From Flavobacterium frigidarium DSM 17623 (lineage in GTDB: Bacteria > Bacteroidota > Bacteroidia > Flavobacteriales > Flavobacteriaceae), in the NCBI RefSeq assembly GCF_000425505.1, contig NZ_AUDO01000011.1, forward strand, positions 1 through 64,000: 64,000 nt of DNA, given 5' to 3'. The notes under the pieces were generated by a model. That model made no database searches. It was not told the DNA's origin and saw only the letters and a list, made by a program, of their open reading frames with translations. Both the position numbers and the translations under genes were made by a program. Below, one piece after another: positions 1-64,000 of this stretch; positions within the stretch are counted from its first letter, which is position 1; every line of letters starts with the position of its first letter.

Positions 1-419
1 CTTCTTAACAAGCTCAATCATACAAGAAAAATAGACTACAAAACAGCCATGGTGGTTCAATTAAATGAAGCCACATCTCAAAGTCGGTAGCTATTTTATT
101 TATTGCTTCGCTAGTTCGATCGAAGCTCTTGGGTCTTACAATCATACTGATGCTGGTGGCTGCCAAAAGCAGACCACATATAGGAGTGTGAGCTTTAAGA
201 TTATAAAAGGAAACAATATGAAACAAAAGAGGAATTAATTCTTGGCATCATTGAAAAAGTTAGAATAACTTTTTCAGTCCTAAGCCTTCGGCGGACAAAA
301 AGTTGTTTCCAACTTTTTCAATAAGCCATTGGGATAGAATTCAATACTCGAAAAACACCTTACATATAACCCTCTCAAAAGTTGTTAATAACTAAACGAT
401 GCTTTACATAGGAATGGTT
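1..419. other. Gene-poor left edge, no convincing gene
   Basis: No open frame in this stretch looks like a real gene. A 70-codon frame on the minus strand (14-226) has no recognisable domain, no lead-in promoter and no partner. The stretch holds a cluster of hairpins (see 251-321) and a short palindromic patch near 107-126 (GCTTCG ... CGAAGC). It ends at the left terminal repeat of the insert at 420-1496. It does not encode the missing C-terminal part of the esterase that is cut at 1496, so it is probably unrelated, decayed DNA rather than the other half of an interrupted gene. Confidence 0.5.
251..321. repeat. Clustered hairpins (palindromic element)
   Basis: Three adjacent inverted repeats are visible. 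The first has an 11-bp stem, TGAAAAAGTTA (252-262) against TAACTTTTTCA (266-276), with a 3-nt loop. The second is GTCC (277-280) with GGAC (292-295), enclosing GCC/GGC. The third is AAAAAGTTG (297-305) with CAACTTTTT (310-318). The outermost arms, TTGAAAAAGTT and AACTTTTTCAA (311-321), can also pair with each other, so the whole 71 bp can fold as one structure. It could be a REP/MITE-like remnant or a strong bidirectional terminator. No gene ends immediately beside it. Confidence 0.55.
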
Positions 420-434
420 GTTGGTGGCAGTATT
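420..434. repeat. Left terminal inverted repeat of a small insert
   Basis: The sequence GTTGGTGGCAGTATT reads inward from this end. The reverse complement of 1482-1496 is GTTGGTGGCAATATT, a 14 of 15 match. The two copies enclose the STM3941-like reading frames, and the right copy lies exactly where an esterase gene breaks off. No target-site duplication is evident outside the repeats. Confidence 0.5.
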
Positions 435-1047
435 AATTCCATTCTTTTAGTTCATTGTCAAATTCTTTCAAGTTGTGATTTAAGAATTTAAGTTCTAAAA
501 TATATTCATTTTCTGTTTTTTGATAGACTATTTTGTCAGCAATATATTTTTCAATTAAGTTTAAGTCGAGTTTTTCGCTTAACGTTTTTATTTCATTTGG
601 ATAATTTCCATATTCAGTTTTATAAGTTTCTATTTTATTTGTCAATTTAATTCCAATTTTATTTGTTGTGTAATCATAAGTTTTAAAAGCAAGACCAATT
701 AAAACCATATTTGCAAAACCTAAATAGGCAATTAATTCAGAGTATTTTCTAAAGTGGGAATTATTATTTGTTCCTCTATACCATCTTGCTATTAAACCTC
801 CAATTGCCATCATAATCATAATTACCCAAAACATATAAAAATTACTCAAAGAAGCAATAAGCATACAAATTAAAATTAGCAAATAAGCAATATATTTTTG
901 ACCATTTGAAACTGTATTTAATGTTAAATTAGAATTGAAGTTTTGGATTTGATTATTTCGAAGATTTTTTTCTGACATTCTAATATTGTTGATAAAATCT
1001 GTCAGTTTATTTTCGTCAATTTTTATTTGACTCAAATTTATGTTCAA
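433..1047 (-). CDS. 3' part of frameshifted STM3941-like gene, with extra membrane/C-terminal domain
   Basis: A 204-codon frame opening on TTG, which makes an independent start doubtful. Its first ~45 residues (NINLSQIKIDENKLTDFIN) look like the normal C-terminus of STM3941-family proteins and continue the upstream frame at 1080-1448 once a single base is added to the A8 run at 1097-1104. Read back across that run, the joined peptide passes through TFSWLNKYVGAQELN. Residues ~50-125 hold three or four hydrophobic segments, and the last ~80 residues are a soluble charged tail. I do not recognise the tail. The function is unknown. It is best read as the second half of one ~325-residue membrane protein, either broken or expressed by slippage. 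Confidence 0.55.
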   Translation of the reverse strand: MNINLSQIKIDENKLTDFINNIRMSEKNLRNNQIQNFNSNLTLNTVSNGQKYIAYLLILICMLIASLSNFYMFWVIMIMMAIGGLIARWYRGTNNNSHFRKYSELIAYLGFANMVLIGLAFKTYDYTTNKIGIKLTNKIETYKTEYGNYPNEIKTLSEKLDLNLIEKYIADKIVYQKTENEYILELKFLNHNLKEFDNELKEWN

Positions 1048-1079
1048 TTCTTGAGCACCAACATATTTATTTAGTTTGT

Positions 1080-1448
1080 TTAGCCAACTAAAAGTATTTT
1101 TTTTAACACAAATGTTTCGTCGACAACTATTGATATAAATTTTTGATTATAAATTTCAAGTAAATAACTCTCTTTAATTTGCTCCCATTTTATTTCATTC
1201 TGTTTTGTCGTTCTGTCCCAAATTCCGTTTTCATTTATTATAATTTGAGGTCTTTTGTCTAATAAAGTAAAAATGCTAATTGGAATACCAAAACCAAAAA
1301 ATGAAGTCATAAACCAACCCATATAATAATCAAAAGTTCCATTTTGCTTTTCAGAAATCATCCAAATTCCTATTAATACAAAAGGTAAGCTTAAGGCAAG
1401 AATTTTTAATCCTTTCGAGTTAGATTTGTATAATTTTAGTTCTGTCAT
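1080..1448 (-). CDS. 5' part of frameshifted STM3941-like membrane protein
   Basis: Begins MTELKLYKSNSKGLKI with two hydrophobic segments (about residues 14-31 and 41-64), followed by a PH-like soluble part containing RPQIIINENGIWDRT and IKWEQIKE. This layout resembles the STM3941 family of small membrane proteins of unknown function. The frame ends prematurely in KKILLVG just after TTA AAA AAA at 1098-1106. A -1 shift there restores the expected family C-terminus in the next frame (433-1047). The gene lies inside a segment bounded by 15-bp inverted repeats and has no conserved neighbour. It is likely to be a recent arrival. It could be a pseudogene, a sequencing error in a homopolymer, or a slippage-expressed gene. 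Confidence 0.6.
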   Translation of the reverse strand: MTELKLYKSNSKGLKILALSLPFVLIGIWMISEKQNGTFDYYMGWFMTSFFGFGIPISIFTLLDKRPQIIINENGIWDRTTKQNEIKWEQIKESYLLEIYNQKFISIVVDETFVLKKILLVG

Positions 1449-1454
1449 TTTTGA

Positions 1455-1679
1455 TTATGTCTTTTTTCTACGATTTGCGAAAATATTGCCACCAACTGTA
1501 TACTTTTTTTGAGTGGTTTTATAATTGTAAGGAACGTAAACCCAAATTTTCTTTGTTGCGTGCAATTGTGGTGACTCAACAGTGAAAACATCCAATTGAT
1601 TTGGATCTGTGATATTTTGCGCTTGATTACTACCACTGATCAAAAAAACTATAAAAAACAGCCAAAATTGTTTAATCAT
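1455..1679 (-). pseudogene. Truncated secreted esterase (alpha/beta hydrolase) N-terminus
   Basis: A 74-codon remnant. It starts with a signal peptide (MIKQFWLFFIVFLISGSNQAQ), and then residues ~30-57 (FTVESPQLHATKKIWVYVPYN and KKYTV) match the opening strand region of secreted esterase-D-like hydrolases of Flavobacteria. The following catalytic part (an HDGQNLF-type segment in the family) is missing. Right after KKYTV the reading runs into GTTGGTGGCAATATT, the terminal repeat of the insert, and stops within 14 codons. The nucleophile, acid and histidine are all absent, so it cannot be an active enzyme. The remainder of the gene is not found to the left of the insert. Confidence 0.6.
1482..1496. 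repeat. Right terminal inverted repeat of a small insert
   Basis: AATATTGCCACCAAC, the inverted partner of 420-434 with one mismatch. Its outer edge coincides with the last esterase-like codon (GTT, Val) of the truncated hydrolase frame. That coincidence is the main reason to treat the repeat pair as the boundaries of an inserted segment. Confidence 0.5.
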
Positions 1680-1734
1680 GATTTGTTCTTGGGATTTAGT
1701 ATTAAAAAGGATATTTTAGCTAAAAAAAAATATA

Positions 1735-2136
1735 ATGGAAACTTACGAAGAAAAAAAGAATCTGATCTTAGATATGATCGCATTTTCTACTGAAGATGGT
1801 GTATTGCCAAAAAAAGATTATGATTTTCTATTTGTTATCGCTAACGCTTTAGATTTAGAAAAAGGAGATTTTAATAATTTATTTCTTTTAGATTTGCCAG
1901 TAATAAGTGCAAAGACGGGATTTAGACGTATGCAGCAATTCTACCGCTTAGCTTTTTTAATGCACCAAGGGAAAGTTTTAAATACGAACGAATCGAATAC
2001 TATTCACCAAATTTCGATTAGTATGGGAATCAACCCAGATGCGACAAAAAAGGTGTTGCGCAAAATGGAAAAAATGCCTAACACGGTTATTTCTCCGGAA
2101 GCATTATTGAAAATATATAAAGAGTTTCACGACTAG
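1735..2136 (+). CDS. TerB-like small protein next to uvrB
   Basis: A 133-residue soluble, highly helical, acidic/basic protein. The pattern ILDMIAFSTEDGVLPKKDY followed by QFYRLAFLMHQGKVL resembles the helical repeats of TerB-family (tellurite resistance/COG3793-like) proteins. In Flavobacterium, proteins of this kind are, as I recall, often labelled 'excinuclease ABC subunit B' only because they sit beside uvrB; nothing in the sequence supports a nuclease function. The start ATG follows an A-rich leader. The stop codon overlaps that of the convergent uvrB by four bases (CTAG), so no terminator fits between the two genes. The biochemical role is unknown. Confidence 0.65.
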   Translation: METYEEKKNLILDMIAFSTEDGVLPKKDYDFLFVIANALDLEKGDFNNLFLLDLPVISAKTGFRRMQQFYRLAFLMHQGKVLNTNESNTIHQISISMGINPDATKKVLRKMEKMPNTVISPEALLKIYKEFHD

Positions 2137-4124
2137 TCAGTCTGCTTTTGTAAATTTTTAATTTCGTCTCGTAATTTAGCTGCCTGCATGAAGTCCAGAT
2201 CTTTTGCTGCTTTTTCCATAGACTTACGTTTTTCTCTGATTAATTTATCAATTTCAGGTTTAGATAAATATAAATTCTCTGGTTCGGCAGCCGCAGATAG
2301 GCTATGTCCTAATTCCTGCTCAATTAGCGGGCTTTTGACAAAAGCACTTTCAATCTTTTTATTTAATGCTTGTGGCGTGATGTTGTTTTGGGTATTGTAA
2401 TTGATCTGTTTCGTTCTTCTATATTCAGTTTCATCAATGGTTTTTTGCATACTTGCCGTTATTTTATCAGCATACATGATCGCTTTACCATTTAAGTTTC
2501 TTGCAGCACGACCAATTGTTTGCGTTAAAGAACGGTGACTTCTCAAGAAGCCTTCTTTGTCAGCGTCTAGAATTGCCACAAGAGAAACTTCTGGTAAATC
2601 AAGACCTTCACGAAGTAAGTTGACACCAATAAGTACATCAAACAATCCTTTACGCAAGTCTTGCATAATTTCGATACGCTCTAAGGTGTCTATGTCAGAG
2701 TGAATATAGCGACAACGAATATTCACTTTAGTTAAATATTTTGCTAATTCTTCTGCCATTCTTTTTGTCAAAGTAGTAACAAGAACACGCTCGTCAAGTT
2801 CGCATCTTACTTGTATTTCTTCAATAAGATCATCAATTTGATTTAAGCTAGGACGAATTTCGATTATAGGATCTAATAATCCTGTAGGACGAATCACTTG
2901 TTCTACTACAACACCTTCAGTTTTTTGTAATTCATAATCAGCAGGAGTAGCCGATACATAGATTACTTGATTTTGCATCGCTTCAAATTCATCAAATTTC
3001 AAAGGACGGTTGTCCATGGCAGCAGGTAATCTAAAACCGTATTCTACTAGATTTTCTTTTCGGCTACGGTCACCACCATACATAGCATGTACTTGCGATA
3101 GTGTAACGTGGCTCTCATCTACAACCATTAAAAAGTCTTTAGGGAAGTAATCTAACAAGCAAAAAGGTCTTGTGCCAGGCAAACGGCCATCAAGATAACG
3201 AGAGTAATTTTCGATACCAGAACAATACCCTAATTCGCGGATCATTTCTAAATCAAAATTAGTACGCTCTTCTAATCTTTTTGCTTCAAGATGTTTTCCA
3301 ATTTCTTTAAAATAATCGACTTGTTTCACTAAATCCTGCTGTATATCCCAAATAGCACCTTGTAGAACATCTGGAGACGTTACAAACATATTTGCTGGAT
3401 AAATGGTCAGTTTTTCAAATTTTTCAATAACAGAAGCATCTTTGACATCAAACGATTCTATCTCTTCAATTTCGTCACCAAAGAAGTGAATTCGAAAAGC
3501 ATCATCTGCATAACTAGGATAGACCTCTACAATATCTCCTTTAATTCTAAAATTTCCAGGGTTGAAATCAGCTTCAGTTCTTGAATACAAACTTTGCACC
3601 AATTGATGCAGTAATTTAGTTCTAGAAATTACTTGGTCTTTTTCAATTTCGATTACATTTTTTTGGAATTCGACTGGATTCCCAATACCATATAAACAAG
3701 ATACAGAAGCTACGACAAGAATATCACGACGACCTGATAGAAGGGAAGAAGTAGTGCTTAAACGCATCTTTTCTAACTCTTCATTTATAGACAAATCCTT
3801 TTCGATAAAGACTCCCGTTACGGGCATGAACGCTTCAGGTTGATAATAATCGTAGTAGGAAACAAAATATTCAACAGCATTGTTAGGGAAAAACTGTTTG
3901 AACTCTGAATATAGTTGCGCCGCCAATGTTTTATTATGAGCAAGTACCAGCGTAGGTCGTTGCACCTCTTGAATAACATTTGCAACAGTAAAAGTCTTAC
4001 CAGATCCTGTAACTCCTAGTAAAGTTTGAAATTTTTCGCCATCAACTATTCCTTGACTTAATTTGTCAATTGCTAATGGTTGATCTCCTTTTGGTTGATA
4101 ATCTGATACTACTTGAAAATTCAT
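2133..4124 (-). CDS. uvrB: UvrABC system protein B (excinuclease subunit)
   Basis: A DEAD/SF2-type helicase-like subunit of nucleotide excision repair. It loads at the lesion with UvrA and recruits UvrC for incision. Walker A GVTGSGKT lies at residues 37-44. The beta-hairpin region YYDYYQPEAFMP, helicase motif DESH, SATPADYE, and the C-terminal UVR motif (KAAKDLDFMQAAKLRDEI) that contacts UvrC are all present. The length of 663 residues is normal. I place the start at MNFQVVSDYQPKGDQP rather than the in-frame ATG six codons upstream, because a TAACTTTG promoter element at 4153-4160 would put transcription initiation about at that upstream codon. It is convergent with the TerB-like gene and followed by no hairpin. 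Confidence 0.96.
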   Translation of the reverse strand: MNFQVVSDYQPKGDQPLAIDKLSQGIVDGEKFQTLLGVTGSGKTFTVANVIQEVQRPTLVLAHNKTLAAQLYSEFKQFFPNNAVEYFVSYYDYYQPEAFMPVTGVFIEKDLSINEELEKMRLSTTSSLLSGRRDILVVASVSCLYGIGNPVEFQKNVIEIEKDQVISRTKLLHQLVQSLYSRTEADFNPGNFRIKGDIVEVYPSYADDAFRIHFFGDEIEEIESFDVKDASVIEKFEKLTIYPANMFVTSPDVLQGAIWDIQQDLVKQVDYFKEIGKHLEAKRLEERTNFDLEMIRELGYCSGIENYSRYLDGRLPGTRPFCLLDYFPKDFLMVVDESHVTLSQVHAMYGGDRSRKENLVEYGFRLPAAMDNRPLKFDEFEAMQNQVIYVSATPADYELQKTEGVVVEQVIRPTGLLDPIIEIRPSLNQIDDLIEEIQVRCELDERVLVTTLTKRMAEELAKYLTKVNIRCRYIHSDIDTLERIEIMQDLRKGLFDVLIGVNLLREGLDLPEVSLVAILDADKEGFLRSHRSLTQTIGRAARNLNGKAIMYADKITASMQKTIDETEYRRTKQINYNTQNNITPQALNKKIESAFVKSPLIEQELGHSLSAAAEPENLYLSKPEIDKLIREKRKSMEKAAKDLDFMQAAKLRDEIKNLQKQTD

Positions 4125-4152
4125 AATTTGATTGGGACACATTAATATAATG

Positions 4153-4160
4153 CAAAGTTA
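4153..4160 (-). promoter_or_regulatory. -7 element of uvrB promoter
   Basis: On the minus strand this reads TAACTTTG, matching the Bacteroidota -7 consensus TAnnTTTG. Initiation a few bases downstream leaves almost no leader for the ATG at 4142 and favours the ATG at 4124. I did not find a convincing -33 TTG. Confidence 0.5.
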
Positions 4161-4196
4161 CGAAGTTTAAAATCAATCTTATCTTAACTAAAATCT

Positions 4197-4228
4197 AAAA
4201 AAAAACCACCATGATTGCATGGTGGTTT
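4197..4228 (-). terminator. Terminator of TonB receptor gene
   Basis: Stem AAACCACCATG (4203-4213) and CATGGTGGTTT (4218-4228) with a 4-nt loop. On the minus strand it runs into nine T. It lies 20 bases beyond the stop of the receptor at 4248. Confidence 0.85.
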
Positions 4229-4247
4229 AGTAAATTAAAAAAGTTTA

Positions 4248-7200
4248 TTAAAGACTCAAACTCAATCTAGCAAAAACAAATCTTCCGTTTTGTCCAAATT
4301 GTGATGTGTTTCTTGAATACGTAAATTGATTTCCGTTTGACAAATCAATTGAATTATTTGATCCTGTAGTAGGAGAGTAGACTATGTTTCCAATAGCATC
4401 AATTCCAGATGCTCTTTCAGCGATTGTTTGTGGTCCTAAATTTCTAGTAGGGTAAATGTCAAAGATGTTATTAGCACCTATTACGATTTTAGTCGTGCTC
4501 GAGATTTTGTATCCTACTGATAAATCAGTTACAATTCTAGCATCCCAAGTTGGGTGTTCATTTTCAACCACTTGGTTATTGACTACAATAGCGTTGATTC
4601 TTCCATCTCCATTTGCATCTACGATATTTGGATCAGTCACTTGACCGAAATATACGTTTCTCAAGAAGAAATCAAATTTCTTTACCGCTAATGTATTTGT
4701 TAGGTTCGCTTTTGCTCTTGGTACGGCTTCTTCAAGATATATTCTACTTGTTTCAGAGAAGTATCTGTTTGTTTGTCCGTTATCCTCTAAAATTTGAGAA
4801 CCTTTGATGTCTCCAACTTTATTTGTTTTAGAAATCGTTCCTGATAAATCAGTTTTCAATGTTAAACCATTTCCAATATTTGCTTTATGGCTTATTACAA
4901 CATCAACACCTTTTGATTGTGTGTCAATTGCATTTGCAAAAAATGTTGCAGCAGTTGCATTTGCTTCATCAAAAAGATTTTGCAAATCTCTTTGTGTAGT
5001 TCCAGTAGGATAAAAATAATTTGGAGCAACACCACCATCAGCTTGTTCTAATTTAGGTCTTGAGAATTGGTCAGTAAGAACCACTCTATTTTTGATTTTC
5101 ACGATATAAGCATCTGCAGTAATAGTCAGTTTTGCTTCTGGAATTTTAGCAGTAAAACCAAAACTAGCACTTTGCGAATCTTCTTGTTTCAATTGTGGTA
5201 TTCCTAATAATTTTGCAGCAGGAGAATCATTACTGAATGTTCCTACTTCAAATGGAACACCCCCTACGAATTGTGTCGCAGTAGAGTTGTAATAAATTTG
5301 GTGCAACGATGGCGCTCTAAATCCTGTAGAAACGGCACCACGTAAATTCACATTGTCTGTAAGTTTGTAACGAGTAGCAATTTTATAGTTTGTTGTACCT
5401 CCAAAATCAGAATAGTTTTCATAACGCAGTGCCCCGTTTAACAACCATTTTTCTGTTACGTCATATTCAAGATCTGCATAAACAGCACCACTTGTACGAC
5501 CTTTGTCAATTGCATTTGCAGGTTTGAAACCTGGGAAAACTTGTGCTCCTCCAGCTCTAACACTACCGTAAAAATCAGTTGCTTTTAAATTGTCTGCAGT
5601 TGTAGCTCTAACGATGTTACCATTAATGTCGTATTGGTTGTAAGAATCTGGTTCACCTTCTTTAATTTGAAAGTTTTCATGTCTAACTTCAGCTCCAAAG
5701 GCAACATTAAATTGATTAATTTTTTTCGAAATATCAAAATTTGTTGTGTTTTGAGAGAATGCCAACCCACCTGCATCAAATTTAGTTGGAGAGTTTTCTC
5801 TTAATGAAGAGTTTAATGTGTTTTCGATATTATAGTCAAAACCATTTCTACCAAAAGCATTACTTAAGTCAAATTTCCAATCTTTAAAAATTATACCTCT
5901 AATTCCTGCAGCAGCAGAAATGTCGTTGATTGTCGAATGAATCTCAGGTAAGAAACCATTTGGATATAAGAACGTGTAGGTTCTTGACTGGTTTGGTTTT
6001 CTGTAAAATCCTGCTGCTTCACCAGTTCTATGACTAGTTCCTCCAAAAGCATACAATTCTAAATTGTCATTAATCGGGTAAGCAGCGTTAACAAAAAATT
6101 GAGCACTTTGCAAAGACGATTGTCCAACATTCATGTTGAAATTATTTCTTTCTAAGTTTCTATATTTTAATTCTCCTGCTGTAGCATCAAAGTTCAACGC
6201 TGTTTGCATGTCAGCTATTGTTGCTGCACCAAGAATTGAAGCTTGTTGTCCTGCAGTGAAATAATCTACCCCTAAAGCCGATGTTTTAATAGTAGATAAT
6301 ATTTGAACTGAATTAGGAGTGTTGTTAATGTTTCCCCATAGGGCATTTATATTAGTTCCATTTTCAATCGCTCTTTGCTCGATAGCATTAAATGCGCTAA
6401 ATAAGTTTCCTGTAGCGTCTTTTGCTCTACTTGTCTGACCTCTTAATTGAAAACTTCCTGTAACGTTGATAAAGCTTTTGTCTTTACCAAGACCTGTACC
6501 GTAGTTCACATCTAGTTGGGCATTGTTTCCATCATTTCCTCCTCTATGATCATTAGATCCCTCAGAAAGTTGGGTCCCGCCTAAAATATTGATGTCAAGT
6601 TTATTTGTCGCTTTTTTTACGTTTACGTTAATGACGCCAGCAATCGCATCAGATCCATATTGTGCAGATGCACCATCTCGCAATACCTCAATTTTTTCTA
6701 TTGCAAAGGCAGGAATAGCATTCAGATCCGTTCCTACTGATCCTCTACCTGGCGAACCATTAATATTCACAAGTGAAGAAGTGTGTCTTCTTTTTCCGTT
6801 AACTAAAACTAATACTTGATCTGGTCCTAAACCCCTTAATTGTGCTGGGTCTATATGGTCTGTTCCATCAGCTACAGTTGTTGTATTTGATGTGAAAGAT
6901 GGCGCTACCATATTCAAGATTTGGTTCAAGTTAGCTTGTGGACCTTGAGAAGCAATATCTTTCATGCTAATAACATCAATAGGCACCGCAGATTCTGTTA
7001 CTGTTCTAGCAGCGCTACGCGAGCCAAGAACGACAACGTCTTGTAACGTTTCTCCACTACCTGCTAATGATACATTGATAGTTGTTGAGGTAACCTTGAT
7101 TGTCTTAGTCTCAAGCCCTACATAGGAGAATTGCAGTAAGTCTCCCATTTTTGCCAATATGGTGTATTTACCATCCACATCTGTAGAAGTTCCTTTAGTA

Positions 7201-7334
7201 GTTCCTTGCACTAATACTGACGTTCCTGGTAAGGGACCGTCTGTGTCGTCACGTACGACACCAGATACTTTAACTTCCTGTGCGGTAATAATACCGCTGA
7301 AAATTAAAGCCATTAAGAGTAGAATTTTTTTCAT
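4248..7334 (-). CDS. TonB-dependent receptor with CarboxypepD_reg-like domain
   Basis: A large outer-membrane active transporter (1028 residues) energised by TonB. After a signal peptide (MKKILLLMALIFSGIITAQ), residues ~20-95 form the regulatory-like/DUF4480-type domain (VSGVVRDDTDGPLPGTSVLV). A plug domain follows (LRGLGPDQVLVLVNGKRRH, IEVLRDGASAQYGSDAIAG), then a long 22-strand barrel ending in FVFARLSLSL with a terminal aromatic-hydrophobic pattern. The long plug variant (INGSPGRGSVGTDLNAIP) is common in receptors annotated for iron or large substrates. No SusD partner or surface lipoprotein lies next to it, so the substrate is open. The start at 7334 is chosen over the ATG at 7355 because a TATTTTTG element lies at 7358-7365. 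The gene is monocistronic with its own terminator. Confidence 0.92.
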   Translation of the reverse strand: MKKILLLMALIFSGIITAQEVKVSGVVRDDTDGPLPGTSVLVQGTTKGTSTDVDGKYTILAKMGDLLQFSYVGLETKTIKVTSTTINVSLAGSGETLQDVVVLGSRSAARTVTESAVPIDVISMKDIASQGPQANLNQILNMVAPSFTSNTTTVADGTDHIDPAQLRGLGPDQVLVLVNGKRRHTSSLVNINGSPGRGSVGTDLNAIPAFAIEKIEVLRDGASAQYGSDAIAGVINVNVKKATNKLDINILGGTQLSEGSNDHRGGNDGNNAQLDVNYGTGLGKDKSFINVTGSFQLRGQTSRAKDATGNLFSAFNAIEQRAIENGTNINALWGNINNTPNSVQILSTIKTSALGVDYFTAGQQASILGAATIADMQTALNFDATAGELKYRNLERNNFNMNVGQSSLQSAQFFVNAAYPINDNLELYAFGGTSHRTGEAAGFYRKPNQSRTYTFLYPNGFLPEIHSTINDISAAAGIRGIIFKDWKFDLSNAFGRNGFDYNIENTLNSSLRENSPTKFDAGGLAFSQNTTNFDISKKINQFNVAFGAEVRHENFQIKEGEPDSYNQYDINGNIVRATTADNLKATDFYGSVRAGGAQVFPGFKPANAIDKGRTSGAVYADLEYDVTEKWLLNGALRYENYSDFGGTTNYKIATRYKLTDNVNLRGAVSTGFRAPSLHQIYYNSTATQFVGGVPFEVGTFSNDSPAAKLLGIPQLKQEDSQSASFGFTAKIPEAKLTITADAYIVKIKNRVVLTDQFSRPKLEQADGGVAPNYFYPTGTTQRDLQNLFDEANATAATFFANAIDTQSKGVDVVISHKANIGNGLTLKTDLSGTISKTNKVGDIKGSQILEDNGQTNRYFSETSRIYLEEAVPRAKANLTNTLAVKKFDFFLRNVYFGQVTDPNIVDANGDGRINAIVVNNQVVENEHPTWDARIVTDLSVGYKISSTTKIVIGANNIFDIYPTRNLGPQTIAERASGIDAIGNIVYSPTTGSNNSIDLSNGNQFTYSRNTSQFGQNGRFVFARLSLSL

Positions 7335-7357
7335 GAGTTTTCTTTTTGGTTTCATTT

Positions 7358-7365
7358 CAAAAATA
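7358..7365 (-). promoter_or_regulatory. -7 element of TonB receptor promoter
   Basis: Minus-strand TATTTTTG. It ends three bases before the in-frame ATG at 7355, so that ATG would sit at or ahead of the transcript start. This supports the ATG at 7334 as the true start. Confidence 0.5.
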
Positions 7366-7600
7366 CAACAATCTTAATTTTTTGTTATTTCTATGTTAAC
7401 AAATAGTGAATAGATATATTCTATCACCTTTTTAGTCTATTTGTTATTGAATTGCTAAAAATATGGAGTCGAAAAAACATTTTGTATGGAGCAAATGTGA
7501 TATGAACGGGGGCTTAGATTCCCAATTTGAAGTGTTTTTTCAATACGCTTACCAATAAAACGTCTTCCTAACGGTATTTTAATGAAATGTACCTATAAAA

Positions 7601-7633
7601 AAAGTGGCTAACCTGTTACTGGTTAACCACTTT
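7601..7633 (-). terminator. rlmF terminator
   Basis: Thirteen-base stem, AAAGTGGCTAACC and GGTTAACCACTTT, with one mismatch and a 7-nt loop. A T-rich tract follows it on the minus strand. It lies 26 bases after the rlmF stop. Confidence 0.8.
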
Positions 7634-7658
7634 CCTTATAAAATTTCGTTTTAAATAG

Positions 7659-8609
7659 TTATTCAAATTTCCAAGCCTGCTGCTGCTCTTCTGTTAAAAA
7701 AGTCCAAGCCACTATTCTACTTGTTTTTTGGCCTTGAGCCATATCAATAGTCTTAATTGTAGCAACATTAATTTTGTTTAAAGTTTTATAAATACTTGAC
7801 AAGTGCGATTGTTTTGCTACTAGAGTTGTAAACCACAAACATTGCATAGGATACTTTGCACTTTCATAAATCATTTGTGTGATAAAACCTAGTTCACCAC
7901 CTTCACACCATAATTCTGCATTTTGTCCTCCAAAGTTTAGTACTGGTTTTGTAGTTTTCTTGTCTTGTAAATTATTTACTTTTCGCAACGATCCTTTTTC
8001 TGCTTCAATCTGAGAAGAGTGAAAAGGTGGATTGCAAATTGTAAATGCAAATTTATCTTGAGGGGTAATTATATTTTTGAAAATAAAACGAGCCGATGTT
8101 TGTTGTTGCAAACTGATGACATCAATAAGTCTAGGATTGTTTTCGATAATAGTCATGCAGCTGTCAATTGCTTTTTCATCGATATCAGTACCTACAAAAC
8201 TCCAGCCGTAAACTGCATTTCCTAACAAAGGATAAATACAGTTTGCACCTAGGCCTACATCGAGTCCTTCAACAGTAGTGCCAGTAGGAATCACTCCATT
8301 GTTACTGTTAGCAAGTAAGTCAGCGATATAGTGAATGTAATCAACACGGCCAGGAATAGGTGGGCACAAATAGTTTTCAGGTATTTCCCAATTTTTCACA
8401 CCATAATATGTAGCCAATAAAGCTCTATTCAATGTTTTAACTGCGGCAGGATCGCTAAAATCGATTGTTTCAATTTTGTGTTCGTTAATTGCTACAAACG
8501 GTTTTAATTCAGGACAGTTGGCAATTAGTATGTCGAAATCGTAACGTGTACGGTGTAGATTTCTAGGATGTAAATTTGTTTTCTCTGTAATTTGCTTTGA
8601 CATTTTCAA
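7659..8609 (-). CDS. rlmF: 23S rRNA (adenine(1618)-N(6))-methyltransferase RlmF
   Basis: An S-adenosylmethionine-dependent methyltransferase that modifies A1618 (E. coli numbering) of 23S rRNA. The N-terminus LHPRNLHRTRYDFDIL and the following FDFSDPAAVKTLNRALL-type segment are characteristic of the family. The SAM-binding loop is GLDVGLGANCIYPLLG, and the amino-methylase motif NPPF occurs in FTICNPPFHSS. The length of 316 residues matches RlmF. It sits alone between the TonB receptor and thiamine pyrophosphokinase genes, with a terminator behind it. There is no sign of damage. The identification is strong on motif order and length. Confidence 0.93.
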   Translation of the reverse strand: MKMSKQITEKTNLHPRNLHRTRYDFDILIANCPELKPFVAINEHKIETIDFSDPAAVKTLNRALLATYYGVKNWEIPENYLCPPIPGRVDYIHYIADLLANSNNGVIPTGTTVEGLDVGLGANCIYPLLGNAVYGWSFVGTDIDEKAIDSCMTIIENNPRLIDVISLQQQTSARFIFKNIITPQDKFAFTICNPPFHSSQIEAEKGSLRKVNNLQDKKTTKPVLNFGGQNAELWCEGGELGFITQMIYESAKYPMQCLWFTTLVAKQSHLSSIYKTLNKINVATIKTIDMAQGQKTSRIVAWTFLTEEQQQAWKFE

Positions 8610-8704
8610 TGTGTTTCAGTAAAGACGAGAATAACGATCTCATCAAAATCGGGGGCAAGGTATATAAAAAGTAGCACATTTATAGTGAGCTACACTTAAT
8701 TAGA

Positions 8705-9367
8705 TTAATCAGCGCATTCCATCATAAGTAAATCGCCATCATCATGTGTGATGGTGACAATTCCGTCAGTTGTGACGTGGTTGCTGCTTCCGGTTTTATA
8801 ACCGATCATTAAATCATCTTTTTCTAAGGGATAATATAGATTAGTTGAGGTAATGCCACTTACTAATCCTATCGGAATTAATGATATGGGTGTTTTAGCC
8901 GTATACCACTTTTCGAAACGACGTTGCAATAAAAATACTTTAGAATGATCGTCTAAAATTACAATCTTGAGTAAGTCTCTATAGCGAACGATATTGGTCA
9001 AGTTGGTGATAGTGTGATCGGTTCGTTTTCCGGTTGCCCAAACAACATTTACTGCAGGAATTTTTCTTTCGATCAAATAGTCAAAAGCTTTTTCTAAATC
9101 AGTTTTGTCTTGATTGGGTGTATGGACAATTTCGATAGGATACTGTTTTTCTCGGTAATACTCAGGATCAAAATTTCGATCAAAATCTCCTAATAAAACA
9201 TCTACTTTAATGTCTAATTTCATGACGCGCTCCATTGCCGAATCTAAAACAATTACTAGTGGCGACCATTCTAGCAATTGCCCTAATAATTCAGGATTAC
9301 ACGAAGCACCATTAGCGATTATTAAAGCAGGTTCTTGATCGTCTCTTACGATGTGATGTGAAGACAT
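8705..9367 (-). CDS. Thiamine diphosphokinase
   Basis: Transfers a pyrophosphate from ATP to thiamine to make thiamine diphosphate. Catalytic-domain motifs are visible: the aspartate-rich LLGDFDRN, the NQDKTDLEKA segment characteristic of the family, and GKRTDHTITNL. The C-terminal ~80 residues form the smaller beta domain that binds thiamine (SGITSTNLYYPL, SSNHVTTDGIV). The length of 220 residues is normal. A TATTTTTG promoter element lies 36 bases upstream, so the gene has its own promoter. No thiamine-pyrophosphate riboswitch is seen in the short leader, as expected for a salvage/activation kinase. Confidence 0.92.
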   Translation of the reverse strand: MSSHHIVRDDQEPALIIANGASCNPELLGQLLEWSPLVIVLDSAMERVMKLDIKVDVLLGDFDRNFDPEYYREKQYPIEIVHTPNQDKTDLEKAFDYLIERKIPAVNVVWATGKRTDHTITNLTNIVRYRDLLKIVILDDHSKVFLLQRRFEKWYTAKTPISLIPIGLVSGITSTNLYYPLEKDDLMIGYKTGSSNHVTTDGIVTITHDDGDLLMMECAD

Positions 9368-9402
9368 AGGTAATATATTAAGCAGGTAAAGATAAATAAA
9401 GC

Positions 9403-9410
9403 AAAAATAG
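9403..9410 (-). promoter_or_regulatory. -7 element of thiamine diphosphokinase promoter
   Basis: Minus-strand TATTTTTG followed by C, a good TAnnTTTG match 36 bases before the start codon. Confidence 0.5.
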
Positions 9411-9465
9411 TATGACTCTTTTCGAATAGTGAAAAACGAGATTAATGGCTAATTGTTAGATAGCT

Positions 9466-10287
9466 TTATTGAACAGTATACGTTTTACTATCGATTTCTC
9501 CCAAAGAAAAATAACCCAAAGCATAATTGTCTTTGTTTGTGGTATTGATAATATTTCCTCTTACAGTTGCGGGTGGCGATTGAAAGGGACCACCACTGTC
9601 TCCGCCTGATATTTTAATTAAAATGGAGAGATAGTTGTAATAGGTTTTTGAGATGCCATAATGTGTTACCGTCACTTCGTCCCCAACCTCAATATCGTCT
9701 TTGCTTGATAGGCTAAAGAATCTATTTCCTTGAAAAAAATCATCATCTGTGGTTGATAGGTTTTGATATAATTCATCTTTATACGCATACTGGAACAAGT
9801 AAAAATTAAGTTCGTTAGCAGGATCATTAAAAAACGTTTTAATTTGAATTTCGTCTCTAGTAATTCCTCCCTCATCATCTTGAGTTACTTCATCAATGGG
9901 AGCCACAGATTGCAATTTTTCTGTCGCAGTGTATGTAACACCGTTCAATTCAATTGTTAAAGTATAGGTTTCATTAATCTCAGGGACAAAATTAGAGCAA
10001 TAATACTCACCAGGAATGTCTACCTCATTAAAATTAAAAACACGATTTGTGCTATTTGCAACCGTCACTTTTGCCCCAGAAACTGATGGGATAACTTCAT
10101 TAAAAAAAGAGGTAGTAGTAGATAATTTGATTCTTTGCGTTCTACCGCTAGTATTCTTTTGCCATAGAATAGGAGCTTCGACAACTAATCTCGTTTCGGC
10201 TGTTTCAAGTTCAACGTCAATTACTTCCTCGCAACTGCTTAATGTTAGTGCCATTAAAATGACTATGTATGAGGCTATCTTTTTCAT
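9466..10287 (-). CDS. DUF4249 family lipoprotein
   Basis: A 273-residue surface or periplasmic lipoprotein. The signal peptide ends in a lipobox (LTLSSC, Cys about residue 19), followed by EEVIDVELETAETRLVVEA, the hallmark opening of DUF4249. Beta-rich, immunoglobulin-like strands follow (YTLTIELNGVTYTATEKLQ). DUF4249 proteins are regularly encoded right after a TonB receptor, as here: the receptor stop is three bases upstream. The pair therefore probably acts together at the outer membrane, with this protein as the accessory or cargo-binding partner. The substrate is not known for the family. Confidence 0.88.
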   Translation of the reverse strand: MKKIASYIVILMALTLSSCEEVIDVELETAETRLVVEAPILWQKNTSGRTQRIKLSTTTSFFNEVIPSVSGAKVTVANSTNRVFNFNEVDIPGEYYCSNFVPEINETYTLTIELNGVTYTATEKLQSVAPIDEVTQDDEGGITRDEIQIKTFFNDPANELNFYLFQYAYKDELYQNLSTTDDDFFQGNRFFSLSSKDDIEVGDEVTVTHYGISKTYYNYLSILIKISGGDSGGPFQSPPATVRGNIINTTNKDNYALGYFSLGEIDSKTYTVQ

Positions 10288-10290
10288 GAA

Positions 10291-12672
10291 TTAAAATTTA
10301 AAATTATAACTAACTGCTGGAACAATACCAAAAATCGAAGTTTTTAAAGCTTCATTGGCACCAGTATCTAAATTTTGGCTGAAGTTTATTGAAGCAGCAT
10401 TTTTTCTATTGTACAAATTGTAAATACTAAATACCCATTCGCCTTTCCAGTTGCGACCTTGATTTTTTGTAGGTGTTAAAGTAGCCGAAACATCTAAGTG
10501 ATGATACGTAGGCAAGCGGTTGTCATTTCTAAGTCCGTAATTAGGAATGATTACGCCTAAATAAGAATACTGCCCATTAGGATAGGTAACTGGTTGTCCT
10601 GTTTGTAAAGCAAAGTTGGCGCCATACGTCCACTTTTTACTTTGTTGGTAGGAGGCTGTCACGGCAATATTGTGTGTTTTATCATAAATAGAACGGTACC
10701 ATTCCCCATTATTTATTCCTAATTCATCGGCTGTTCTCCCGGGTGTTTGTTGCTCAGATTTTGATAATGTGTACGAAATCCATCCATTTAATCGACCTTC
10801 ATTTTTTCTCAGCATTACTTCAAGTCCATAAGAGCGCATGCGTCCATTTAAAATAACTTGCTCGATAGCGTCGTTTGCAATAAGATCAGCATCATCAATA
10901 TAATCCAATCGGTTTTGCACCTTTTTATAATAGGTTTCTACTTCAAGCGAATATTTATTAGTGCTAAAATTTCTAAAATACCCTAATGCGACTTGGTCTG
11001 CAATTTGAGGTTTTATATAATTGTCACTTGGCATCCAAATATCCAATGGAGTAGGTGACGAAGTATTCGAAATTAACTGTAAATACTGCACCATTCGATT
11101 GTAACTCGCTTTTATAGCTACATCATCATTAAATTTATAGGACACAGCCAACCTTGGCTCTAGATTGTCAAAGCTTTTTAAAACTTTATTTTTGTCATAG
11201 AATTTGGTTCCAATAGGAGTTGCTTTCTCATAAATTTGTTGATCAGAATTAAAGATTACCGGGTTGTCATTTTCATAAAGATTTAAAGTGGATTGTCCCA
11301 ATCTATAAAATAAGCTGTAGCGAAGCCCATAAGTAAGTGCAATTTTTTCGGATAAATCATGCTCAGCAGAAATGTATAGGGCAGGTTCGAATGCATATTT
11401 TTTATCTAATTGATCTGGATTGATACCAGACTCCTCATCTGAAGGTTTAATAGTCCCAGGATTGAAAGAATAGTATATCGCATTTACGCCATAACTCAAT
11501 TTAAAATTATCTGAAATGTAGTTTTTAAAATCGTATTTAATATTGTAGTTCTTTATACCAGAATCCCACTTAAAACCAATAAAATTAAGATCTAAGCCAT
11601 AGTAGTAATCACTATAAATTAAAGAGAAGTTAGAGAACAATTTATCAGAGAATAAGTGATTCCATCTTAAATTTAAAGTAGTATTTCCATAAGTATTACT
11701 GAAACTTTCGCTTATTGCAAAAACGTCTCTACCAAAATAACCTGAAAAATACAAGTTGTTATTCGGGTTCAGTTTGTAAGATAGCTTTGCATTTAAATCA
11801 TAAAAATAAGCCGAATTATCTTTATTTTCCTCAGACAACTTTAGAAACAAGTGCGCATATGAACTACGACCACCAATTAAGAACGAACCTTTGTCTTTTA
11901 CAATAGGACCTTCGAGTAACAAGCGGCTTGATATAAGTCCAATTCCTCCATTTGCATGGAAGGATTTACTATTACCGTCTTTTTGATAGATATCTAAAAC
12001 AGAAGCGGCGCGTCCACCAAAATTTGCTGGAATACCACCTTTGTATAGTTTTAAATCTTTAATGGCGTCTGGATTAAATACAGAAAAGAATCCAAAAACG
12101 TGAGAAGAATTAAATATGGTGGCTTCATCAAGCAGGATTAAATTTTGATCAGCACCACCACCTCTCACATTAAATCCAGATGCTCCTTCACCCGCATTTG
12201 TAACACCAGGCAATAATAGCAGTGATTTAATAACATCAACTTCACCTAGCACCACGGGCATTTTTTTAATCGAAGAAATAGAGAGTTTATTTATACTCAT
12301 TTCGGTAGATCGAATATTGGTTTTCTTGCTATTGTCAGTTATTACAACCTCTTGTAATTCTTCACCACTGGATAGTAAAGCAAAATTCAATCTTAAGTTG
12401 TTATTTAAGTCTATGTTTTTAGTATTGGTTTCAAAACCCAAATAACTAGCAATTACGGTATATTTTCCTTCAGGTAAAGTGATAGAATAAAATCCATATT
12501 GGTTTGTACTTACCGTCGCATTTAACTCAGAGATGTATAAGTTGACTCCTATAAGCGTTTCATTACTTCTGCCGTCGGTTATAGAACCACTCAAGGTGTA
12601 CTTTGATTGTGCAAAGGAACTGAAACTAATAAATAATACAATGATTATAGTCTTGACACTTTTTGAAAACAT
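10291..12672 (-). CDS. TonB-dependent receptor (DUF4249-linked)
   Basis: A 793-residue outer-membrane receptor. It has a signal peptide (ending SFSSFAQ), then a carboxypeptidase-regulatory-like domain at about residues 24-105 (LSGSITDGRSNETLIGVNLY). A short plug carries VRGGGADQNLILLDEA and GGIPANFGGRAASVLDI, and the barrel terminates in PAVSYNFKF. The plug motif with three glycines and the size below 800 residues are typical of the receptors that travel with DUF4249 lipoproteins. The two genes are three bases apart and form an operon with the receptor first. A weak -7-like element (TATCTTTT) lies near 12702-12709. The substrate is unknown. Confidence 0.9.
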   Translation of the reverse strand: MFSKSVKTIIIVLFISFSSFAQSKYTLSGSITDGRSNETLIGVNLYISELNATVSTNQYGFYSITLPEGKYTVIASYLGFETNTKNIDLNNNLRLNFALLSSGEELQEVVITDNSKKTNIRSTEMSINKLSISSIKKMPVVLGEVDVIKSLLLLPGVTNAGEGASGFNVRGGGADQNLILLDEATIFNSSHVFGFFSVFNPDAIKDLKLYKGGIPANFGGRAASVLDIYQKDGNSKSFHANGGIGLISSRLLLEGPIVKDKGSFLIGGRSSYAHLFLKLSEENKDNSAYFYDLNAKLSYKLNPNNNLYFSGYFGRDVFAISESFSNTYGNTTLNLRWNHLFSDKLFSNFSLIYSDYYYGLDLNFIGFKWDSGIKNYNIKYDFKNYISDNFKLSYGVNAIYYSFNPGTIKPSDEESGINPDQLDKKYAFEPALYISAEHDLSEKIALTYGLRYSLFYRLGQSTLNLYENDNPVIFNSDQQIYEKATPIGTKFYDKNKVLKSFDNLEPRLAVSYKFNDDVAIKASYNRMVQYLQLISNTSSPTPLDIWMPSDNYIKPQIADQVALGYFRNFSTNKYSLEVETYYKKVQNRLDYIDDADLIANDAIEQVILNGRMRSYGLEVMLRKNEGRLNGWISYTLSKSEQQTPGRTADELGINNGEWYRSIYDKTHNIAVTASYQQSKKWTYGANFALQTGQPVTYPNGQYSYLGVIIPNYGLRNDNRLPTYHHLDVSATLTPTKNQGRNWKGEWVFSIYNLYNRKNAASINFSQNLDTGANEALKTSIFGIVPAVSYNFKF

Positions 12673-12751
12673 ATTCTTTTTTTAAGATTGTAAACTGGGC
12701 GAAAAGATAAGAAAATTGGGATTAAACAAAGCTTAATAATACGTTAATAAA

Positions 12752-12777
12752 AAAGGCAACTGTTTCCAGTTGCCTTT
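12752..12777 (-). terminator. icd terminator
   Basis: Stem AAAGGCAACTG (12752-12762) with CAGTTGCCTTT (12767-12777), a 4-nt loop and a T-run on the minus strand. It lies 24 bases after the isocitrate dehydrogenase stop. Confidence 0.85.
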
Positions 12778-12801
12778 AATTATTTTATTTAAAATTAGCT
12801 A

Positions 12802-15048
<2,247 letters not shown>

Positions 15049-15095
15049 TCATGAAAAGGATGTTGAATGAATCGTATGCTTAAAATTAAGCGATG

Positions 15096-15103
15096 CAAAT
15101 ATA
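15096..15103 (-). promoter_or_regulatory. -7 element of icd promoter
   Basis: Minus-strand TATATTTG followed by C, about 70 bases ahead of the start codon. It fits TAnnTTTG exactly. Confidence 0.55.
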
Positions 15104-15251
15104 ATGAAATCAGACCATATTTAGACTCAGTTTGAGTTAGAATTAATTGAATTATAGGATTGTTAACTTGGTAGTGTTGAATTTATTGTTTTAACGATGG
15201 AATGGGCTTATTTCAAACAATGATATCGATTTAGTTCACTTATAGGCAAAA

Positions 15252-15278
15252 AAAAATCCCAACAATGTTGGGATTTTT
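15252..15278 (-). terminator. rplS terminator
   Basis: Stem AAAAATCCCAAC (15252-15263) and GTTGGGATTTTT (15267-15278) with a 3-nt loop. It is followed on the minus strand by a T-rich run. It begins about 20 bases after the rplS stop. Confidence 0.9.
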
Positions 15279-15297
15279 CACATAAAAGGATAGTAAA

Positions 15298-15648
15298 CTA
15301 TCTTCTTTTGTCTTTGATTTTTGCTTTTTTACCAGTAAGTTCTCTAAAGTAGAAAATTCTAGCTCTACGAACTGAACCTTTTTTGTTGATTTCAACTTTT
15401 TGTAAAGCTGGCAAGTTTACAGGGAAGATACGCTCAACACCTATTGCACCTGACATTTTACGAATAGTAAAAGTTTCTGTGTTACCAGAACCTCTTCTTT
15501 GGATAACAACTCCTTTAAAAAACTGTGTTCTAGTTTTTTCACCCTCTTTAATTTCGTAGTAAACTGTGATTGTGTCTCCAGCTCCGAATTCAGGAAATTC
15601 TTTTTTAGTAACTAATTCGTCTTTAACGAATTTCATTAAATCTGCCAT
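15298..15648 (-). CDS. rplS: 50S ribosomal protein L19
   Basis: A large-subunit ribosomal protein at the 30S/50S interface. The whole 116-residue sequence fits L19: FGAGDTITVYYEIKEGEKTR, the VVIQRRGSGNTETFTIRKM core, GVERIFPVN, and the basic C-terminus RRARIFYFRELTGKKAKIKDKRR (only key residues noted). It lies just downstream of trmD, the neighbour seen in most bacteria, but 156 bases apart. A separate TACTTTTG element at 15722-15729 lies in the gap, so it is probably transcribed from its own promoter as well. A hairpin terminator follows. Confidence 0.97.
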   Translation of the reverse strand: MADLMKFVKDELVTKKEFPEFGAGDTITVYYEIKEGEKTRTQFFKGVVIQRRGSGNTETFTIRKMSGAIGVERIFPVNLPALQKVEINKKGSVRRARIFYFRELTGKKAKIKDKRR

Positions 15649-15721
15649 GATAATTGTAATTATGGTTTTTAAAATAGAGTAACATTCACGGATCTCGCCA
15701 GAGGTTAGTCTAAAGTGGGTG

Positions 15722-15729
15722 CAAAAGTA
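15722..15729 (-). promoter_or_regulatory. -7 element of rplS promoter
   Basis: Minus-strand TACTTTTG followed by CACCC. It lies about 75 bases ahead of the rplS start, in the gap behind trmD, so rplS can be transcribed separately from trmD. Confidence 0.5.
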
Positions 15730-15804
15730 AATAAAAATGTTTAAAGTTTAAAGTTTATTTTATTTAAAATTCAAACGTTCAGTGCTTTCAACTTGAAACT
15801 AATT

Positions 15805-16485
15805 TTATTCTTCCTCAAGTATATCAGGGCGTCTTGTTTTTGTATGTTCGTATGCCATATCTTCACGCCATTTGTCAATTTTTGCCGAATGACCGCTAAG
15901 CAACACATCGGGAACTTTCCATCCTTTGTACTCTGCAGGTCTCGTATAAATTGGTCCAGAGAGTAATCCATCTTGAAAACTATCTGTTAATGCTGAGGTT
16001 TCGTCACTTAAAACTCCCGGGATTAATCGAATTAATGCATCTGAAAGTACCAAGGCGCCTAATTCTCCTCCTGACAAAACATAATCACCTATTGAGATTT
16101 CTTTTGTGATAAAATGATCTCTAACACGCTGATCAACACCTTTGTAATGTCCGCATAATATAATGATGTTCGTGAACATCGACATACTATTGGCCATTTT
16201 TTGATTCAATGTTTCTCCGTCAGGTGACATGTAGATTATTTCATCGTACTCACGTTCACTTTTTAAATGAGTGATGCAAGCATCGATAGGCTGCACTGTC
16301 ATCACCATTCCTGCGCCACCTCCATAAGGATAGTCATCGACACTTTTTTGTTTATTAAGTGTGTAATCTCGCAAATTATGAAAATGTACTTCAACAAGTC
16401 CTTTGTCGATAGCGCGTTTCATAATTGAAGCTTCAAACGGACTCTTTAATAATTCAGGTAAAAGGGTAACAATATCTATTCGCAT
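15805..16485 (-). CDS. trmD: tRNA (guanine(37)-N1)-methyltransferase TrmD
   Basis: A SPOUT-class knotted methyltransferase that makes m1G37 next to the anticodon and prevents +1 frameshifting. Visible motifs are [17 protein letters not shown] at the start, [13 protein letters not shown] (substrate/SAM pocket), [13 protein letters not shown], and the knot segment [17 protein letters not shown]. The 226-residue length is normal. The frame extends 20 codons upstream to a TTG, but MRIDIV is the conserved N-terminus and has an ATG, so 16485 is chosen. It precedes rplS, as in many bacteria. Confidence 0.96.
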
Positions 16486-16550
16486 AATTCTATTTTTCGA
16501 ATGTAAAAATAGTTTTTTATCGGGGATAAATTTATTTTCGAACAAAGGTT

Positions 16551-16614
16551 TTAATTAAAAAAGGCAATCTTATAAATGAAAACACAATTGTATCTTTCAT
16601 TTATAAGATTGCCT
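16551..16614 (-). terminator. Terminator of M14 peptidase gene
   Basis: A perfect 20-bp stem: 16562-16581 (starting AGGCAATCTT) pairs with 16595-16614 (ending AAGATTGCCT). The loop is 13 nt and six T follow on the minus strand. It lies 35 bases past the peptidase stop. Confidence 0.85.
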
Positions 16615-16648
16615 AAAGACTACGTAAGCTAGCGAAATGGAAAATATT

Positions 16649-19171
16649 TTACATCAACTTGCTAAAGAAAACAGCATTCCAAAATAATTTTTCTGTTCCC
16701 AACCAGAAAGCTCGAAAGTTAGTATTGTCAGTAAAAATTAAAATTTTACCGTCACCATTTCTTGAAGCTTGAAAAGGAACTGTTTCTTTTAATATAGCCA
16801 GATTGCCTGGAGATATATAACCACTGAGTAATGGATTTTTAGTGTACTTTATAGGATTAGCATAGCTATTTACATTTGGTTCAATTAGTATTGATGTATT
16901 TCTAAACATAGGTAACTTGTTTCTAGGCATACCAAAATTAATAGGATGAGATAAATCTAAATTTGTTTCAAAAATAGCTCCTGAGATTAATTGTGCTCCT
17001 CTAAAATCAGCTCTTTGTTCATAACTGATATTCTTAGCTTCTTCTTTGTGTTTAATATAGTTTACATCGATCATTTTCCAAGCGGTTAGCCATCTAAGCG
17101 CATCTTGATAAGCAATTAAAGTGCCGCCATTTTGTACCCACTGTTCTATCTTACTTACTGATTCTTTAGAGAGACCGCTGTAATTCCCGTTTACTAGGAT
17201 CAAAGTGTTGTATCTGTTCAAGTTTACATTTTGGAATTGATCCGTATCAATTTTTGTCAAAGGCATAGCTGCTTTTTGATCGAATAAGTGCCAAATTTCA
17301 CCTGCATCTGAAGGGTCAACACCTTTGCCCACTAGCATCGCTACCTTAGGAAGCTCAATCGTTTCAAAATTTGGATTTCCTAAATTAATACCTTCTGTAA
17401 AACCTGTTTCAACGGCCGTTATATTAAAATTATATTCGGGAATAATGGTGCTTAGGTAACTGTAAATAGCCTCTGATTGCATCTCTTGATTCTGCACCGG
17501 TACAAACAAACTACCATAAGAAAATGTTTGCCCGCTGTGGGTAAATGGTTGCGATGTTGCTCTTACACGAAGTCCTTTCGATAAGATTTGGTTGAGCAAT
17601 TTAGGCGATTGATAGTCTGTCCATTCGATTAAATAACCAATATCACTTTTAGAGGTAACGATTCCTGCTTTTAGAGTAGGTTCATATTTCGAACCTGCAT
17701 CTGACAGAGAATTCAAACCTTCAAAATTCACGTTAAAAGCCAGGTCAAAACTCCATGCCGATATATCATAAAACAAGCTGTCTTTAAACTTTGTTTCTCG
17801 GTCAAAAATAGCATTAATCATTTTACTATTTTGCTGCTGTACGGGAATGATGTAGCTATTGTCTTTTTTGAATTTTTTATTGTTTACCGTAATGTCATTT
17901 TTCAAAGCTAGCATTTCGACTTTGTGTTGGCTTAATATTTTTGCTAGTTCGTTTACTCGCGTAGCATCATTTTCATCACCTACGATATAACCTTTAACTT
18001 TACTATTCTTGCTGTCTGATCTTGCTTTAGTGTAAAAATCACGTTGATAAGAAAGTAACTCTGTTCGCATTTCAGAGGTTGCTTTCAAAGTAGACAAACT
18101 AGTTGTAAATTGATTACGAATAGTGAACGGAAATGTTAGAATTCCGTTTGCACTTTCTTGAGCATGTCCTCTAGAACTCGCTTGTTCAAATAAAATACCA
18201 ATCGATCCATTAATATCAGGATAAGACGACCCTTTACCGTAATAAAAGTCATCATAGTTCTCTTCGATAAAATAAGAGCTACCTATATTATCTAGCGCTT
18301 TTGCATGATAACCTGCAATTTTCATTGTTAGTTTTTGGTTCAATTCAGGTGTTAAAGGATTGGTTCTGCTAGGTTCACCCGGTTGAAAAAAGTAAGTAGC
18401 ATTGGTTCCCATTTCGTGAAAGTCACAAAGTACATTGGGCATCCATTTTCTAAACGTCTTAATGCGAGCTTGACTCTCAGGAAGCTGAACAGGCAACCAA
18501 TCTCTATTCATATCAAATAAGTAATGGTTGAACCTTCCACGAGGCCAGCCTTCATTGAATTCACGGTCGTTAGGATCTGTAACTAAGTTAGCGCTTTTAT
18601 TACTGTTTACCCAAGTAGAAAATCGCTGAATTCCGTCAGGATTAAAACAAGGATCTAATAAAATCACCGTATTTTCAAGTGTCTTTTCTAGCTCTTGGCT
18701 CTCACAGGCAGCAAGATAATAGGTCAACGCAATAGCAGCTCCTGAACCACTAGATTCATTACCGTGTATCGAATATCCTAAATACACAATCACTGGCATA
18801 TCGTCTAATGTTTGTTGGCTATTTTCTCCAGTTAAATTGGCGAGATGTGCCATATTGATTTCGTTTATTCGAGCCAAATTTTTTGGACTTGAAATAGTCA
18901 GCAATTGTAACGGACGGTTTTCATAAGTGAATCCGGTAGTTTCAATCGCAATTCGGTTGGATAGTTTAGCGACCTCCTTCATGTAAAAAGATAGCTGCGT
19001 GTGATCAGTATGCATTTGTCCTAACTCAAAATTGAAAAAGCTTTTAGGAGTGGGGATGTTTTTATTGTAAGTAACATTTTGTGGCAGGTAGTAATCTAAA
19101 GTAATCTTTTCTTGCTTTTGCGCGCTTGCTGTAAATGCTATTAAAAACGTAAAATAGTAGAGTAGCTTCAT
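16649..19171 (-). CDS. Secreted M14-family zinc carboxypeptidase
   Basis: An 840-residue exported metallopeptidase. Residues 1-17 form a signal peptide (ending TASAQ). The M14 catalytic domain covers roughly residues 45-380. Its zinc ligands lie in YSIHGNESSGSGA (H..E), the substrate-binding segment is LDPCFNPDGIQRFSTWVN, FDMNRDWLPVQLPES contains the Asn-Arg pair, and the third ligand lies in DFHEMG. The distal ~400 residues are a large C-terminal region with a ThuA/glutamine-amidotransferase-like fold feel (LILVNGNYSGLSKESVSKIEQW). I cannot assign that region firmly. It probably works in external peptide degradation. It is divergent from the M3 peptidase gene, with a TATATTTG element at 19272-19279. 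Confidence 0.9.
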   Translation of the reverse strand: MKLLYYFTFLIAFTASAQKQEKITLDYYLPQNVTYNKNIPTPKSFFNFELGQMHTDHTQLSFYMKEVAKLSNRIAIETTGFTYENRPLQLLTISSPKNLARINEINMAHLANLTGENSQQTLDDMPVIVYLGYSIHGNESSGSGAAIALTYYLAACESQELEKTLENTVILLDPCFNPDGIQRFSTWVNSNKSANLVTDPNDREFNEGWPRGRFNHYLFDMNRDWLPVQLPESQARIKTFRKWMPNVLCDFHEMGTNATYFFQPGEPSRTNPLTPELNQKLTMKIAGYHAKALDNIGSSYFIEENYDDFYYGKGSSYPDINGSIGILFEQASSRGHAQESANGILTFPFTIRNQFTTSLSTLKATSEMRTELLSYQRDFYTKARSDSKNSKVKGYIVGDENDATRVNELAKILSQHKVEMLALKNDITVNNKKFKKDNSYIIPVQQQNSKMINAIFDRETKFKDSLFYDISAWSFDLAFNVNFEGLNSLSDAGSKYEPTLKAGIVTSKSDIGYLIEWTDYQSPKLLNQILSKGLRVRATSQPFTHSGQTFSYGSLFVPVQNQEMQSEAIYSYLSTIIPEYNFNITAVETGFTEGINLGNPNFETIELPKVAMLVGKGVDPSDAGEIWHLFDQKAAMPLTKIDTDQFQNVNLNRYNTLILVNGNYSGLSKESVSKIEQWVQNGGTLIAYQDALRWLTAWKMIDVNYIKHKEEAKNISYEQRADFRGAQLISGAIFETNLDLSHPINFGMPRNKLPMFRNTSILIEPNVNSYANPIKYTKNPLLSGYISPGNLAILKETVPFQASRNGDGKILIFTDNTNFRAFWLGTEKLFWNAVFFSKLM

Positions 19172-19271
19172 AGTAGTTAATTTGGTTGTGTTGGTTATTT
19201 ATTTGGGCGATAATTGCTTGGTATTCCAGTGAGTTGGTTCTTTAATACCTGTTTCTCAATTTAGATTTGGA

Positions 19272-19279
19272 CAAATATA
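19272..19279 (-). promoter_or_regulatory. -7 element of M14 peptidase promoter
   Basis: Minus-strand TATATTTG about 100 bases ahead of the start codon, in the divergent gap shared with the M3 peptidase gene. Confidence 0.45.
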
Positions 19280-19417
19280 GCACTATTTTTTTGAGCAGTT
19301 TCTAGCTAATAATTGGTTCAATAAAGCTGTTAATTTTAGAACTTTAACCCTTGTCAAATCTCCTTCTCCCATTTTTTTTGATTACTTTTATGATCGAAAA
19401 TAAATTAAACTCAAACT

Positions 19418-21541
19418 ATGAAGATTTTTTCTAATTTAATATTAGCGGGCTCTATGCTTGTACTGGCATCCTCTGTACAGACGGTTAGTGCTCAAAATAA
19501 AGCTGTGAAAATGACTAATCCTTTACTACAAAAAAGTGCTTTGCAATATCAAGCACCTAGCTTTAACTTGATTAAAGACGAGCATTTTAAACCTGCTTTT
19601 GAATATGGACTTGCTGTTCAAGATAAAGAGATATTGGCTATTGCAAACAATGCTGCAAAACCTACTTTCCAAAATACTGTTTTAGCACTTGAAACATCTG
19701 GTGAAGATTTAAAAAGAGCAACAGGGATGTTTTACAACCTAACGAGCTCAAACACAAATCCAACATTACAAGCTTTGCAAGCAGAATATGCACCAATTTT
19801 CTCAGCGCATAGCGATAAAATGTATTTGAATAGTAAATTGTACAAACGATTTAAATCAATCGATTTGAATTCACTTAAAGGTGAGGATAAAAAATTGACC
19901 GAAAGTTATATTCAAGATTTTGAACTTGCAGGAGCAAATTTATCAGATGCTGATAAAGAGAAAATGAAAAAAATCAATGGAGAACTTGCTACTCTAAGTA
20001 CTTCTTTTGGTGATAAATTATTGACTGCTCGTAAAAATGGAGCGGTTTTATTCGACAATGCTTCAGATCTAGATGGATTGAGTGCAAGTGAACTTGCTGC
20101 TGCCAAATTAAAAGCGACAGAAGAAGGTCACGACGGAAAATACTTAATCGTATTACAAAATACAACACAGCAACCTATATTACAAAATTTGACAAACAGA
20201 GCTTCTAGAGAAAAAATCTTTAAATCATCTTGGACACGTGCTGAGAAAAATGATGATGGCGATAGCCGTGAGGTTTTAGAGCAAATGGCAAAATTGCGTT
20301 TGCAAAAAGCCAAATTGATGGGTAAAAAGAATTTTGCCGAGTGGAAACAACAAGATCAAATGGCTCAAACTCCAGAGAGAGCGATGAATTTATTGGCTGA
20401 AATTGCTGCACCTGCAGTTGCAAAAGCTAAGGTAGAAGCAAAAGAGATTCAGGATTTAATCGATGCTCAAAACGGAGGTTTCAAATTAGAGCCTTGGGAT
20501 TGGGATTTTTACTCTGAGCAGGTTCGTAAAGCAAAATACGATTTAGACGAGAGCCAAGTAAAACCGTATTTCGAACTAACTACAGTGCTTGAAAAAGGAG
20601 TATTCTTTGCTGCAAAAAAAATGTACGGAATCACTTTTAAACAACGTACAGATTTACCAGTTTACCACCCAGATGTTGTTGCTTACGAGGTATTCGATAA
20701 TGACGGAAAATCTATGGCAATTTACTATTTAGATTTCTACACTAGAGATAATAAAAAAGGTGGAGCTTGGATGAACAGCCTTGTGAAACAATCTCATTAC
20801 TTGAAACAAAAACCAGTTATTGTAAACGTTTACAACTTTTCTAAACCAGTTGACGGAAATCCTTCTTTGATTAGTTTTGATAATGTAACAACAATGTTTC
20901 ATGAATTCGGACACACTTTACACGGTTTGTTTGCTAATCAAAATTACGCAAGTCTTTCAGGTACTTCTGTGCCACGTGATTTTGTCGAATTTCCGTCTCA
21001 AATCAATGAGCACGCAGCTTTAGATCCTGAAGTGTTGAAAAACTATGCATTACATTATAAAACTAAGGAAGTAATTCCTCAAGATTTAATCGATAAAATT
21101 AAAAAAGCAGAATCTTTCAATAGCGGGTATCACGTAACAGAACTTTTGGCTGCAGCTACTTTAGATATGGCTTGGCATAGTGTTGAAAATGAAGCTGATT
21201 TTAAACCAACGTTAGTTTTTGAAAAAGAAGCTCTTGAAAAATATGGTTTACTAGTAAATGAGGTGCCTACAAGATACCATTCTCCTTATTTTGCGCATAT
21301 CTTCTCAGGTGGATATTCGGCAGGATATTATGCTTACACTTGGTCAAAAACTTTAGATTATAACGTTTATGACTGGATGAAAGCAAATGGTGGTTTGACT
21401 AGAGAGAACTCTGAGAGATTTAGAAAATACATTTTATCTGTTGGTAATAGTGTAGATTTAAACAAAGCTTTTGAAGAACTTATTGGTCATAAAATGGAAA
21501 TCGAACCTTATTTGAGAAACGCAGGTTTAACAGATAAATAG
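19418..21541 (+). CDS. M3-family metallopeptidase (peptidyl-dipeptidase Dcp-like)
   Basis: A 707-residue zinc peptidase of the thimet oligopeptidase/Dcp family, which cleaves dipeptides or short fragments from peptides. The zinc motif HEFGH is at residues 495-499 (within TTMFHEFGHTLHGLF), and the third ligand Glu falls in EFPSQINEHAAL about 30 residues on. The substrate-binding YHSPYFAHIFSGGYSAGYY segment is intact. A signal peptide is visible (MKIFSNLILAGSMLVLASSVQTVSAQ), so the protein is exported, unlike cytosolic Dcp of enterobacteria. It is divergent from the M14 peptidase, suggesting both serve external peptide breakdown. It is followed by a clear terminator. Confidence 0.93.
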   Translation: MKIFSNLILAGSMLVLASSVQTVSAQNKAVKMTNPLLQKSALQYQAPSFNLIKDEHFKPAFEYGLAVQDKEILAIANNAAKPTFQNTVLALETSGEDLKRATGMFYNLTSSNTNPTLQALQAEYAPIFSAHSDKMYLNSKLYKRFKSIDLNSLKGEDKKLTESYIQDFELAGANLSDADKEKMKKINGELATLSTSFGDKLLTARKNGAVLFDNASDLDGLSASELAAAKLKATEEGHDGKYLIVLQNTTQQPILQNLTNRASREKIFKSSWTRAEKNDDGDSREVLEQMAKLRLQKAKLMGKKNFAEWKQQDQMAQTPERAMNLLAEIAAPAVAKAKVEAKEIQDLIDAQNGGFKLEPWDWDFYSEQVRKAKYDLDESQVKPYFELTTVLEKGVFFAAKKMYGITFKQRTDLPVYHPDVVAYEVFDNDGKSMAIYYLDFYTRDNKKGGAWMNSLVKQSHYLKQKPVIVNVYNFSKPVDGNPSLISFDNVTTMFHEFGHTLHGLFANQNYASLSGTSVPRDFVEFPSQINEHAALDPEVLKNYALHYKTKEVIPQDLIDKIKKAESFNSGYHVTELLAAATLDMAWHSVENEADFKPTLVFEKEALEKYGLLVNEVPTRYHSPYFAHIFSGGYSAGYYAYTWSKTLDYNVYDWMKANGGLTRENSERFRKYILSVGNSVDLNKAFEELIGHKMEIEPYLRNAGLTDK

Positions 21542-21560
21542 TCAATACAAAACAAGAACT

Positions 21561-21592
21561 AAATGGCATTCATCAAGGATGCCATTTTTTTT
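21561..21592 (+). terminator. Terminator of M3 peptidase gene
   Basis: Stem AAATGGCAT (21561-21569) and ATGCCATTT (21579-21587), extended into eight T. It lies 20 bases after the stop codon. Confidence 0.9.
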
Positions 21593-21605
21593 ATGTAAAC
21601 TTTTT

Positions 21606-21684
21606 AGGAGCAATTTCCAGCTTTTCACTCTATCTTTTCTTGCTTAAAGACAGCAATAAAAGGATGTCGCTGCAATCTGGGCTA
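21606..21684. repeat. Dispersed intergenic repeat, copy A
   Basis: The 79-bp segment starts AGGAGCAATTTCCAGC and ends GCAATCTGGGCTA. The same opening (GGAGCTATTCCAGC) and closing (CAGTCTGGGCTA) occur at 50901-51045, also directly downstream of a plus-strand gene. Its base composition is less AT-rich than the flanks. I recall intergenic elements of this form in Flavobacterium genomes; the comparison here rests on the two copies within the window. Confidence 0.45.
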
Positions 21685-21799
21685 GAACCTACATTTCTTG
21701 AGAAGATCCAAGGTAACTAAATTGTAAAGTTTTCCTAAAGTCTGTTTAGACGAATTCTTTCTACTTAAATTTACAATCACAATTGTAACAACAGCTAAT

Positions 21800-22795
21800 A
21801 TGAAATTAAAACAACTATTCCTCCTCTTTTTTATAACTGCAACTTCATTTGCGCAGAAAGACCAATTGAAATGGTTAGATATTAATTTAACCAACTATGA
21901 ATATCCATATCCTGTACATTTTATCACTTTAAAAGTGCAAAAACAGGAACTTAAAATGGAATATATGGATGTGAAACCTGAGAACTTCAATGGTAAAAGC
22001 GTTCTTTTATTACATGGTAAAAACTTTAATGGAGCTTACTGGAAAACAACTATCGATGCCTTGACTAAAAAAGGTTTTAGAGTGGTGGTTCCTGACCAAA
22101 TTGGTTTTGGAAAATCAGATAAACCAGATAATTTTCAGTACACATTCCAGCAACTAGCCGAGAATACTAAGCAAATTTTAGATACGTTAGGAATCAAAAA
22201 AATAGCAGTTCTAGGACATTCAATGGGTGGAATGGTAGCAACACGTTTTGCACTTATGTATCCTGAAACGACTGAAAAATTGATTCTGGAAAATCCCATT
22301 GGCTTAGAGGACTGGAAACTAAAAGTGCCGTATCAAAAAGTAGATTGGTGGTATAAAAACGAACTAACACAAAGTTATGATCGAATTAAAAAATACCAAT
22401 TAGACAGTTACTACGACGGAAAGTGGAAACCAGAATATGACGAATGGGTAAATTTATTAGCAGGTTGGACTTTAAATTCTGACTTCGAAAGAATAGCTTG
22501 GAACGCAGCTTTAACATACGACATGATATTTACACAACCTGTAGTCTATGAATTCCAAAATATAAAAGCACCTACTTTACTAATTATTGGAACTAGAGAT
22601 AGAACAGCTTTAGGAAAACCATTAGTTTCAAAAGAAGTGCAAGCTACAATGGGATTATATGCTAATCTAGGTAAAGAGACGCAAAAGAAAATACCAAATG
22701 CTAAATTGGTCGAAATACCAAACATTGGTCACATGCCACACATCGAGAGTTTTGATAAATTTATTACTCCATTAACTGCATTCTTAGAAAAATAA
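21800..22795 (+). CDS. Secreted alpha/beta-fold hydrolase
   Basis: A 331-residue exported serine hydrolase. The signal peptide is MKLKQLFLLFFITATSFAQ. Fold landmarks are the oxyanion strand SVLLLHGKNFNGAYW, VVVPDQIGFGKSDKP, nucleophile Ser in GHSMGGMVA, acid Asp in LLIIGTRDRTALG, and catalytic His in IPNIGHMPHIESF. The whole triad is present and in order. This architecture is shared by esterases, haloalkane dehalogenases and similar enzymes, and the sequence alone does not choose between them. It is monocistronic, between the repeat copy A and the peroxiredoxin-like gene. Confidence 0.88.
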   Translation: MKLKQLFLLFFITATSFAQKDQLKWLDINLTNYEYPYPVHFITLKVQKQELKMEYMDVKPENFNGKSVLLLHGKNFNGAYWKTTIDALTKKGFRVVVPDQIGFGKSDKPDNFQYTFQQLAENTKQILDTLGIKKIAVLGHSMGGMVATRFALMYPETTEKLILENPIGLEDWKLKVPYQKVDWWYKNELTQSYDRIKKYQLDSYYDGKWKPEYDEWVNLLAGWTLNSDFERIAWNAALTYDMIFTQPVVYEFQNIKAPTLLIIGTRDRTALGKPLVSKEVQATMGLYANLGKETQKKIPNAKLVEIPNIGHMPHIESFDKFITPLTAFLEK

Positions 22796-22879
22796 TAAAA
22801 GATGGGCTTGGAAAATGTTTTCAGGGAAATTTGCCAACAAAAGAAGCTTTTTAGGCAAATTTAGAAAATAGGATACGCT

Positions 22880-22887
22880 TACCTTTG
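22880..22887 (+). promoter_or_regulatory. -7 element of peroxiredoxin-like gene
   Basis: TACCTTTG, 22 bases before the start codon of the gene at 22910. It matches TAnnTTTG. Confidence 0.5.
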
Positions 22888-22909
22888 TTTAACAATTAAA
22901 ATAAAAATT

Positions 22910-23578
22910 ATGAGCACAGAAAATAAAAATACAGGATTACAGGCAACATTAGATGAAGCTAAAAATACTTGGGAAGCAAAAGCACCTGAGCAAATAAAAG
23001 AAATATACGCAGAAGGTATCGCAGATGTAACACGTCAAAACGTAGTGTCTAACGCAAAAAAGAATGATGACAAGGCGCCAAATTTTACACTAACTAATGC
23101 AACTGGTAAAGAAGTAGAACTAAGCGAATACCTTAAAAAAGGACCAGTAGTCTTAACTTGGTACCGTGGTGGCTGGTGCCCTTACTGTAACATGACATTA
23201 CATTATTTACAAGAGCAATTGCCTACAATTCACTTAAAGGGAGCAAGCCTTTTAGCTTTAACACCTGAATTACCAGACAAATCTATGTCTACTGCTGAAA
23301 AACACCAATTAGAATTTGAAGTTTTAAGTGATGTTGGAAACAAAGTAGCTAAGGATTACGGAATCGTTTTTAAACTAACAGATGCAGTTGCTGAGTCATA
23401 CCAAAACGGATTTGATTTACACGGTTTCAATGGTGATGAGTCTGATGAGTTGCCTCTTGCAGCTACTTATGTAATCGATCAAGATGGAACGATTGTGTAT
23501 ACTTTCTTAGATGCTGAGTATAGAAATAGAGCCGAAGCTAAGGATATATTTGCAGCACTAGATGCAATTAAAAAATAA
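22910..23578 (+). CDS. Peroxiredoxin-like (AhpC/TSA) family protein
   Basis: A 222-residue cytosolic thioredoxin-fold protein. An N-terminal helical extension (~55 residues) precedes the AhpC/TSA domain, which begins at DKAPNFTLTNATGKEVELSEY. The redox site is YRGGWCPYCNMTL, a CxxC following the tryptophan. This differs from the PxxxTxxC motif of classical peroxiredoxins and is typical of the peroxiredoxin-like (DUF899/AhpC-TSA) subgroup. It probably reduces peroxides or acts as a thiol oxidoreductase. There is no signal peptide. It has its own promoter element and a terminator, so it is monocistronic. Confidence 0.85.
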   Translation: MSTENKNTGLQATLDEAKNTWEAKAPEQIKEIYAEGIADVTRQNVVSNAKKNDDKAPNFTLTNATGKEVELSEYLKKGPVVLTWYRGGWCPYCNMTLHYLQEQLPTIHLKGASLLALTPELPDKSMSTAEKHQLEFEVLSDVGNKVAKDYGIVFKLTDAVAESYQNGFDLHGFNGDESDELPLAATYVIDQDGTIVYTFLDAEYRNRAEAKDIFAALDAIKK

Positions 23579-23602
23579 GATTCGTTTTTAATAATAATAA
23601 AT

Positions 23603-23640
23603 ACCCTCAGGAGTAATTCACTTTTGAGGGTGTTTTGTTT
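23603..23640 (+). terminator. Terminator of peroxiredoxin-like gene
   Basis: Twelve-position stem ACCCTCAGGAGT with ACTTTTGAGGGT, including two G-T pairs, followed by a T-rich tract. It lies 24 bases after the stop. Confidence 0.7.
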
Positions 23641-23700
23641 TCTTAAGCAAACACAAATTAATGACAAGGATTATAAAAATATTATTTTACCACTACAACG

Positions 23701-23708
23701 TATTTTTG
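23701..23708 (+). promoter_or_regulatory. -7 element very close to MFS start codon
   Basis: TATTTTTG followed by CGCG and then ATG at 23713. Only four bases separate the element from the start codon, which predicts a leaderless or nearly leaderless transcript. Confidence 0.45.
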
Positions 23709-23712
23709 CGCG

Positions 23713-24897
23713 ATGAATTTATCAAAAAAGAATGTCTTATTTATGGCAGCGGCTACAGGTTTAATTGTAGCCAACTTATATTACTGCCAGCCGTTAATAG
23801 TATTAATAGCAGACGAATTTAAAATACCCCATGCTGATGCTGGGACAATCACTTACCTCACACAAGCCGGATACGCCATTGGTTTATTTTTTATGGTACC
23901 ACTTGGAGACAAGCTAGAACGAAAAAGCCAAATCCTCTACACGACTTTTGCATCTGTTATTGCATTAATTATTGCAGCAACAGCTCAGAGTTATTTGATT
24001 TTAGAAATTGCGTCACTTTTAATAGGAATCACATCAATCGTACCACAACTTATTTTACCATTAGCAGCAGCATTAAGCGCACCCGAAGAGAGAGGGAAAG
24101 TTGTGGGAACCATCATGAGCGGACTCCTCGTAGGGATATTGCTATCAAGAACATTAAGCGGTTTTATAGGTGATGTACTCGGATGGCGCGCTATGTTCTG
24201 GATTGCTTCAGGACTATGTTTGCTTTTATTTTTCATTATAAAAAAACAATTTCCATACAACAAACCCGTTTTCAATGGATCGTATGGGCAATTAATTAGT
24301 TCGCTATTTACACTTATAAAAGAGCAGCCGTTACTACGTGAAGCAACGTTAATCAATGTATTTAGTTTTGCTCAGTTTGGAGCATTCTGGACTACCATGG
24401 TATTGTTGCTCTCAACTGATCCTTTCAATTTCAATAGCGCAACCATTGGATTATTTGGTATTGTAGGAGCTTCAGGAGCATTGGCCGCACCATTAGTTGG
24501 TAAATTAGGAGACAAAGGGAGTTCAAGAGTAGCTGTTGGTTATGGCTGTATGCTAATTGCTTTGAGTTTCGGTGTTTTTTACTTCTCAGGAGCAAGTGTT
24601 GTGGGGATTGTTATAGGGATAGTATTGATCGACATTGGTTTGCAAGGAGTACACATTTCTAATCAAACCCGTGTTTACTCGATACTTCCAGAGGCTAGAA
24701 ATAGAATGAATACAGTATTTATGTCCTTTAGTTTTTTAGGAACTGCCGCTGGATCAGCATACGGACTCTTTTTGTGGCAATATGGGGGATGGCATGCTGT
24801 GACTTTGGGTTGTTTGCTATTATCAGCGCTAGCTCTTGGAGTCTATGCGTACACGTACAAATCAAAGGCAAAACGTATCGAAAGTGTTAAAGGATAA
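23713..24897 (+). CDS. Major facilitator superfamily transporter
   Basis: A 394-residue inner-membrane protein with about 12 hydrophobic segments. The first begins at NVLFMAAATGLIVANLYYC. The MFS loop 2-3 signature appears as PLGDKLERKSQ, and the interdomain symmetry-related loop as LVGKLGDKGSSR. The NLYYCQPLIVLIADEF opening is characteristic of the drug-efflux/sugar-efflux DHA-type group often annotated YgaY-like. The substrate cannot be told from sequence. The start ATG is only four bases after a -7 element; an internal ATG at 23743 is an alternative that would allow a normal leader. The next gene starts 43 bases after the stop but has its own promoter element. Confidence 0.88.
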   Translation: MNLSKKNVLFMAAATGLIVANLYYCQPLIVLIADEFKIPHADAGTITYLTQAGYAIGLFFMVPLGDKLERKSQILYTTFASVIALIIAATAQSYLILEIASLLIGITSIVPQLILPLAAALSAPEERGKVVGTIMSGLLVGILLSRTLSGFIGDVLGWRAMFWIASGLCLLLFFIIKKQFPYNKPVFNGSYGQLISSLFTLIKEQPLLREATLINVFSFAQFGAFWTTMVLLLSTDPFNFNSATIGLFGIVGASGALAAPLVGKLGDKGSSRVAVGYGCMLIALSFGVFYFSGASVVGIVIGIVLIDIGLQGVHISNQTRVYSILPEARNRMNTVFMSFSFLGTAAGSAYGLFLWQYGGWHAVTLGCLLLSALALGVYAYTYKSKAKRIESVKG

Positions 24898-24909
24898 AAA
24901 ATTAATTTG

Positions 24910-24917
24910 TAAATTTG
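24910..24917 (+). promoter_or_regulatory. -7 element of dual prolyl isomerase gene
   Basis: TAAATTTG followed by C, 23 bases before the ATG at 24941. Confidence 0.5.
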
Positions 24918-24940
24918 CAATTCAATAAAAATAAATAAAG

Positions 24941-25873
24941 ATGGAAAACGGAATATATGCTAAATTTAATACTGCAAAAGGTACGATTTTAGTAAAATTA
25001 GAGCATGAATTAACACCAGGAACTGTAGGTAACTTTGTTGCTCTTGCAGAAGGTAACATGGAAAATAAAGTAAAACCTCAAGGACAAAAATTCTATGATG
25101 GTTTAAATTTTCATAGAGTTATTCCTGATTTTATGATTCAAGGAGGATGTCCTCAAGGAACTGGAACTGGAGATCCTGGATACAAATTTGACGATGAATT
25201 TCACCCAAGTTTAAAACATGACAAACCAGGTATTTTAGCAATGGCTAATTCAGGACCTGGGACTAATGGTTCTCAATTTTACATCACTCATGTACCAACT
25301 TCATGGTTAGACGGGAAACATACTGTTTTTGGTCACGTTATCGAAGGACAAGATGTTGTTGATGCAGTTGCACAAGGAGACAAATTAGACTCTCTTGAAA
25401 TTGTAAGAGTAGGTGAAGAAGCTCAAAAATGGAATGCTATCGAAGCTTTTGTAGGTTTAAAAGGAGCTCGTTTGAAAAAGCAAGCAGCTTTAAAAGCAGA
25501 ATCTGAAGCAAAAATGGAAACATTAGCAGCAGGTTTTGAAAAAACAGAAAGCGGATTGCGTTACCAATTCATCCAAAGAGGTGATGGAAAACAAGCAGAA
25601 GCTGGTAAAACAGTTGCTGTACACTATGAAGGATCTTTAGAGTCTGGAAAAGTTTTTGATTCTTCTTACCCAAGAAAAAAACCAATCGAATTCAAATTAG
25701 GGCAAGGACAAGTAATCGAAGGATGGGATGAAGGTATCGCTTTATTAAAAGTAGGAGACAAAGCACGTTTTGTTATTCCTTCTGATTTAGGATACGGACC
25801 AGCTGGTGCAGGAGGAGTTATTCCACCAAACGCTACTTTGATTTTTGACGTTGAATTAATGGACGTTAAATAA
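24941..25873 (+). CDS. Dual-domain peptidylprolyl isomerase (cyclophilin-FKBP fusion)
   Basis: A 310-residue cytosolic protein joining two unrelated prolyl isomerase folds. Residues ~5-150 are a cyclophilin: FHRVIPDFMIQGG carries the catalytic Arg, with NSGPGTNGSQFYIT and WLDGKHTVFG. A charged helical linker (~155-200) follows. Residues ~205-310 form an FKBP domain: VAVHYEGSL, KVFDSSYPR, GQVIEGWDEGI, and DLGYGPAGAGGVIPPNATL. There is no signal peptide. Such cyclophilin-FKBP (CFBP) chimeras are known in Bacteroidota. The protein probably assists folding of cytosolic proteins. Both catalytic pockets look intact. A terminator follows at 25950. Confidence 0.93.
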   Translation: MENGIYAKFNTAKGTILVKLEHELTPGTVGNFVALAEGNMENKVKPQGQKFYDGLNFHRVIPDFMIQGGCPQGTGTGDPGYKFDDEFHPSLKHDKPGILAMANSGPGTNGSQFYITHVPTSWLDGKHTVFGHVIEGQDVVDAVAQGDKLDSLEIVRVGEEAQKWNAIEAFVGLKGARLKKQAALKAESEAKMETLAAGFEKTESGLRYQFIQRGDGKQAEAGKTVAVHYEGSLESGKVFDSSYPRKKPIEFKLGQGQVIEGWDEGIALLKVGDKARFVIPSDLGYGPAGAGGVIPPNATLIFDVELMDVK

Positions 25874-25949
25874 TTCCACTTTTAAATCTTAGTAGTTTTC
25901 ACTTGTGGAGATAATCAGATTTAAGAAATAAAATAAAGTATAAAATTAG

Positions 25950-25983
25950 AACGCTTCAAAATTTATTTTGAGGCGTTTTTTTA
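25950..25983 (+). terminator. Terminator of dual prolyl isomerase gene
   Basis: Stem AACGCTTCAAAA (25950-25961) and TTTTGAGGCGTT (25966-25977), with one wobble and a T-run. Confidence 0.85.
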
Positions 25984-26111
25984 TGCTGTAAATAGTGCAA
26001 ATCAGTATGAGTTTTAGGGAATTGTTAAGCACGGGTTAAACTGTTAGGCAAATGGCAACTTTATTAATGGTACCGTAATACGGACTTAATTTACATTCGA
26101 TCAATAAAAAA

Positions 26112-26119
26112 TACTTTTG
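26112..26119 (+). promoter_or_regulatory. -7 element of TonB receptor/hydrolase/GDPD operon
   Basis: TACTTTTG, 38 bases ahead of the receptor start at 26158. It is the only good -7 match in the gap, so it probably drives all three genes. Confidence 0.45.
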
Positions 26120-26157
26120 GAGCAATTAAATTATTAATCTAAACAGTATCAACAACG

Positions 26158-28662
26158 ATGAACTTCAAGCATCTCTTTACAGTAATAGGACTATTATTTG
26201 CCTTTACAATGAACGCTCAAAATAATGCAGTTTTATCAGGAACGGTCAAAACAGATCAAGGAAAATTAGTTAAAGGAGCCACAATTATAATCGTAGGTTC
26301 AGCGATAAAAACAACTTCAAATGAAGAGGGCCGATTCAGCATCGAGAATTTAGAACCTAGAGAGTATAATTTGTCGGTTACTTATAAAAATTATTTCCCG
26401 CTGGAGCAAAATATTACAGTTGCATCTGGACAAAATACCGCCGCTTTTATGTTAGAGGAGATTCCGTCGATGTTAGAAGGTATAGTTGTTACCGCTCAAA
26501 AACGCGAACAGAAAAACAAAGATGTGCCTATCGCGATGACTTCTTATGGTAGCGATTTTATAACAAAGCAGGGAACATATGAGTATGATGCGCTATCTGA
26601 TTTTGTTCCTGGTTTTCAAGTGCAAATTCAAAGTGTCAATAATCCAGGCGTTGTTATTAGAGGTATTACAAGTGATAGCGGGGATTCTCGAGTAGAACCG
26701 CGTGTATCAATATTTCAAGATGGTGTTTCTATTAGCAAATCAAGAGGTTCTGTTGTAGAATTATTTGATGTCGAAAGAGTAGAAGTACTTAAAGGACCAC
26801 AAGGAACATTGTTTGGTCGTGGTGCCCAGATTGGTGCGATGCATATCATTCAAAATAAAGCCAAAAATGAAACTTCTGGATCAGTAAAAGTGGGTTACGG
26901 AAATTACAATCAGGTTTTAACAACAGCTTATTTTAATACACCATTGGTGAAGGATAAATTATTTATTAGAGCTGCTGGTATTTATAATGGTAGAGATGGC
27001 TATATCGAAAATCGTTCGGGAGGAGATTTAAACGGTAAACAAACGCTAGCTTTTAGAACGGCTTTGAAATATATTTTTTCGAATAAAACTAAAATTGACG
27101 TAATTGCAAACTGGCAAAAAGACACACCTCCAGGAACTTCCTTTAAAAGTGGAAGCTATGCGCCACTAGGAGGAGATTTGAGTCCAAATAGTTTTGCTGA
27201 TCTAGAAAGAGGAAATGAATTAGGTGTAGATAGATCGGTGAAAGGAATAACCGCGATTGTAAAACACAATATTAATGCTAACTGGGATTTAACGAGCACC
27301 ACAGCATACAGAGATTTTAATTCTGACGAAGCCTTTGATGCCGATGGAACTGCTGCACCAGCATTGTTTTTTAAAGAAATAGCCGAAGGAAAACAGTTTA
27401 GTCAAGAGTTGCGTTTCAATTTTGATAACAATTCTAAATTTAGAGGTTTCTTTGGGGGTAATTTCTTTGCCGAAAAGGGAAAGCAATACGTTCCTTGGGA
27501 ATTAAACGAACAAAGTTTTGCGATGCTACTATTAAGTCCTGCTAATTTTGTAGTAAACGGGATACCGCAATTTTTACCAAATATTCCAAACGATCCGGCA
27601 ACTTTTGGTCCCGCTGCCGGCCTTCCTCTCAGCGCAAGCAATTTTGAAGGAAATACCAATTACTCTAAAAATGCTTCAGGAGATCTCTTTGCAGATGCGT
27701 CTTATGATTTAACTTCAAAAATATCTGTGACCGCTGGTTTGAGAGGAACTTGGGAAAACAGTAATGCAGGATACCAAGTTGATGATGCTGCAGCACCTTC
27801 TAATGTAGGCTATTTGACAGGAGCTTATCCCAATAATCTTTTTGTAGGAACTAATGGTGCGCGTATCGAGGCTAACAAGAATTTTCTATCTGTAGTGGGG
27901 AGGTTTGCTGTAAATTATATGGTTAATGATAACGTGACACTTTTTGGTACGACATCTAGAGGCCGTCGCCCTAACGTAATTAATATTACTGCCGCAAATA
28001 CAAATATTTTAGCTAATGAAATTGTATGGTCTTATGAAGTAGGAGCTAAATCTTTGTTCTTGAACAATAGCTTGCAATTTGATGTTAATGCGTATATTTA
28101 TAATTATTCGAATTTTCAAACCAGTGTAACCAAATTTGTTGATGGTGTTTTTCAATCGACTACAGAGGATAGCGGGAACGCGTCATCTTTTGGTTTTGAA
28201 GCAGCTTTTCAATATGCTTTATCAAGACATGCTAGTTTTTTTGCAAATTATGGGTACATCGATGCTGCATTTGATAATACTGATGCCAATGGAAATCCTC
28301 AAGCTCTGGCTGGAAACACGTTTAGATTAACGCCTAAACATTCTGTTTCAGCGGGATTAGATTTATCTGCGGCGATTAATAAAAGCACAGACATCTTTTT
28401 TAGACCTTCTTACACTTATAAATCAAAGGTGTTTTTTGAAGAGACAAATTTACCTAACATTTCGCAAGCAGGTTACGGAATCATGAATTCGAGAGTAGGA
28501 TTAATTATTAATAAAAAGTACGAACTTAATTTTTACATGAACAATATATTCGATAAAAAATACATTGTAGATGCTGGAAACACAGGTGGTGCTTTTGGAA
28601 TTCCAACATTTATTGCGGGTGTGCCAAGATTATTTGGAGTGCAAGCATCGGCCAAATTTTAA
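26158..28662 (+). CDS. TonB-dependent receptor of a phosphodiester/lipid operon
   Basis: An 834-residue outer-membrane receptor. It has a signal peptide (MNFKHLFTVIGLLFAFTMNAQ) and a carboxypeptidase-regulatory-like domain at ~25-105 (LSGTVKTDQGKLVKGATIII). The plug begins IVVTAQKREQKNKDVPIAM and includes VVIRGITSDSGDSRVEP and VEVLKGPQGTLFGRGAQIG. The barrel ends RLFGVQASAKF. The TAQKREQ...VPIAMT opening is the style usually seen in proteobacterial (sphingomonad/Caulobacter) receptors, unlike the other three in this window. Just 47 bases downstream lies an exported hydrolase, then a GDPD lipoprotein, so the cargo is probably a hydrolysable ester or phosphodiester. Confidence 0.9.
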   Translation: MNFKHLFTVIGLLFAFTMNAQNNAVLSGTVKTDQGKLVKGATIIIVGSAIKTTSNEEGRFSIENLEPREYNLSVTYKNYFPLEQNITVASGQNTAAFMLEEIPSMLEGIVVTAQKREQKNKDVPIAMTSYGSDFITKQGTYEYDALSDFVPGFQVQIQSVNNPGVVIRGITSDSGDSRVEPRVSIFQDGVSISKSRGSVVELFDVERVEVLKGPQGTLFGRGAQIGAMHIIQNKAKNETSGSVKVGYGNYNQVLTTAYFNTPLVKDKLFIRAAGIYNGRDGYIENRSGGDLNGKQTLAFRTALKYIFSNKTKIDVIANWQKDTPPGTSFKSGSYAPLGGDLSPNSFADLERGNELGVDRSVKGITAIVKHNINANWDLTSTTAYRDFNSDEAFDADGTAAPALFFKEIAEGKQFSQELRFNFDNNSKFRGFFGGNFFAEKGKQYVPWELNEQSFAMLLLSPANFVVNGIPQFLPNIPNDPATFGPAAGLPLSASNFEGNTNYSKNASGDLFADASYDLTSKISVTAGLRGTWENSNAGYQVDDAAAPSNVGYLTGAYPNNLFVGTNGARIEANKNFLSVVGRFAVNYMVNDNVTLFGTTSRGRRPNVINITAANTNILANEIVWSYEVGAKSLFLNNSLQFDVNAYIYNYSNFQTSVTKFVDGVFQSTTEDSGNASSFGFEAAFQYALSRHASFFANYGYIDAAFDNTDANGNPQALAGNTFRLTPKHSVSAGLDLSAAINKSTDIFFRPSYTYKSKVFFEETNLPNISQAGYGIMNSRVGLIINKKYELNFYMNNIFDKKYIVDAGNTGGAFGIPTFIAGVPRLFGVQASAKF

Positions 28663-28709
28663 AGTATTATTTTCGAATAATTAAAGTCTAAACTCAATAA
28701 TAAAATAGA

Positions 28710-29660
28710 ATGAAAAAATATTTATTAGCCTATGCTTTTGTAAGTTTGTGTAGTACAATGGCTCAAAGTCAAGAGATTGCTCCCAATGAAAAACTATCAA
28801 ATATGGATCGCATTATCGCTCTAAGCGAGGCAAAAGTCCAAGGTGTAAAACCTGATAATGAGGCAAAGATCCTGTGGGCTGATGCCAAAAATTATAAAAA
28901 AACGGAAGTAGCATTTGTTTACCTACATGGATTTGGGGCAAGTAGCAGAGAGGGCGAGCCCGTAATGAGCCTGCTTGCCAAAAAATACCACGCCAATGTA
29001 TATTTATCGCGATTGAAGGAACACGGAATCGAGCGCGAAAATGGTTTTGAATACCTAACTCCCGAAAATTATATTGCCTCTGCAAGAGAGGCGGTAGCGA
29101 TAGGAAAACGACTAGGTAATAAAGTGGTAGTTGTAAGTACATCGACAGGCGGAACGTTGAGCTTGACGTTAGCTGCAGCAGATAAAGATATTGCAGCCTT
29201 AGTTTTATACTCGCCTTTTATTGATTTAATAAATCCTCAAATGACAGCTATATTAACAAAAGAAGGTAAAGAGGGCTTTGTGAAAATGAATGGTGGCGAA
29301 ATCCAAAAACAAAAACGAGCTGCTGATGAAGCAAAATATTGGAGCACCTCATATCATGTAAATGGGTATGTTTCTTTAATTAAAATGCTTAAAGATAACA
29401 TGACCAAAGAAACTTTTAAAAAGGTAGATTGTCCTGTCTTTGTAGGCTATTATTATAAAAATGAGAAAGAGCAAGATCAAGTGGTCTCTGTTCCTGCAAT
29501 ATTAAAAATGTATGAAGAATTAGGTACTGCGACAGATGAAAAAAAGAAATTTGCTTTTCCTGAATCTGGAAATCACGTTATAGCTTCAGATCTAAGATCA
29601 AAAGATTATAAATCAGTGTACAATGAAACGGTACAGTTTTTAGACGGTTTAAATTTATAG
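28710..29660 (+). CDS. Exported alpha/beta hydrolase (operon middle gene)
   Basis: A 316-residue protein with an N-terminal signal peptide (MKKYLLAYAFVSLCSTMAQ). The fold is visible in AFVYLHGFGASSREGEPVM (oxyanion loop) and LVLYSPFIDLINP, with the catalytic His in ESGNHVIASDL. The nucleophile elbow reads VVVVSTSTGGTLS, so the usual Gly-x-Ser-x-Gly is Ser-x-Ser-x-Gly. This may still position Ser correctly but is unusual. It lies between the receptor (47 bases) and the GDPD gene (3 bases), and is therefore probably co-translated with GDPD. The likely role is hydrolysis of an ester or lipid taken up or met at the cell surface. The substrate is not defined. Confidence 0.82.
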   Translation: MKKYLLAYAFVSLCSTMAQSQEIAPNEKLSNMDRIIALSEAKVQGVKPDNEAKILWADAKNYKKTEVAFVYLHGFGASSREGEPVMSLLAKKYHANVYLSRLKEHGIERENGFEYLTPENYIASAREAVAIGKRLGNKVVVVSTSTGGTLSLTLAAADKDIAALVLYSPFIDLINPQMTAILTKEGKEGFVKMNGGEIQKQKRAADEAKYWSTSYHVNGYVSLIKMLKDNMTKETFKKVDCPVFVGYYYKNEKEQDQVVSVPAILKMYEELGTATDEKKKFAFPESGNHVIASDLRSKDYKSVYNETVQFLDGLNL

Positions 29661-29663
29661 AAG

Positions 29664-30578
29664 ATGAAAAAAATCATTCTAATTGCTACAGCAGTTATTG
29701 CAACTAGTTGTAGTCAAAAAGTGGTAAATACTACTAATGCAGTTACTAAAAATAACGTCATGAAAACCTATGATTTTGAATTGCAAGGACATCGCGGAGC
29801 AAGAGGATTAGCACCAGAAAACACTATAGCCGCTTTTAAAAAAGCACTAGAGTTAAATGTAAATACGCTAGAACTTGATGTGGTTGTGACCAAAGATAAA
29901 CAACTCATCGTCTCTCACGAACCTTGGCTTAACGCTAAAATTACTCTTGATAAATCGGGAAAGCAAGTTGGTGAACAAGACGCGCTAGCCTATAATATTT
30001 ACCAGCATGACGTTGCTGATTTGCAAACCTATGATGTCGGAAGTTTGGGGAACACTTTATTTCCAGAGCAGAAAAAAGAGAAAATAAGCAAACCGCTGCT
30101 GTCTACTGTTTTTAAAATGGCTGAAAAGGCAAACCCTACTATTTTGTACAATATCGAAATCAAGAGTACGATTGAAGATGAAGAAAAAGGGTTTCAACCA
30201 AGTGTTGCCGAGTTTTCAGATTTATTAGTACGTGAAATTGAACAAAATGTACCGAAGGAGAGGGTAGTGATTCAAAGTTTTGATATACGAGTATTACAGT
30301 ACATTCATTCAAAGTATCCCGAATTTACACTGTCATACTTAACTTTCGAAAATAACTTTGAAAAAAACATTGAGCTTTTGGGATTTACGCCGACAATTTA
30401 TAGTCCGTATTATGTTTTGCTGAACGCAGATGAGGTGAAAACCATACATACTAAAAATGTAAAAGTGATTCCATGGACAGTGAATACTGCACCTGAAATG
30501 CAAGAATTATTAGAAATAGGAGTTGATGGGTTAATAAGTGATTATCCAAATCTGGCTTTGCCATTTAGAAAAAAATAA
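29664..30578 (+). CDS. Glycerophosphodiester phosphodiesterase lipoprotein
   Basis: Hydrolyses glycerophosphodiesters (deacylated phospholipids) to glycerol 3-phosphate and an alcohol. The GDPD TIM-barrel domain starts at ~residue 41 with ELQGHRGARGLAPENTIAA, the catalytic HRG...PENT signature. It continues with LELDVVVTKDKQLIVSHEP (metal-binding Glu/Asp and second catalytic His), and ends IPWTVNTAPEMQELLEIG and DGLISDYP. The signal peptide ends in a lipobox (ATSC, Cys 17), so the enzyme is anchored to a membrane facing outwards. It starts three bases after the hydrolase stop. Deacylation by the hydrolase followed by this step would be a logical sequence. Confidence 0.92.
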   Translation: MKKIILIATAVIATSCSQKVVNTTNAVTKNNVMKTYDFELQGHRGARGLAPENTIAAFKKALELNVNTLELDVVVTKDKQLIVSHEPWLNAKITLDKSGKQVGEQDALAYNIYQHDVADLQTYDVGSLGNTLFPEQKKEKISKPLLSTVFKMAEKANPTILYNIEIKSTIEDEEKGFQPSVAEFSDLLVREIEQNVPKERVVIQSFDIRVLQYIHSKYPEFTLSYLTFENNFEKNIELLGFTPTIYSPYYVLLNADEVKTIHTKNVKVIPWTVNTAPEMQELLEIGVDGLISDYPNLALPFRKK

Positions 30579-30597
30579 AATGTTGTTTAAATAAATA

Positions 30598-30636
30598 AAA
30601 GCGTCTCAAAATTAATTTTTGAGACGCTTTTTATCT
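30598..30636. terminator. Bidirectional terminator between GDPD and thioredoxin-like genes
   Basis: Perfect 14-bp stem AAAGCGTCTCAAAA (30598-30611) and TTTTGAGACGCTTT (30617-30630). It has an A-rich flank on the left and a T-run on the right. The two convergent genes end 20 and 23 bases away, so it can serve both. Confidence 0.9.
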
Positions 30637-30658
30637 TTTATCCTAATTTGAATGCCTT

Positions 30659-31216
30659 TTATTTCCATTTAATACCACAACCAATGCTTGGTTTTTGCTC
30701 TTCATTTAAGGTGCGATTGTATACTACGCTATCGATGGCGCCTCTTAGATCGCTACCACTTAATGGAATTCCGTTTCCGGGGCGACTATCATCAAGTTGG
30801 CCTCGGTAAACTAATTTGTCTTGGTTGTCAAATAAAAAGAAATCAGGAGTACAAGCGGCTTGGTAAGCTCTTGCTACATCTTGAGACTCATCATATAAAT
30901 AGGGGAATTCAAAATCATTTTCAAAGGCATATTCCGTCATTAAAGCTGGAGAATCTTGCGGAAAATTAACCACGTCATTACTGGATATTGCAATAATTCC
31001 CAATCCTTGTACACGATAATCATTGGCAATCATAATCACTTCTTCAATGACATGATGTACAAATGGACAATGATTACAAATAAATAAAACAAGTGTACCT
31101 TTTTCACCTTTTAAATCGGCAAAAGAGAACCATCCTGTTTCAGAGGTGCGGTCATTCAAGAAGAATTCAGGTGCTTTTGTTCCTAACGGAAGCATATTTG
31201 AGGTGGTTCTAGCCAT
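30659..31216 (-). CDS. Thioredoxin-fold (AhpC/TSA, redoxin) protein
   Basis: A 185-residue thioredoxin-like protein without a signal peptide. The domain starts at LGTKAPEFFLNDRTSE, and the active site is LFICNHCPFVHHVIEE (CxxC with an Asn-His insert followed by Pro). It continues GIIAISSNDVVNFPQDSP and ACTPDFFLFDNQDKLVYRG. This CNHCPF variety is common in a family of small cytosolic redoxins found in many bacteria; the partner is not known. The gene is divergent from csaA, with ~96 bases between the starts. Confidence 0.86.
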   Translation of the reverse strand: MARTTSNMLPLGTKAPEFFLNDRTSETGWFSFADLKGEKGTLVLFICNHCPFVHHVIEEVIMIANDYRVQGLGIIAISSNDVVNFPQDSPALMTEYAFENDFEFPYLYDESQDVARAYQAACTPDFFLFDNQDKLVYRGQLDDSRPGNGIPLSGSDLRGAIDSVVYNRTLNEEQKPSIGCGIKWK

Positions 31217-31312
31217 TGTACTGTATTTATATTTGAACCTTAAAGTTACTAAAAACAGATTGCTTTTAAGTTAAAATGATTATTTTTAGTTGTAATACAT
31301 AAAGAAGTCGAG

Positions 31313-31654
31313 ATGGAAAATAATTTGAGTTGGCAAGAATTCGAAAAAGTAGCAATGCGAGTAGGTACTATTTTAGCAGTAGATGATTTTCCAGAGGCTA
31401 GAAAACCAGCATACCAACTGACAATTGATTTTGGAGCTGATATAGGCATTCGAAAAACATCTGCTCAAATTACAAAACGTTACTTAAAATCAGATTTATT
31501 AAACCGTCAAATCGTAGCAGTTGTTAACTTTCCTAAAAAGCAAATAGGCAAGTTTATGAGTGAGTGTCTCATTCTGGGTGCCGTTGGAGACAACGGCGAT
31601 GTTGTTTTGCTAGCGCCAGATTTTAAAATAGAAAACGGATTGCGAATAGGGTAA
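31313..31654 (+). CDS. csaA: CsaA-type tRNA-binding domain protein
   Basis: A 113-residue protein consisting of a single OB-fold tRNA-binding domain. WQEFEKVAMRVGTILAVDDF, ARKPAYQLTIDFG, IRKTSAQITKRY and VAVVNFPKKQIGKFMSECLILG follow the CsaA pattern closely, and the length is typical. CsaA has been described as a chaperone and export-related protein in Bacillus and binds tRNA in vitro. The cellular role in Bacteroidota is not established. It has no operon partner. Confidence 0.9.
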   Translation: MENNLSWQEFEKVAMRVGTILAVDDFPEARKPAYQLTIDFGADIGIRKTSAQITKRYLKSDLLNRQIVAVVNFPKKQIGKFMSECLILGAVGDNGDVVLLAPDFKIENGLRIG

Positions 31655-31746
31655 GTTATTTTCTGGCTTTCGCCAAAGTGATTCAGATAGAATTAGTCGT
31701 TTGTAAGTAGCATATAAAGATATAAATTTAGTTGACTTTCGTAGCT

Positions 31747-32568
31747 CTATTCAATAGGTAGGCTTGCAATTTGTCCCCATTCGGTCCAGGAACCGTCATA
31801 TATGGCTTTTGGATTATTGTTGGCAACAATTTCATAAGCCATCAAGACAATACAAGCTGTAACGCCTGAACCACAACTAAAATATATTGGTTTGTTGTGT
31901 TGCGGTAATACTTTAACCAATTCTTCTTCAGTCAAAAAGTGACCGTCACGAAGCACATTGGGATATGGAATGTTACTTGATCCCGGAATATGACCACTAC
32001 GCAATCCTTCTCTTGGTTCTTCAGTTTCTCCAGTAAAGCGATCGTTAGAACACGCATCAATTAATATCGCTTCCTTCGTTTGGATGTTTTCTAGAACTTG
32101 TTCTTTAGTTCTAACGGTTTCGGGATTGAAATGAGCTTCAAAATTCCCGTGTGCATAGACTCTTTTTGCTGTAGGTTCTAATGGTAGATTCTCTTTTGCG
32201 TAAGCGGGAAGGCCGCCATCAAGAACCCACACATTTTCATGTCCCATGATGGTGAATAACCACCAAGCTCGCGGACTAGAATAAATTCCTAAGCTGTCAT
32301 AAATTACGATCTTACTATCGCTGTTTATTCCGAGTTTTTGTGCTGCTGCTGTAAATATGTGCGCAGTAGGAAGCGTATTTGGTAAAGGATTTGTTATATC
32401 ACTAAAGTCATTCTTAATGTCAAAATATCGAGCGTCTTTAATTTGAACATCTTGAAATTGTGAAGCTACCTTTGCCTGATTAACTTGCTGACTTGCATCA
32501 AGAATAATCAACGTTGGGTCTTGTAAATTATTAGCAAGCCATTTCACAGATACAATTGATGATTTCAT
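31747..32568 (-). CDS. sseA: Sulfurtransferase (3-mercaptopyruvate sulfurtransferase-like, two rhodanese domains)
   Basis: A 273-residue protein with two rhodanese domains. The N-terminal one (residues ~1-135) is catalytically inert, with the pocket reading IVIYDSLGIYSSPRAWW. The C-terminal one carries the active-site Cys in IYFSCGSGVTAC. The CGSGVT loop is the signature of 3-mercaptopyruvate sulfurtransferase rather than thiosulfate rhodanese (CRxGxT). It moves a sulfane sulfur from mercaptopyruvate to a thiophilic acceptor in the cytosol. The ATG follows the DoxX stop directly (TAAATG), implying co-translation. Confidence 0.88.
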   Translation of the reverse strand: MKSSIVSVKWLANNLQDPTLIILDASQQVNQAKVASQFQDVQIKDARYFDIKNDFSDITNPLPNTLPTAHIFTAAAQKLGINSDSKIVIYDSLGIYSSPRAWWLFTIMGHENVWVLDGGLPAYAKENLPLEPTAKRVYAHGNFEAHFNPETVRTKEQVLENIQTKEAILIDACSNDRFTGETEEPREGLRSGHIPGSSNIPYPNVLRDGHFLTEEELVKVLPQHNKPIYFSCGSGVTACIVLMAYEIVANNNPKAIYDGSWTEWGQIASLPIE

Positions 32569-32928
32569 TTAGAGGTTTTTAAAAACTTTTTTATCATAAA
32601 TATAGGAAATGATAACTAATATTATTGCTATCAAAGCAGTTAAGTGGCCGCCATCTTTAACATTAATGTGCGCACTAAAAGCTAGTACAAAATCAAAAAA
32701 GAAACCGGCATAAGCTAGTTCTTTTAAAAATGTGGATTTTTTAATCAAAATTGCCAAGACACCTAAAATTTTGGCGAAAGCTAGAGGGTAAATGATATAA
32801 GTAGGGTAGCCTAAACTTTTGAAGATTCCTTCGACCATGGTAGTATTAAAAAGGTACATTCCAGCAGACATGAGCATTAATAAACATAATAATATCGTAG
32901 CAGTCCAGTAAATAATTTTGTTTGTCAT
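32569..32928 (-). CDS. DoxX-like small membrane protein
   Basis: A 119-residue, four-helix integral membrane protein. Segments at ~8-28 (WTATILLCLLMLMSAGMYLF), ~44-62, ~69-86 and ~95-113 match DoxX-like (DUF6790/DoxX_2) proteins. The motif SLGYPTYIIYPLAFAKILG is typical. Its stop codon is contiguous with the sulfurtransferase start, so the two are translationally coupled. This fits the recurrent link of DoxX proteins with thiosulfate/sulfur handling, though small DoxX-like proteins also occur in unrelated settings. The promoter should lie in the gene-free stretch at 32929-33517. Confidence 0.85.
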   Translation of the reverse strand: MTNKIIYWTATILLCLLMLMSAGMYLFNTTMVEGIFKSLGYPTYIIYPLAFAKILGVLAILIKKSTFLKELAYAGFFFDFVLAFSAHINVKDGGHLTALIAIILVIISYIYDKKVFKNL

Positions 32929-33517
32929 AATAGTTTTTAGGTTTGATTCTAGTTTTAAATTTGTTTCTAATTGTTTTGCTACTTGATGAGGTTACAAACT
33001 TCTATTTTAATAGCTATAGGTTATGGTATTATTTGTAACGAAAAGAATTGTGATTTAGTTGTAATCTATATTATTTAGTGGAATTTATAGAGTTAGAAAA
33101 GTAATGATTGAAGCAAGTTACAATCTGCTGCTTACAATTGGTTTCAAATATCATTAAATAATGCTCAACTTCCATATACTGATTCAGTTTATAAATATAA
33201 CATGTCGTTTTATTCTTCAATTAAAAATATACCTATTATTAGAAAGAAAAGTAAACCAGCGCTATGTTGATAGTAGCAGGAGTTATGCTAAAGGTTCAAG
33301 TATTCAATTAATCTTTTCTTGAACACGATTCTGTAAAAACAATATATAAATAGCGATATGCAGGCAGCGGTGGTAATGCATAAAACCAGTTATTTCACTG
33401 CTACTATATAATCAAAATTCTCCTTGACGAAGTACATGTTGATTTAATAAATTGCTGATAAAAAAAATGCCTGAAAAACTGAGTTTTCAGGCATTCAAAA
33501 TAATGTGTGATTGTTAA
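32929..33517. other. Long gene-free stretch
   Basis: About 590 bases with no credible coding frame. It contains the MscS terminator at its right end (33466-33495). Near the DoxX start there is an inverted repeat GTTACAAA (32991-32998) with TTTGTAAC (33032-33039), 33 bases apart, that could be regulatory. Two further TTACAA motifs lie near 33120-33140. The rest is AT-rich with stop codons in all frames. It might hold a small RNA or degraded gene, but I cannot support either. Confidence 0.5.
33466..33495 (-). terminator. mscS terminator
   Basis: Stem AATGCCTGAAAA (33466-33477) and TTTTCAGGCATT (33484-33495) with a 6-nt loop. On the minus strand it runs into a T-tract. It lies 22 bases after the mscS stop. 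Confidence 0.88.
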
Positions 33518-34432
33518 TTATTTTTCAGCTTCAATAGGCTGAGGCTGATGTACTACCATTTGAGGGAAAGGGATTTCGATTCCTTCTTTGTCAAAAGCAG
33601 CTTTGAGACGTTTACGAAGTTCTCCGGTTACTTCCCATTGTTTACTTGGTAGTGTTTCGCCTAAAATTTTCATCATTATAGCTGAGTCAGCAAATTCATT
33701 TACTCTTAAGAATAAAGGTGGTGCGAGAATCACCGTTTGCCATTGTGGATCAGCAGCTAAATCGTTTCCAACTTTGTTAATGACCGTAATTACATGTTCT
33801 AAATTGGAATTATAACTTACACCCATATCTAAATTTATTCTAGAGAAATCCTTAGATAAGTTAGATACTTTTTTAATCTCTCCGTGAGGAATGTGGTGTA
33901 CAGTACCATCCATATCTCTAAGCGTTGTTTTGCGCAGGCTAATTTCCTGCACAGCACCACTAGCATTGTCAAAACTAACAACGTCTCCTATGCGATACTG
34001 ATTTTCAAGAATAATAAACAAACCGCTAATAACGTCACGTATTAAATATTGCCCACCAAATCCAAAGGCCAGACCAACAATACCGGCGGCAGCTAGAATA
34101 GGAGCAATCTCAATACCAAATTCCTGTAAAATCATTAAGGTAGCCATAATGATTAGTGCGATTTGAGCCGTTGTGGTAAAAATTTGAATTAATGTATTCT
34201 CTCTTTTTTCCTCTGCTTCAGGAGAACCAAAGTGATCAGGTCTTACAGCTATTTTAACTGCTCTAGCTATAAATTTAGCAAGTATTTTGTGAATTATAAA
34301 TGTTGCGATAGTAATAAAAATAATTTTTACGCCACTTGTAAGTAGCCACGGAACTATTAACTCGCTGTATTTTTCTAAGTTTTTTTCAAAAATTTCTTTC
34401 ATGTTTTTTTCGATTAAAATTTCAAATGTCAT
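33518..34432 (-). CDS. Small-conductance mechanosensitive channel (MscS family)
   Basis: A 304-residue inner-membrane channel releasing solutes on hypo-osmotic shock. Three hydrophobic helices are seen: ~25-50, ~80-100 and the Gly/Ala-rich pore helix (ILAAAGIVGLAFGFGGQYLIRDVISG). Then comes the MscS beta domain (FIILENQYRIGDVVSFDNASGAVQEI, TTLRDMDGTVHHIPHGEI) and the alpha/beta C-terminal domain. All features of the family are present. The in-frame ATG ten codons on (MKEIFEKN) at 34402 is a possible alternative start. Confidence 0.92.
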   Translation of the reverse strand: MTFEILIEKNMKEIFEKNLEKYSELIVPWLLTSGVKIIFITIATFIIHKILAKFIARAVKIAVRPDHFGSPEAEEKRENTLIQIFTTTAQIALIIMATLMILQEFGIEIAPILAAAGIVGLAFGFGGQYLIRDVISGLFIILENQYRIGDVVSFDNASGAVQEISLRKTTLRDMDGTVHHIPHGEIKKVSNLSKDFSRINLDMGVSYNSNLEHVITVINKVGNDLAADPQWQTVILAPPLFLRVNEFADSAIMMKILGETLPSKQWEVTGELRKRLKAAFDKEGIEIPFPQMVVHQPQPIEAEK

Positions 34433-34500
34433 TTAAACTAAAAAGCCCTAAAAACCGTTAGGTCTCTGGACTTTAAAATGCGTTTTAGTATCAATTAATT

Positions 34501-34884
34501 TTAGATATCATCAAAATCTATGTCGGTGAAGCTTGATACGCTTGGTATAGCTTCTTCCATCTCTACTTTTTCAAGTACGTATTCTTTTTTAAAATCCTTT
34601 TGGTGTCTTTCTGATATTACTTCTTCCCCTTTGTGATTTAAAACGTAAGAAGTCATGTCATTTAGTATTTCTGAAAATGAGGCGAAATCCTCCTTATATA
34701 AATATATTTTATGTTTTTTAAAGTGAAAAGAGCCATCCTCTTCAGTGAATTTTTTACTCTCAGTAATTGTGATGTAGTAATCATCAGCTTTTGTCGCTCT
34801 TACATCAAAAAAGTAGGTTCTTCTTCCTGCACGTAAAACCTTAGAAAAAATTTCTTCTTTTTCTAATATGTCATTTTCTCTCAT
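34501..34884 (-). CDS. DUF3276 / PUR-domain nucleic-acid-binding protein
   Basis: A 127-residue cytosolic protein. EIFSKVLRAGRRTYFFDVRATKADDYYITI and the DGSFHFKKHKIYLYKEDF segment form the PUR-alpha-like repeat of DUF3276, a family of Bacteroidota that binds single-stranded nucleic acid (Borrelia BpuR is a distant relative). The frame extends five codons upstream only to a TTG; the ATG at 34884 starts the conserved MRENDILEKEE, so it is chosen. The acidic tail (SFTDIDFDDI) is characteristic. It lies 71 bases behind the ABC exporter. The precise role is unknown. Confidence 0.85.
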   Translation of the reverse strand: MRENDILEKEEIFSKVLRAGRRTYFFDVRATKADDYYITITESKKFTEEDGSFHFKKHKIYLYKEDFASFSEILNDMTSYVLNHKGEEVISERHQKDFKKEYVLEKVEMEEAIPSVSSFTDIDFDDI

Positions 34885-34955
34885 AATCCGTTCTCTCAAT
34901 TAATGGTTGTTAAGTAGTAACCAAAAATCATAAAAATTAATGTATTATACAACAA

Positions 34956-36716
34956 TTAAGGCAATTCTTTTTCTGAAAGTTGCTTAAGATATAGGGAAGC
35001 ATAATAGCCCTCTTCATTTAGTAATTGATTATGAGCTCCTTGTTGGATAATTTTTCCATCCTCTAGAATAATAATTTTGTTTGCATTCTTTGCGGAAGAA
35101 ACACGGTGGCTTACAATTATCGTTGTTTTGTCTTTACAAATTTCGAATAAATTATTTAAAATAGTCTCTTCTGTTTCTGTATCTACTGCTGATAAGCAGT
35201 CATCAAATAGTAATATAGGAGGGTTTTTAATAATTGCTCTTGCGATAGATACACGTTGTTTTTGTCCTCCTGATAGGGTAATTCCACGTTCACCAAGTAC
35301 GGTGTCGTATTTTTTATTGAAACCCATGATATTATTGTGTACCACAGCGCTTTTCGCAGCATTCATTACTTCCTCATCTGTAGCGTCTTCTTTACCAAAT
35401 TTTATATTATTCTTTATCGAATCAGAAAATAAGAAAGCGTCTTGAGGAACGATACCAATGTTATTACGTAAATCATTTAAATTCAAGCTTTGTATGCTTT
35501 TGCCGTCGATATTGATTACGCCATCAGTTACATCGTAAAGTCTCGAAATTAAAGATAAGATACTTGATTTTCCAGAACCAGTTTTCCCTAATATGGCGAG
35601 AGTCTCTCCTTTTTGAACTGTAAATGAAATGTTTTTTAATGCGGTAATATTAGTATCTGCATAGGTAAAGCTTACGTCATTAAATGAGATTGCACCTTCA
35701 ATTATGGAGCGTTCTGTAGTGTTGTTCTGAATTTCAGGTTGGATTTTCAAGAACTCATTCAATCTTTTTTGAGAAGCCTCAGCCTCTTGAACCATGGATG
35801 ATACCCATCCCAACGAAGCTACTGGCCAAGTAAGCATGTTTACATATAAAATGAATTCGGCGATTGTACCAATGCTTTGAATGGTTCCATCGATATACAT
35901 TAATCCTCCAAAATAAATAACTACCAAGTTACTAATTCCAATAAGCGCCATCATTAATGGACCAAAAAGTGATTGCACTTTTGCTAGGTTCAAACTCTTA
36001 CTTTTACTTTCGTTAGCAAGATTAACCATATTGTTGCTATGTTGCTGCTCTAAGGAATAAGCTTTAATTACGCGCAAACCTGAGAATATCTCCTGCGAAA
36101 AACTAGAGACTTTAGAAAGGTATTGCTGAAAAATAGTACTTCGCTTATTGATTTCGGTGCTTAATTTAAAAATACCATAAGACAACAGTGGCAGGGGCAA
36201 CAACGTATAAGCAGTTAATCGCGGAGATACATTGTACATGTATATAATTACAATTGCAAAACGTATAATTGTATTAATACTATACATGACTGCAGGACCT
36301 ACATACATTCTAACCTTTGAGACGTCTTCACTAATGCGATTCATTAAATCTCCTGTTCGGCTTTGTTTGTAGAAGTTTTGACTTAAATTTTCATATTGTC
36401 TAAAAACTTCATTTTTTAAATCAAATTCGATATGACGAGACATCACAATAAGTGTTTGTCTCATTAAAAACGTTAGTAATCCAGCTACAATAGTAGTGGC
36501 CACAATTAATAGTACATTCGAAATTAACTCTTCTCTAATGACTGTAGAAGATACAGATGTGTCTTTTGAAAACTCCTCAATAACCTTAAAAGATTGGCTA
36601 ATCAATTTAGGAGTGAAAAGCATGAATATTTGAGCAATGATTGTAAATATAATTCCTAGTGAAAAGCTGTATTTATATTTTACAAAATATTTATTTAAAT
36701 AACTTAGTTCTTTCAT
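34956..36716 (-). CDS. ABC exporter, fused permease and ATPase
   Basis: A 586-residue half transporter that dimerises in the inner membrane. Residues ~1-310 hold six transmembrane helices (first at FSLGIIFTIIAQIFMLF). The nucleotide-binding domain (~340-586) has Walker A ILGKTGSGKSSILS, Q-loop VPQDAFLFSD, signature LSGGQKQRVSIARAI, Walker B PPILLFDDCLSAVD, and H-loop IIVSHRVSS. The Walker B reads DD where most exporters have DE. The catalytic glutamate is therefore an aspartate, which may slow hydrolysis. It resembles MsbA/MdlB-type exporters of lipids or drugs, with the substrate unknown. Confidence 0.92.
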   Translation of the reverse strand: MKELSYLNKYFVKYKYSFSLGIIFTIIAQIFMLFTPKLISQSFKVIEEFSKDTSVSSTVIREELISNVLLIVATTIVAGLLTFLMRQTLIVMSRHIEFDLKNEVFRQYENLSQNFYKQSRTGDLMNRISEDVSKVRMYVGPAVMYSINTIIRFAIVIIYMYNVSPRLTAYTLLPLPLLSYGIFKLSTEINKRSTIFQQYLSKVSSFSQEIFSGLRVIKAYSLEQQHSNNMVNLANESKSKSLNLAKVQSLFGPLMMALIGISNLVVIYFGGLMYIDGTIQSIGTIAEFILYVNMLTWPVASLGWVSSMVQEAEASQKRLNEFLKIQPEIQNNTTERSIIEGAISFNDVSFTYADTNITALKNISFTVQKGETLAILGKTGSGKSSILSLISRLYDVTDGVINIDGKSIQSLNLNDLRNNIGIVPQDAFLFSDSIKNNIKFGKEDATDEEVMNAAKSAVVHNNIMGFNKKYDTVLGERGITLSGGQKQRVSIARAIIKNPPILLFDDCLSAVDTETEETILNNLFEICKDKTTIIVSHRVSSAKNANKIIILEDGKIIQQGAHNQLLNEEGYYASLYLKQLSEKELP

Positions 36717-36860
36717 TTTTTTGTGAAATTCTCTATTGAAATTGATGTTTTATTGTGCAATCCTTTATGGAATTGCAATTTTTAATTTATTAAAAAAGCT
36801 ACTTTTCTTAGTGTAAATGCATTTTTATCATAAAAAAATGAAAGATATGCATATTTTGTG

Positions 36861-36868
36861 TAATTTTG
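36861..36868 (+). promoter_or_regulatory. -7 element of leucine dehydrogenase promoter
   Basis: TAATTTTG, about 50 bases ahead of the ATG at 36919, in the divergent gap with the ABC exporter gene. Confidence 0.45.
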
Positions 36869-36918
36869 ATTTGTCTTTTTGACAAATTCATAATAATATC
36901 ACTTTAAAATAAAGCTAT

Positions 36919-38025
36919 ATGGATGCAACTTTTGCAACTGGAAAGGACCTTCAAAAAATGGATCCAGTTTTTGGACAATTATCATTTAATGATCACGAAC
37001 AAATTGTATTTTGCAACGACAAAGATACGGGTTTAAAAGCAATTATTGGTATTCATAATTCAGTTATGGGGCCAGCTTTAGGAGGTACTCGAATGTTTGA
37101 TTATGCTAATGAATGGGAGGCGTTAAACGACGTCTTAAGATTGTCTCGCGGGATGACTTATAAGGCAGCAATCACAGGATTAAATATCGGTGGAGGTAAA
37201 GCGGTAATTATCGGTGATGCTAAGACTAAAAAGACACCTGAATTAATGCGCAAGTTTGGTGAATTTGTTCACGGATTGAGCGGGCGTTACATTACTGCAG
37301 AAGATGTAGGAATGGAAACTAAAGATATGGATATTGTGAGAGATGTTACTCCTTATGTAACAGGAATCTCTGAAGAAAGAGGTGGTTCAGGAAATCCTTC
37401 TCCTGTTACTGCTTACGGAGTTTACATGGGAATGAAAGCTGCTGCAAAACATAAATTTGGATCAGACTCACTTGCTGGAAAAAGAATATTAGTTCAAGGA
37501 ATAGGACACGTAGGGGAGACTCTAGTAGAATATTTGACAAAAGAAGGTGCTGTTGTAATAATTGCTGATATCAATGAGGAAAAATTATACGAAGTAGGAA
37601 ATAAATATGGTGCAACAATATACACGGGAGCCGATTTATATACTGCTGATGTAGATATTTATGCGCCATGTGCAATGGGAGCAACGATCAATGATGTTAC
37701 AATTGATAAAATTAAGGCTAAGGTTATCGCTGGAGCGGCAAACAATCAATTAGCAAACGAAGATATTCACGGAGCTAGATTACAAGAACGTGGTATTTTA
37801 TATGCACCTGATTTTTTAATTAATGCAGGTGGAATCATCAATGTTTATGCTGAGTTAGAGCATTATGGTAAAGCTGAGATTATGACAAAAACTGAGAATA
37901 TTTACAACACGACTTTAGAAATTTTGGATTATGCTGTTGCAAATAACATCACTACTCATCATGCTGCACTTAAAATTGCACAAGATCGTATTGATCAAAG
38001 AAAGCTAGAAAACAGTAGAAAATAA
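36919..38025 (+). CDS. Leucine (branched-chain amino acid) dehydrogenase
   Basis: An NAD-dependent oxidative deaminase of leucine, valine and isoleucine giving the 2-oxo acids. The catalytic lysines are K82 (TYKAAITGLNIGGGK) and K94 (GGGKAVIIGD). The Rossmann glycine motif is VQGIGHVGETLV, and APCAMGATIN plus IAGAANNQLAN form the cofactor pocket. The 368-residue length and N-terminal FNDHEQIVFCNDKDTGLKAIIGIH match the leucine dehydrogenase group rather than glutamate dehydrogenase (about 450 residues). It forms the entry to leucine catabolism whose last step, HMG-CoA lyase, is encoded at 48005. Confidence 0.9.
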   Translation: MDATFATGKDLQKMDPVFGQLSFNDHEQIVFCNDKDTGLKAIIGIHNSVMGPALGGTRMFDYANEWEALNDVLRLSRGMTYKAAITGLNIGGGKAVIIGDAKTKKTPELMRKFGEFVHGLSGRYITAEDVGMETKDMDIVRDVTPYVTGISEERGGSGNPSPVTAYGVYMGMKAAAKHKFGSDSLAGKRILVQGIGHVGETLVEYLTKEGAVVIIADINEEKLYEVGNKYGATIYTGADLYTADVDIYAPCAMGATINDVTIDKIKAKVIAGAANNQLANEDIHGARLQERGILYAPDFLINAGGIINVYAELEHYGKAEIMTKTENIYNTTLEILDYAVANNITTHHAALKIAQDRIDQRKLENSRK

Positions 38026-38043
38026 TTTGCTATGATTTATTAT

Positions 38044-38117
38044 TATTCCGTGTGGTGCTTTTAAAATGATAATTAATTTGTCATTCTAAGAGTGCTAGCA
38101 CGGAATACTTTTTTAAA
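38044..38117 (+). terminator. Probable terminator of leucine dehydrogenase gene
   Basis: TATTCCGTG (38044-38052) pairs with CACGGAATA (38099-38107), followed by CTTTTTT. The loop is 46 nt, so this is less certain than the other terminators here, but the stem directly precedes a T-run. Confidence 0.5.
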
Positions 38118-38156
38118 ATAAGCATTTATATATTTTATTTTAAAAAATGAAATTCT

Positions 38157-38164
38157 TATTTTTG
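38157..38164 (+). promoter_or_regulatory. -7 element of nusB promoter
   Basis: TATTTTTG followed by C, 29 bases ahead of the GTG start at 38194. Confidence 0.5.
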
Positions 38165-38193
38165 CACCCTAATTTAATAAAAGTTCTTACAAG

Positions 38194-39138
38194 GTGGTAA
38201 ATAGAAGACACATTCGCGTGAAGGTGATGCAATCCATTTATGCGATGCATCAAAATGGCTCAGATAACTTAGAGAAAGAGGAAAAATTCCTTTTCTACAG
38301 TATCGATAATATTCAAGATTTATACCTTACGATGATTTCTTCTTTAATGGAAATCTGTAAAAAAGAGGCTGAGTTTTTACACAAATCAAGCCTGAAACAC
38401 CTTGCAACTCCGCAAGAACGCAACCCTAATGAAAAATTTGTTAAGAACAGTATCTTCCAAATTCTTGCCGAAAACAATTCTTTGAGTATTGCTTTAGAGA
38501 CAAGAAAAATAGATGCTTGGACACTTCATGAAGATTATATTTCTTTATTATTGACTGCAATTAAAACAAGTCCATATTATATTGATTATATGAGTAAAGA
38601 AGGATCGACATTTGAAGAAGATAGACAGCTAATTGCAAACCTTTTTGGTGAAGTTATTGCTCCTAATGAGAAATTGTACGAATTTTTAGAAGATGATCAA
38701 TTAACTTGGATAGATGATATTCCTTTAGTTAACACGCATATTTTAAAACAGTTAAAGTCAATGAAGCCTATAGTGGATGATGATTTTACAGTTCCTAAAG
38801 TATATAAAGATGCTGAAGATAAGGCTTTTGTAAAAGATTTGTTTCGAAAAACAATTCTGAACGAATCAGAGCTTGCTAAAGAATTTGTTGATAAAACACC
38901 TAATTGGGATAGTGAAAGAATTGCTGAGGTAGATACGATCATTTTAAAAATGGCTATCTGTGAATTTTTAAAATTTCCCTCAATTCCAGTTAAAGTTACT
39001 TTAAACGAATATTTAGAGCTTGCAAAAGAGTACTCTACTCCAAAAAGTAGTATTTTTATCAACGGAATTCTAGATAACCTAGTTAAAGAATTAGAATCGA
39101 ATAAAAAAATGCAAAAAACCGGTCGTGGTTTAATGTAA
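38194..39138 (+). CDS. nusB: Transcription antitermination protein NusB (long Bacteroidota form)
   Basis: Binds the rRNA boxA element with S10 and prevents premature termination. The protein has 314 residues against ~140 for E. coli NusB. NRRHIRVKVMQSIYAM at the N-terminus and the C-terminal region (TILKMAICEFLKFPSIPVKVTLNEYLELAKEYSTPKSSIFINGILDNL, key residues only) make up the NusB fold, with a long middle insert. The long form is usual in Bacteroidota. I accept the GTG start because MVNRRHIRVK is the conserved beginning and the next ATG lies inside the first helix. yajC follows 30 bases downstream and is probably co-transcribed. Confidence 0.92.
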   Translation: MVNRRHIRVKVMQSIYAMHQNGSDNLEKEEKFLFYSIDNIQDLYLTMISSLMEICKKEAEFLHKSSLKHLATPQERNPNEKFVKNSIFQILAENNSLSIALETRKIDAWTLHEDYISLLLTAIKTSPYYIDYMSKEGSTFEEDRQLIANLFGEVIAPNEKLYEFLEDDQLTWIDDIPLVNTHILKQLKSMKPIVDDDFTVPKVYKDAEDKAFVKDLFRKTILNESELAKEFVDKTPNWDSERIAEVDTIILKMAICEFLKFPSIPVKVTLNEYLELAKEYSTPKSSIFINGILDNLVKELESNKKMQKTGRGLM

Positions 39139-39168
39139 TATTAATAAACAAAAACAGAATTTAAAACT

Positions 39169-39441
39169 ATGGAAAACTTAACTCAATTTGCGCCTTTTAT
39201 TTTAATGTTTGTAGTGATCTATTTCTTCATGATTAGACCACAACAAAAAAGAGCAAAAAACGAAAAAGAGTTTGAAAGCACTTTAAAAGTAGGAGATAAA
39301 ATTATTACTAAAAGTGGTTTACACGGTAGAGTTGCTGAACTATCAGAAGGTACTGTAGTTGTTGAAACTATGGCTGGAAAGTTAAAAATGGAGCGTACTG
39401 CAATTTCTATGGAAATGAGTGCTGCTTTAGCAAAAAAATAA
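39169..39441 (+). CDS. yajC: Preprotein translocase subunit YajC
   Basis: A 90-residue accessory of the SecDF complex. It has a single transmembrane segment (residues ~7-22, FAPFILMFVVIYFFMIRPQQKR), then a positive stretch and the soluble domain GDKIITKSGLHGRVAEL...VVVETM. This is the standard YajC layout. It lies 30 bases after nusB with no promoter element in between. A strong hairpin follows at 39460. Confidence 0.95.
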   Translation: MENLTQFAPFILMFVVIYFFMIRPQQKRAKNEKEFESTLKVGDKIITKSGLHGRVAELSEGTVVVETMAGKLKMERTAISMEMSAALAKK

Positions 39442-39459
39442 TTTCAATATTTGGAATAA

Positions 39460-39489
39460 AAAAAACCGATGTGCAAGCATCGGTTTTTT
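39460..39489. terminator. Bidirectional terminator between yajC and histidine kinase
   Basis: Stem AAAAAACCGATG (39460-39471) and CATCGGTTTTTT (39478-39489) with a 6-nt loop. The convergent kinase gene stops five bases beyond, so one structure serves both directions. Confidence 0.92.
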
Positions 39490-39494
39490 TGTTT

Positions 39495-40964
39495 TTATGA
39501 ACTGCATTTTAATCTAAAAATAAAACTGCTTCCCTTGCCTTCAATACTCTGCACTTCTAGAGTACCATCATGTAAGTCAAGAATCTTCTTTACTATTGCG
39601 AGGCCTAAACCAGTACTATTCTTGATGTCACTGTAATTATCAGATCGGTAGTATCTCGCAAAAATACGTTCTCGATCTTTGTCAGGAATACCTATACCGT
39701 TATCACTAATCGAAATTTTGACATGATCATTATGGCATTTTTCTGTTACTATAGTGATGTGTCCGTTTTCAGGGGTGAATTTAATTGCATTGTCAAGTAG
39801 GTTCTGAATCACTCTTTCGATCAATGAGATGTCAGCAAATACAGGAGCTAATTCCTTCGATAAAAAAGTTTCAATAGTGATGTTCTTTGTTTTAGCAATA
39901 AGATTATATTTAGTCCCAATATCGTTAACTAACTCACTAATGATAAAAGGCTCTTTCTCTGGTTTGATTTGATTTGCTTCTAACTTAGATAACTCAAACA
40001 ACTCATTCACCAGTTTTTCTAGTTTTTCTGAGCTCTTGCTTACTGTATCAATATATCGCTTTCGATCTTCGGCAGATATCGAATTTTCTTTGATTTGCAA
40101 TGTTTCAAGATAACCTCTAATAATCGCAATTGGCGTTCTTAAGTCATGAGATACATTAGCAATGAGTTCTCTTCTTAGGTTTTCAACTTCCTTTAGCTTA
40201 TTGATATTATTAGTTAGTATATCAGCCATTTCATTAAAAATCTCGGCTAGTGGTTTCTCGCTACCAATGGTTTCTAAATCAACTCTAGCAGTTAAATCTC
40301 CTTGTTTAAATTGCTGCATGACATGAAGAATCTTGCTGTAATTTCGAGTAATTGTATTAATAATTAGAAGCCCTATTACAAAAGTAAAAAATAACGTTAC
40401 ACCCATAGTTCTAAAACTAATTTGTAACAAGAAGCTGGTAAAAAGAGCATCTGTAGTGGGCATTTCTTTTTCACCATTTAAAACCACATAAATATAAGCG
40501 TATAGCATGTTGTTCATGGTCAACGGATGAGCCGAAAACGCTTTTTGTGTGCTAGGGTTTAGAGGATCGTCACCCTTTATAAATTTTTTCTCTTTATCAT
40601 TTATAAAACTTTTGATAGGTGCCAGGTCAATTGTGGTAGATTTTAAGTTTTTCTCTGGCGGATACCACGCAAGTATTTGTCCTGTGGGATTAACAAGGTA
40701 GACTTCGAGATTGGGGTTAATTGCTCTAACGTGATGAAACATTTCGTTTAAAGCGGGCTTTATTACTTGACCATTATAAAAAGGAGTCGAGTTCTCTATG
40801 ATGTTCTTAGCGGTATCTCGATTTAAACGTTGGTCGACTTCTTCCAAGTATTCCGTCGAATATTTATAACTAATGTACACATGTACTACACCTACAATCG
40901 CTAGTAGAAAGAAGAAAACTACCGATATTTTCCAAAATAATGGATTAAATTTTTTCTTTTCCAT
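39495..40964 (-). CDS. Membrane sensor histidine kinase
   Basis: A 489-residue sensor. Transmembrane helices at ~12-32 and ~185-204 enclose a periplasmic domain of about 150 residues. A HAMP domain (ITRNYSKILHVMQQFKQGDLTARV) follows. The HisKA phosphoacceptor is H273 (ANVSHDLRTP), and the HATPase has N-box LLDNAIKF, G1 DNGIGIPD, and G2 STGLGLAIV. It starts two bases after the response regulator, so they form one unit. The periplasmic sensor has no recognisable ligand motif. Upstream in the same direction lie a barrel protein and a DM13 lipoprotein. Confidence 0.92.
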   Translation of the reverse strand: MEKKKFNPLFWKISVVFFFLLAIVGVVHVYISYKYSTEYLEEVDQRLNRDTAKNIIENSTPFYNGQVIKPALNEMFHHVRAINPNLEVYLVNPTGQILAWYPPEKNLKSTTIDLAPIKSFINDKEKKFIKGDDPLNPSTQKAFSAHPLTMNNMLYAYIYVVLNGEKEMPTTDALFTSFLLQISFRTMGVTLFFTFVIGLLIINTITRNYSKILHVMQQFKQGDLTARVDLETIGSEKPLAEIFNEMADILTNNINKLKEVENLRRELIANVSHDLRTPIAIIRGYLETLQIKENSISAEDRKRYIDTVSKSSEKLEKLVNELFELSKLEANQIKPEKEPFIISELVNDIGTKYNLIAKTKNITIETFLSKELAPVFADISLIERVIQNLLDNAIKFTPENGHITIVTEKCHNDHVKISISDNGIGIPDKDRERIFARYYRSDNYSDIKNSTGLGLAIVKKILDLHDGTLEVQSIEGKGSSFIFRLKCSS

Positions 40965-40966
40965 GC

Positions 40967-41668
40967 TTATACAATTTCATCTGAAAATCTGTAACCAATT
41001 CCCCAAGTTGTTAATATAAATTTAGGATTGGTAAGATTGGGTTCTATTTTTGTTCGGAGTCTGTTGATATGTGAGTTCACCGTATGTTCGTAGCCTGAAA
41101 ACTCGTAACCCCATACGGTATTAAGTAGCGTTTCACGAGAATAACTAATACCCGGATTGGACATGAACAAATGTAATAAATCAAATTCTTTAGGCGTAAG
41201 ATCTACCACTTCATCTGCTAGAGTAACCTTCCTTTTTAGCGTGTCCATAGTTAAATTATGTCGTTGTAATATTTCAGGCACCGGCAGAGGTTCGGGAGTC
41301 GACATTTCGTTGCGTCTAATTAGTGCTTTTACTCGCGCTATAAATTCTCTAATGCTAAATGGTTTTGTCAAGTAGTCATCGGCTCCGGTCTCTAATCCAA
41401 TAATTTTATCAATTTCTTCGCTACGCGCTGTGAGCATCATGATAGGTGTGGTGTTTTTATCTGCTCGAATGCGTTTGCATATTTCGATGCCATTGATATC
41501 GGGTAACATTAAGTCTAAAATAATAACATCATAATGATTTGCTTTCACTAGGTCTAAACCGTCAAAACCAGTGTATGCTTTTGTTAATTCAGCATGTATG
41601 TCTTTCAAGTGAATTTCGACGAGTTCAACAATAGAAGGGTCGTCTTCGATAATTAAAATGTTTTTCAT
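40967..41668 (-). CDS. OmpR-type response regulator
   Basis: A 233-residue two-domain regulator. The receiver domain has acidic pocket EDD (residues 8-10), phosphoacceptor D52 (VIILDLMLPDING), the conserved Thr (MMLTARSEE) and Lys (DYLTKPFS). The C-terminal winged helix runs from about residue 130 (LTPKEFDLLHLFMSNPG) to the wing GIGYRF. It is the cognate partner of the kinase two bases downstream. The target genes are not evident from the window. Confidence 0.93.
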   Translation of the reverse strand: MKNILIIEDDPSIVELVEIHLKDIHAELTKAYTGFDGLDLVKANHYDVIILDLMLPDINGIEICKRIRADKNTTPIMMLTARSEEIDKIIGLETGADDYLTKPFSIREFIARVKALIRRNEMSTPEPLPVPEILQRHNLTMDTLKRKVTLADEVVDLTPKEFDLLHLFMSNPGISYSRETLLNTVWGYEFSGYEHTVNSHINRLRTKIEPNLTNPKFILTTWGIGYRFSDEIV

Positions 41669-41756
41669 AGTCTTTGTAGTTACGTATTGATGCGCAGCAA
41701 GGCGGTTAAGGTGATCAGAGTGGTAAAATACAACTTATTATTTTATTTATAAAAAG

Positions 41757-42614
41757 CTATTTTCTTTTATAAACAATTCCAAATGAAAGGATATTGTTAG
41801 TATAGACGTTTTTTGCTTTTACAATTGCACTATTAGTATTAAAATATTGCGCAGTGATTCCAAAATTATTTCCTAGTTCATACATTCCTCCTACAGATAC
41901 AGCAGTATATGTCGTTCCATCGCCTCGAATGAAATCAGCAAATTGCGGTCCTTTACCAACGCCTGTTTGTATAAGTACTTTACTATTCATCCATAATTTA
42001 TCAAATAATTTATAGCCCACTTCAACACCTGATTGAAACTGGTTTTGGAAATCACGATCTTGATAAGTCGTCCTGTAATTGAAAGCGCTAAAAGCACTTG
42101 CATACAATTTTGATGGTGCAAATGAATGTGATACCGCTAGTGTTGTCCAAACATTAAATTCACCATCTCCTGATGGTAAGTTGATTTGATCTAATGGATT
42201 TTGATTGTTTGTTGCAAAATTATTGGCTCTTCCGGTAGGTAATTCGGGTGCTACAGAAATAGAAAGGGGAAATGATTTTTGTAGTAGTTGGTATTTTAAT
42301 TCCAATCTAACATCACCAAAGCCGCTAACATTATTTGTCGTTTCGTAACCGTTTTGTTTAAATAATGGAATTGATGTAATCGCTGTCAAACGATCTGTTA
42401 TTCCATATTCTCCATAGATAGAAACGGCTTTTTGCGAAAAATCGCTAGTTTTGAGACTTTTTCCATCGTTGTTTCTAAAATCAGATGATTTATACGAACT
42501 ATAATCTAGTTTAAAGAAATAGTCATTTTTTGCTTTTGTCCAACCGCTTTGAGCGTTAGTAGGTATCGTTAATATGAAAGCTAACAGTAAAAATATAGTA
42601 GAGATTTTTTTCAT
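41757..42614 (-). CDS. Outer-membrane beta-barrel protein (MetA/phenol-degradation-type fold)
   Basis: A 285-residue exported protein with signal peptide MKKISTIFLLLAFILTIPTNAQ, followed by repeated amphipathic strands. The pattern AVSIYGEYGITDRLTAITSIPLF, FGDVRLELKYQLL, SISVAPELPTGR resembles the transporter/MetA-pathway barrel family. The final strand ILSFGIVYKR is typical for a barrel end. It is placed between the DM13 lipoprotein and a two-component system in the same direction. The role is unknown; possibly a porin for hydrophobic compounds. Confidence 0.75.
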   Translation of the reverse strand: MKKISTIFLLLAFILTIPTNAQSGWTKAKNDYFFKLDYSSYKSSDFRNNDGKSLKTSDFSQKAVSIYGEYGITDRLTAITSIPLFKQNGYETTNNVSGFGDVRLELKYQLLQKSFPLSISVAPELPTGRANNFATNNQNPLDQINLPSGDGEFNVWTTLAVSHSFAPSKLYASAFSAFNYRTTYQDRDFQNQFQSGVEVGYKLFDKLWMNSKVLIQTGVGKGPQFADFIRGDGTTYTAVSVGGMYELGNNFGITAQYFNTNSAIVKAKNVYTNNILSFGIVYKRK

Positions 42615-42634
42615 GTCTTTTTATTTTATTTTAA

Positions 42635-42674
42635 AAACAAAAGACATTGATGGTTTAATCAATGTCTTTTGTTT
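42635..42674 (-). terminator. Hairpin between DM13 and barrel genes
   Basis: A perfect 17-bp stem (42635-42651, ending ACATTGAT, with 42658-42674, starting ATCAATGT) and a 6-nt loop. It lies just after the DM13 stop on the minus strand and is followed by a T-rich stretch. It probably terminates or attenuates read-through into the barrel gene. Confidence 0.75.
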
Positions 42675-42689
42675 AAAAAAAGTTTATTA

Positions 42690-43154
42690 TTATTTCAATA
42701 ATCCATTTCCAAACGGGATGTTTGCTGAACCGCACCATACGATTACATAGTCTAATCCTGCTGGAATCGTTCCATCAACTTTGTAAAAAGCTTCTCCGTT
42801 CTTGTTTACAATTCCAATTAATTTTAAATCAGGATTTCCTGTACCAGGACTAGCAGTAAAAGTCGCTGTTCTAGATAAATAAATTGTAGCGGTACCCGTT
42901 CCTAATTCTGTAGTAAAATCTGATCCTAAGTGTACAAAAGTGGTGTTGCTGTTGTCAACTCCAGTTTCAATTAAACCTTTTGTTGGAGTACCATTTTGAG
43001 CTGTTAAAGTTCCTGTCTTAATTGCCGTGAAAGCACCTACTGGGTTTGCTGTATCTACTTGTACTTCTACAGTTTCATTGTTGTCAGAAGAACAAGCAAC
43101 AGTTGAAATTGAAACTAAAGCTAATGCGATCATTGTAGTAAAAATTCTTTTCAT
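42690..43154 (-). CDS. DM13-domain lipoprotein
   Basis: A 154-residue lipoprotein. The signal ends in a lipobox (STVAC, Cys about residue 20). A DM13-like domain follows: GTLTAQNGTPTKGLIE, TTFVHLGSDF, TATIYLSR, LKLIGIVNKNGEAFYKV and the Cys-bearing YVIVWCGSANIPFG. DM13 domains are thought to be redox-active through that conserved Cys. The frame extends 33 codons upstream to another ATG at 43253, but that part has no signal-like character and a -7-like TTTGC lies between, so the start at 43154 is preferred. It is followed by a strong hairpin. Confidence 0.78.
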   Translation of the reverse strand: MKRIFTTMIALALVSISTVACSSDNNETVEVQVDTANPVGAFTAIKTGTLTAQNGTPTKGLIETGVDNSNTTFVHLGSDFTTELGTGTATIYLSRTATFTASPGTGNPDLKLIGIVNKNGEAFYKVDGTIPAGLDYVIVWCGSANIPFGNGLLK

Positions 43155-43286
43155 AATTCTAATTTTAAGTTTGTGATTAATTTCATTGATGCAAATATCA
43201 TCGAGAAGTATCACGAAAATGTTCTGAAAGAATAACAAAAGAATATTTCTCACATTTTGCTTTAAAAATGTAGAGACATGAAAAAA

Positions 43287-43320
43287 AAATGCCCATCAGA
43301 ATCTTTTCTGATGGGCATTT
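43287..43320 (-). terminator. pepT terminator
   Basis: Stem AAATGCCCATCAGA (43287-43300) and TCTGATGGGCATTT (43307-43320) with a 6-nt loop. On the minus strand it leads into a run of T. It lies 27 bases past the pepT stop. Confidence 0.92.
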
Positions 43321-43347
43321 GTGTTAAAAATAAAACAAGTAGTATTG

Positions 43348-44622
43348 TTATTTCTTTTTTGATTTTGGAATTGGTAAACTGTAATTAGGCTGCGCTGTTA
43401 GTTCCGCTATCTTTACAATTACTTCAACTGCCTTTTGCATACTTTCTACTGGTACATATTCATATTTACCGTGAAAGTTGTGACCACCAGCAAAAATATT
43501 AGGACAAGGTAATCCCATATATGATAATTGACAACCATCTGTACCACCACGAATAGGTTTGATCAAAGGTTTAATGTTTACTTCTTTCATTGCTTTTTCG
43601 GCGATGTCAACGATATGCTTTACTGGAACAACTTTTTCTTTCATATTGTAATACTGATCATTGATCTCAGCAATTACAATGTCTTCGCCAAATTGCTTCG
43701 CGAATTTTTTATTGATCTTAGCAGTGATTTTTTCGATTTTTTCTTTGCGTTTTTCGAATTTTTTCTTGCTGTGATCTCTAATAATAAGTTCTAGAACTGT
43801 TTCCTCGATGCTACCTTTTAAATGGTGAACGTGATAAAATCCTTCGTAACCTTTTGTTTCTTGTGGCGTTTCATCTTCTGGTAAGGCGTTGATAAAGTCA
43901 TTTGCAATAAGCATCGAGTTGATCATTTTTCCCTTGGCATAACCAGGATGTACACTCTTTCCTTTAAAGGTGATTTTGGCACCAGCCGCATTAAAATTTT
44001 CATATTCTAATTCGCCTATCTGACTTCCGTCCATAGTGTATGCCCATTCTGCACCAAATTTCTCTACGTCAAAATGGTGTGCTCCACGACCAATTTCTTC
44101 ATCAGGTGTGAAACCCACTCTAATTTTTCCGTGTTTGATTTCAGGATTATTGATTAGGAATTCCATTGCCGTAACAATTTCAGTAATTCCTGCCTTATCA
44201 TCTGCTCCTAATAGTGTTGTACCATCAGTTGTGATAAGTGTTTGTCCTTTATACTGTAGTAAATCTTTAAAATAACTTGGGGATAAAATGATGTTTTCTG
44301 CTGCATTTAATACAATGTCTTTTCCATCATAATTTTCAACAATTTGTGGCTTTACATTTGCTCCAGTAAAATCAGGAGTAGTATCAAAATGCGCAACAAA
44401 TCCCACTGTAGGTACTTCATGTTCCACATTGCTTGGAAGCGTTGCCATGATATATGATTTATCATCAATTGTAACATCTTGCATACCAATTTGTTTCAAC
44501 TCATCTACAAGTTTATTGGCTAAATCCCATTGCTTTGCAGTACTTGGAGTGGTTGTAGAATTTGGATCTGACTCAGTGTCTACCGTTACATAACTGATGA
44601 AGCGATCAATAATATGTTGCAT
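43348..44622 (-). CDS. pepT: Peptidase T (tripeptide aminopeptidase)
   Basis: A cytosolic M20-family di-zinc enzyme removing the N-terminal residue of tripeptides. Zinc-ligand motifs are [15 protein letters not shown] (His/Asp), [10 protein letters not shown] (bridging Asp), and [13 protein letters not shown] (the catalytic Glu-Glu pair). The C-terminal [18 protein letters not shown] and [11 protein letters not shown] hold the remaining ligand. The 424-residue length is normal with the start at [12 protein letters not shown] (44622). The in-frame ATG nine codons upstream is rejected because a TATCTTTG promoter element overlaps it. Confidence 0.95.
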
Positions 44623-44646
44623 AAAATTTATTTTTGTATTGGATAA

Positions 44647-44654
44647 CAAAGATA
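44647..44654 (-). promoter_or_regulatory. -7 element of pepT promoter
   Basis: Minus-strand TATCTTTG, 24 bases ahead of the chosen start. It covers the upstream in-frame ATG at 44649, which therefore cannot be in the transcript. Confidence 0.5.
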
Positions 44655-44720
44655 ATATTTATTTAGAATTGAGGTGTTAAAACGGTCTTTAAGGTCGCTA
44701 AATTACTTGTATGCGAACTC

Positions 44721-45266
44721 CTAGTGCATCGTTTGAGGATCTTTTGTGGGAGAACTAGTTGCACCATATTTAAGCATACCTACATTTATACTGCCATCTG
44801 CTTTTACTAACATTAAAAAAGCATTATCGTATTCGTGATCTTCAATCGCTTCTATAGGTCTCGTTCCTCCAAGTGCTTCCATTGTTTCAAGAATAGTGTT
44901 AGAGTGTCCTACTATTAAAACAGTCTTATCTACATTTTCCTCTAAAACCTTTTTAGCAAACTCTTTTAGTTTATTAGCGTCATAAATTTGTACTTGAATT
45001 TTATTCAAAGTTGCCGTTGGTTGTGCTGTATTGCGTGTTCGTTTGTAATCGGTACTATAAACTGCATCTACCCCTGTATCCGCTAATTCTTTCGCTAAGT
45101 CTTCCGCTCTCTGAAGTCCTTTTTCGGTTAGTTCAGGATCTTTTTCCTTAGGATCGTTAGTCATTTTTTCAGCGTGGCGTACAAGAACAATTCTGATTTC
45201 TTTATTTGATTGACCAAAAACAGTAATCGAAGCTAAAAGTAAAAACAAACAAATAAATTTTTTCAT
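44721..45266 (-). CDS. Exported histidine phosphatase family protein (SixA-like)
   Basis: A 181-residue protein with signal peptide (MKKFICLFLLLASITVFGQ), followed by a phosphoglycerate-mutase-type domain. The catalytic RHG-like motif reads VLVRHAEKMTND (His nucleophile), followed by DPELTEKGLQRAEDLA and YSTDYKRTRNTAQPT. The second catalytic His is in VLIVGHSNTI. All four catalytic basic residues are present. The periplasmic location and short length suggest a phosphatase on small phosphorylated molecules; the substrate is unknown. It is divergent from pyrD. Confidence 0.88.
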   Translation of the reverse strand: MKKFICLFLLLASITVFGQSNKEIRIVLVRHAEKMTNDPKEKDPELTEKGLQRAEDLAKELADTGVDAVYSTDYKRTRNTAQPTATLNKIQVQIYDANKLKEFAKKVLEENVDKTVLIVGHSNTILETMEALGGTRPIEAIEDHEYDNAFLMLVKADGSINVGMLKYGATSSPTKDPQTMH

Positions 45267-45385
45267 AGTAAGGATTTTAGAAATGCTAATTTATTGTATA
45301 ATATTGAAAACATGACTATTTAAGGCAGCATAATTGCGTGCTTTCTTTTTTAGGCATTATTATCTATTTATTAGACAGATAATTC

Positions 45386-45393
45386 TATTTTTG
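45386..45393 (+). promoter_or_regulatory. -7 element of pyrD promoter
   Basis: TATTTTTG followed by CAC, 19 bases before the pyrD ATG. Confidence 0.5.
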
Positions 45394-45412
45394 CACACAC
45401 AACTAAAAAGCT

Positions 45413-46435
45413 ATGTACAAACAACTTATTCGCCCATTATTTTTCCTTTTCGATCCAGAAAAAATTCACTATTTTACCTTTTCGTTAGTTCGTGCTACGT
45501 CAAAAATTCCAGGATTTTCGGCGCTGTATCGTTCTCTTTATTTGGTAGACGACAAACGACTAGAACGTGAAGTTTTTGGTTTGAAATTTAAAAACCCGGT
45601 AGGATTAGCAGCTGGTTTTGATAAGGATGCAAAATTGTATAAGGAGTTGTCTAACTTTGGTTTTGGTTTTATCGAAATAGGAACATTGACGCCTAAGGGA
45701 CAAGACGGTAATCCAAAACAGCGTTTGTTTCGATTAAAAGAAGATTCAGCGATTATTAATCGAATGGGATTTAATAATGGCGGTGTTCTTGAAGCAGTTG
45801 AAAGATTAAAAGCTAATAATGGTGTACTAATAGGTGGTAACATTGGTAAAAATAAAATCACAGCTAACGAGGATGCTACAAGTGATTACGAAATATGTTT
45901 TGATGCATTATATGATCACGTAGATTATTTTGTAGTGAATGTGAGTTCGCCAAACACACCAAATTTACGTGCGCTGCAAGACAAAGAGCCTTTAACACAG
46001 TTGTTGCAAACACTACAAAATAAGAATGTGGCTAAGCCAAAGCAAAAACCAATTCTTTTAAAAATTGCTCCTGATTTAACTAACGAACAATTACTAGATA
46101 TCATAGATATTGTTGCCGAAACTAAAATTGCGGGAGTGATTGCGACCAACACTACAATTTCTAGAGAAGGGCTACAGTCGGTTAATAAAAGCGAAATGGG
46201 AGGTTTGTCTGGGAAGCCTTTAAGAGATAGAGCGACTGAAGTAATTCGTTTTTTATCTGAAAAAAGTAATAAAGCGTTTCCCATTATTGGAGTGGGAGGT
46301 ATTCATACAGCTGAAGATGCTATAGAAAAATTAGATGCCGGTGCGAGCTTAATCCAGCTATATACTGGTTTTATATATGAAGGTCCAGCCTTAGTAAAAG
46401 CGATTAATAAAAAGATATTAGAAAAGATGAAGTAA
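45413..46435 (+). CDS. pyrD: Dihydroorotate dehydrogenase (quinone), class 2
   Basis: Oxidises dihydroorotate to orotate in pyrimidine synthesis, passing electrons to quinone at the inner membrane. Key motifs are [18 protein letters not shown] (FMN site), [24 protein letters not shown], the catalytic serine loop [15 protein letters not shown], and [12 protein letters not shown]. The N-terminal ~40 residues form the amphipathic membrane/quinone-binding helices of class 2, and the length of 340 residues supports that class. A terminator follows. Confidence 0.96.
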
Positions 46436-46454
46436 TTTTTATCACAATATAAGT

Positions 46455-46491
46455 AGGTCCGTTATGCAATTCATAACGGACCTTTTTTTTA
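46455..46491 (+). terminator. pyrD terminator
   Basis: Stem AGGTCCGTTATG (46455-46466) and CATAACGGACCT (46472-46483), with a 5-nt loop and eight T. The convergent DUF3307 gene stops two bases after the T-run. Confidence 0.92.
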
Positions 46492-46492
46492 T

Positions 46493-47197
46493 TTAATAAG
46501 ATAGCATTTCAAATAGTAAACCAGTTCCGAGCGCTATCCCAAAACTGAGTAATGTTCCTATCAAAACATATTCAGTAAGTCTTCGATCTTTGGCCTCCTT
46601 TAAATCTCCAAAGCGAAAAATGGATTTTGCCGCCAGCAAGAATCCAATCGCTTCAAAATGCCCTGTTATAATAAAAGTGAATACAAACAATCTTTCTAAT
46701 ATTCCTATGTAGTTTCCAGCATTAGAGAGCGAACTCTCCTTTTTGTCCTTGTTTTCTGGAGTCCAAATCGAAATTGCATTTTTAATTAAAATGGATGTAG
46801 GTTTTGTTAAGAAAACTAGTGCCGTAATTAAAAGTAAGTTGGTATTTATAAACTCAAATAAGTTTATAGAAGTATTTGTATATACTCTAAAAACAACTGC
46901 TATAGTAAATAAATGCGCTAGTTGATCCAACCAGAACCAAAGCCGTTTTGTTTTACTTTTTTGAAATTTAAGTTTGATAAAATCTATGATTCCATGTGCT
47001 GTAGCTAGGCTAACTCCAAAGAGGATAAAATTTAATTTTCCAACAATCACGCAGGCTAAAAGACCATGCAGAGCAATGTGATAATACAAGTATTTGCTTT
47101 TGTGTTTTCTCGTTTCTTTATCAACAACCCATGATGTAGGTTGCAATAAAAAATCACCCAGAATGTGCGCCAAAAACAATTGTACTAGTAATATCAT
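46493..47197 (-). CDS. DUF3307 membrane protein
   Basis: A 234-residue integral membrane protein with about six hydrophobic segments. The opening LFLAHILGDFLLQPTSWV and the following YLYYHIALHGLLACVI carry the HxxGDFxLQ and HxxxH residues characteristic of DUF3307. Its start overlaps the stop of SatD by four bases (ATGA), so the two proteins are translationally coupled and probably function together. The family's biochemical function is unknown; the conserved His/Asp residues in membrane segments suggest metal or lipid-phosphate chemistry. Confidence 0.87.
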   Translation of the reverse strand: MILLVQLFLAHILGDFLLQPTSWVVDKETRKHKSKYLYYHIALHGLLACVIVGKLNFILFGVSLATAHGIIDFIKLKFQKSKTKRLWFWLDQLAHLFTIAVVFRVYTNTSINLFEFINTNLLLITALVFLTKPTSILIKNAISIWTPENKDKKESSLSNAGNYIGILERLFVFTFIITGHFEAIGFLLAAKSIFRFGDLKEAKDRRLTEYVLIGTLLSFGIALGTGLLFEMLSY

Positions 47198-47811
47198 ACG
47201 TTATGTAGTTTTATTTTTTTTCGAAAATAATTATCTAAAGCTAAAACGAGGTCAAATTTAGCACGGCTTTTTCGTCTACTTACAGCGGCTTGATTAATCT
47301 CTAATAAGCGTCCTATTTCTTCCTGAGATAACTCTGGGTTTTTCAAAGATATAAAGGTAAATTCGGCCGATTGAACTAACCAGAAGTCCATAAAACTCAG
47401 TGAAAGCCGAAGCATTAAATTAAGTTCTTCATTAAGGGAATCGTCTACTGTAGCGATAGCCAAATTAACTTTTTGTTTTTTCAATGTTTCAAATAGTGCT
47501 CCAGAACGTACAAAAGCACTACCGTTACTCTCAGATATAGATTGAGCAGTGTAATTTTTATCGCCCACGCCAATGGCCATTCGAGCATCTAGATTTATAC
47601 TTCTTAAGTAAGATTTGATTAATAGCGCATAATGTAATGCCAAGCTAGGGTCAATTATCTCTATTTGAAATTCGTCTCCACGATAGATTTCCCATACTTG
47701 TGGGCTAGCTCCTACAGTATTAAATATAGCCTTTAGTCCTATTATCCAGTCTGTGGAATCTTGTTTACGTGAATTGATGATGTCTCCAGTGATGATGCTT
47801 GTCATATCCAA
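47194..47811 (-). CDS. SatD family protein with C-terminal helix-turn-helix
   Basis: A 205-residue protein. The beginning SIITGDIINSRKQDSTDWI and EIYRGDEFQIEI match SatD proteins. The last ~50 residues (ELSQEEIGRLLEINQAAVSRRKSRA) form a helix-turn-helix of sigma-region-4/LuxR style. This suggests a DNA-binding regulator with a nucleotide-cyclase-like sensor part. It overlaps DUF3307. Upstream, on its promoter side, lies an array of four TTAC..GTAA palindromes (47843-47926), which could be its own binding sites. Confidence 0.85.
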   Translation of the reverse strand: MDMTSIITGDIINSRKQDSTDWIIGLKAIFNTVGASPQVWEIYRGDEFQIEIIDPSLALHYALLIKSYLRSINLDARMAIGVGDKNYTAQSISESNGSAFVRSGALFETLKKQKVNLAIATVDDSLNEELNLMLRLSLSFMDFWLVQSAEFTFISLKNPELSQEEIGRLLEINQAAVSRRKSRAKFDLVLALDNYFRKKIKLHNV

Positions 47812-47842
47812 ATGTAATTAAAATTTTTATCGAAATCATAGT

Positions 47843-47926
47843 ATTTACAATTGTAAATATATTACATATTTATGTAATATATGTTATTATTACGGTATTG
47901 TGTAATATTGCGAATTATTACGTAAA
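47843..47926. promoter_or_regulatory. Array of four TTAC..GTAA palindromes (candidate operators)
   Basis: Four related inverted repeats lie in the divergent gap. Site 1 is ATTTACAATTGTAAAT (47843-47858, perfect). Site 2 is ATATTACATA and TATGTAATAT (47859-47880). Site 3 is ATTAC and GTAAT with eight bases between (47889-47906). Site 4 is ATTACGTAAA (47917-47926). All share TTAC/GTAA half sites. They are placed between SatD/DUF3307 and HMG-CoA lyase and may control either. AT-rich DNA produces some such motifs by chance, but four within 84 bases is unusual. Confidence 0.5.
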
Positions 47927-47989
47927 ATAGAGATTCGTTAAAAATATTAAAATTTAAATAGAGAAATTTAGTAATGTTAATTGTTTTTC

Positions 47990-47997
47990 TATCTTTG
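47990..47997 (+). promoter_or_regulatory. -7 element of HMG-CoA lyase promoter
   Basis: TATCTTTG, only seven bases before the ATG at 48005, so the leader would be very short or absent. Confidence 0.45.
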
Positions 47998-48004
47998 AAG
48001 CTAT

Positions 48005-48868
48005 ATGAAGCAAGTAAAAATAATTGAATGTCCTCGTGATGCTATGCAAGGTATCAAGCCCTTTATCCCAACAGATAAAAAGGTTGCCTACTTGCAAGCG
48101 CTTTTGCGTGTGGGTTTTGATTCTTTAGACTTTGGTAGTTTTGTTTCTCCAAAAGCAATACCGCAAATGGTCGATACTGCAACTGTTTTATCACAATTAG
48201 ACCTGTCTCAAACAACAAGTAAACTTCTAGCAATTATTGCCAATACGCGTGGAGCTGAGATGGCTTCACAACATCCCGAAATTCAATATTTAGGTTTTCC
48301 TTTTTCTATTTCTGAAAATTTCCAAATGCGAAATACGCACAAAACAATTGCCGAATCTCTAGTGACACTTACTGAAATTTTAGAAATTGCTGATCAGTCA
48401 AAAAAAGAAGTAGTAGCTTATTTATCTATGGGTTTTGGAAATCCTTATGGAGACCCTTGGAATGTTGATATAGTAGGGGAGTGGACAGAAAAGATGTCTA
48501 CTATGGGAGTGAAAATCTTATCGCTGTCAGATACAGTGGGAAGCTCAACTCCTGATGTTATTCACTATTTGTATTCCAATTTGATTCCGAAATATCCAGA
48601 CATGGAATTTGGCGCTCATTTACACACGACCACTGATAAATGGTTCGAAAAAGTGGATGCTGCCTACACTGGAGGTTGTACCCGTTTTGATGGTGCGATT
48701 CAAGGTTTTGGTGGTTGCCCAATGGCAAAGGATGACTTGACTGGGAACATGCCCACAGAGAAATTACTATCCTATTTCACCGCAAATAAAGTACAAACCA
48801 ACTTGAATCCGCTAAGCTTTGAGAGCGCATATAACGAAGCTTCTAAGTTATTTGGAGAATACCACTAG
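48005..48868 (+). CDS. Hydroxymethylglutaryl-CoA lyase
   Basis: Cleaves HMG-CoA to acetyl-CoA and acetoacetate, the last step of leucine breakdown. A 287-residue HMGL-type TIM barrel. IIECPRDAMQGIKPFIPT carries the metal/catalytic Arg-Asp pair, FDSLDFGSFVSPKAIPQM follows, then SLSDTVGSSTP. The metal-binding HLHTT and the C-terminal Cys loop FGGCPMAKDDLTGN are present; the Cys-containing loop is the family hallmark. There is no operon partner downstream. Confidence 0.92.
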   Translation: MKQVKIIECPRDAMQGIKPFIPTDKKVAYLQALLRVGFDSLDFGSFVSPKAIPQMVDTATVLSQLDLSQTTSKLLAIIANTRGAEMASQHPEIQYLGFPFSISENFQMRNTHKTIAESLVTLTEILEIADQSKKEVVAYLSMGFGNPYGDPWNVDIVGEWTEKMSTMGVKILSLSDTVGSSTPDVIHYLYSNLIPKYPDMEFGAHLHTTTDKWFEKVDAAYTGGCTRFDGAIQGFGGCPMAKDDLTGNMPTEKLLSYFTANKVQTNLNPLSFESAYNEASKLFGEYH

Positions 48869-48953
48869 TTTTCGATTATTATAAAATAACTTAATACTAA
48901 ATTCAGTCTTAAATCATTCTAATTATATATATTAGTGCCATTAATATTAGAGA

Positions 48954-49502
48954 ATGAACCCAAAATACTTACTTAAACTCGCCGCTGTAATTCTTTTTTG
49001 TGCACTGGCAAACAGTTGCTCTAGCGACCTTGATTTCGATCAACTAAATGATTTTAGCGCTGAACCTGAAATAGCGGCTAACCTTGCTTATTTTGAGTTA
49101 GCTATTCCTAGTTCAATATCATCTTTACCTCCATTTACATCTACCCCCGTTAACGCAAAATTCGATATACTAAGAGACGCATCAGTTAGCAACCGACTTT
49201 TAGAAGCAACTTTGTTTTTTGAAGTTGAAAGTATTAATGTTAAAAAATATGAAGTTATTGTCGAATTTAAAGACGATGCTGATCAAATATTAGAAAGAAT
49301 TACAATTGACCAAAATGATAATTTTGACGGAGTAAATAAATTATCAAAAGAAGTTACCTACTTAAAATCTGATCTAGATTTCTTGAAATTAGCAACAAGT
49401 ATCGATTTCACCGCTTCGATAGCTCCAGCTTCACCACCTACAGTTGTAAATGATACTTTGAAGTTTCGTTCGAGTGCAATCATAAAATTAGCACTACAAT
49501 GA
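48954..49502 (+). CDS. Putative lipoprotein paired with DUF5723 protein
   Basis: A 182-residue protein with a lipobox (LANSC, Cys about residue 22). The rest is beta-rich (VKKYEVIVEFKDDADQIL) with no domain I recognise. Its stop overlaps the next start (ATGA at 49499-49502), so it is translationally coupled to the DUF5723 gene. This is the usual arrangement of such pairs in Flavobacteria. It is likely to be exported to the outer membrane. Function unknown. Confidence 0.78.
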   Translation: MNPKYLLKLAAVILFCALANSCSSDLDFDQLNDFSAEPEIAANLAYFELAIPSSISSLPPFTSTPVNAKFDILRDASVSNRLLEATLFFEVESINVKKYEVIVEFKDDADQILERITIDQNDNFDGVNKLSKEVTYLKSDLDFLKLATSIDFTASIAPASPPTVVNDTLKFRSSAIIKLALQ

Positions 49503-50896
49503 GAAAAAGCTATGCTATTATTTTACTTTTTTGTTGTTTAAGTGCTGCCTCTCAAAATAAGCAACTATTATACAATTTTACTGCAATACCACAGTCGGCT
49601 ATGGTAAATCCAGGTGTTGATTTAAAGCATAACAGCTATGTAGGTATTCCATTACTATCTGGAGTGAGCGCTAACTTTGGTTCTACAGCTTTCTCAGCTT
49701 ATGACTTATTTGCAAATGACGGTACTAGTTTCAATGATAAGCTACGAAATACCTTAGATAGAGTTTCTAGCAATGATCGTGTCCTGATAAATGAGCAAGT
49801 CGAAATTCTATCTGCAGCTTTCAAAATAGGACGCTGGGATCAAAAAAATTACTTGTCTTTTGGCGTTTATCAAGAGTTTGACTTTGTTTCGTTTGTACCC
49901 AAAGATCCTGCAATACTGGCATTATATGGAAACAGTAATTATATAGGCAAGCGGTTTGATTTGTCGCATTTAAATGCACAAGCAGAACTATTGACCGTTT
50001 TTCATCTTGGCTTTAGAAAAGAAGTGTCTGACAAATTAACTCTAGGCGCTCGAGGAAAAATCTACTCCAGCATTGCTCATGCTAGGACAACGAGAAACAG
50101 CGGCTACATTCTAACTGAAGAAGGCACGGGACCTAATGTTTACGACCAAACGATTGCTTCAAATGTTACTTTAAATACTTCAGCTGCAGCAAAATATTTC
50201 GAAGACGACTATGACGGAAATACTACAAATGATATCATTAAAAAAGCATTGTTTGGAGGGAATCTGGGTTTAGGTTTAGACTTGGGGGCAACGTACTATC
50301 CTAAAAAAAACATCCAAGTTACGGCTAGTCTGCTAGACATAGGATTCATCAACCATTCAAAAGAAGTTAAAAATTATACATACAAGGGTTTCTATCAGTA
50401 CAATGGAATAAACCCAAATTTTACAGGGCCTAGTACATCAGGGAGTACCTATGACGAATTTAAAAGAGCGGTCGTTTATGACTCAACAACCACAAAATAC
50501 AATACATTACGTCCTATAAAATTTAACGCATCCTATCAATATTCGTATCACGGTAAAAACGACGAATCTTGTAATTGTTCGCCAGATAGTGACAATTATA
50601 GAAATGCTATTGGAGCGCAATTGTTTTTCCAAACGCTTCCAAAATCGCCAACAGCAGCTTTGACGGGATTTTATCAGCATACTGTTTCTAGCGGATTTCA
50701 GTATAAAGCGACCTATACAATAGATGCTTATTCATATACTAATTTAGGTCTAGGGATCGCTGGAAATGTGGGCAAAGTGCACGCCTATTTACTTGCAGAT
50801 AATTTACTAGAATTGCGAGATATAGCTAAGGCGAATGCTTTTTCACTGCAATTTGGGTTCAATATTCTACTTAAGGAACGAACGACTTTTTATTAA
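49499..50896 (+). CDS. DUF5723 family outer-membrane protein
   Basis: A 465-residue protein with signal peptide MRKSYAIILLFCCLSAASQ. The sequence AIPQSAMVNPGVDLKHNSYVGIPLLSGVS is the hallmark opening of DUF5723. Many amphipathic strands (LGLGLDLGATYYPKKNIQVTASLLDIG) follow, ending in a barrel-type strand (FSLQFGFNILL). It is probably an outer-membrane barrel, related in organisation to PorV-like proteins, and coupled to the preceding lipoprotein. There is no direct evidence for a substrate. Repeat copy B begins five bases after the stop. Confidence 0.85.
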   Translation: MRKSYAIILLFCCLSAASQNKQLLYNFTAIPQSAMVNPGVDLKHNSYVGIPLLSGVSANFGSTAFSAYDLFANDGTSFNDKLRNTLDRVSSNDRVLINEQVEILSAAFKIGRWDQKNYLSFGVYQEFDFVSFVPKDPAILALYGNSNYIGKRFDLSHLNAQAELLTVFHLGFRKEVSDKLTLGARGKIYSSIAHARTTRNSGYILTEEGTGPNVYDQTIASNVTLNTSAAAKYFEDDYDGNTTNDIIKKALFGGNLGLGLDLGATYYPKKNIQVTASLLDIGFINHSKEVKNYTYKGFYQYNGINPNFTGPSTSGSTYDEFKRAVVYDSTTTKYNTLRPIKFNASYQYSYHGKNDESCNCSPDSDNYRNAIGAQLFFQTLPKSPTAALTGFYQHTVSSGFQYKATYTIDAYSYTNLGLGIAGNVGKVHAYLLADNLLELRDIAKANAFSLQFGFNILLKERTTFY

Positions 50897-50900
50897 TATT

Positions 50901-51045
50901 TGGAGCTATTCCAGCCTTACATTGCAAGCGATAAGAGTAAATACTTTTTTCTTATCAATACAAGAGCTTCCTTTGGTCGCTTTGTCTGGTTAAGAAAAAG
51001 AAGGAGTATTTCCTTCTTATAGGCTTTCCATTTCAGTCTGGGCTA
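50901..51045. repeat. Dispersed intergenic repeat, copy B (extended)
   Basis: Starts TGGAGCTATTCCAGCC and ends CAGTCTGGGCTA, the same borders as copy A at 21606-21684, with a longer middle. The middle contains AGAAGGAGTATTTCCTTCT, a near-perfect hairpin. It is placed directly behind the DUF5723 stop. Together with the rest of 50897-51205 it accounts for most of the gene-free gap ahead of guaB. Confidence 0.42.
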
Positions 51046-51205
51046 AAATTCATAGTCTGCTATTACAATACTACCAGCATTATCTGTAGTGTAATTTCAC
51101 GTTTTAGTGGTGTTACAGCCACTAATAATTATAAAAAGGAGTAAAAGCATCCCTTATATCGAATAATTTGCTATATTTGCACGCAATTCAACTAGAAATT
51201 GCACC
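51046..51205. other. guaB upstream region
   Basis: No gene is seen. Apart from the -7 element (51172-51179) the only structure is an inverted pair near GTGTTACAGCCAC and AGTGG around 51104-51121. No purine-riboswitch core could be recognised. Confidence 0.5.
51172..51179 (+). promoter_or_regulatory. -7 element of guaB promoter
   Basis: TATATTTG followed by CACG, 26 bases before the guaB ATG. Confidence 0.55.
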
Positions 51206-52678
51206 ATGATAGCACACAACTCCAAAATCATCGGCGAAGGTTTAACCTACGATGATGTCTTATTAGTTCCAAATTACTCTAATGTGCTTCCTCGCGAAGT
51301 GAGTATCAAATCTAAATTTTCAAGAAATATAACACTAAACGTTCCTATAGTATCTGCTGCTATGGATACTGTTACCGAAAGTGCAATGGCAATTGCTATG
51401 GCGCAAGAAGGAGGAATTGGTGTACTTCATAAAAACATGACTATCGAGCAACAAGCTGCTAAAGTTCGCAAAGTAAAACGTGCTGAATCAGGTATGATTA
51501 TTGACCCGGTAACATTGCCGCTGACATCTACTGTTGCTGATGCAAAAAGCGCAATGAAAGAATTCGGAATTGGTGGAATTCCAATTGTAGATGAAAACCA
51601 AATATTAAAAGGAATTGTAACCAATAGAGATTTGCGTTTTGAAAAAAACAGTTCTCGTCCTATTGTTGAGGTAATGACTAGTGAAAACTTAGTTACCGTT
51701 GCTGAGGGAACTTCTCTTGAGCAAGCTGAAGTAGTGTTACAAGGATACAAAATCGAAAAACTTCCAGTGGTAAATTCAGCTAATAAATTAGTTGGTTTAA
51801 TTACTTTTAGAGATATCACTAAATTAACTCAAAAACCTATTGCTAACAAAGATGTTTTTGGACGTTTGCGTGTAGCAGCAGCTATTGGTGTTACTGGTGA
51901 TGCTATTGATAGAGCTGAAGCTTTAGTTAATGCAGGTGTAGATGCTATCATTATTGATACAGCTCACGGACATACTCAAGGTGTAGTAAATACATTAAAA
52001 GAGGTGAAAACTAAATTTCCTCAAATTGATGTTATCGTAGGTAACATTGCAACTCCAGAGGCGGCTAAATTCTTAGTTGAAAATGGTGCTGACGGTGTAA
52101 AAGTAGGAATTGGACCTGGTTCAATTTGTACTACTCGTATTGTAGCAGGTGTTGGTTTTCCTCAGTTTTCTGCAGTACTTGAAGTAGCTGCAGCTTTAAA
52201 AGGTACAGGTGTTCCTGTAATTGCTGATGGAGGAATTCGTTATACAGGAGACATTCCTAAGGCTTTGGCCGCAGGTGCTGACTGTGTGATGTTAGGTTCT
52301 CTTCTTGCTGGTACAAAAGAATCTCCTGGAGAAACTATCATTTTTGAAGGTAGAAAATTCAAGTCATATAGAGGAATGGGTTCTGTAGAAGCAATGGAAA
52401 CAGGTTCTAAAGATCGTTACTTTCAAGATGTTGAAGACGATGTTAAAAAATTAGTTCCTGAAGGAATTGTAGGTCGTGTACCGTACAAAGGAGAGTTAAA
52501 CGAAAGCATGTTACAATTCATTGGTGGTCTTCGTGCTGGAATGGGATACTGTGGTTCAAAAGACATTCCTACACTACAAGAAACAGGTCGTTTTGTTCGT
52601 ATCACTGCTAGCGGAATCAATGAAAGTCATCCTCACAATGTTACCATTACAAAAGAAGCTCCTAATTATTCAAGATAA
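51206..52678 (+). CDS. guaB: Inosine-5'-monophosphate dehydrogenase
   Basis: Converts IMP to XMP with NAD+, the first step to GMP. Within 490 residues it carries [12 protein letters not shown], two CBS domains (~95-205, [20 protein letters not shown] and [18 protein letters not shown]), and the catalytic Cys308 in [21 protein letters not shown]-type ([16 protein letters not shown]) and [10 protein letters not shown] follow. It is monocistronic, with its own promoter and a strong terminator. All features of an active enzyme are present. Confidence 0.97.
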
Positions 52679-52700
52679 TTAAGAGATTCTGTAAATATAA

Positions 52701-52737
52701 AAAAAGGCAAAAGTTTTCACTTTTGCCTTTTTTGTTT
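52701..52737. terminator. Bidirectional terminator between guaB and antiporter
   Basis: Stem AAAAAGGCAAAAG (52701-52713) and CTTTTGCCTTTTT (52720-52732) with a 6-nt loop, A-rich on the left and T-rich on the right. The convergent antiporter gene ends at 52738. Confidence 0.9.
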
Positions 52738-54975
52738 TTATTCAGGGAATAAAGAATTCATTAATTTATTGTTTCCTACTATCCATAATATGTCATCTTT
52801 TTGAAGTACAATATTCGATTCAGGATTTAGTATTCGCTGGCCATTTCGCTCAATTCCCACAAGTAAACCGTTGGTTCGCTCTCTTAGTTTTGATTGTCCC
52901 ACACTTACTCCAATGAATTCATTATTACTCAATTCGATTTGTTTCAAGACTAAATTATTATCTGATTTTACGGGATCTTTAATTTCATTCGATTTTAAAT
53001 AGGATTCAAATTGTTCCACTTGAGCATCCGTTCCAATAACACAAATTTCGTCACCTGGAAACAAACGCTCCAACTTATTAGGAATCTGGATCGTTAACTC
53101 ACCACGTTTTATAAAAGCAATATTGATTCCCAGATCCTCTCTAACTTGCAATTCGCGCAGTGTTTTTCCTGCTAGATTTGATTCTGGTGCAATTTCAAAT
53201 GTAGACATATGTCCATCCCAAGGAGTTAGATTGGCATGACGACGGTCTACCTTTTTTAAATCTCGGTTGTTTAAATTTTTCAAAAAACGATTTTCAATCC
53301 TGTGATACATTGCGTGTAGCTTTTTCGGAAAGAAAAAATAAATTACGATTGAAGCTACTAAAGCGAAGAATGCAATTACTGGAGAAAAGAAAATGTTTAA
53401 AAGGAAACCAATATAAAATATAGCCAACCCAATTCTGAAGAAAATCATCATCAATATAGGGCCACGATATTTTCGCTCTTTATACAAAGCATCAACTTGT
53501 TCTACGGCCACTCTTCGTAACGATAGAGCCCATAAAAAAGGAGAAATAGCAATTAAGGTTATTAATGCAGCTATAGCATTTCCAAATTTAGATTCTTCTA
53601 CTAATGGCAAAACAAAATTTGCTGATAACAAAATAATTGCCGTAATAATTATTGTGTTCAAAATAATCTGAACTAGGTATGCTCTAATGACGATTTGCCA
53701 CGTACTTACTGACCGTATTGCTTGTGCATTTGTGCTGTATCTAGCAATCTTCTTAACCCATTTTTTAGGTAATTTACGTTCTAAAAATTCAGAAAATGGC
53801 ACCGCCGATTTCACCATAAAAGGAGTTGTAAATGTTGTAATTGCTGAAACGGCTACGACAATAGGATATAAGAAAGCGCTAGTTACGTTCATAGACATTC
53901 CTAAAGTAGCGATGATAAAGGAGAACTCACCAATTTGTGACAAACTCATTCCCGTTTGCACTGATTGTTTTAGAGGTTGTCCAGATATTAATGCTCCTAT
54001 AGTAGAACTTATGGATTGTCCAAAAATAGTTACAAAAGTTAGAATGATTACGGGAATCGCATGCTCGTATAACATTATAGGATCAATCAGCATACCTACA
54101 GATACAAAGAAAATAGCACCAAATAAATCTTTTACTGGCTTAACCAAATGCTCTATATGTTCTGCTTGTGTTGTCTCGGCAATAATAGAACCCATTATAA
54201 AAGCACCTAAAGCAGGTGAGAAACCAACATTTGATGCTAATATTACCATCATCAAACATAAAGCAAGTGAGATAATTAAAAGCATTTCATCGGTTAATAG
54301 ATCCTTTGCTTTTTTCAATAATGACGGGATGAAAAAGATTCCGCCTATAAACCAAGCAGTTAAAAAGAACACCAGCTTCAAGACTGACATGATCAATTCA
54401 GTACCTGAAAATTTCTGGCTAACTGCCACTGTCGACAATAGCACCATCATTAAAATGGCTACAATGTCTTGCACAATAAGAGATCCTATAACTATTCCCG
54501 CAAACTTCTTGGCTTTTACTCCAAGTTCGTCAAAGGTTTTTAATATAATTGTGGTCGAAGATATGGATAGAATTACTCCAAGAAAGATGGAATCCATTTG
54601 GCTCCAGCCCATCCATTTACCCACCAAGAATCCCATTAATACCATGGATATAATTTGGGTGACGGCGGTGATGGAGGCGGTTCCACCAACCTTCATCAAT
54701 TTCTTAAAACTGAATTCGAGTCCTAAACTAAATAATAAAATAATAACTCCAATTTCTGCCCAAACTTCGACGCTTTTAATGTCGCTTACTGATGGGAAAA
54801 AGTCAAAGTGCGTTCCTGCTAAAAAACCTGCAATAAGGTAACCAAGAACTAATGGCTGCTTCATTTTTTTAAATAGCAAAACAGCTATTCCTGCAGTCAT
54901 AAGGATTAATCCTAAATCTGTTATTAGTGGTTCTAAATGTGTCGTTGTCTCTGCTACTGTTGCTGCGGCACTCAT
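52738..54975 (-). CDS. KefB/CPA2-type cation:proton antiporter with two RCK_C domains
   Basis: A 745-residue inner-membrane antiporter exchanging K+ or Na+ for protons. Residues ~15-400 are a CPA2 Na_H_exchanger domain with about 12 helices (LGYLIAGFLAGTHF, SSTTIILKTFDELG, ALGAFIMGSIIAET). Two to four more helices (~430-545) follow. The soluble C-terminus has two TrkA_C/RCK_C segments (~580-650 GKTLRELQVREDLGINIAFIKR and ~665-745 GQSKLRERTNGLLV). No NAD-binding RCK_N domain is visible between them, so it differs from E. coli KefB/C. It may be regulated by small ligands such as cyclic dinucleotides, though that is inference. Confidence 0.88.
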   Translation of the reverse strand: MSAAATVAETTTHLEPLITDLGLILMTAGIAVLLFKKMKQPLVLGYLIAGFLAGTHFDFFPSVSDIKSVEVWAEIGVIILLFSLGLEFSFKKLMKVGGTASITAVTQIISMVLMGFLVGKWMGWSQMDSIFLGVILSISSTTIILKTFDELGVKAKKFAGIVIGSLIVQDIVAILMMVLLSTVAVSQKFSGTELIMSVLKLVFFLTAWFIGGIFFIPSLLKKAKDLLTDEMLLIISLALCLMMVILASNVGFSPALGAFIMGSIIAETTQAEHIEHLVKPVKDLFGAIFFVSVGMLIDPIMLYEHAIPVIILTFVTIFGQSISSTIGALISGQPLKQSVQTGMSLSQIGEFSFIIATLGMSMNVTSAFLYPIVVAVSAITTFTTPFMVKSAVPFSEFLERKLPKKWVKKIARYSTNAQAIRSVSTWQIVIRAYLVQIILNTIIITAIILLSANFVLPLVEESKFGNAIAALITLIAISPFLWALSLRRVAVEQVDALYKERKYRGPILMMIFFRIGLAIFYIGFLLNIFFSPVIAFFALVASIVIYFFFPKKLHAMYHRIENRFLKNLNNRDLKKVDRRHANLTPWDGHMSTFEIAPESNLAGKTLRELQVREDLGINIAFIKRGELTIQIPNKLERLFPGDEICVIGTDAQVEQFESYLKSNEIKDPVKSDNNLVLKQIELSNNEFIGVSVGQSKLRERTNGLLVGIERNGQRILNPESNIVLQKDDILWIVGNNKLMNSLFPE

Positions 54976-55078
54976 ATTTATTATTTTTTTGTAAAACTAT
55001 TTCCCTTTCTAAAATAGTAATTGATATTAAGGTTCCTTTTTCTACTGATAGCGATTAATCGAGCGTTAAAACAGCATA

Positions 55079-55107
55079 AAAAAAGCTATCGATAAAGATA
55101 GCTTTTT
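55079..55107 (-). terminator. purB terminator
   Basis: Stem AAAAAGCTATC and GATAGCTTTTT around a GATAAA loop, with a run of T on the minus strand. It lies about 90 bases past the purB stop. Confidence 0.75.
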
Positions 55108-55200
55108 TTAAAGAATATTTTTTTAAAATCTGAGTTTTAGCTCACTTTTATCATATATAAAAAATCGAAATCTGTGATTGTGCGATTCTCAAAATAATTT

Positions 55201-56547
55201 TTAAATTCCTAGGAAATTACTAGGAGTGATTTTCATTAATTCAGCTTTTATTTCGTCTGAAACATCAAGTGTCGCAATAAAACCGTGAATTGCTTTTTTA
55301 TCAATCGCTTCATTCGTTCTTGTTAATCCTTTCAACGCTTCATATGGGTTTGGATATCCTTCACGACGTAAAATAGTTTGAATTGCCTCAGCAACTACAG
55401 CCCAGTTTTTCTCTAAATCTTCGTGAAATTTAGGTTCGTTTAATAATAGTTTATTCAAGCCTTTTAGTGTTGCTTCAAAACCAATGATGGTATGTCCAAT
55501 TGGTACACCCACATTTCTTAAAACAGTGCTATCTGTTAGATCGCGCTGTAATCGTGATAAAGGTAATTTTGCCGAAAGGTGTTCAAATATAGCATTTGCT
55601 ATTCCTAAATTCCCTTCTGAATTTTCAAAGTCAATCGGATTAACTTTATGTGGCATCGCCGAAGATCCAATCTCCCCAGCTTTTATTTTTTGCTTGAAGT
55701 ATTCCATTGAAACATACGTCCAAATATCTCTATCCAAGTCAATGATAATAGTATTGATTCGTTTTAAAGCATCAAAAAATGCTGCAAAATGATCGTAATG
55801 TTCGATTTGTGTTGTTGGGAAAGAATGGTGTAACCCTAAATTGTCTTCTACAAATTTACTTCCAAACTGTTTCCAGTCAATATTTGGATACGCAACGTGA
55901 TGTGCATTGTAGTTTCCTGTTGCACCACCAAATTTAGCTGCGAACGGAATATTAAATAACAAACGCATTTGCTCTTCTAAACGCTCAACAAAAACCAATA
56001 TTTCTTTACCCAAACGAGTAGGAGATGCCGGTTGTCCGTGTGTGCGTGCAAGCATTGGCACGGCAGCCCATTCTACACTCAACTCTTTTAATTTAGACGT
56101 TAATCCAATAAGTGATGGCATGTAAACTTTTTCAAAAGCTTCTTTTGTCGAAAGAGGAATTGCTGTATTATTAATATCTTGAGATGTTAATCCAAAATGG
56201 ATGAACTCTTTGTATTGTGATAAATTTAATTTTTCAAAAGCATCTTTAATAAAATACTCTACTGCTTTAACATCATGATTAGTAACCTTTTCAGTTTCTT
56301 TAATCCAAAGCGCATCCTCAGTTGAGAAATTTTTGTAAATGTTACGCAAGCTTTCAAACAACTCTGGTTTTACAGCTGCAAGTTGTGGCAAAGGCGCTTC
56401 ACATAAAGCGATAAAATATTCGATTTCAACTAATACGCGGTATTTGATCAAAGCCTCTTCAGAGAAAAATGGCGCTAATGAAAGGGTTTTACTTCTATAT
56501 CGTCCGTCGATTGGTGATATAGCATTCAATTCGTTTAAAGTAGTCAT
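55201..56547 (-). CDS. purB: Adenylosuccinate lyase
   Basis: Acts twice in purine synthesis, releasing fumarate from SAICAR and from adenylosuccinate. The 448-residue protein starts TLNELNAISPIDGRYRSKT. It contains KETEKVTNHDVKAVEYF, FGLTSQDINNTAI, ARTHGQPASPT and the flexible signature loop GEIGSSAMPHKVNPIDFE with catalytic Ser. The frame extends 40 codons upstream (to 56667), but that would overlap the cobB gene, and a TATATTTG element at 56573-56580 lies inside it, so the ATG at 56547 is chosen. Confidence 0.96.
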   Translation of the reverse strand: MTTLNELNAISPIDGRYRSKTLSLAPFFSEEALIKYRVLVEIEYFIALCEAPLPQLAAVKPELFESLRNIYKNFSTEDALWIKETEKVTNHDVKAVEYFIKDAFEKLNLSQYKEFIHFGLTSQDINNTAIPLSTKEAFEKVYMPSLIGLTSKLKELSVEWAAVPMLARTHGQPASPTRLGKEILVFVERLEEQMRLLFNIPFAAKFGGATGNYNAHHVAYPNIDWKQFGSKFVEDNLGLHHSFPTTQIEHYDHFAAFFDALKRINTIIIDLDRDIWTYVSMEYFKQKIKAGEIGSSAMPHKVNPIDFENSEGNLGIANAIFEHLSAKLPLSRLQRDLTDSTVLRNVGVPIGHTIIGFEATLKGLNKLLLNEPKFHEDLEKNWAVVAEAIQTILRREGYPNPYEALKGLTRTNEAIDKKAIHGFIATLDVSDEIKAELMKITPSNFLGI

Positions 56548-56572
56548 TGGTGTGTTATTTATTGGAAAAGCA

Positions 56573-56580
56573 CAAATATA
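56573..56580 (-). promoter_or_regulatory. -7 element of purB promoter
   Basis: Minus-strand TATATTTG followed by TGC, 25 bases ahead of the chosen purB start. It also excludes the longer frame beginning at 56667. Confidence 0.55.
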
Positions 56581-56614
56581 AACCTTTAAAAGCAATTTAG
56601 AAAAGGAATAATTT

Positions 56615-57307
56615 TTAAATAAATTGATGCAACATCTTTTGTAATTCAAGCATTCCGCTTGAAGCAATATCGGTAATCACATGCAATTCGTTTCTTAAAT
56701 TCGGAATTTTGATTGGTTTGGGGTCTAGATAAAAAACGGGTGTATTGGCTTTTGTAAAGTCAATTAATCCTGCCGCTGGATATACCTGTAACGAGGTTCC
56801 TATTACGGCAAAATAATCTGCTAGTTCTGTGATTTCGACTGCCTCTTCTAGAGCTGGAACTTCCTCACCAAACCAAACAATATGCGGACGTAGTTGGTGA
56901 TTATTAGGATCGACGTCCTCAAAATTTAAATCCTCTTTCCAATCCAGAATATAATTGTAATCTACAGTGCTTCTCACTTTTAAAAGTTCGCCATGCAAGT
57001 GCAATACTTTTTTACTTCCGGCTCGTTCGTGTAAATCATCAACATTTTGCGTAATAATATGCACATCAAAATCTTCTTGTAACTTAGCTAGAATCAGGTG
57101 CGCAGCATTAGGTGTTACCTCTTTGAGTTGTTTGCGACGTTGGTTATAGAAATCGAGTACAAGCGCTGGGTTTTTACGCCAACCCTCTGGTGTTGCAACA
57201 TCCTGTACATTATGTCCTTCCCACAATCCATCACTGTCTCTAAAGGTTTTTATACCACTTTCGGCACTAATTCCTGCTCCTGTTAAAACCACTAACTTCT
57301 TCTTCAT
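56615..57307 (-). CDS. cobB: Sir2-family NAD-dependent protein deacylase
   Basis: A 230-residue sirtuin. The NAD fold has VLTGAGISAESGIKTFRDSDG and the catalytic His in VLHLHGEL, with THNVDD-type NVDDLHERAG and GTSLQVYPAAG. The Tyr-x-x-Arg pair in DFYNQRRK identifies class III (desuccinylase/demalonylase) sirtuins. The region between HLHGELLK and HIVWFGE, where most sirtuins carry two CxxC zinc knuckles, has no cysteine here. This appears to be usual for Bacteroidota members. It removes acyl groups from lysines. It lies upstream of purB in the same orientation. Confidence 0.9.
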   Translation of the reverse strand: MKKKLVVLTGAGISAESGIKTFRDSDGLWEGHNVQDVATPEGWRKNPALVLDFYNQRRKQLKEVTPNAAHLILAKLQEDFDVHIITQNVDDLHERAGSKKVLHLHGELLKVRSTVDYNYILDWKEDLNFEDVDPNNHQLRPHIVWFGEEVPALEEAVEITELADYFAVIGTSLQVYPAAGLIDFTKANTPVFYLDPKPIKIPNLRNELHVITDIASSGMLELQKMLHQFI

Positions 57308-57316
57308 TGTATATTT

Positions 57317-57414
57317 AATTTGGGCGTGTTCGCAAGGGCGACCGGGCTTTCTGCTATATCTTTACTCGCTTACAAAGCTCATAAAGGATGCCGCGACAAT
57401 CCCTCACGCAAATT
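57317..57414. repeat. Dispersed intergenic repeat with inverted ends (second family)
   Basis: A 98-bp segment bounded by AATTTGGGCGTG (57317-57328) and CACGCAAATT (57405-57414), which are inverted copies of each other apart from a two-base gap. It is noticeably richer in G and C than the flanking DNA. The interior shows GCGACCGGGCTTTC and AAGGATGCCGCGACAATCCC. I recall repeats of this form between genes of Flavobacterium species. It lies between divergent cobB and the TrmH-type gene and codes for nothing. Confidence 0.5.
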
Positions 57415-57499
57415 GGATGAATTTTTATATTTTGTTCTTAATAAAGCAAGAGTAGTAATCTCAACTTGCTTTAGAAAGTATAAAGCTAGTCTTTTTTAC

Positions 57500-57507
57500 T
57501 ATTTTTG
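57500..57507 (+). promoter_or_regulatory. -7 element of TrmH-family gene
   Basis: TATTTTTG followed by CAGC, 16 bases before the ATG at 57524. Confidence 0.5.
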
Positions 57508-57523
57508 CAGCAAATAAAAAAGT

Positions 57524-58186
57524 ATGACTGATTTAAAGTACCTAGAATTTCTTGAAAATATTTTAACTGATAATCGCAAAGAGAAATTCTTAAAAGTGCT
57601 AGAAAATAGAACCAATCATTTTACAATTGCTGTTGAAGACATTTTTCAAATGCACAATACCAGTGCCGTAATGCGCAGTTGTGAAGTCTTTGGTATTCAA
57701 GAATTGAATGTTATTGAAGAACGCTACGGAAAAAGTATCGATAAGGAAATAGCTATGGGAGCTCAAAAATGGGTCGATATCAACACTTTCGATTCTGTTA
57801 CTAGTTGCTTAGATACCGTAAAAAGTAAAGGATACCAAATCATAGCTACCACACCGCATGAGAACGATTGCCTGATGGAAGATTTTGATATTACAAAACC
57901 AAGTGCTTTATTTTTTGGTACTGAACGTGACGGACTTTCCGAAGAGATTTTAAAACGTGCCGACGGTTTTTTAAAAATACCAATGGTAGGATTTACAGAG
58001 AGTTTAAATATCTCTGTTTCTGCAGCGATAATCATCCAGAATTTAACCAATAGGTTGCGACAATCTAATATTGATTGGAAATTAAGTGAAGAGGAAATGC
58101 TGGTAAAAAGATTAGCCTGGGCAAAAAGTTCGATAAAAGATATTAAGCGTATTGAAGCGCGTTATTTTGAAGAAAACCCTAACTAA
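57524..58186 (+). CDS. trmH: tRNA/rRNA 2'-O-ribose methyltransferase, TrmH family
   Basis: A 220-residue SPOUT methyltransferase. ILTDNRKEKFLKVLENRTNHFTIAVEDI and NTSAVMRSCEVFGI open the domain. ALFFGTERDGLSEEIL, IPMVGFTESLNISVSAAI and the C-terminal RLAWAKSSIKDIKRIE match TrmH, which makes Gm18 in tRNA. The catalytic Arg (NTSAVMRSC) and Ser/Asn knot residues are present. The length matches TrmH (about 220) better than RlmB (about 245), so Gm18 is the first guess. Confidence 0.88.
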   Translation: MTDLKYLEFLENILTDNRKEKFLKVLENRTNHFTIAVEDIFQMHNTSAVMRSCEVFGIQELNVIEERYGKSIDKEIAMGAQKWVDINTFDSVTSCLDTVKSKGYQIIATTPHENDCLMEDFDITKPSALFFGTERDGLSEEILKRADGFLKIPMVGFTESLNISVSAAIIIQNLTNRLRQSNIDWKLSEEEMLVKRLAWAKSSIKDIKRIEARYFEENPN

Positions 58187-58240
58187 ATTCATTAATAATT
58201 TAAAAAGTATCCTAATACGATTCAGTGCTTTTGTATCACT

Positions 58241-59338
58241 TTATTTTAAACGGCCGTTTCTTATGGTTACGCTTATCAATTTATAGCCTTCATCAGTTCT
58301 TAAAAATTCGAAATTATTTTGGGTATATCTTTTTTTCTTACCATGGGAAATGACAACTGAAAGCGTGGGATACTTGTTATCAATTGATTCACCACAATCA
58401 TTATAATATTTTTTGAAACTATCTTCATTAAATATAAAATTATTGAGACCGCTATTATATATAAAATAGTCTGTACTGGGCTTTTTAATCTCCAACAAAT
58501 TATTTTTTAAGACTTTAAAATTATTAGTTATAAATGACTGTCGGTCTGTTTTCATCCAGTTGTCTGCAGTTTCCCAGCTGATAGTTTCATTACTGGCATC
58601 GACCAATTTTTCTATTGTTAAATCATTTAGTAAGTCGTTTTCTAACCACTGTTTGAATTCTTTATCATAATCAATAAAAGAATAATAGCTGCCGTCTGTA
58701 CCTAAAAATGAAGTTCTTGTAGAATCTATAGGAACGGCATTTGTAATTTGGAGCGAGAAAAAATTTAGATTTGAGTTGGTTGCAAAATTTTCGATTAAAA
58801 CAGTATTATTAGTATTTATTAATAGCTCTTGACCACCTGACCAGCTATAATGTTCTCCATCTCTCGACTGTTTTTTCTCAGCACCTTTAAGAGCGATTAA
58901 CATGCCATTACTTACGCGACTTAATTCATTGTATGTAGCAGGTATAACGACGGCTCCGTTTTTATCGAATAAACCTGTTTTATCCTGCTCATGATCTTTA
59001 AAGCGAATAAAGCCTTCTGTTTCACAATCAAAACCGTTGTCAAAAATATGGAGGCTATCTTGGTCCACTTTTTTGCCAGCTTTAGTGAGGTAATAACTTT
59101 TCCACTTTCCTTCTTGAGTATGTTCTACGACAGCGATTATGTTCCTAAAATAGTTAGCTTGAATATTGAAGTTAAATTTAGGTTCTATCTGTACAACTTG
59201 GCGAGCATCTTTGAAGCCTACAGCAGTAGAATCTTTATTGTAAAATACAGTCCACAATTCATTGTTTTGAGCATGTAAATTGACCTTTAACAGTAAAAAA
59301 TAAGCGATAAAGAGGATTGTTTTAATTCTAGAATTCAT
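58241..59338 (-). CDS. WG-repeat-like exported protein
   Basis: A 365-residue protein with a signal peptide (ILFIAYFLLLKVNLHAQ). Residues ~25-145 contain repeats like KDHEQDKTGLFDKNGAVVIPATYNELSRV, resembling the WG (KWG) beta repeat though with few intact copies. The rest is unassigned. It sits alone between the TrmH-type gene and the PepSY operon. The function is unknown; it could be a periplasmic or surface protein. Confidence 0.7.
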   Translation of the reverse strand: MNSRIKTILFIAYFLLLKVNLHAQNNELWTVFYNKDSTAVGFKDARQVVQIEPKFNFNIQANYFRNIIAVVEHTQEGKWKSYYLTKAGKKVDQDSLHIFDNGFDCETEGFIRFKDHEQDKTGLFDKNGAVVIPATYNELSRVSNGMLIALKGAEKKQSRDGEHYSWSGGQELLINTNNTVLIENFATNSNLNFFSLQITNAVPIDSTRTSFLGTDGSYYSFIDYDKEFKQWLENDLLNDLTIEKLVDASNETISWETADNWMKTDRQSFITNNFKVLKNNLLEIKKPSTDYFIYNSGLNNFIFNEDSFKKYYNDCGESIDNKYPTLSVVISHGKKKRYTQNNFEFLRTDEGYKLISVTIRNGRLK

Positions 59339-59468
59339 ACGGTATTATTTCATTTTGGTAATTCTTGATACTCAAAGGTAACTAATTAGACTGCTGCCAC
59401 CATGTTTTTAACTTAGGTCTTTCGGTTGGATTTTATTAAATCGGGAATGTCTATGGTATATATCAAAA

Positions 59469-59513
59469 TACCACAGTTTTCGAAAAGTAAATCGATAACT
59501 GTGGCATTTTTTA
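59469..59513 (-). terminator. Terminator after PepSY operon
   Basis: CCACAGTT (59471-59478) and AACTGTGG (59497-59504), with an inner TCGA pair in the loop. T-rich flanks lie on both sides. It lies about 30 bases beyond the PepSY stop. The stem is short, so confidence is moderate. Confidence 0.55.
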
Positions 59514-59537
59514 AAAATAAAGAGTGAGATTTCTGTT

Positions 59538-61067
59538 TTATTTTTTCTTTATAAATAAATACAATCCCATCAAGCTAACCGTTAAAACTCCTAGTGCAGC
59601 TAAGGCAGTGACTAAATCATGAATGTTTTTACCAGCCCAATCCATAAATAGAAATTTATGTAAGATGGCAAAACTATAGCCTTCTAAACGATCACCACTT
59701 TCGACAAATGCCGCCAATCTTGAAGTGCTAGGTTCGATATATATTGTTGTATCATCATCAGTGCTATATTTCAGTTTAATTACTGGCAAGCGCTTGTTTA
59801 CAAAACCGTATTCTCGATTATCAAATTGGTACAAATAATCAGTTTCCACTAATTTTGCGTTTTTTATTGCCGAGTCACTGTTTGTAATCATACAGCAATC
59901 CGATGTTGCCTCTTGTTCTGGCGCGGCCACCATCTTAGTGAATTTTTCTGCTAAAAATGTGGCATAGGCAATTTCAATATTTTCTTTTTGAACAGCAGTT
60001 TTGTAATTAAAATAAATGTTTTTAGATTCTTTATCTTCATTTTCGAGTAAGCCAACTTGCAAATAGATGGTATTTCTAAATTGAATGAGCGAGTAGTTAG
60101 CCCAGTTAGAATCTGGTTTTACTAGTGCGTTTGCTGTAACAAGATCAGCCGTGTTAAACGTAGGAGCGTAGGCCATCTTGTCTAAGGTGTATGGCTCAAA
60201 CTTTTTTGTAGCGTGATAACCACCACTAAATACAAAGGTAAGAGTAACTAGTGAGACCGCAATTCCTATTTTTCGATGGTGCTTTTTAAACTTACTTTGG
60301 TTATCAGTTACAGGGACTTTTTTAAATACTTTATAGAAAAAACCATAAATAAGTACACCGCTCAATGTAGATAATCCAATAATGGTAAGCAATAACAACA
60401 TCACGCTTATTTGTAAGGTCTTGTTAGTAATGGCTTCAAGAAAATTCCAATTATGGAAATTGTCAAAAACCCACAGTTGGATTTTTCTAGAAGTAGGATT
60501 GTAGGTGGCTAACTTACTTGATGTAGTTTCGACATAAACATCTATATCGTCATTTCGATCGAAGTTTAACTTCCAAACAGGTAGGTAGCGATTTACATAT
60601 TTGTATTCTCCATCAAAACTTGTTTGCATTGCAATAGAAGACAGCTTACTTTGCTGATCGGCTATGAAGTAACGAGAAAGCCATTCGGCATATTTAGTGT
60701 CTCCGTTTGCTAATAGTTTGCCATCTAGCGCATTGAAATACAAAACTTCATTTGCCACCAACGTTTTAACTTGATAATAAGTAGCATTATTAAACGCTAC
60801 CATTCTAAAGTTTTTAAATTGCTTGATGCTATTTTTAACAAGCACATCATGAATTGACATATTAATTTGCTCCTGATTTAAAGGAGTTTCTTCTAGTTTT
60901 TCATGAGCAATAGTAGGCTTGAACCAATGTGCCATTACTGGATGCATTAATCCTGACAAACACCAAAAAATCACTGGAATTACGGTAATGATCCCTAACG
61001 TGCGATGCCATTTATACATGTTTTGTTTGAGTTTTTTAACCCATTTGCTTTGTTTATTCTTAATCAT
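59538..61067 (-). CDS. PepSY-associated membrane protein (reductase-like), metal uptake operon
   Basis: A 509-residue inner-membrane protein with four main helices (~23-45, ~213-240, ~268-288, ~480-503). The first, LGIITVIPVIFWCLSGLMHPV, carries the His/Ser pattern of PepSY-TM proteins, and two PepSY-like periplasmic domains follow. The motif KWHRTLGI with HHRKIGI later suggests paired haem or metal-binding His, as in PepSY-type ferric-siderophore reductases. It starts six bases after the TonB receptor. Likely role: reduction or inner-membrane handling of the imported metal chelate. Confidence 0.85.
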   Translation of the reverse strand: MIKNKQSKWVKKLKQNMYKWHRTLGIITVIPVIFWCLSGLMHPVMAHWFKPTIAHEKLEETPLNQEQINMSIHDVLVKNSIKQFKNFRMVAFNNATYYQVKTLVANEVLYFNALDGKLLANGDTKYAEWLSRYFIADQQSKLSSIAMQTSFDGEYKYVNRYLPVWKLNFDRNDDIDVYVETTSSKLATYNPTSRKIQLWVFDNFHNWNFLEAITNKTLQISVMLLLLTIIGLSTLSGVLIYGFFYKVFKKVPVTDNQSKFKKHHRKIGIAVSLVTLTFVFSGGYHATKKFEPYTLDKMAYAPTFNTADLVTANALVKPDSNWANYSLIQFRNTIYLQVGLLENEDKESKNIYFNYKTAVQKENIEIAYATFLAEKFTKMVAAPEQEATSDCCMITNSDSAIKNAKLVETDYLYQFDNREYGFVNKRLPVIKLKYSTDDDTTIYIEPSTSRLAAFVESGDRLEGYSFAILHKFLFMDWAGKNIHDLVTALAALGVLTVSLMGLYLFIKKK

Positions 61068-61073
61068 TTTGGC

Positions 61074-63230
61074 TTATTTTTTAAGTGAGAAATTATATTG
61101 TAATCCTACTAAAAAAGTTCGCGGCGCAGCAGCAGTAAAGGTTGATTGCGAACTTTCTAAATTTCCTCTACTGGCGTTGTAAGCATATAGTTTATCTGTT
61201 ACATTTAATATGTTTCCGTAGATTTCGACATTTTTATATTGGTATCCAAAACGGGCATTAAATAAATTATAACCTGCATATTTTACCGTGTTGACTTGAT
61301 TTTGATAATAACTGCTGATATATTGCCATTCTACTGCAGCTCTAAAATTTGGCAGCCAATTTGGATAGTAGCTCACCTCTGAATTTCCAGCCCATCTTGG
61401 CGCCTGTGGCATTTCGTACCCACCTAAATTTTGCAGTGTGTCAGTAATTTTATCAGACACAGCAAAGTCAATGTAACGGTGCTCAGCAACAGTTCCGCCT
61501 ACGCGAAGATTCCATTGTGTATTGGGTTTGTAATTGAAACCAAATTCAATCCCCTTATGGCTTGTTTTTCCTGCAGAACGGTAATCTGTGGAGTTATCTT
61601 CTAGCCTGATACTTAACAATTCATTTGTTCCTTCCATATAGTATAAGGCATAGTCAAAACTAAATTTATTTTCGAATAGAGATAGCCAACCGCCCACTTC
61701 AAAGTTTTCGAATGTGGCAGGCTGTAAATTATAGTAAAATTCTGCGGGTACAGCTGTAGCTCCGCCCGTTCCAGACTTAGCTCTAAAAATTGAGGTGATT
61801 CCCGGAGGTGCAAATCCTTGAGAATAATTACCGTAAAAACCAGTTTCCTTAAGCGGGTTGTAATTGACTCCTGCTTTAAAAGTAAATTTATCATAGGTTT
61901 TTGCACCTACAGAATTATCTAAAGCATTCTCATAATTCAGTTTCATCGCATCATAGCGTCCACCTACCGTTACAATCAATTCTTGGATAGGGCTGAAACT
62001 AATTTGGTTAAATAACGCTGTATTATAAATGTCAGCAGTGTAATCAGCAAGTTTAACATCAGGAAGTTCAGCAACTATTTGATATTGATTGACTGTTTGT
62101 TTACCAATCTCCCCAGGATTTAGTTCAGCTTCTAATTGAATTAAATATGCATTGTAAGTAACAGGCGAAAAGTCAAATGAAGCACCGCTTACCATAGTTG
62201 TATTCCAAAAATCAAATTTTTGAGTATGTTGAGCTAAGGCTCCGTAGCTTTTAAAATTATTGGTGTTAATTTCACCAGTAGCTGTAGTTGGATTGATTGT
62301 TGGACTCCAACGAATACCGTATGATGGATTTTGGCCTAATTTATTATCTCTATGATAAACTGTTAGTGCTGAATTTGAATTGCTATTCCAGTCATGCTCT
62401 AAGGTTAATCGTGTACGTAAAGCATCAGATTTTCTATAGGTAAAGTCAGATGTACTAGTGTAATTCCTATTGTTAAAGTCACTTTCATTTACGCTACCAC
62501 TCATATCTGAAAAATATTTTCCAATCATGGTATTGCTTATCAGACGTGTATTATCAGTAATCGCATAGTCAACGCGCACATTAATATTGTCTTTATTGTA
62601 ATCAGAATGTGCCATCCATGAATTTTCTTGGATGCTCGAAATTCCAGCGATGTGAAAACCGACTTTACCTATAGTAGCACCAGCGGCAACCTGTACTCGC
62701 TTATAACCCCAGTTGTCTGCTTGAACGCCTACTTTAAATTCGGGATAAAATGAAGGTTTTTGAGATATTAAGTTGATGGTTCCCCCGATAGCTTCGGGCC
62801 CATATAGCGAGGACACAGGTCCTCTTACCACTTCAATAGACTGTAAGTTAAACTGATTGATTTCGAGTAACGCGTTATGGTTAAAAACGCCCAAAGGTCT
62901 AATAGGTAAGCCATCTTCAAGGTATAGGTAATAGCTAGAATAGGAAATAGGCTGTCTTATCGACATAGCGTGCTGCTCATTTCCTAGATTCACCATGACA
63001 ACTCCTGGAACTTTATTTGCGATCTCATATAACGAGGAGGCTTTAGTCTCATCGATGGTCTTGGCGGTAATTTTACTAATTGCGACAGGAGTTTCTCTAC
63101 GCAAGGTTTTTGTTCTATTTGCGGTAATAAAAACATCTTCTAATATTGTTGATGTGCTGTCTTTTTTCTGAGTATTTTGGGCATAGGAGATTTGTCCTAA
63201 TAGTATTAGGATTGCGACTATTTTTTTCAT
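61074..63230 (-). CDS. TonB-dependent siderophore/metal receptor
   Basis: A 718-residue outer-membrane receptor without the regulatory-like domain. It has signal peptide MKKIVAILILLGQISYAQ, the plug from ~33 (ILEDVFITANRTKTLRRETPVAI) with VEVVRGPVSSLYGPEAIGGTI, and a 22-strand barrel ending YNFSLKK. Its plug is of the FecA/FhuA/OprC type. Its partners, a PepSY membrane protein downstream and a small Cys-motif protein upstream, point to iron- or copper-chelate import. The SxSYYLYLEDGLPIRP plug segment is typical of Bacteroidota members. No Fur box could be confirmed. Confidence 0.9.
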   Translation of the reverse strand: MKKIVAILILLGQISYAQNTQKKDSTSTILEDVFITANRTKTLRRETPVAISKITAKTIDETKASSLYEIANKVPGVVMVNLGNEQHAMSIRQPISYSSYYLYLEDGLPIRPLGVFNHNALLEINQFNLQSIEVVRGPVSSLYGPEAIGGTINLISQKPSFYPEFKVGVQADNWGYKRVQVAAGATIGKVGFHIAGISSIQENSWMAHSDYNKDNINVRVDYAITDNTRLISNTMIGKYFSDMSGSVNESDFNNRNYTSTSDFTYRKSDALRTRLTLEHDWNSNSNSALTVYHRDNKLGQNPSYGIRWSPTINPTTATGEINTNNFKSYGALAQHTQKFDFWNTTMVSGASFDFSPVTYNAYLIQLEAELNPGEIGKQTVNQYQIVAELPDVKLADYTADIYNTALFNQISFSPIQELIVTVGGRYDAMKLNYENALDNSVGAKTYDKFTFKAGVNYNPLKETGFYGNYSQGFAPPGITSIFRAKSGTGGATAVPAEFYYNLQPATFENFEVGGWLSLFENKFSFDYALYYMEGTNELLSIRLEDNSTDYRSAGKTSHKGIEFGFNYKPNTQWNLRVGGTVAEHRYIDFAVSDKITDTLQNLGGYEMPQAPRWAGNSEVSYYPNWLPNFRAAVEWQYISSYYQNQVNTVKYAGYNLFNARFGYQYKNVEIYGNILNVTDKLYAYNASRGNLESSQSTFTAAAPRTFLVGLQYNFSLKK

Positions 63231-63325
63231 TTTAGATCAAAATAAATTATAATATAAGTGATTGCTTATAGCGATAAGCCATAAGAAAGTTTTCTGTATT
63301 GAAACAGACCTTTATTTATTATAAT

Positions 63326-63709
63326 TTAAACGAGGGGAGGGCGGAATAAAACAAAAGCAATTGTCTTAGGCTTTTTGGTCAAGCCAACAAAGTTTTTTTG
63401 TCTCTTTTGTGGAACAGATAGAGCATGTACTTTATAATCTACAGGTGTAGCAGTGTACACTAATTCAGATTTCTCTTTTATATTGCTATTGTCCATTCTT
63501 TTTTCGTTGTCATCGTATTTCTTCAAACTTTTTAAAAGTTCGCATCGACCATTACAACTGTTATTAATATTGTCTCTTTGGACGCAAATAGTTTTCGAAA
63601 TTTGATCTTGTGCCAACTTGAATTGCGTGTATATCACAATACTACCTAAAGTAGGGAGCATCAAGAACAGTGATAGTAAGGTCGCAAAAAAGAGCTTCAA
63701 TTTCTTCAA
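63326..63709 (-). CDS. Small membrane-anchored Cys-motif protein of metal-uptake operon
   Basis: A 127-residue protein with one N-terminal hydrophobic segment (LFFATLLSLFLMLPTLGSIVIYT), likely an uncleaved anchor. The periplasmic part has KTICVQRDNINNSCNGRCELLK: three cysteines spaced C-x(10)-C-x(3)-C. Such proteins are regularly found ahead of TonB receptors in Flavobacteria, sometimes in copper or iron loci. The motif suggests metal or thiol chemistry. It is the first gene of the operon, 95 bases before the receptor start, with a small hairpin (GCTTAT..ATAAGC, 63264-63279) in the gap. I do not know a characterised homologue. Confidence 0.72.
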   Translation of the reverse strand: MKKLKLFFATLLSLFLMLPTLGSIVIYTQFKLAQDQISKTICVQRDNINNSCNGRCELLKSLKKYDDNEKRMDNSNIKEKSELVYTATPVDYKVHALSVPQKRQKNFVGLTKKPKTIAFVLFRPPLV

Positions 63710-64000
63710 ATTTAAAATCGTATAAATGTAAGAAAAAAAGGAATTCGGTTAGTATGTAAACATATTTTTTTATGTGTTTTTCTCTGATAAACAAAGGGTT
63801 TGACTATATTAATTTTTGTTCAAGATTGAAATATGAATCAGTTATAAATACATGTCAATTGACAATCTAAAAGAATCGTTCAAGAGTTATAAAATAATGG
63901 GTGTTAGGACTAATTGACTTTTCGGTATTATGAAATTGCAGAAAATAATGTGTAGCAAAATTACACAAGATGTTAGCGCAATCTTTTCGTTCTGAAAGAA
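63710..64000. other. Right edge, promoter region of metal-uptake operon
   Basis: No gene is seen. It is AT-rich, with several partial TTAC/ACAT motifs and AGTATGTAAACATATT around 63750-63765. The promoter of the small Cys-motif protein must lie here. I could not identify a clear -7 element or a reliable Fur box. Confidence 0.45.

Follow-up and report, generated by a model that had tools for sequence, protein, structure and literature searches.

Between satD and a divergently transcribed gene for an HMG-CoA lyase-like protein, four palindromes with TTAC and GTAA half-sites lie close together, and this arrangement raises the question of which protein reads them and which of the genes they control. 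The locus was analysed as part of a stretch of 64,000 nucleotides, referred to below as the window. An earlier note on this DNA had suggested an autoregulatory operator array for the SatD/DUF3307 pair, an idea that now appears to be supported by the linkage of the array to satD and by the covariation of its letters with a helix of SatD. The reading we favour, at a probability of roughly 0.82, takes the array as the autoregulatory operator of the satD-DUF3307 operon, bound cooperatively by SatD, repressing and gated by a nucleotide. The genes, palindromes and half-sites are:

46493-47197, minus strand: DUF3307 gene (PF11750, E 1.7e-26), second gene of the likely operon
47194-47805, minus strand: satD, an open reading frame for a predicted N-terminal nucleotidyl-cyclase/GGDEF-like domain (residues 1 to about 120-140) and then a C-terminal helix-turn-helix (HTH); likely start ATG at 47805, in-frame TTG at 47811
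47245-47337, minus strand: predicted HTH in SatD (residues 157-187, numbered from the ATG at 47805); codon of R177 at 47275-47277
47843-47858, no strand: perfect 16-bp palindrome ATTTACAATTGTAAAT, out of register with the array
47845-47856: TTAC..GTAA site 1, TTACAATTGTAA, inside the perfect 16-bp palindrome
47862-47877: TTAC..GTAA site 2, TTACATATTTATGTAA
47890-47905: TTAC..GTAA site 3, TTACGGTATTGTGTAA
47918-47925: TTAC..GTAA site 4, TTACGTAA
47860-47921, no strand: putative SatD operator array, five alternating half-sites 14 bp apart, in the same register ahead of satD in relatives
47860-47865 (TATTAC), 47874-47879 (GTAATA), 47888-47893 (TATTAC), 47902-47907 (GTAATA) and 47916-47921 (TATTAC): the five half-sites
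47860-47879 and 47888-47907: two full 20-bp units, 28 bp apart
48005-48868, plus strand: HMG-CoA lyase-like gene (PF00682, E 3.5e-19), divergent from satD

The four inverted repeats that the earlier note had listed within 84 bp were all present, as were the perfect 16-bp palindrome and the 8-bp spacers claimed for two of the sites, and the cluster is not a product of chance. In the shuffle count that the note had proposed as a check, three or more TTACn0-8GTAA sites within 84 bp never appeared when the 193-bp intergenic region (82% A+T) was dinucleotide-shuffled 20,000 times, and 53 shuffles held two. As a description of the binding units the list stood in part: two of the sites are real units and the fourth contributes its TTAC as the fifth half-site, but the perfect palindrome does not share the register. 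It was found in none of seven aligned relatives, the nearest of which (L002) reads TATTTACATCGATAC at the corresponding position, and is probably incidental, outside the conserved array. The half-site array itself matched 30 of 30 letters, compared with a maximum of 24 in 2,000 dinucleotide-preserving shuffles and with 19 letters at the best non-overlapping place in the window (one phase scanned). The whole window contained 29 TTACn0-10GTAA sites (17.6 ± 4.0 expected), and TTACN8GTAA occurred 154 times in the own genome against 136 for the backward control, which is little excess.

The check for the motif ahead of other satD genes had a positive outcome, both in near relatives and, in the form of arrays with other letters, in the wider phylum. 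Among 80 named satD loci (79 listed under Flavobacterium or Flavobacteriaceae, one a MAG listed under Sphingobacterium), 76 had at least two TTAC..GTAA sites in the 28-bp register within 260 bp ahead of satD. One of the four exceptions is a contig that ends too early; the other three (L065, L075 and L080) keep the array, intact or nearly so, farther upstream, its nearest unit starting about 230-245 bp ahead of satD with about 190 bp of extra DNA in between. This extra DNA contains internal inverted repeats (GGAGTCGAAG / CTTCGACTC-like), which are clearest in L065.

Of the 81 loci L001-L081, 79 showed synteny between the lyase gene and satD and the remaining two were cut by contig ends; since this synteny holds throughout, these loci cannot tell which gene owns the array. 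Among the 34 loci L082-L115, some of which come from one genome, the DUF3307 gene adjoined satD in 33 and the lyase gene lay beside satD in seven, all of them from close relatives; a lyase gene adjoining satD was not found in more distant genomes. The exact double unit was searched in 149 genomes of the window's family and occurred at five places in four genomes, all directly ahead of satD (backward control pattern: one place). At two of the five, the 1.5 kb read contained no lyase gene, and SatD there is 33-42% identical. Of 18 lyase loci of the same genus, the one with a divergent satD scored 36, whereas the other 17 scored at most 26 and lacked the array; one of the 17 is flanked by a distant satD on the opposite side, and at least five of the 17 genomes have a satD match. 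At one lyase locus without a SatD match (L216), the upstream region carries one TTACN8GTAA and a weak remnant with 28-bp pitch (score 26), possibly the scar of a lost satD. Exact TATTACN8GTAATA occurred four times in the own genome, two of them in the array; with up to one mismatch there were 30 occurrences against 33 in the control and, therefore, no sign of a wider regulon. The two other exact copies lie at G000:C6:167186-167205 and G000:C12:4981-5000. As far as the compared genomes indicate, the site thus sits in the promoter region of its presumed regulator and follows that gene from genome to genome.

Array geometry was analysed in 204 of 215 satD upstream regions, identical last 200 bp being counted once and regions with less than 150 bp upstream being left out; 100 of the satD places had been hand-chosen from overlapping sets of 46, 102 and 136 SatD-matching genomes, with one genus of many near-identical matches thinned. 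A scan for three-unit palindromes, in which inner spacing (4-12) and linker (4-15) were left free and the pitch could thus range from 20 to 39 bp, was compared with 204 coding-region controls and with 612 two-base-block shuffles, which, unlike the shuffles of the intergenic region, do not keep exact dinucleotide counts. The maxima of both controls were exceeded by 150 of the 204 regions (148 with fixed inner spacing), including 75 of the 126 from loci L084 and up; in the other 54 a three-unit array was not detected. Although pitches of 20-39 bp were allowed, all 150 had a pitch of 28 bp (123 regions) or 29 bp (27 regions). The letters, in contrast, changed with the lineage: half-sites included TATTAC, TATAAG, TATTAG, TATCGG, TATCGT and TATCTG and, further, TATTCC, TATATG, TATAGT, ATCAAC, ATTCGA and ATTGGC. 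A pitch of 28 bp with an inner spacing of 8 places half-sites evenly every 14 bp. At a pitch of 29 bp it is usually the linker that takes up the additional base (8+9 in 19 of 27). This suggests that each dimer occupies one 20-bp palindrome and that the 28-29 bp pitch is set by contact between adjacent dimers. One gammaproteobacterial array was found on a conjugative plasmid of Vibrio lentus, where satD-DUF3307 is preceded by TTAGCC-N6-GGCTAA three times at 28 bp; this SatD, aligned by eye, has K at the code position described below, as does L156 (half-site ATTAGC). In four of five satD genes from plasmid records the array was missing.

For the comparison of half-sites with SatD residues, 58 representatives sharing <70% identity over residues 1-150 were taken from the 147 arrays that scored at least 28.5. 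The SatD helix commonly has the form Q-S/A-x-V-S-X-R-x-K-R, X being residue 177. In mutual information with the inner triplet of the half-site, residue 177 ranked first of 186 columns (z 12.5; next column 7.0), followed by 184, 173 and 174 (z about 7), column 103 (6.6) and 171 (6.1); column 103 lies outside the HTH, as does column 27, and their z of 6.0-6.6 points to a residual phylogenetic signal in the code. Residue 172, which is nearly always Q, was the top column for motif positions 1 and 2 (z 11.5 and 12.4). All five representatives with R177 had TATTAC, of 20 with E, D or G at 177 19 had C at motif position 4 (against 2 of 38 with any other residue), and Q177 went with a half-site ending in AG in 12 of 15. 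K177 was less specific, with TATTCC in three of ten representatives plus seven other half-sites, i.e. eight different ones in ten.

Relatedness was controlled for by comparing path-disjoint pairs from an N-terminal-domain tree, 14 of the 63 same-triplet pairs being in the matching identity range. Residue 177 differed in 14 of 20 different-triplet pairs but in only 3 of 14 same-triplet pairs (Fisher p 0.013), and residue 174 in 13 of 20 versus 1 of 14 (Fisher p 0.0011); the top three columns of this test were 174, 149, which precedes the HTH, and 177. The code, first spotted by eye and then scored, gave the uniquely best class for 25 of 30 loci with a unit of at least 11/12, loci that had no strong array and were outside the fitted set, though not blind (one tie, four wrong); label shuffles reached a mean of 10.5 and a maximum of 19 in 5,000. 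After 70% clustering, 17 of 22 were right, with one tie and four wrong. Without the score cut-off, 27 of 54 loci outside the set were uniquely right, 12 were ties and 15 wrong, and four more had a residue without a class. The letters of the half-site thus covary with the predicted recognition helix, and this makes SatD itself the probable binding protein. Since the spacing of 28-29 bases is constant while the letters change with the helix that would read the DNA, the array is very probably SatD's own operator.

The C-terminal HTH claimed for SatD in the earlier note was recovered as a prediction at residues 157-187, where a Sigma70_r4-like Pfam match of 17.7 bits stays under the curated cut-off of 24.1. 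The window protein had no match to the Pfam family SatD (PF16264) at E ≤0.1, whereas 21 of 27 aligned members matched at E ≤0.01 (best 4.7e-11); an NCBIfam search with SatD gave only matches far under the cut-off, and a PDB sequence search with a SatD profile gave weak HTH matches (best E 0.013) and a GGDEF match at E 0.47. An AlphaFold model of SatD, built with 30 sequences, had a mean pLDDT of 80 and a pTM of 0.79, with 53-74, i.e. low confidence, in the HTH blocks. VIA-align matched its N-terminal domain to GTP cyclohydrolase III (2qv6; Z 12.1, rmsd 2.8, 107 aligned), to the GGDEF domain of DosC (4zvg; Z 11.2, rmsd 3.0, 115 aligned) and also to Cas10 and class III cyclases; Foldseek matches to the cyclase/GGDEF fold were modest (best E 8.9e-4, TM about 0.4). 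By fold, the modelled domain belongs to the nucleotidyl-cyclase/GGDEF/Cas10-palm superfamily. Two acidic positions, D8 (ITGDI) and D44 (YRGDEF), are conserved in at least 90% of 27 diverse SatD proteins; by analogy we take them to be metal ligands on strand 1 and the hairpin. The SatD homologue of L113, which is divergent in sequence, has lost both, the flank read there contained no DUF3307 gene, and no array was detectable. DUF3307 is probably a membrane protein. Its AlphaFold model is all-helical (pLDDT 72) and was too weak to serve as a query for structure searches.

Candidate promoter elements were found on both sides of the array; TAnnTTTG is presumably the -7 consensus of Bacteroidota.

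47809-47816, minus strand: TACATTTG, TAnnTTTG-type candidate -7 box for satD, directly ahead of the ATG
47981-47983, plus strand: TTG, candidate -33 element of the HMG-CoA lyase gene
47990-47997, plus strand: TATCTTTG, possible -7 box for the HMG-CoA lyase gene, recurring in most of seven aligned relatives

In 76 of 80 near relatives a TAnnTTTG lay no more than 22 bp from the start of satD. Of 79 near relatives, 63 carried the -7-type box TATATTTG inside the unit closest to the promoter; it was absent from all 208 other units. Fourteen of the 58 representatives have a TAnnTTTG that starts 4 or 2 bp short of where the last half-site ends, compared with about 0.4 expected from the background rate. 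A -7 box within or abutting the last unit favours repression by occlusion. In the window none of the array units contains a -7 box, and the array ends 43 bp upstream of the sole TAnnTTTG in the last 220 bp before satD; occlusion is therefore less direct here.

These data bear on several other explanations of the array. An A+T content of 82% and a 16-bp palindrome that is not conserved might suggest a repeat element, an RNA structure or mere chance in A+T-rich sequence as the source of the palindromes, but such an origin is extremely improbable: the shuffle counts and the fixed-pitch scan refute chance, and a pitch that stays fixed while the letters change in covariation with an HTH speaks against this explanation as a whole. 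Neither is the array likely to control the divergent HMG-CoA lyase gene and with it leucine degradation, with or without SatD. It does lie between the two genes, which stay together in nearly all of L001-L081; however, the 17 lyase loci that have no divergent satD lack it, and satD retains it even with no lyase gene found alongside; the effect on the lyase gene suggested in the earlier note is, therefore, unsupported. We also doubt that a different, unlinked regulator uses the array as its operator and has satD-DUF3307 as a target. Binding by SatD is known here by inference from sequence, which leaves room for such a protein, but it is residue 177 in the HTH of SatD that best predicts the half-site across lineages, and one dedicated locus per genome, as found with exact double units, is typical of local autoregulation.

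It is conceivable, though not what we expect, that SatD binds the array and activates satD-DUF3307, or does both depending on its ligand state, with the upstream units recruiting RNA polymerase. The 43 bp between the array and the start-proximal -7 box in the window would suit activation, as would the three loci whose nearest unit lies about 230-245 bp upstream of satD. In many lineages, however, the -7 box is in or abuts the last unit, the usual place for a repressor.

We thus favour a SatD-bound, repressing operator, for which the following mechanism is proposed. SatD dimers would bind 20-bp units of the form TATxyz-N8-z'y'x'ATA via the C-terminal HTH, residue 177 (with 171, 173 and 174) reading the inner letters xyz and residue 172 going with the outer letters. 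Since the units repeat at a fixed pitch of 28-29 bp, neighbouring dimers probably touch, and a short cooperative filament would shut the satD promoter. SatD is probably released by a nucleotide that its nucleotidyl-cyclase-like domain either senses or makes; given the cyclase-like fold of the model and the conservation of D8 and D44, a nucleotide ligand is a reasonable guess. Binding of the array by SatD we infer from the covariation, and cooperativity, repression and ligand gating are held less firmly.

Local autoregulation with a residue-to-base code is known already from the LacI and GntR families. Regulators of the LacI family adjoin their own site, and a small number of recognition residues predict a few nucleotides, with convergence (PMC2978694). 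SatD would share the local autoregulation and the code; unlike this family, it is not LacI-like and has units repeated at a 28-29 bp pitch and a nucleotidyl-cyclase-like domain. For GntR subfamilies, correlated positions in regulator and motif, divergons and an Asp-C pair among the contacts are described (PMC4494728). Protein and DNA positions are likewise correlated in SatD, where E/D goes with C, but HTH and sensor differ, and the abstract and outline of that study mention no long in-register array for GntR. The PucR-type regulators, e.g. MabR, combine a GGDEF-like domain with an HTH-type effector domain (PMC11617747). To that extent they resemble SatD, in which a GGDEF-like fold would also be joined to a DNA-binding domain. 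The GGDEF-like domain of PucR-type regulators is regarded as degenerate, whereas in SatD both acidic residues are retained and the partner is DUF3307. In Panoptes, OptS (mCpol) occurs with the membrane effector OptE (PMC12657218). As in satD-DUF3307, two genes place a protein of the Cas10-palm/GGDEF-like type beside a membrane protein; unlike SatD, OptS has no HTH mentioned in the passages considered, and DUF3307 does not belong to the 2TM-beta family.

SatD is named after a streptococcal acid-tolerance operon. In S. pyogenes, satD is reported to be accessory yet seemingly essential, and among streptococci it is said to have been studied only in S. mutans (PMC11323703). The literature found on the SatD family and DUF3307, in its accessible portions, does not describe SatD as a DNA-binding regulator, and the Pfam entry for DUF3307 lists its function as unknown. 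From the present analysis the SatD family gains a testable role as autoregulator, a putative binding site and a code at the level of residues, and its modelled domain fold suggests a nucleotide ligand. Further, a fixed pitch with changing letters across large evolutionary distances provides a clean natural series for the study of co-change between regulator and operator. More speculatively, satD-DUF3307 may be a two-gene module of nucleotide signalling, in which a DNA-bound regulator with a cyclase fold forms a polymer along the array of its own promoter. A nucleotide that is made or lost under stress or phage attack would then have two effects, release of the promoter and control of the membrane partner DUF3307; if so, the fast turnover of operator letters together with the recognition helix would insulate the copies of different lineages from each other.

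In PADLOC-DB, four proteins (SatD and DUF3307 of the window and two other SatD) had no match to any model of known anti-phage defence systems. On a plasmid of Sphingomonas insulae (L239, NZ_CP048421.1), satD-DUF3307 is located between a gene for a TIR-domain protein and a set of genes annotated as cyclase, E2-associated protein and Pycsar effector. A reading as part of a defence island was set aside except within the speculative module above, since it rests on this one plasmid and the annotated neighbours on Vibrio and Salinivibrio plasmids do not show it. A tblastn search of phage records with DUF3307 gave no match, and in PHROGs the SatD of the window had none, two other SatD proteins having only weak matches to transcription regulators (E 0.0015 and 0.026). 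DUF3307 matched the phage membrane-protein family phrog_2470 in PHROGs with an E of 2.8e-12.
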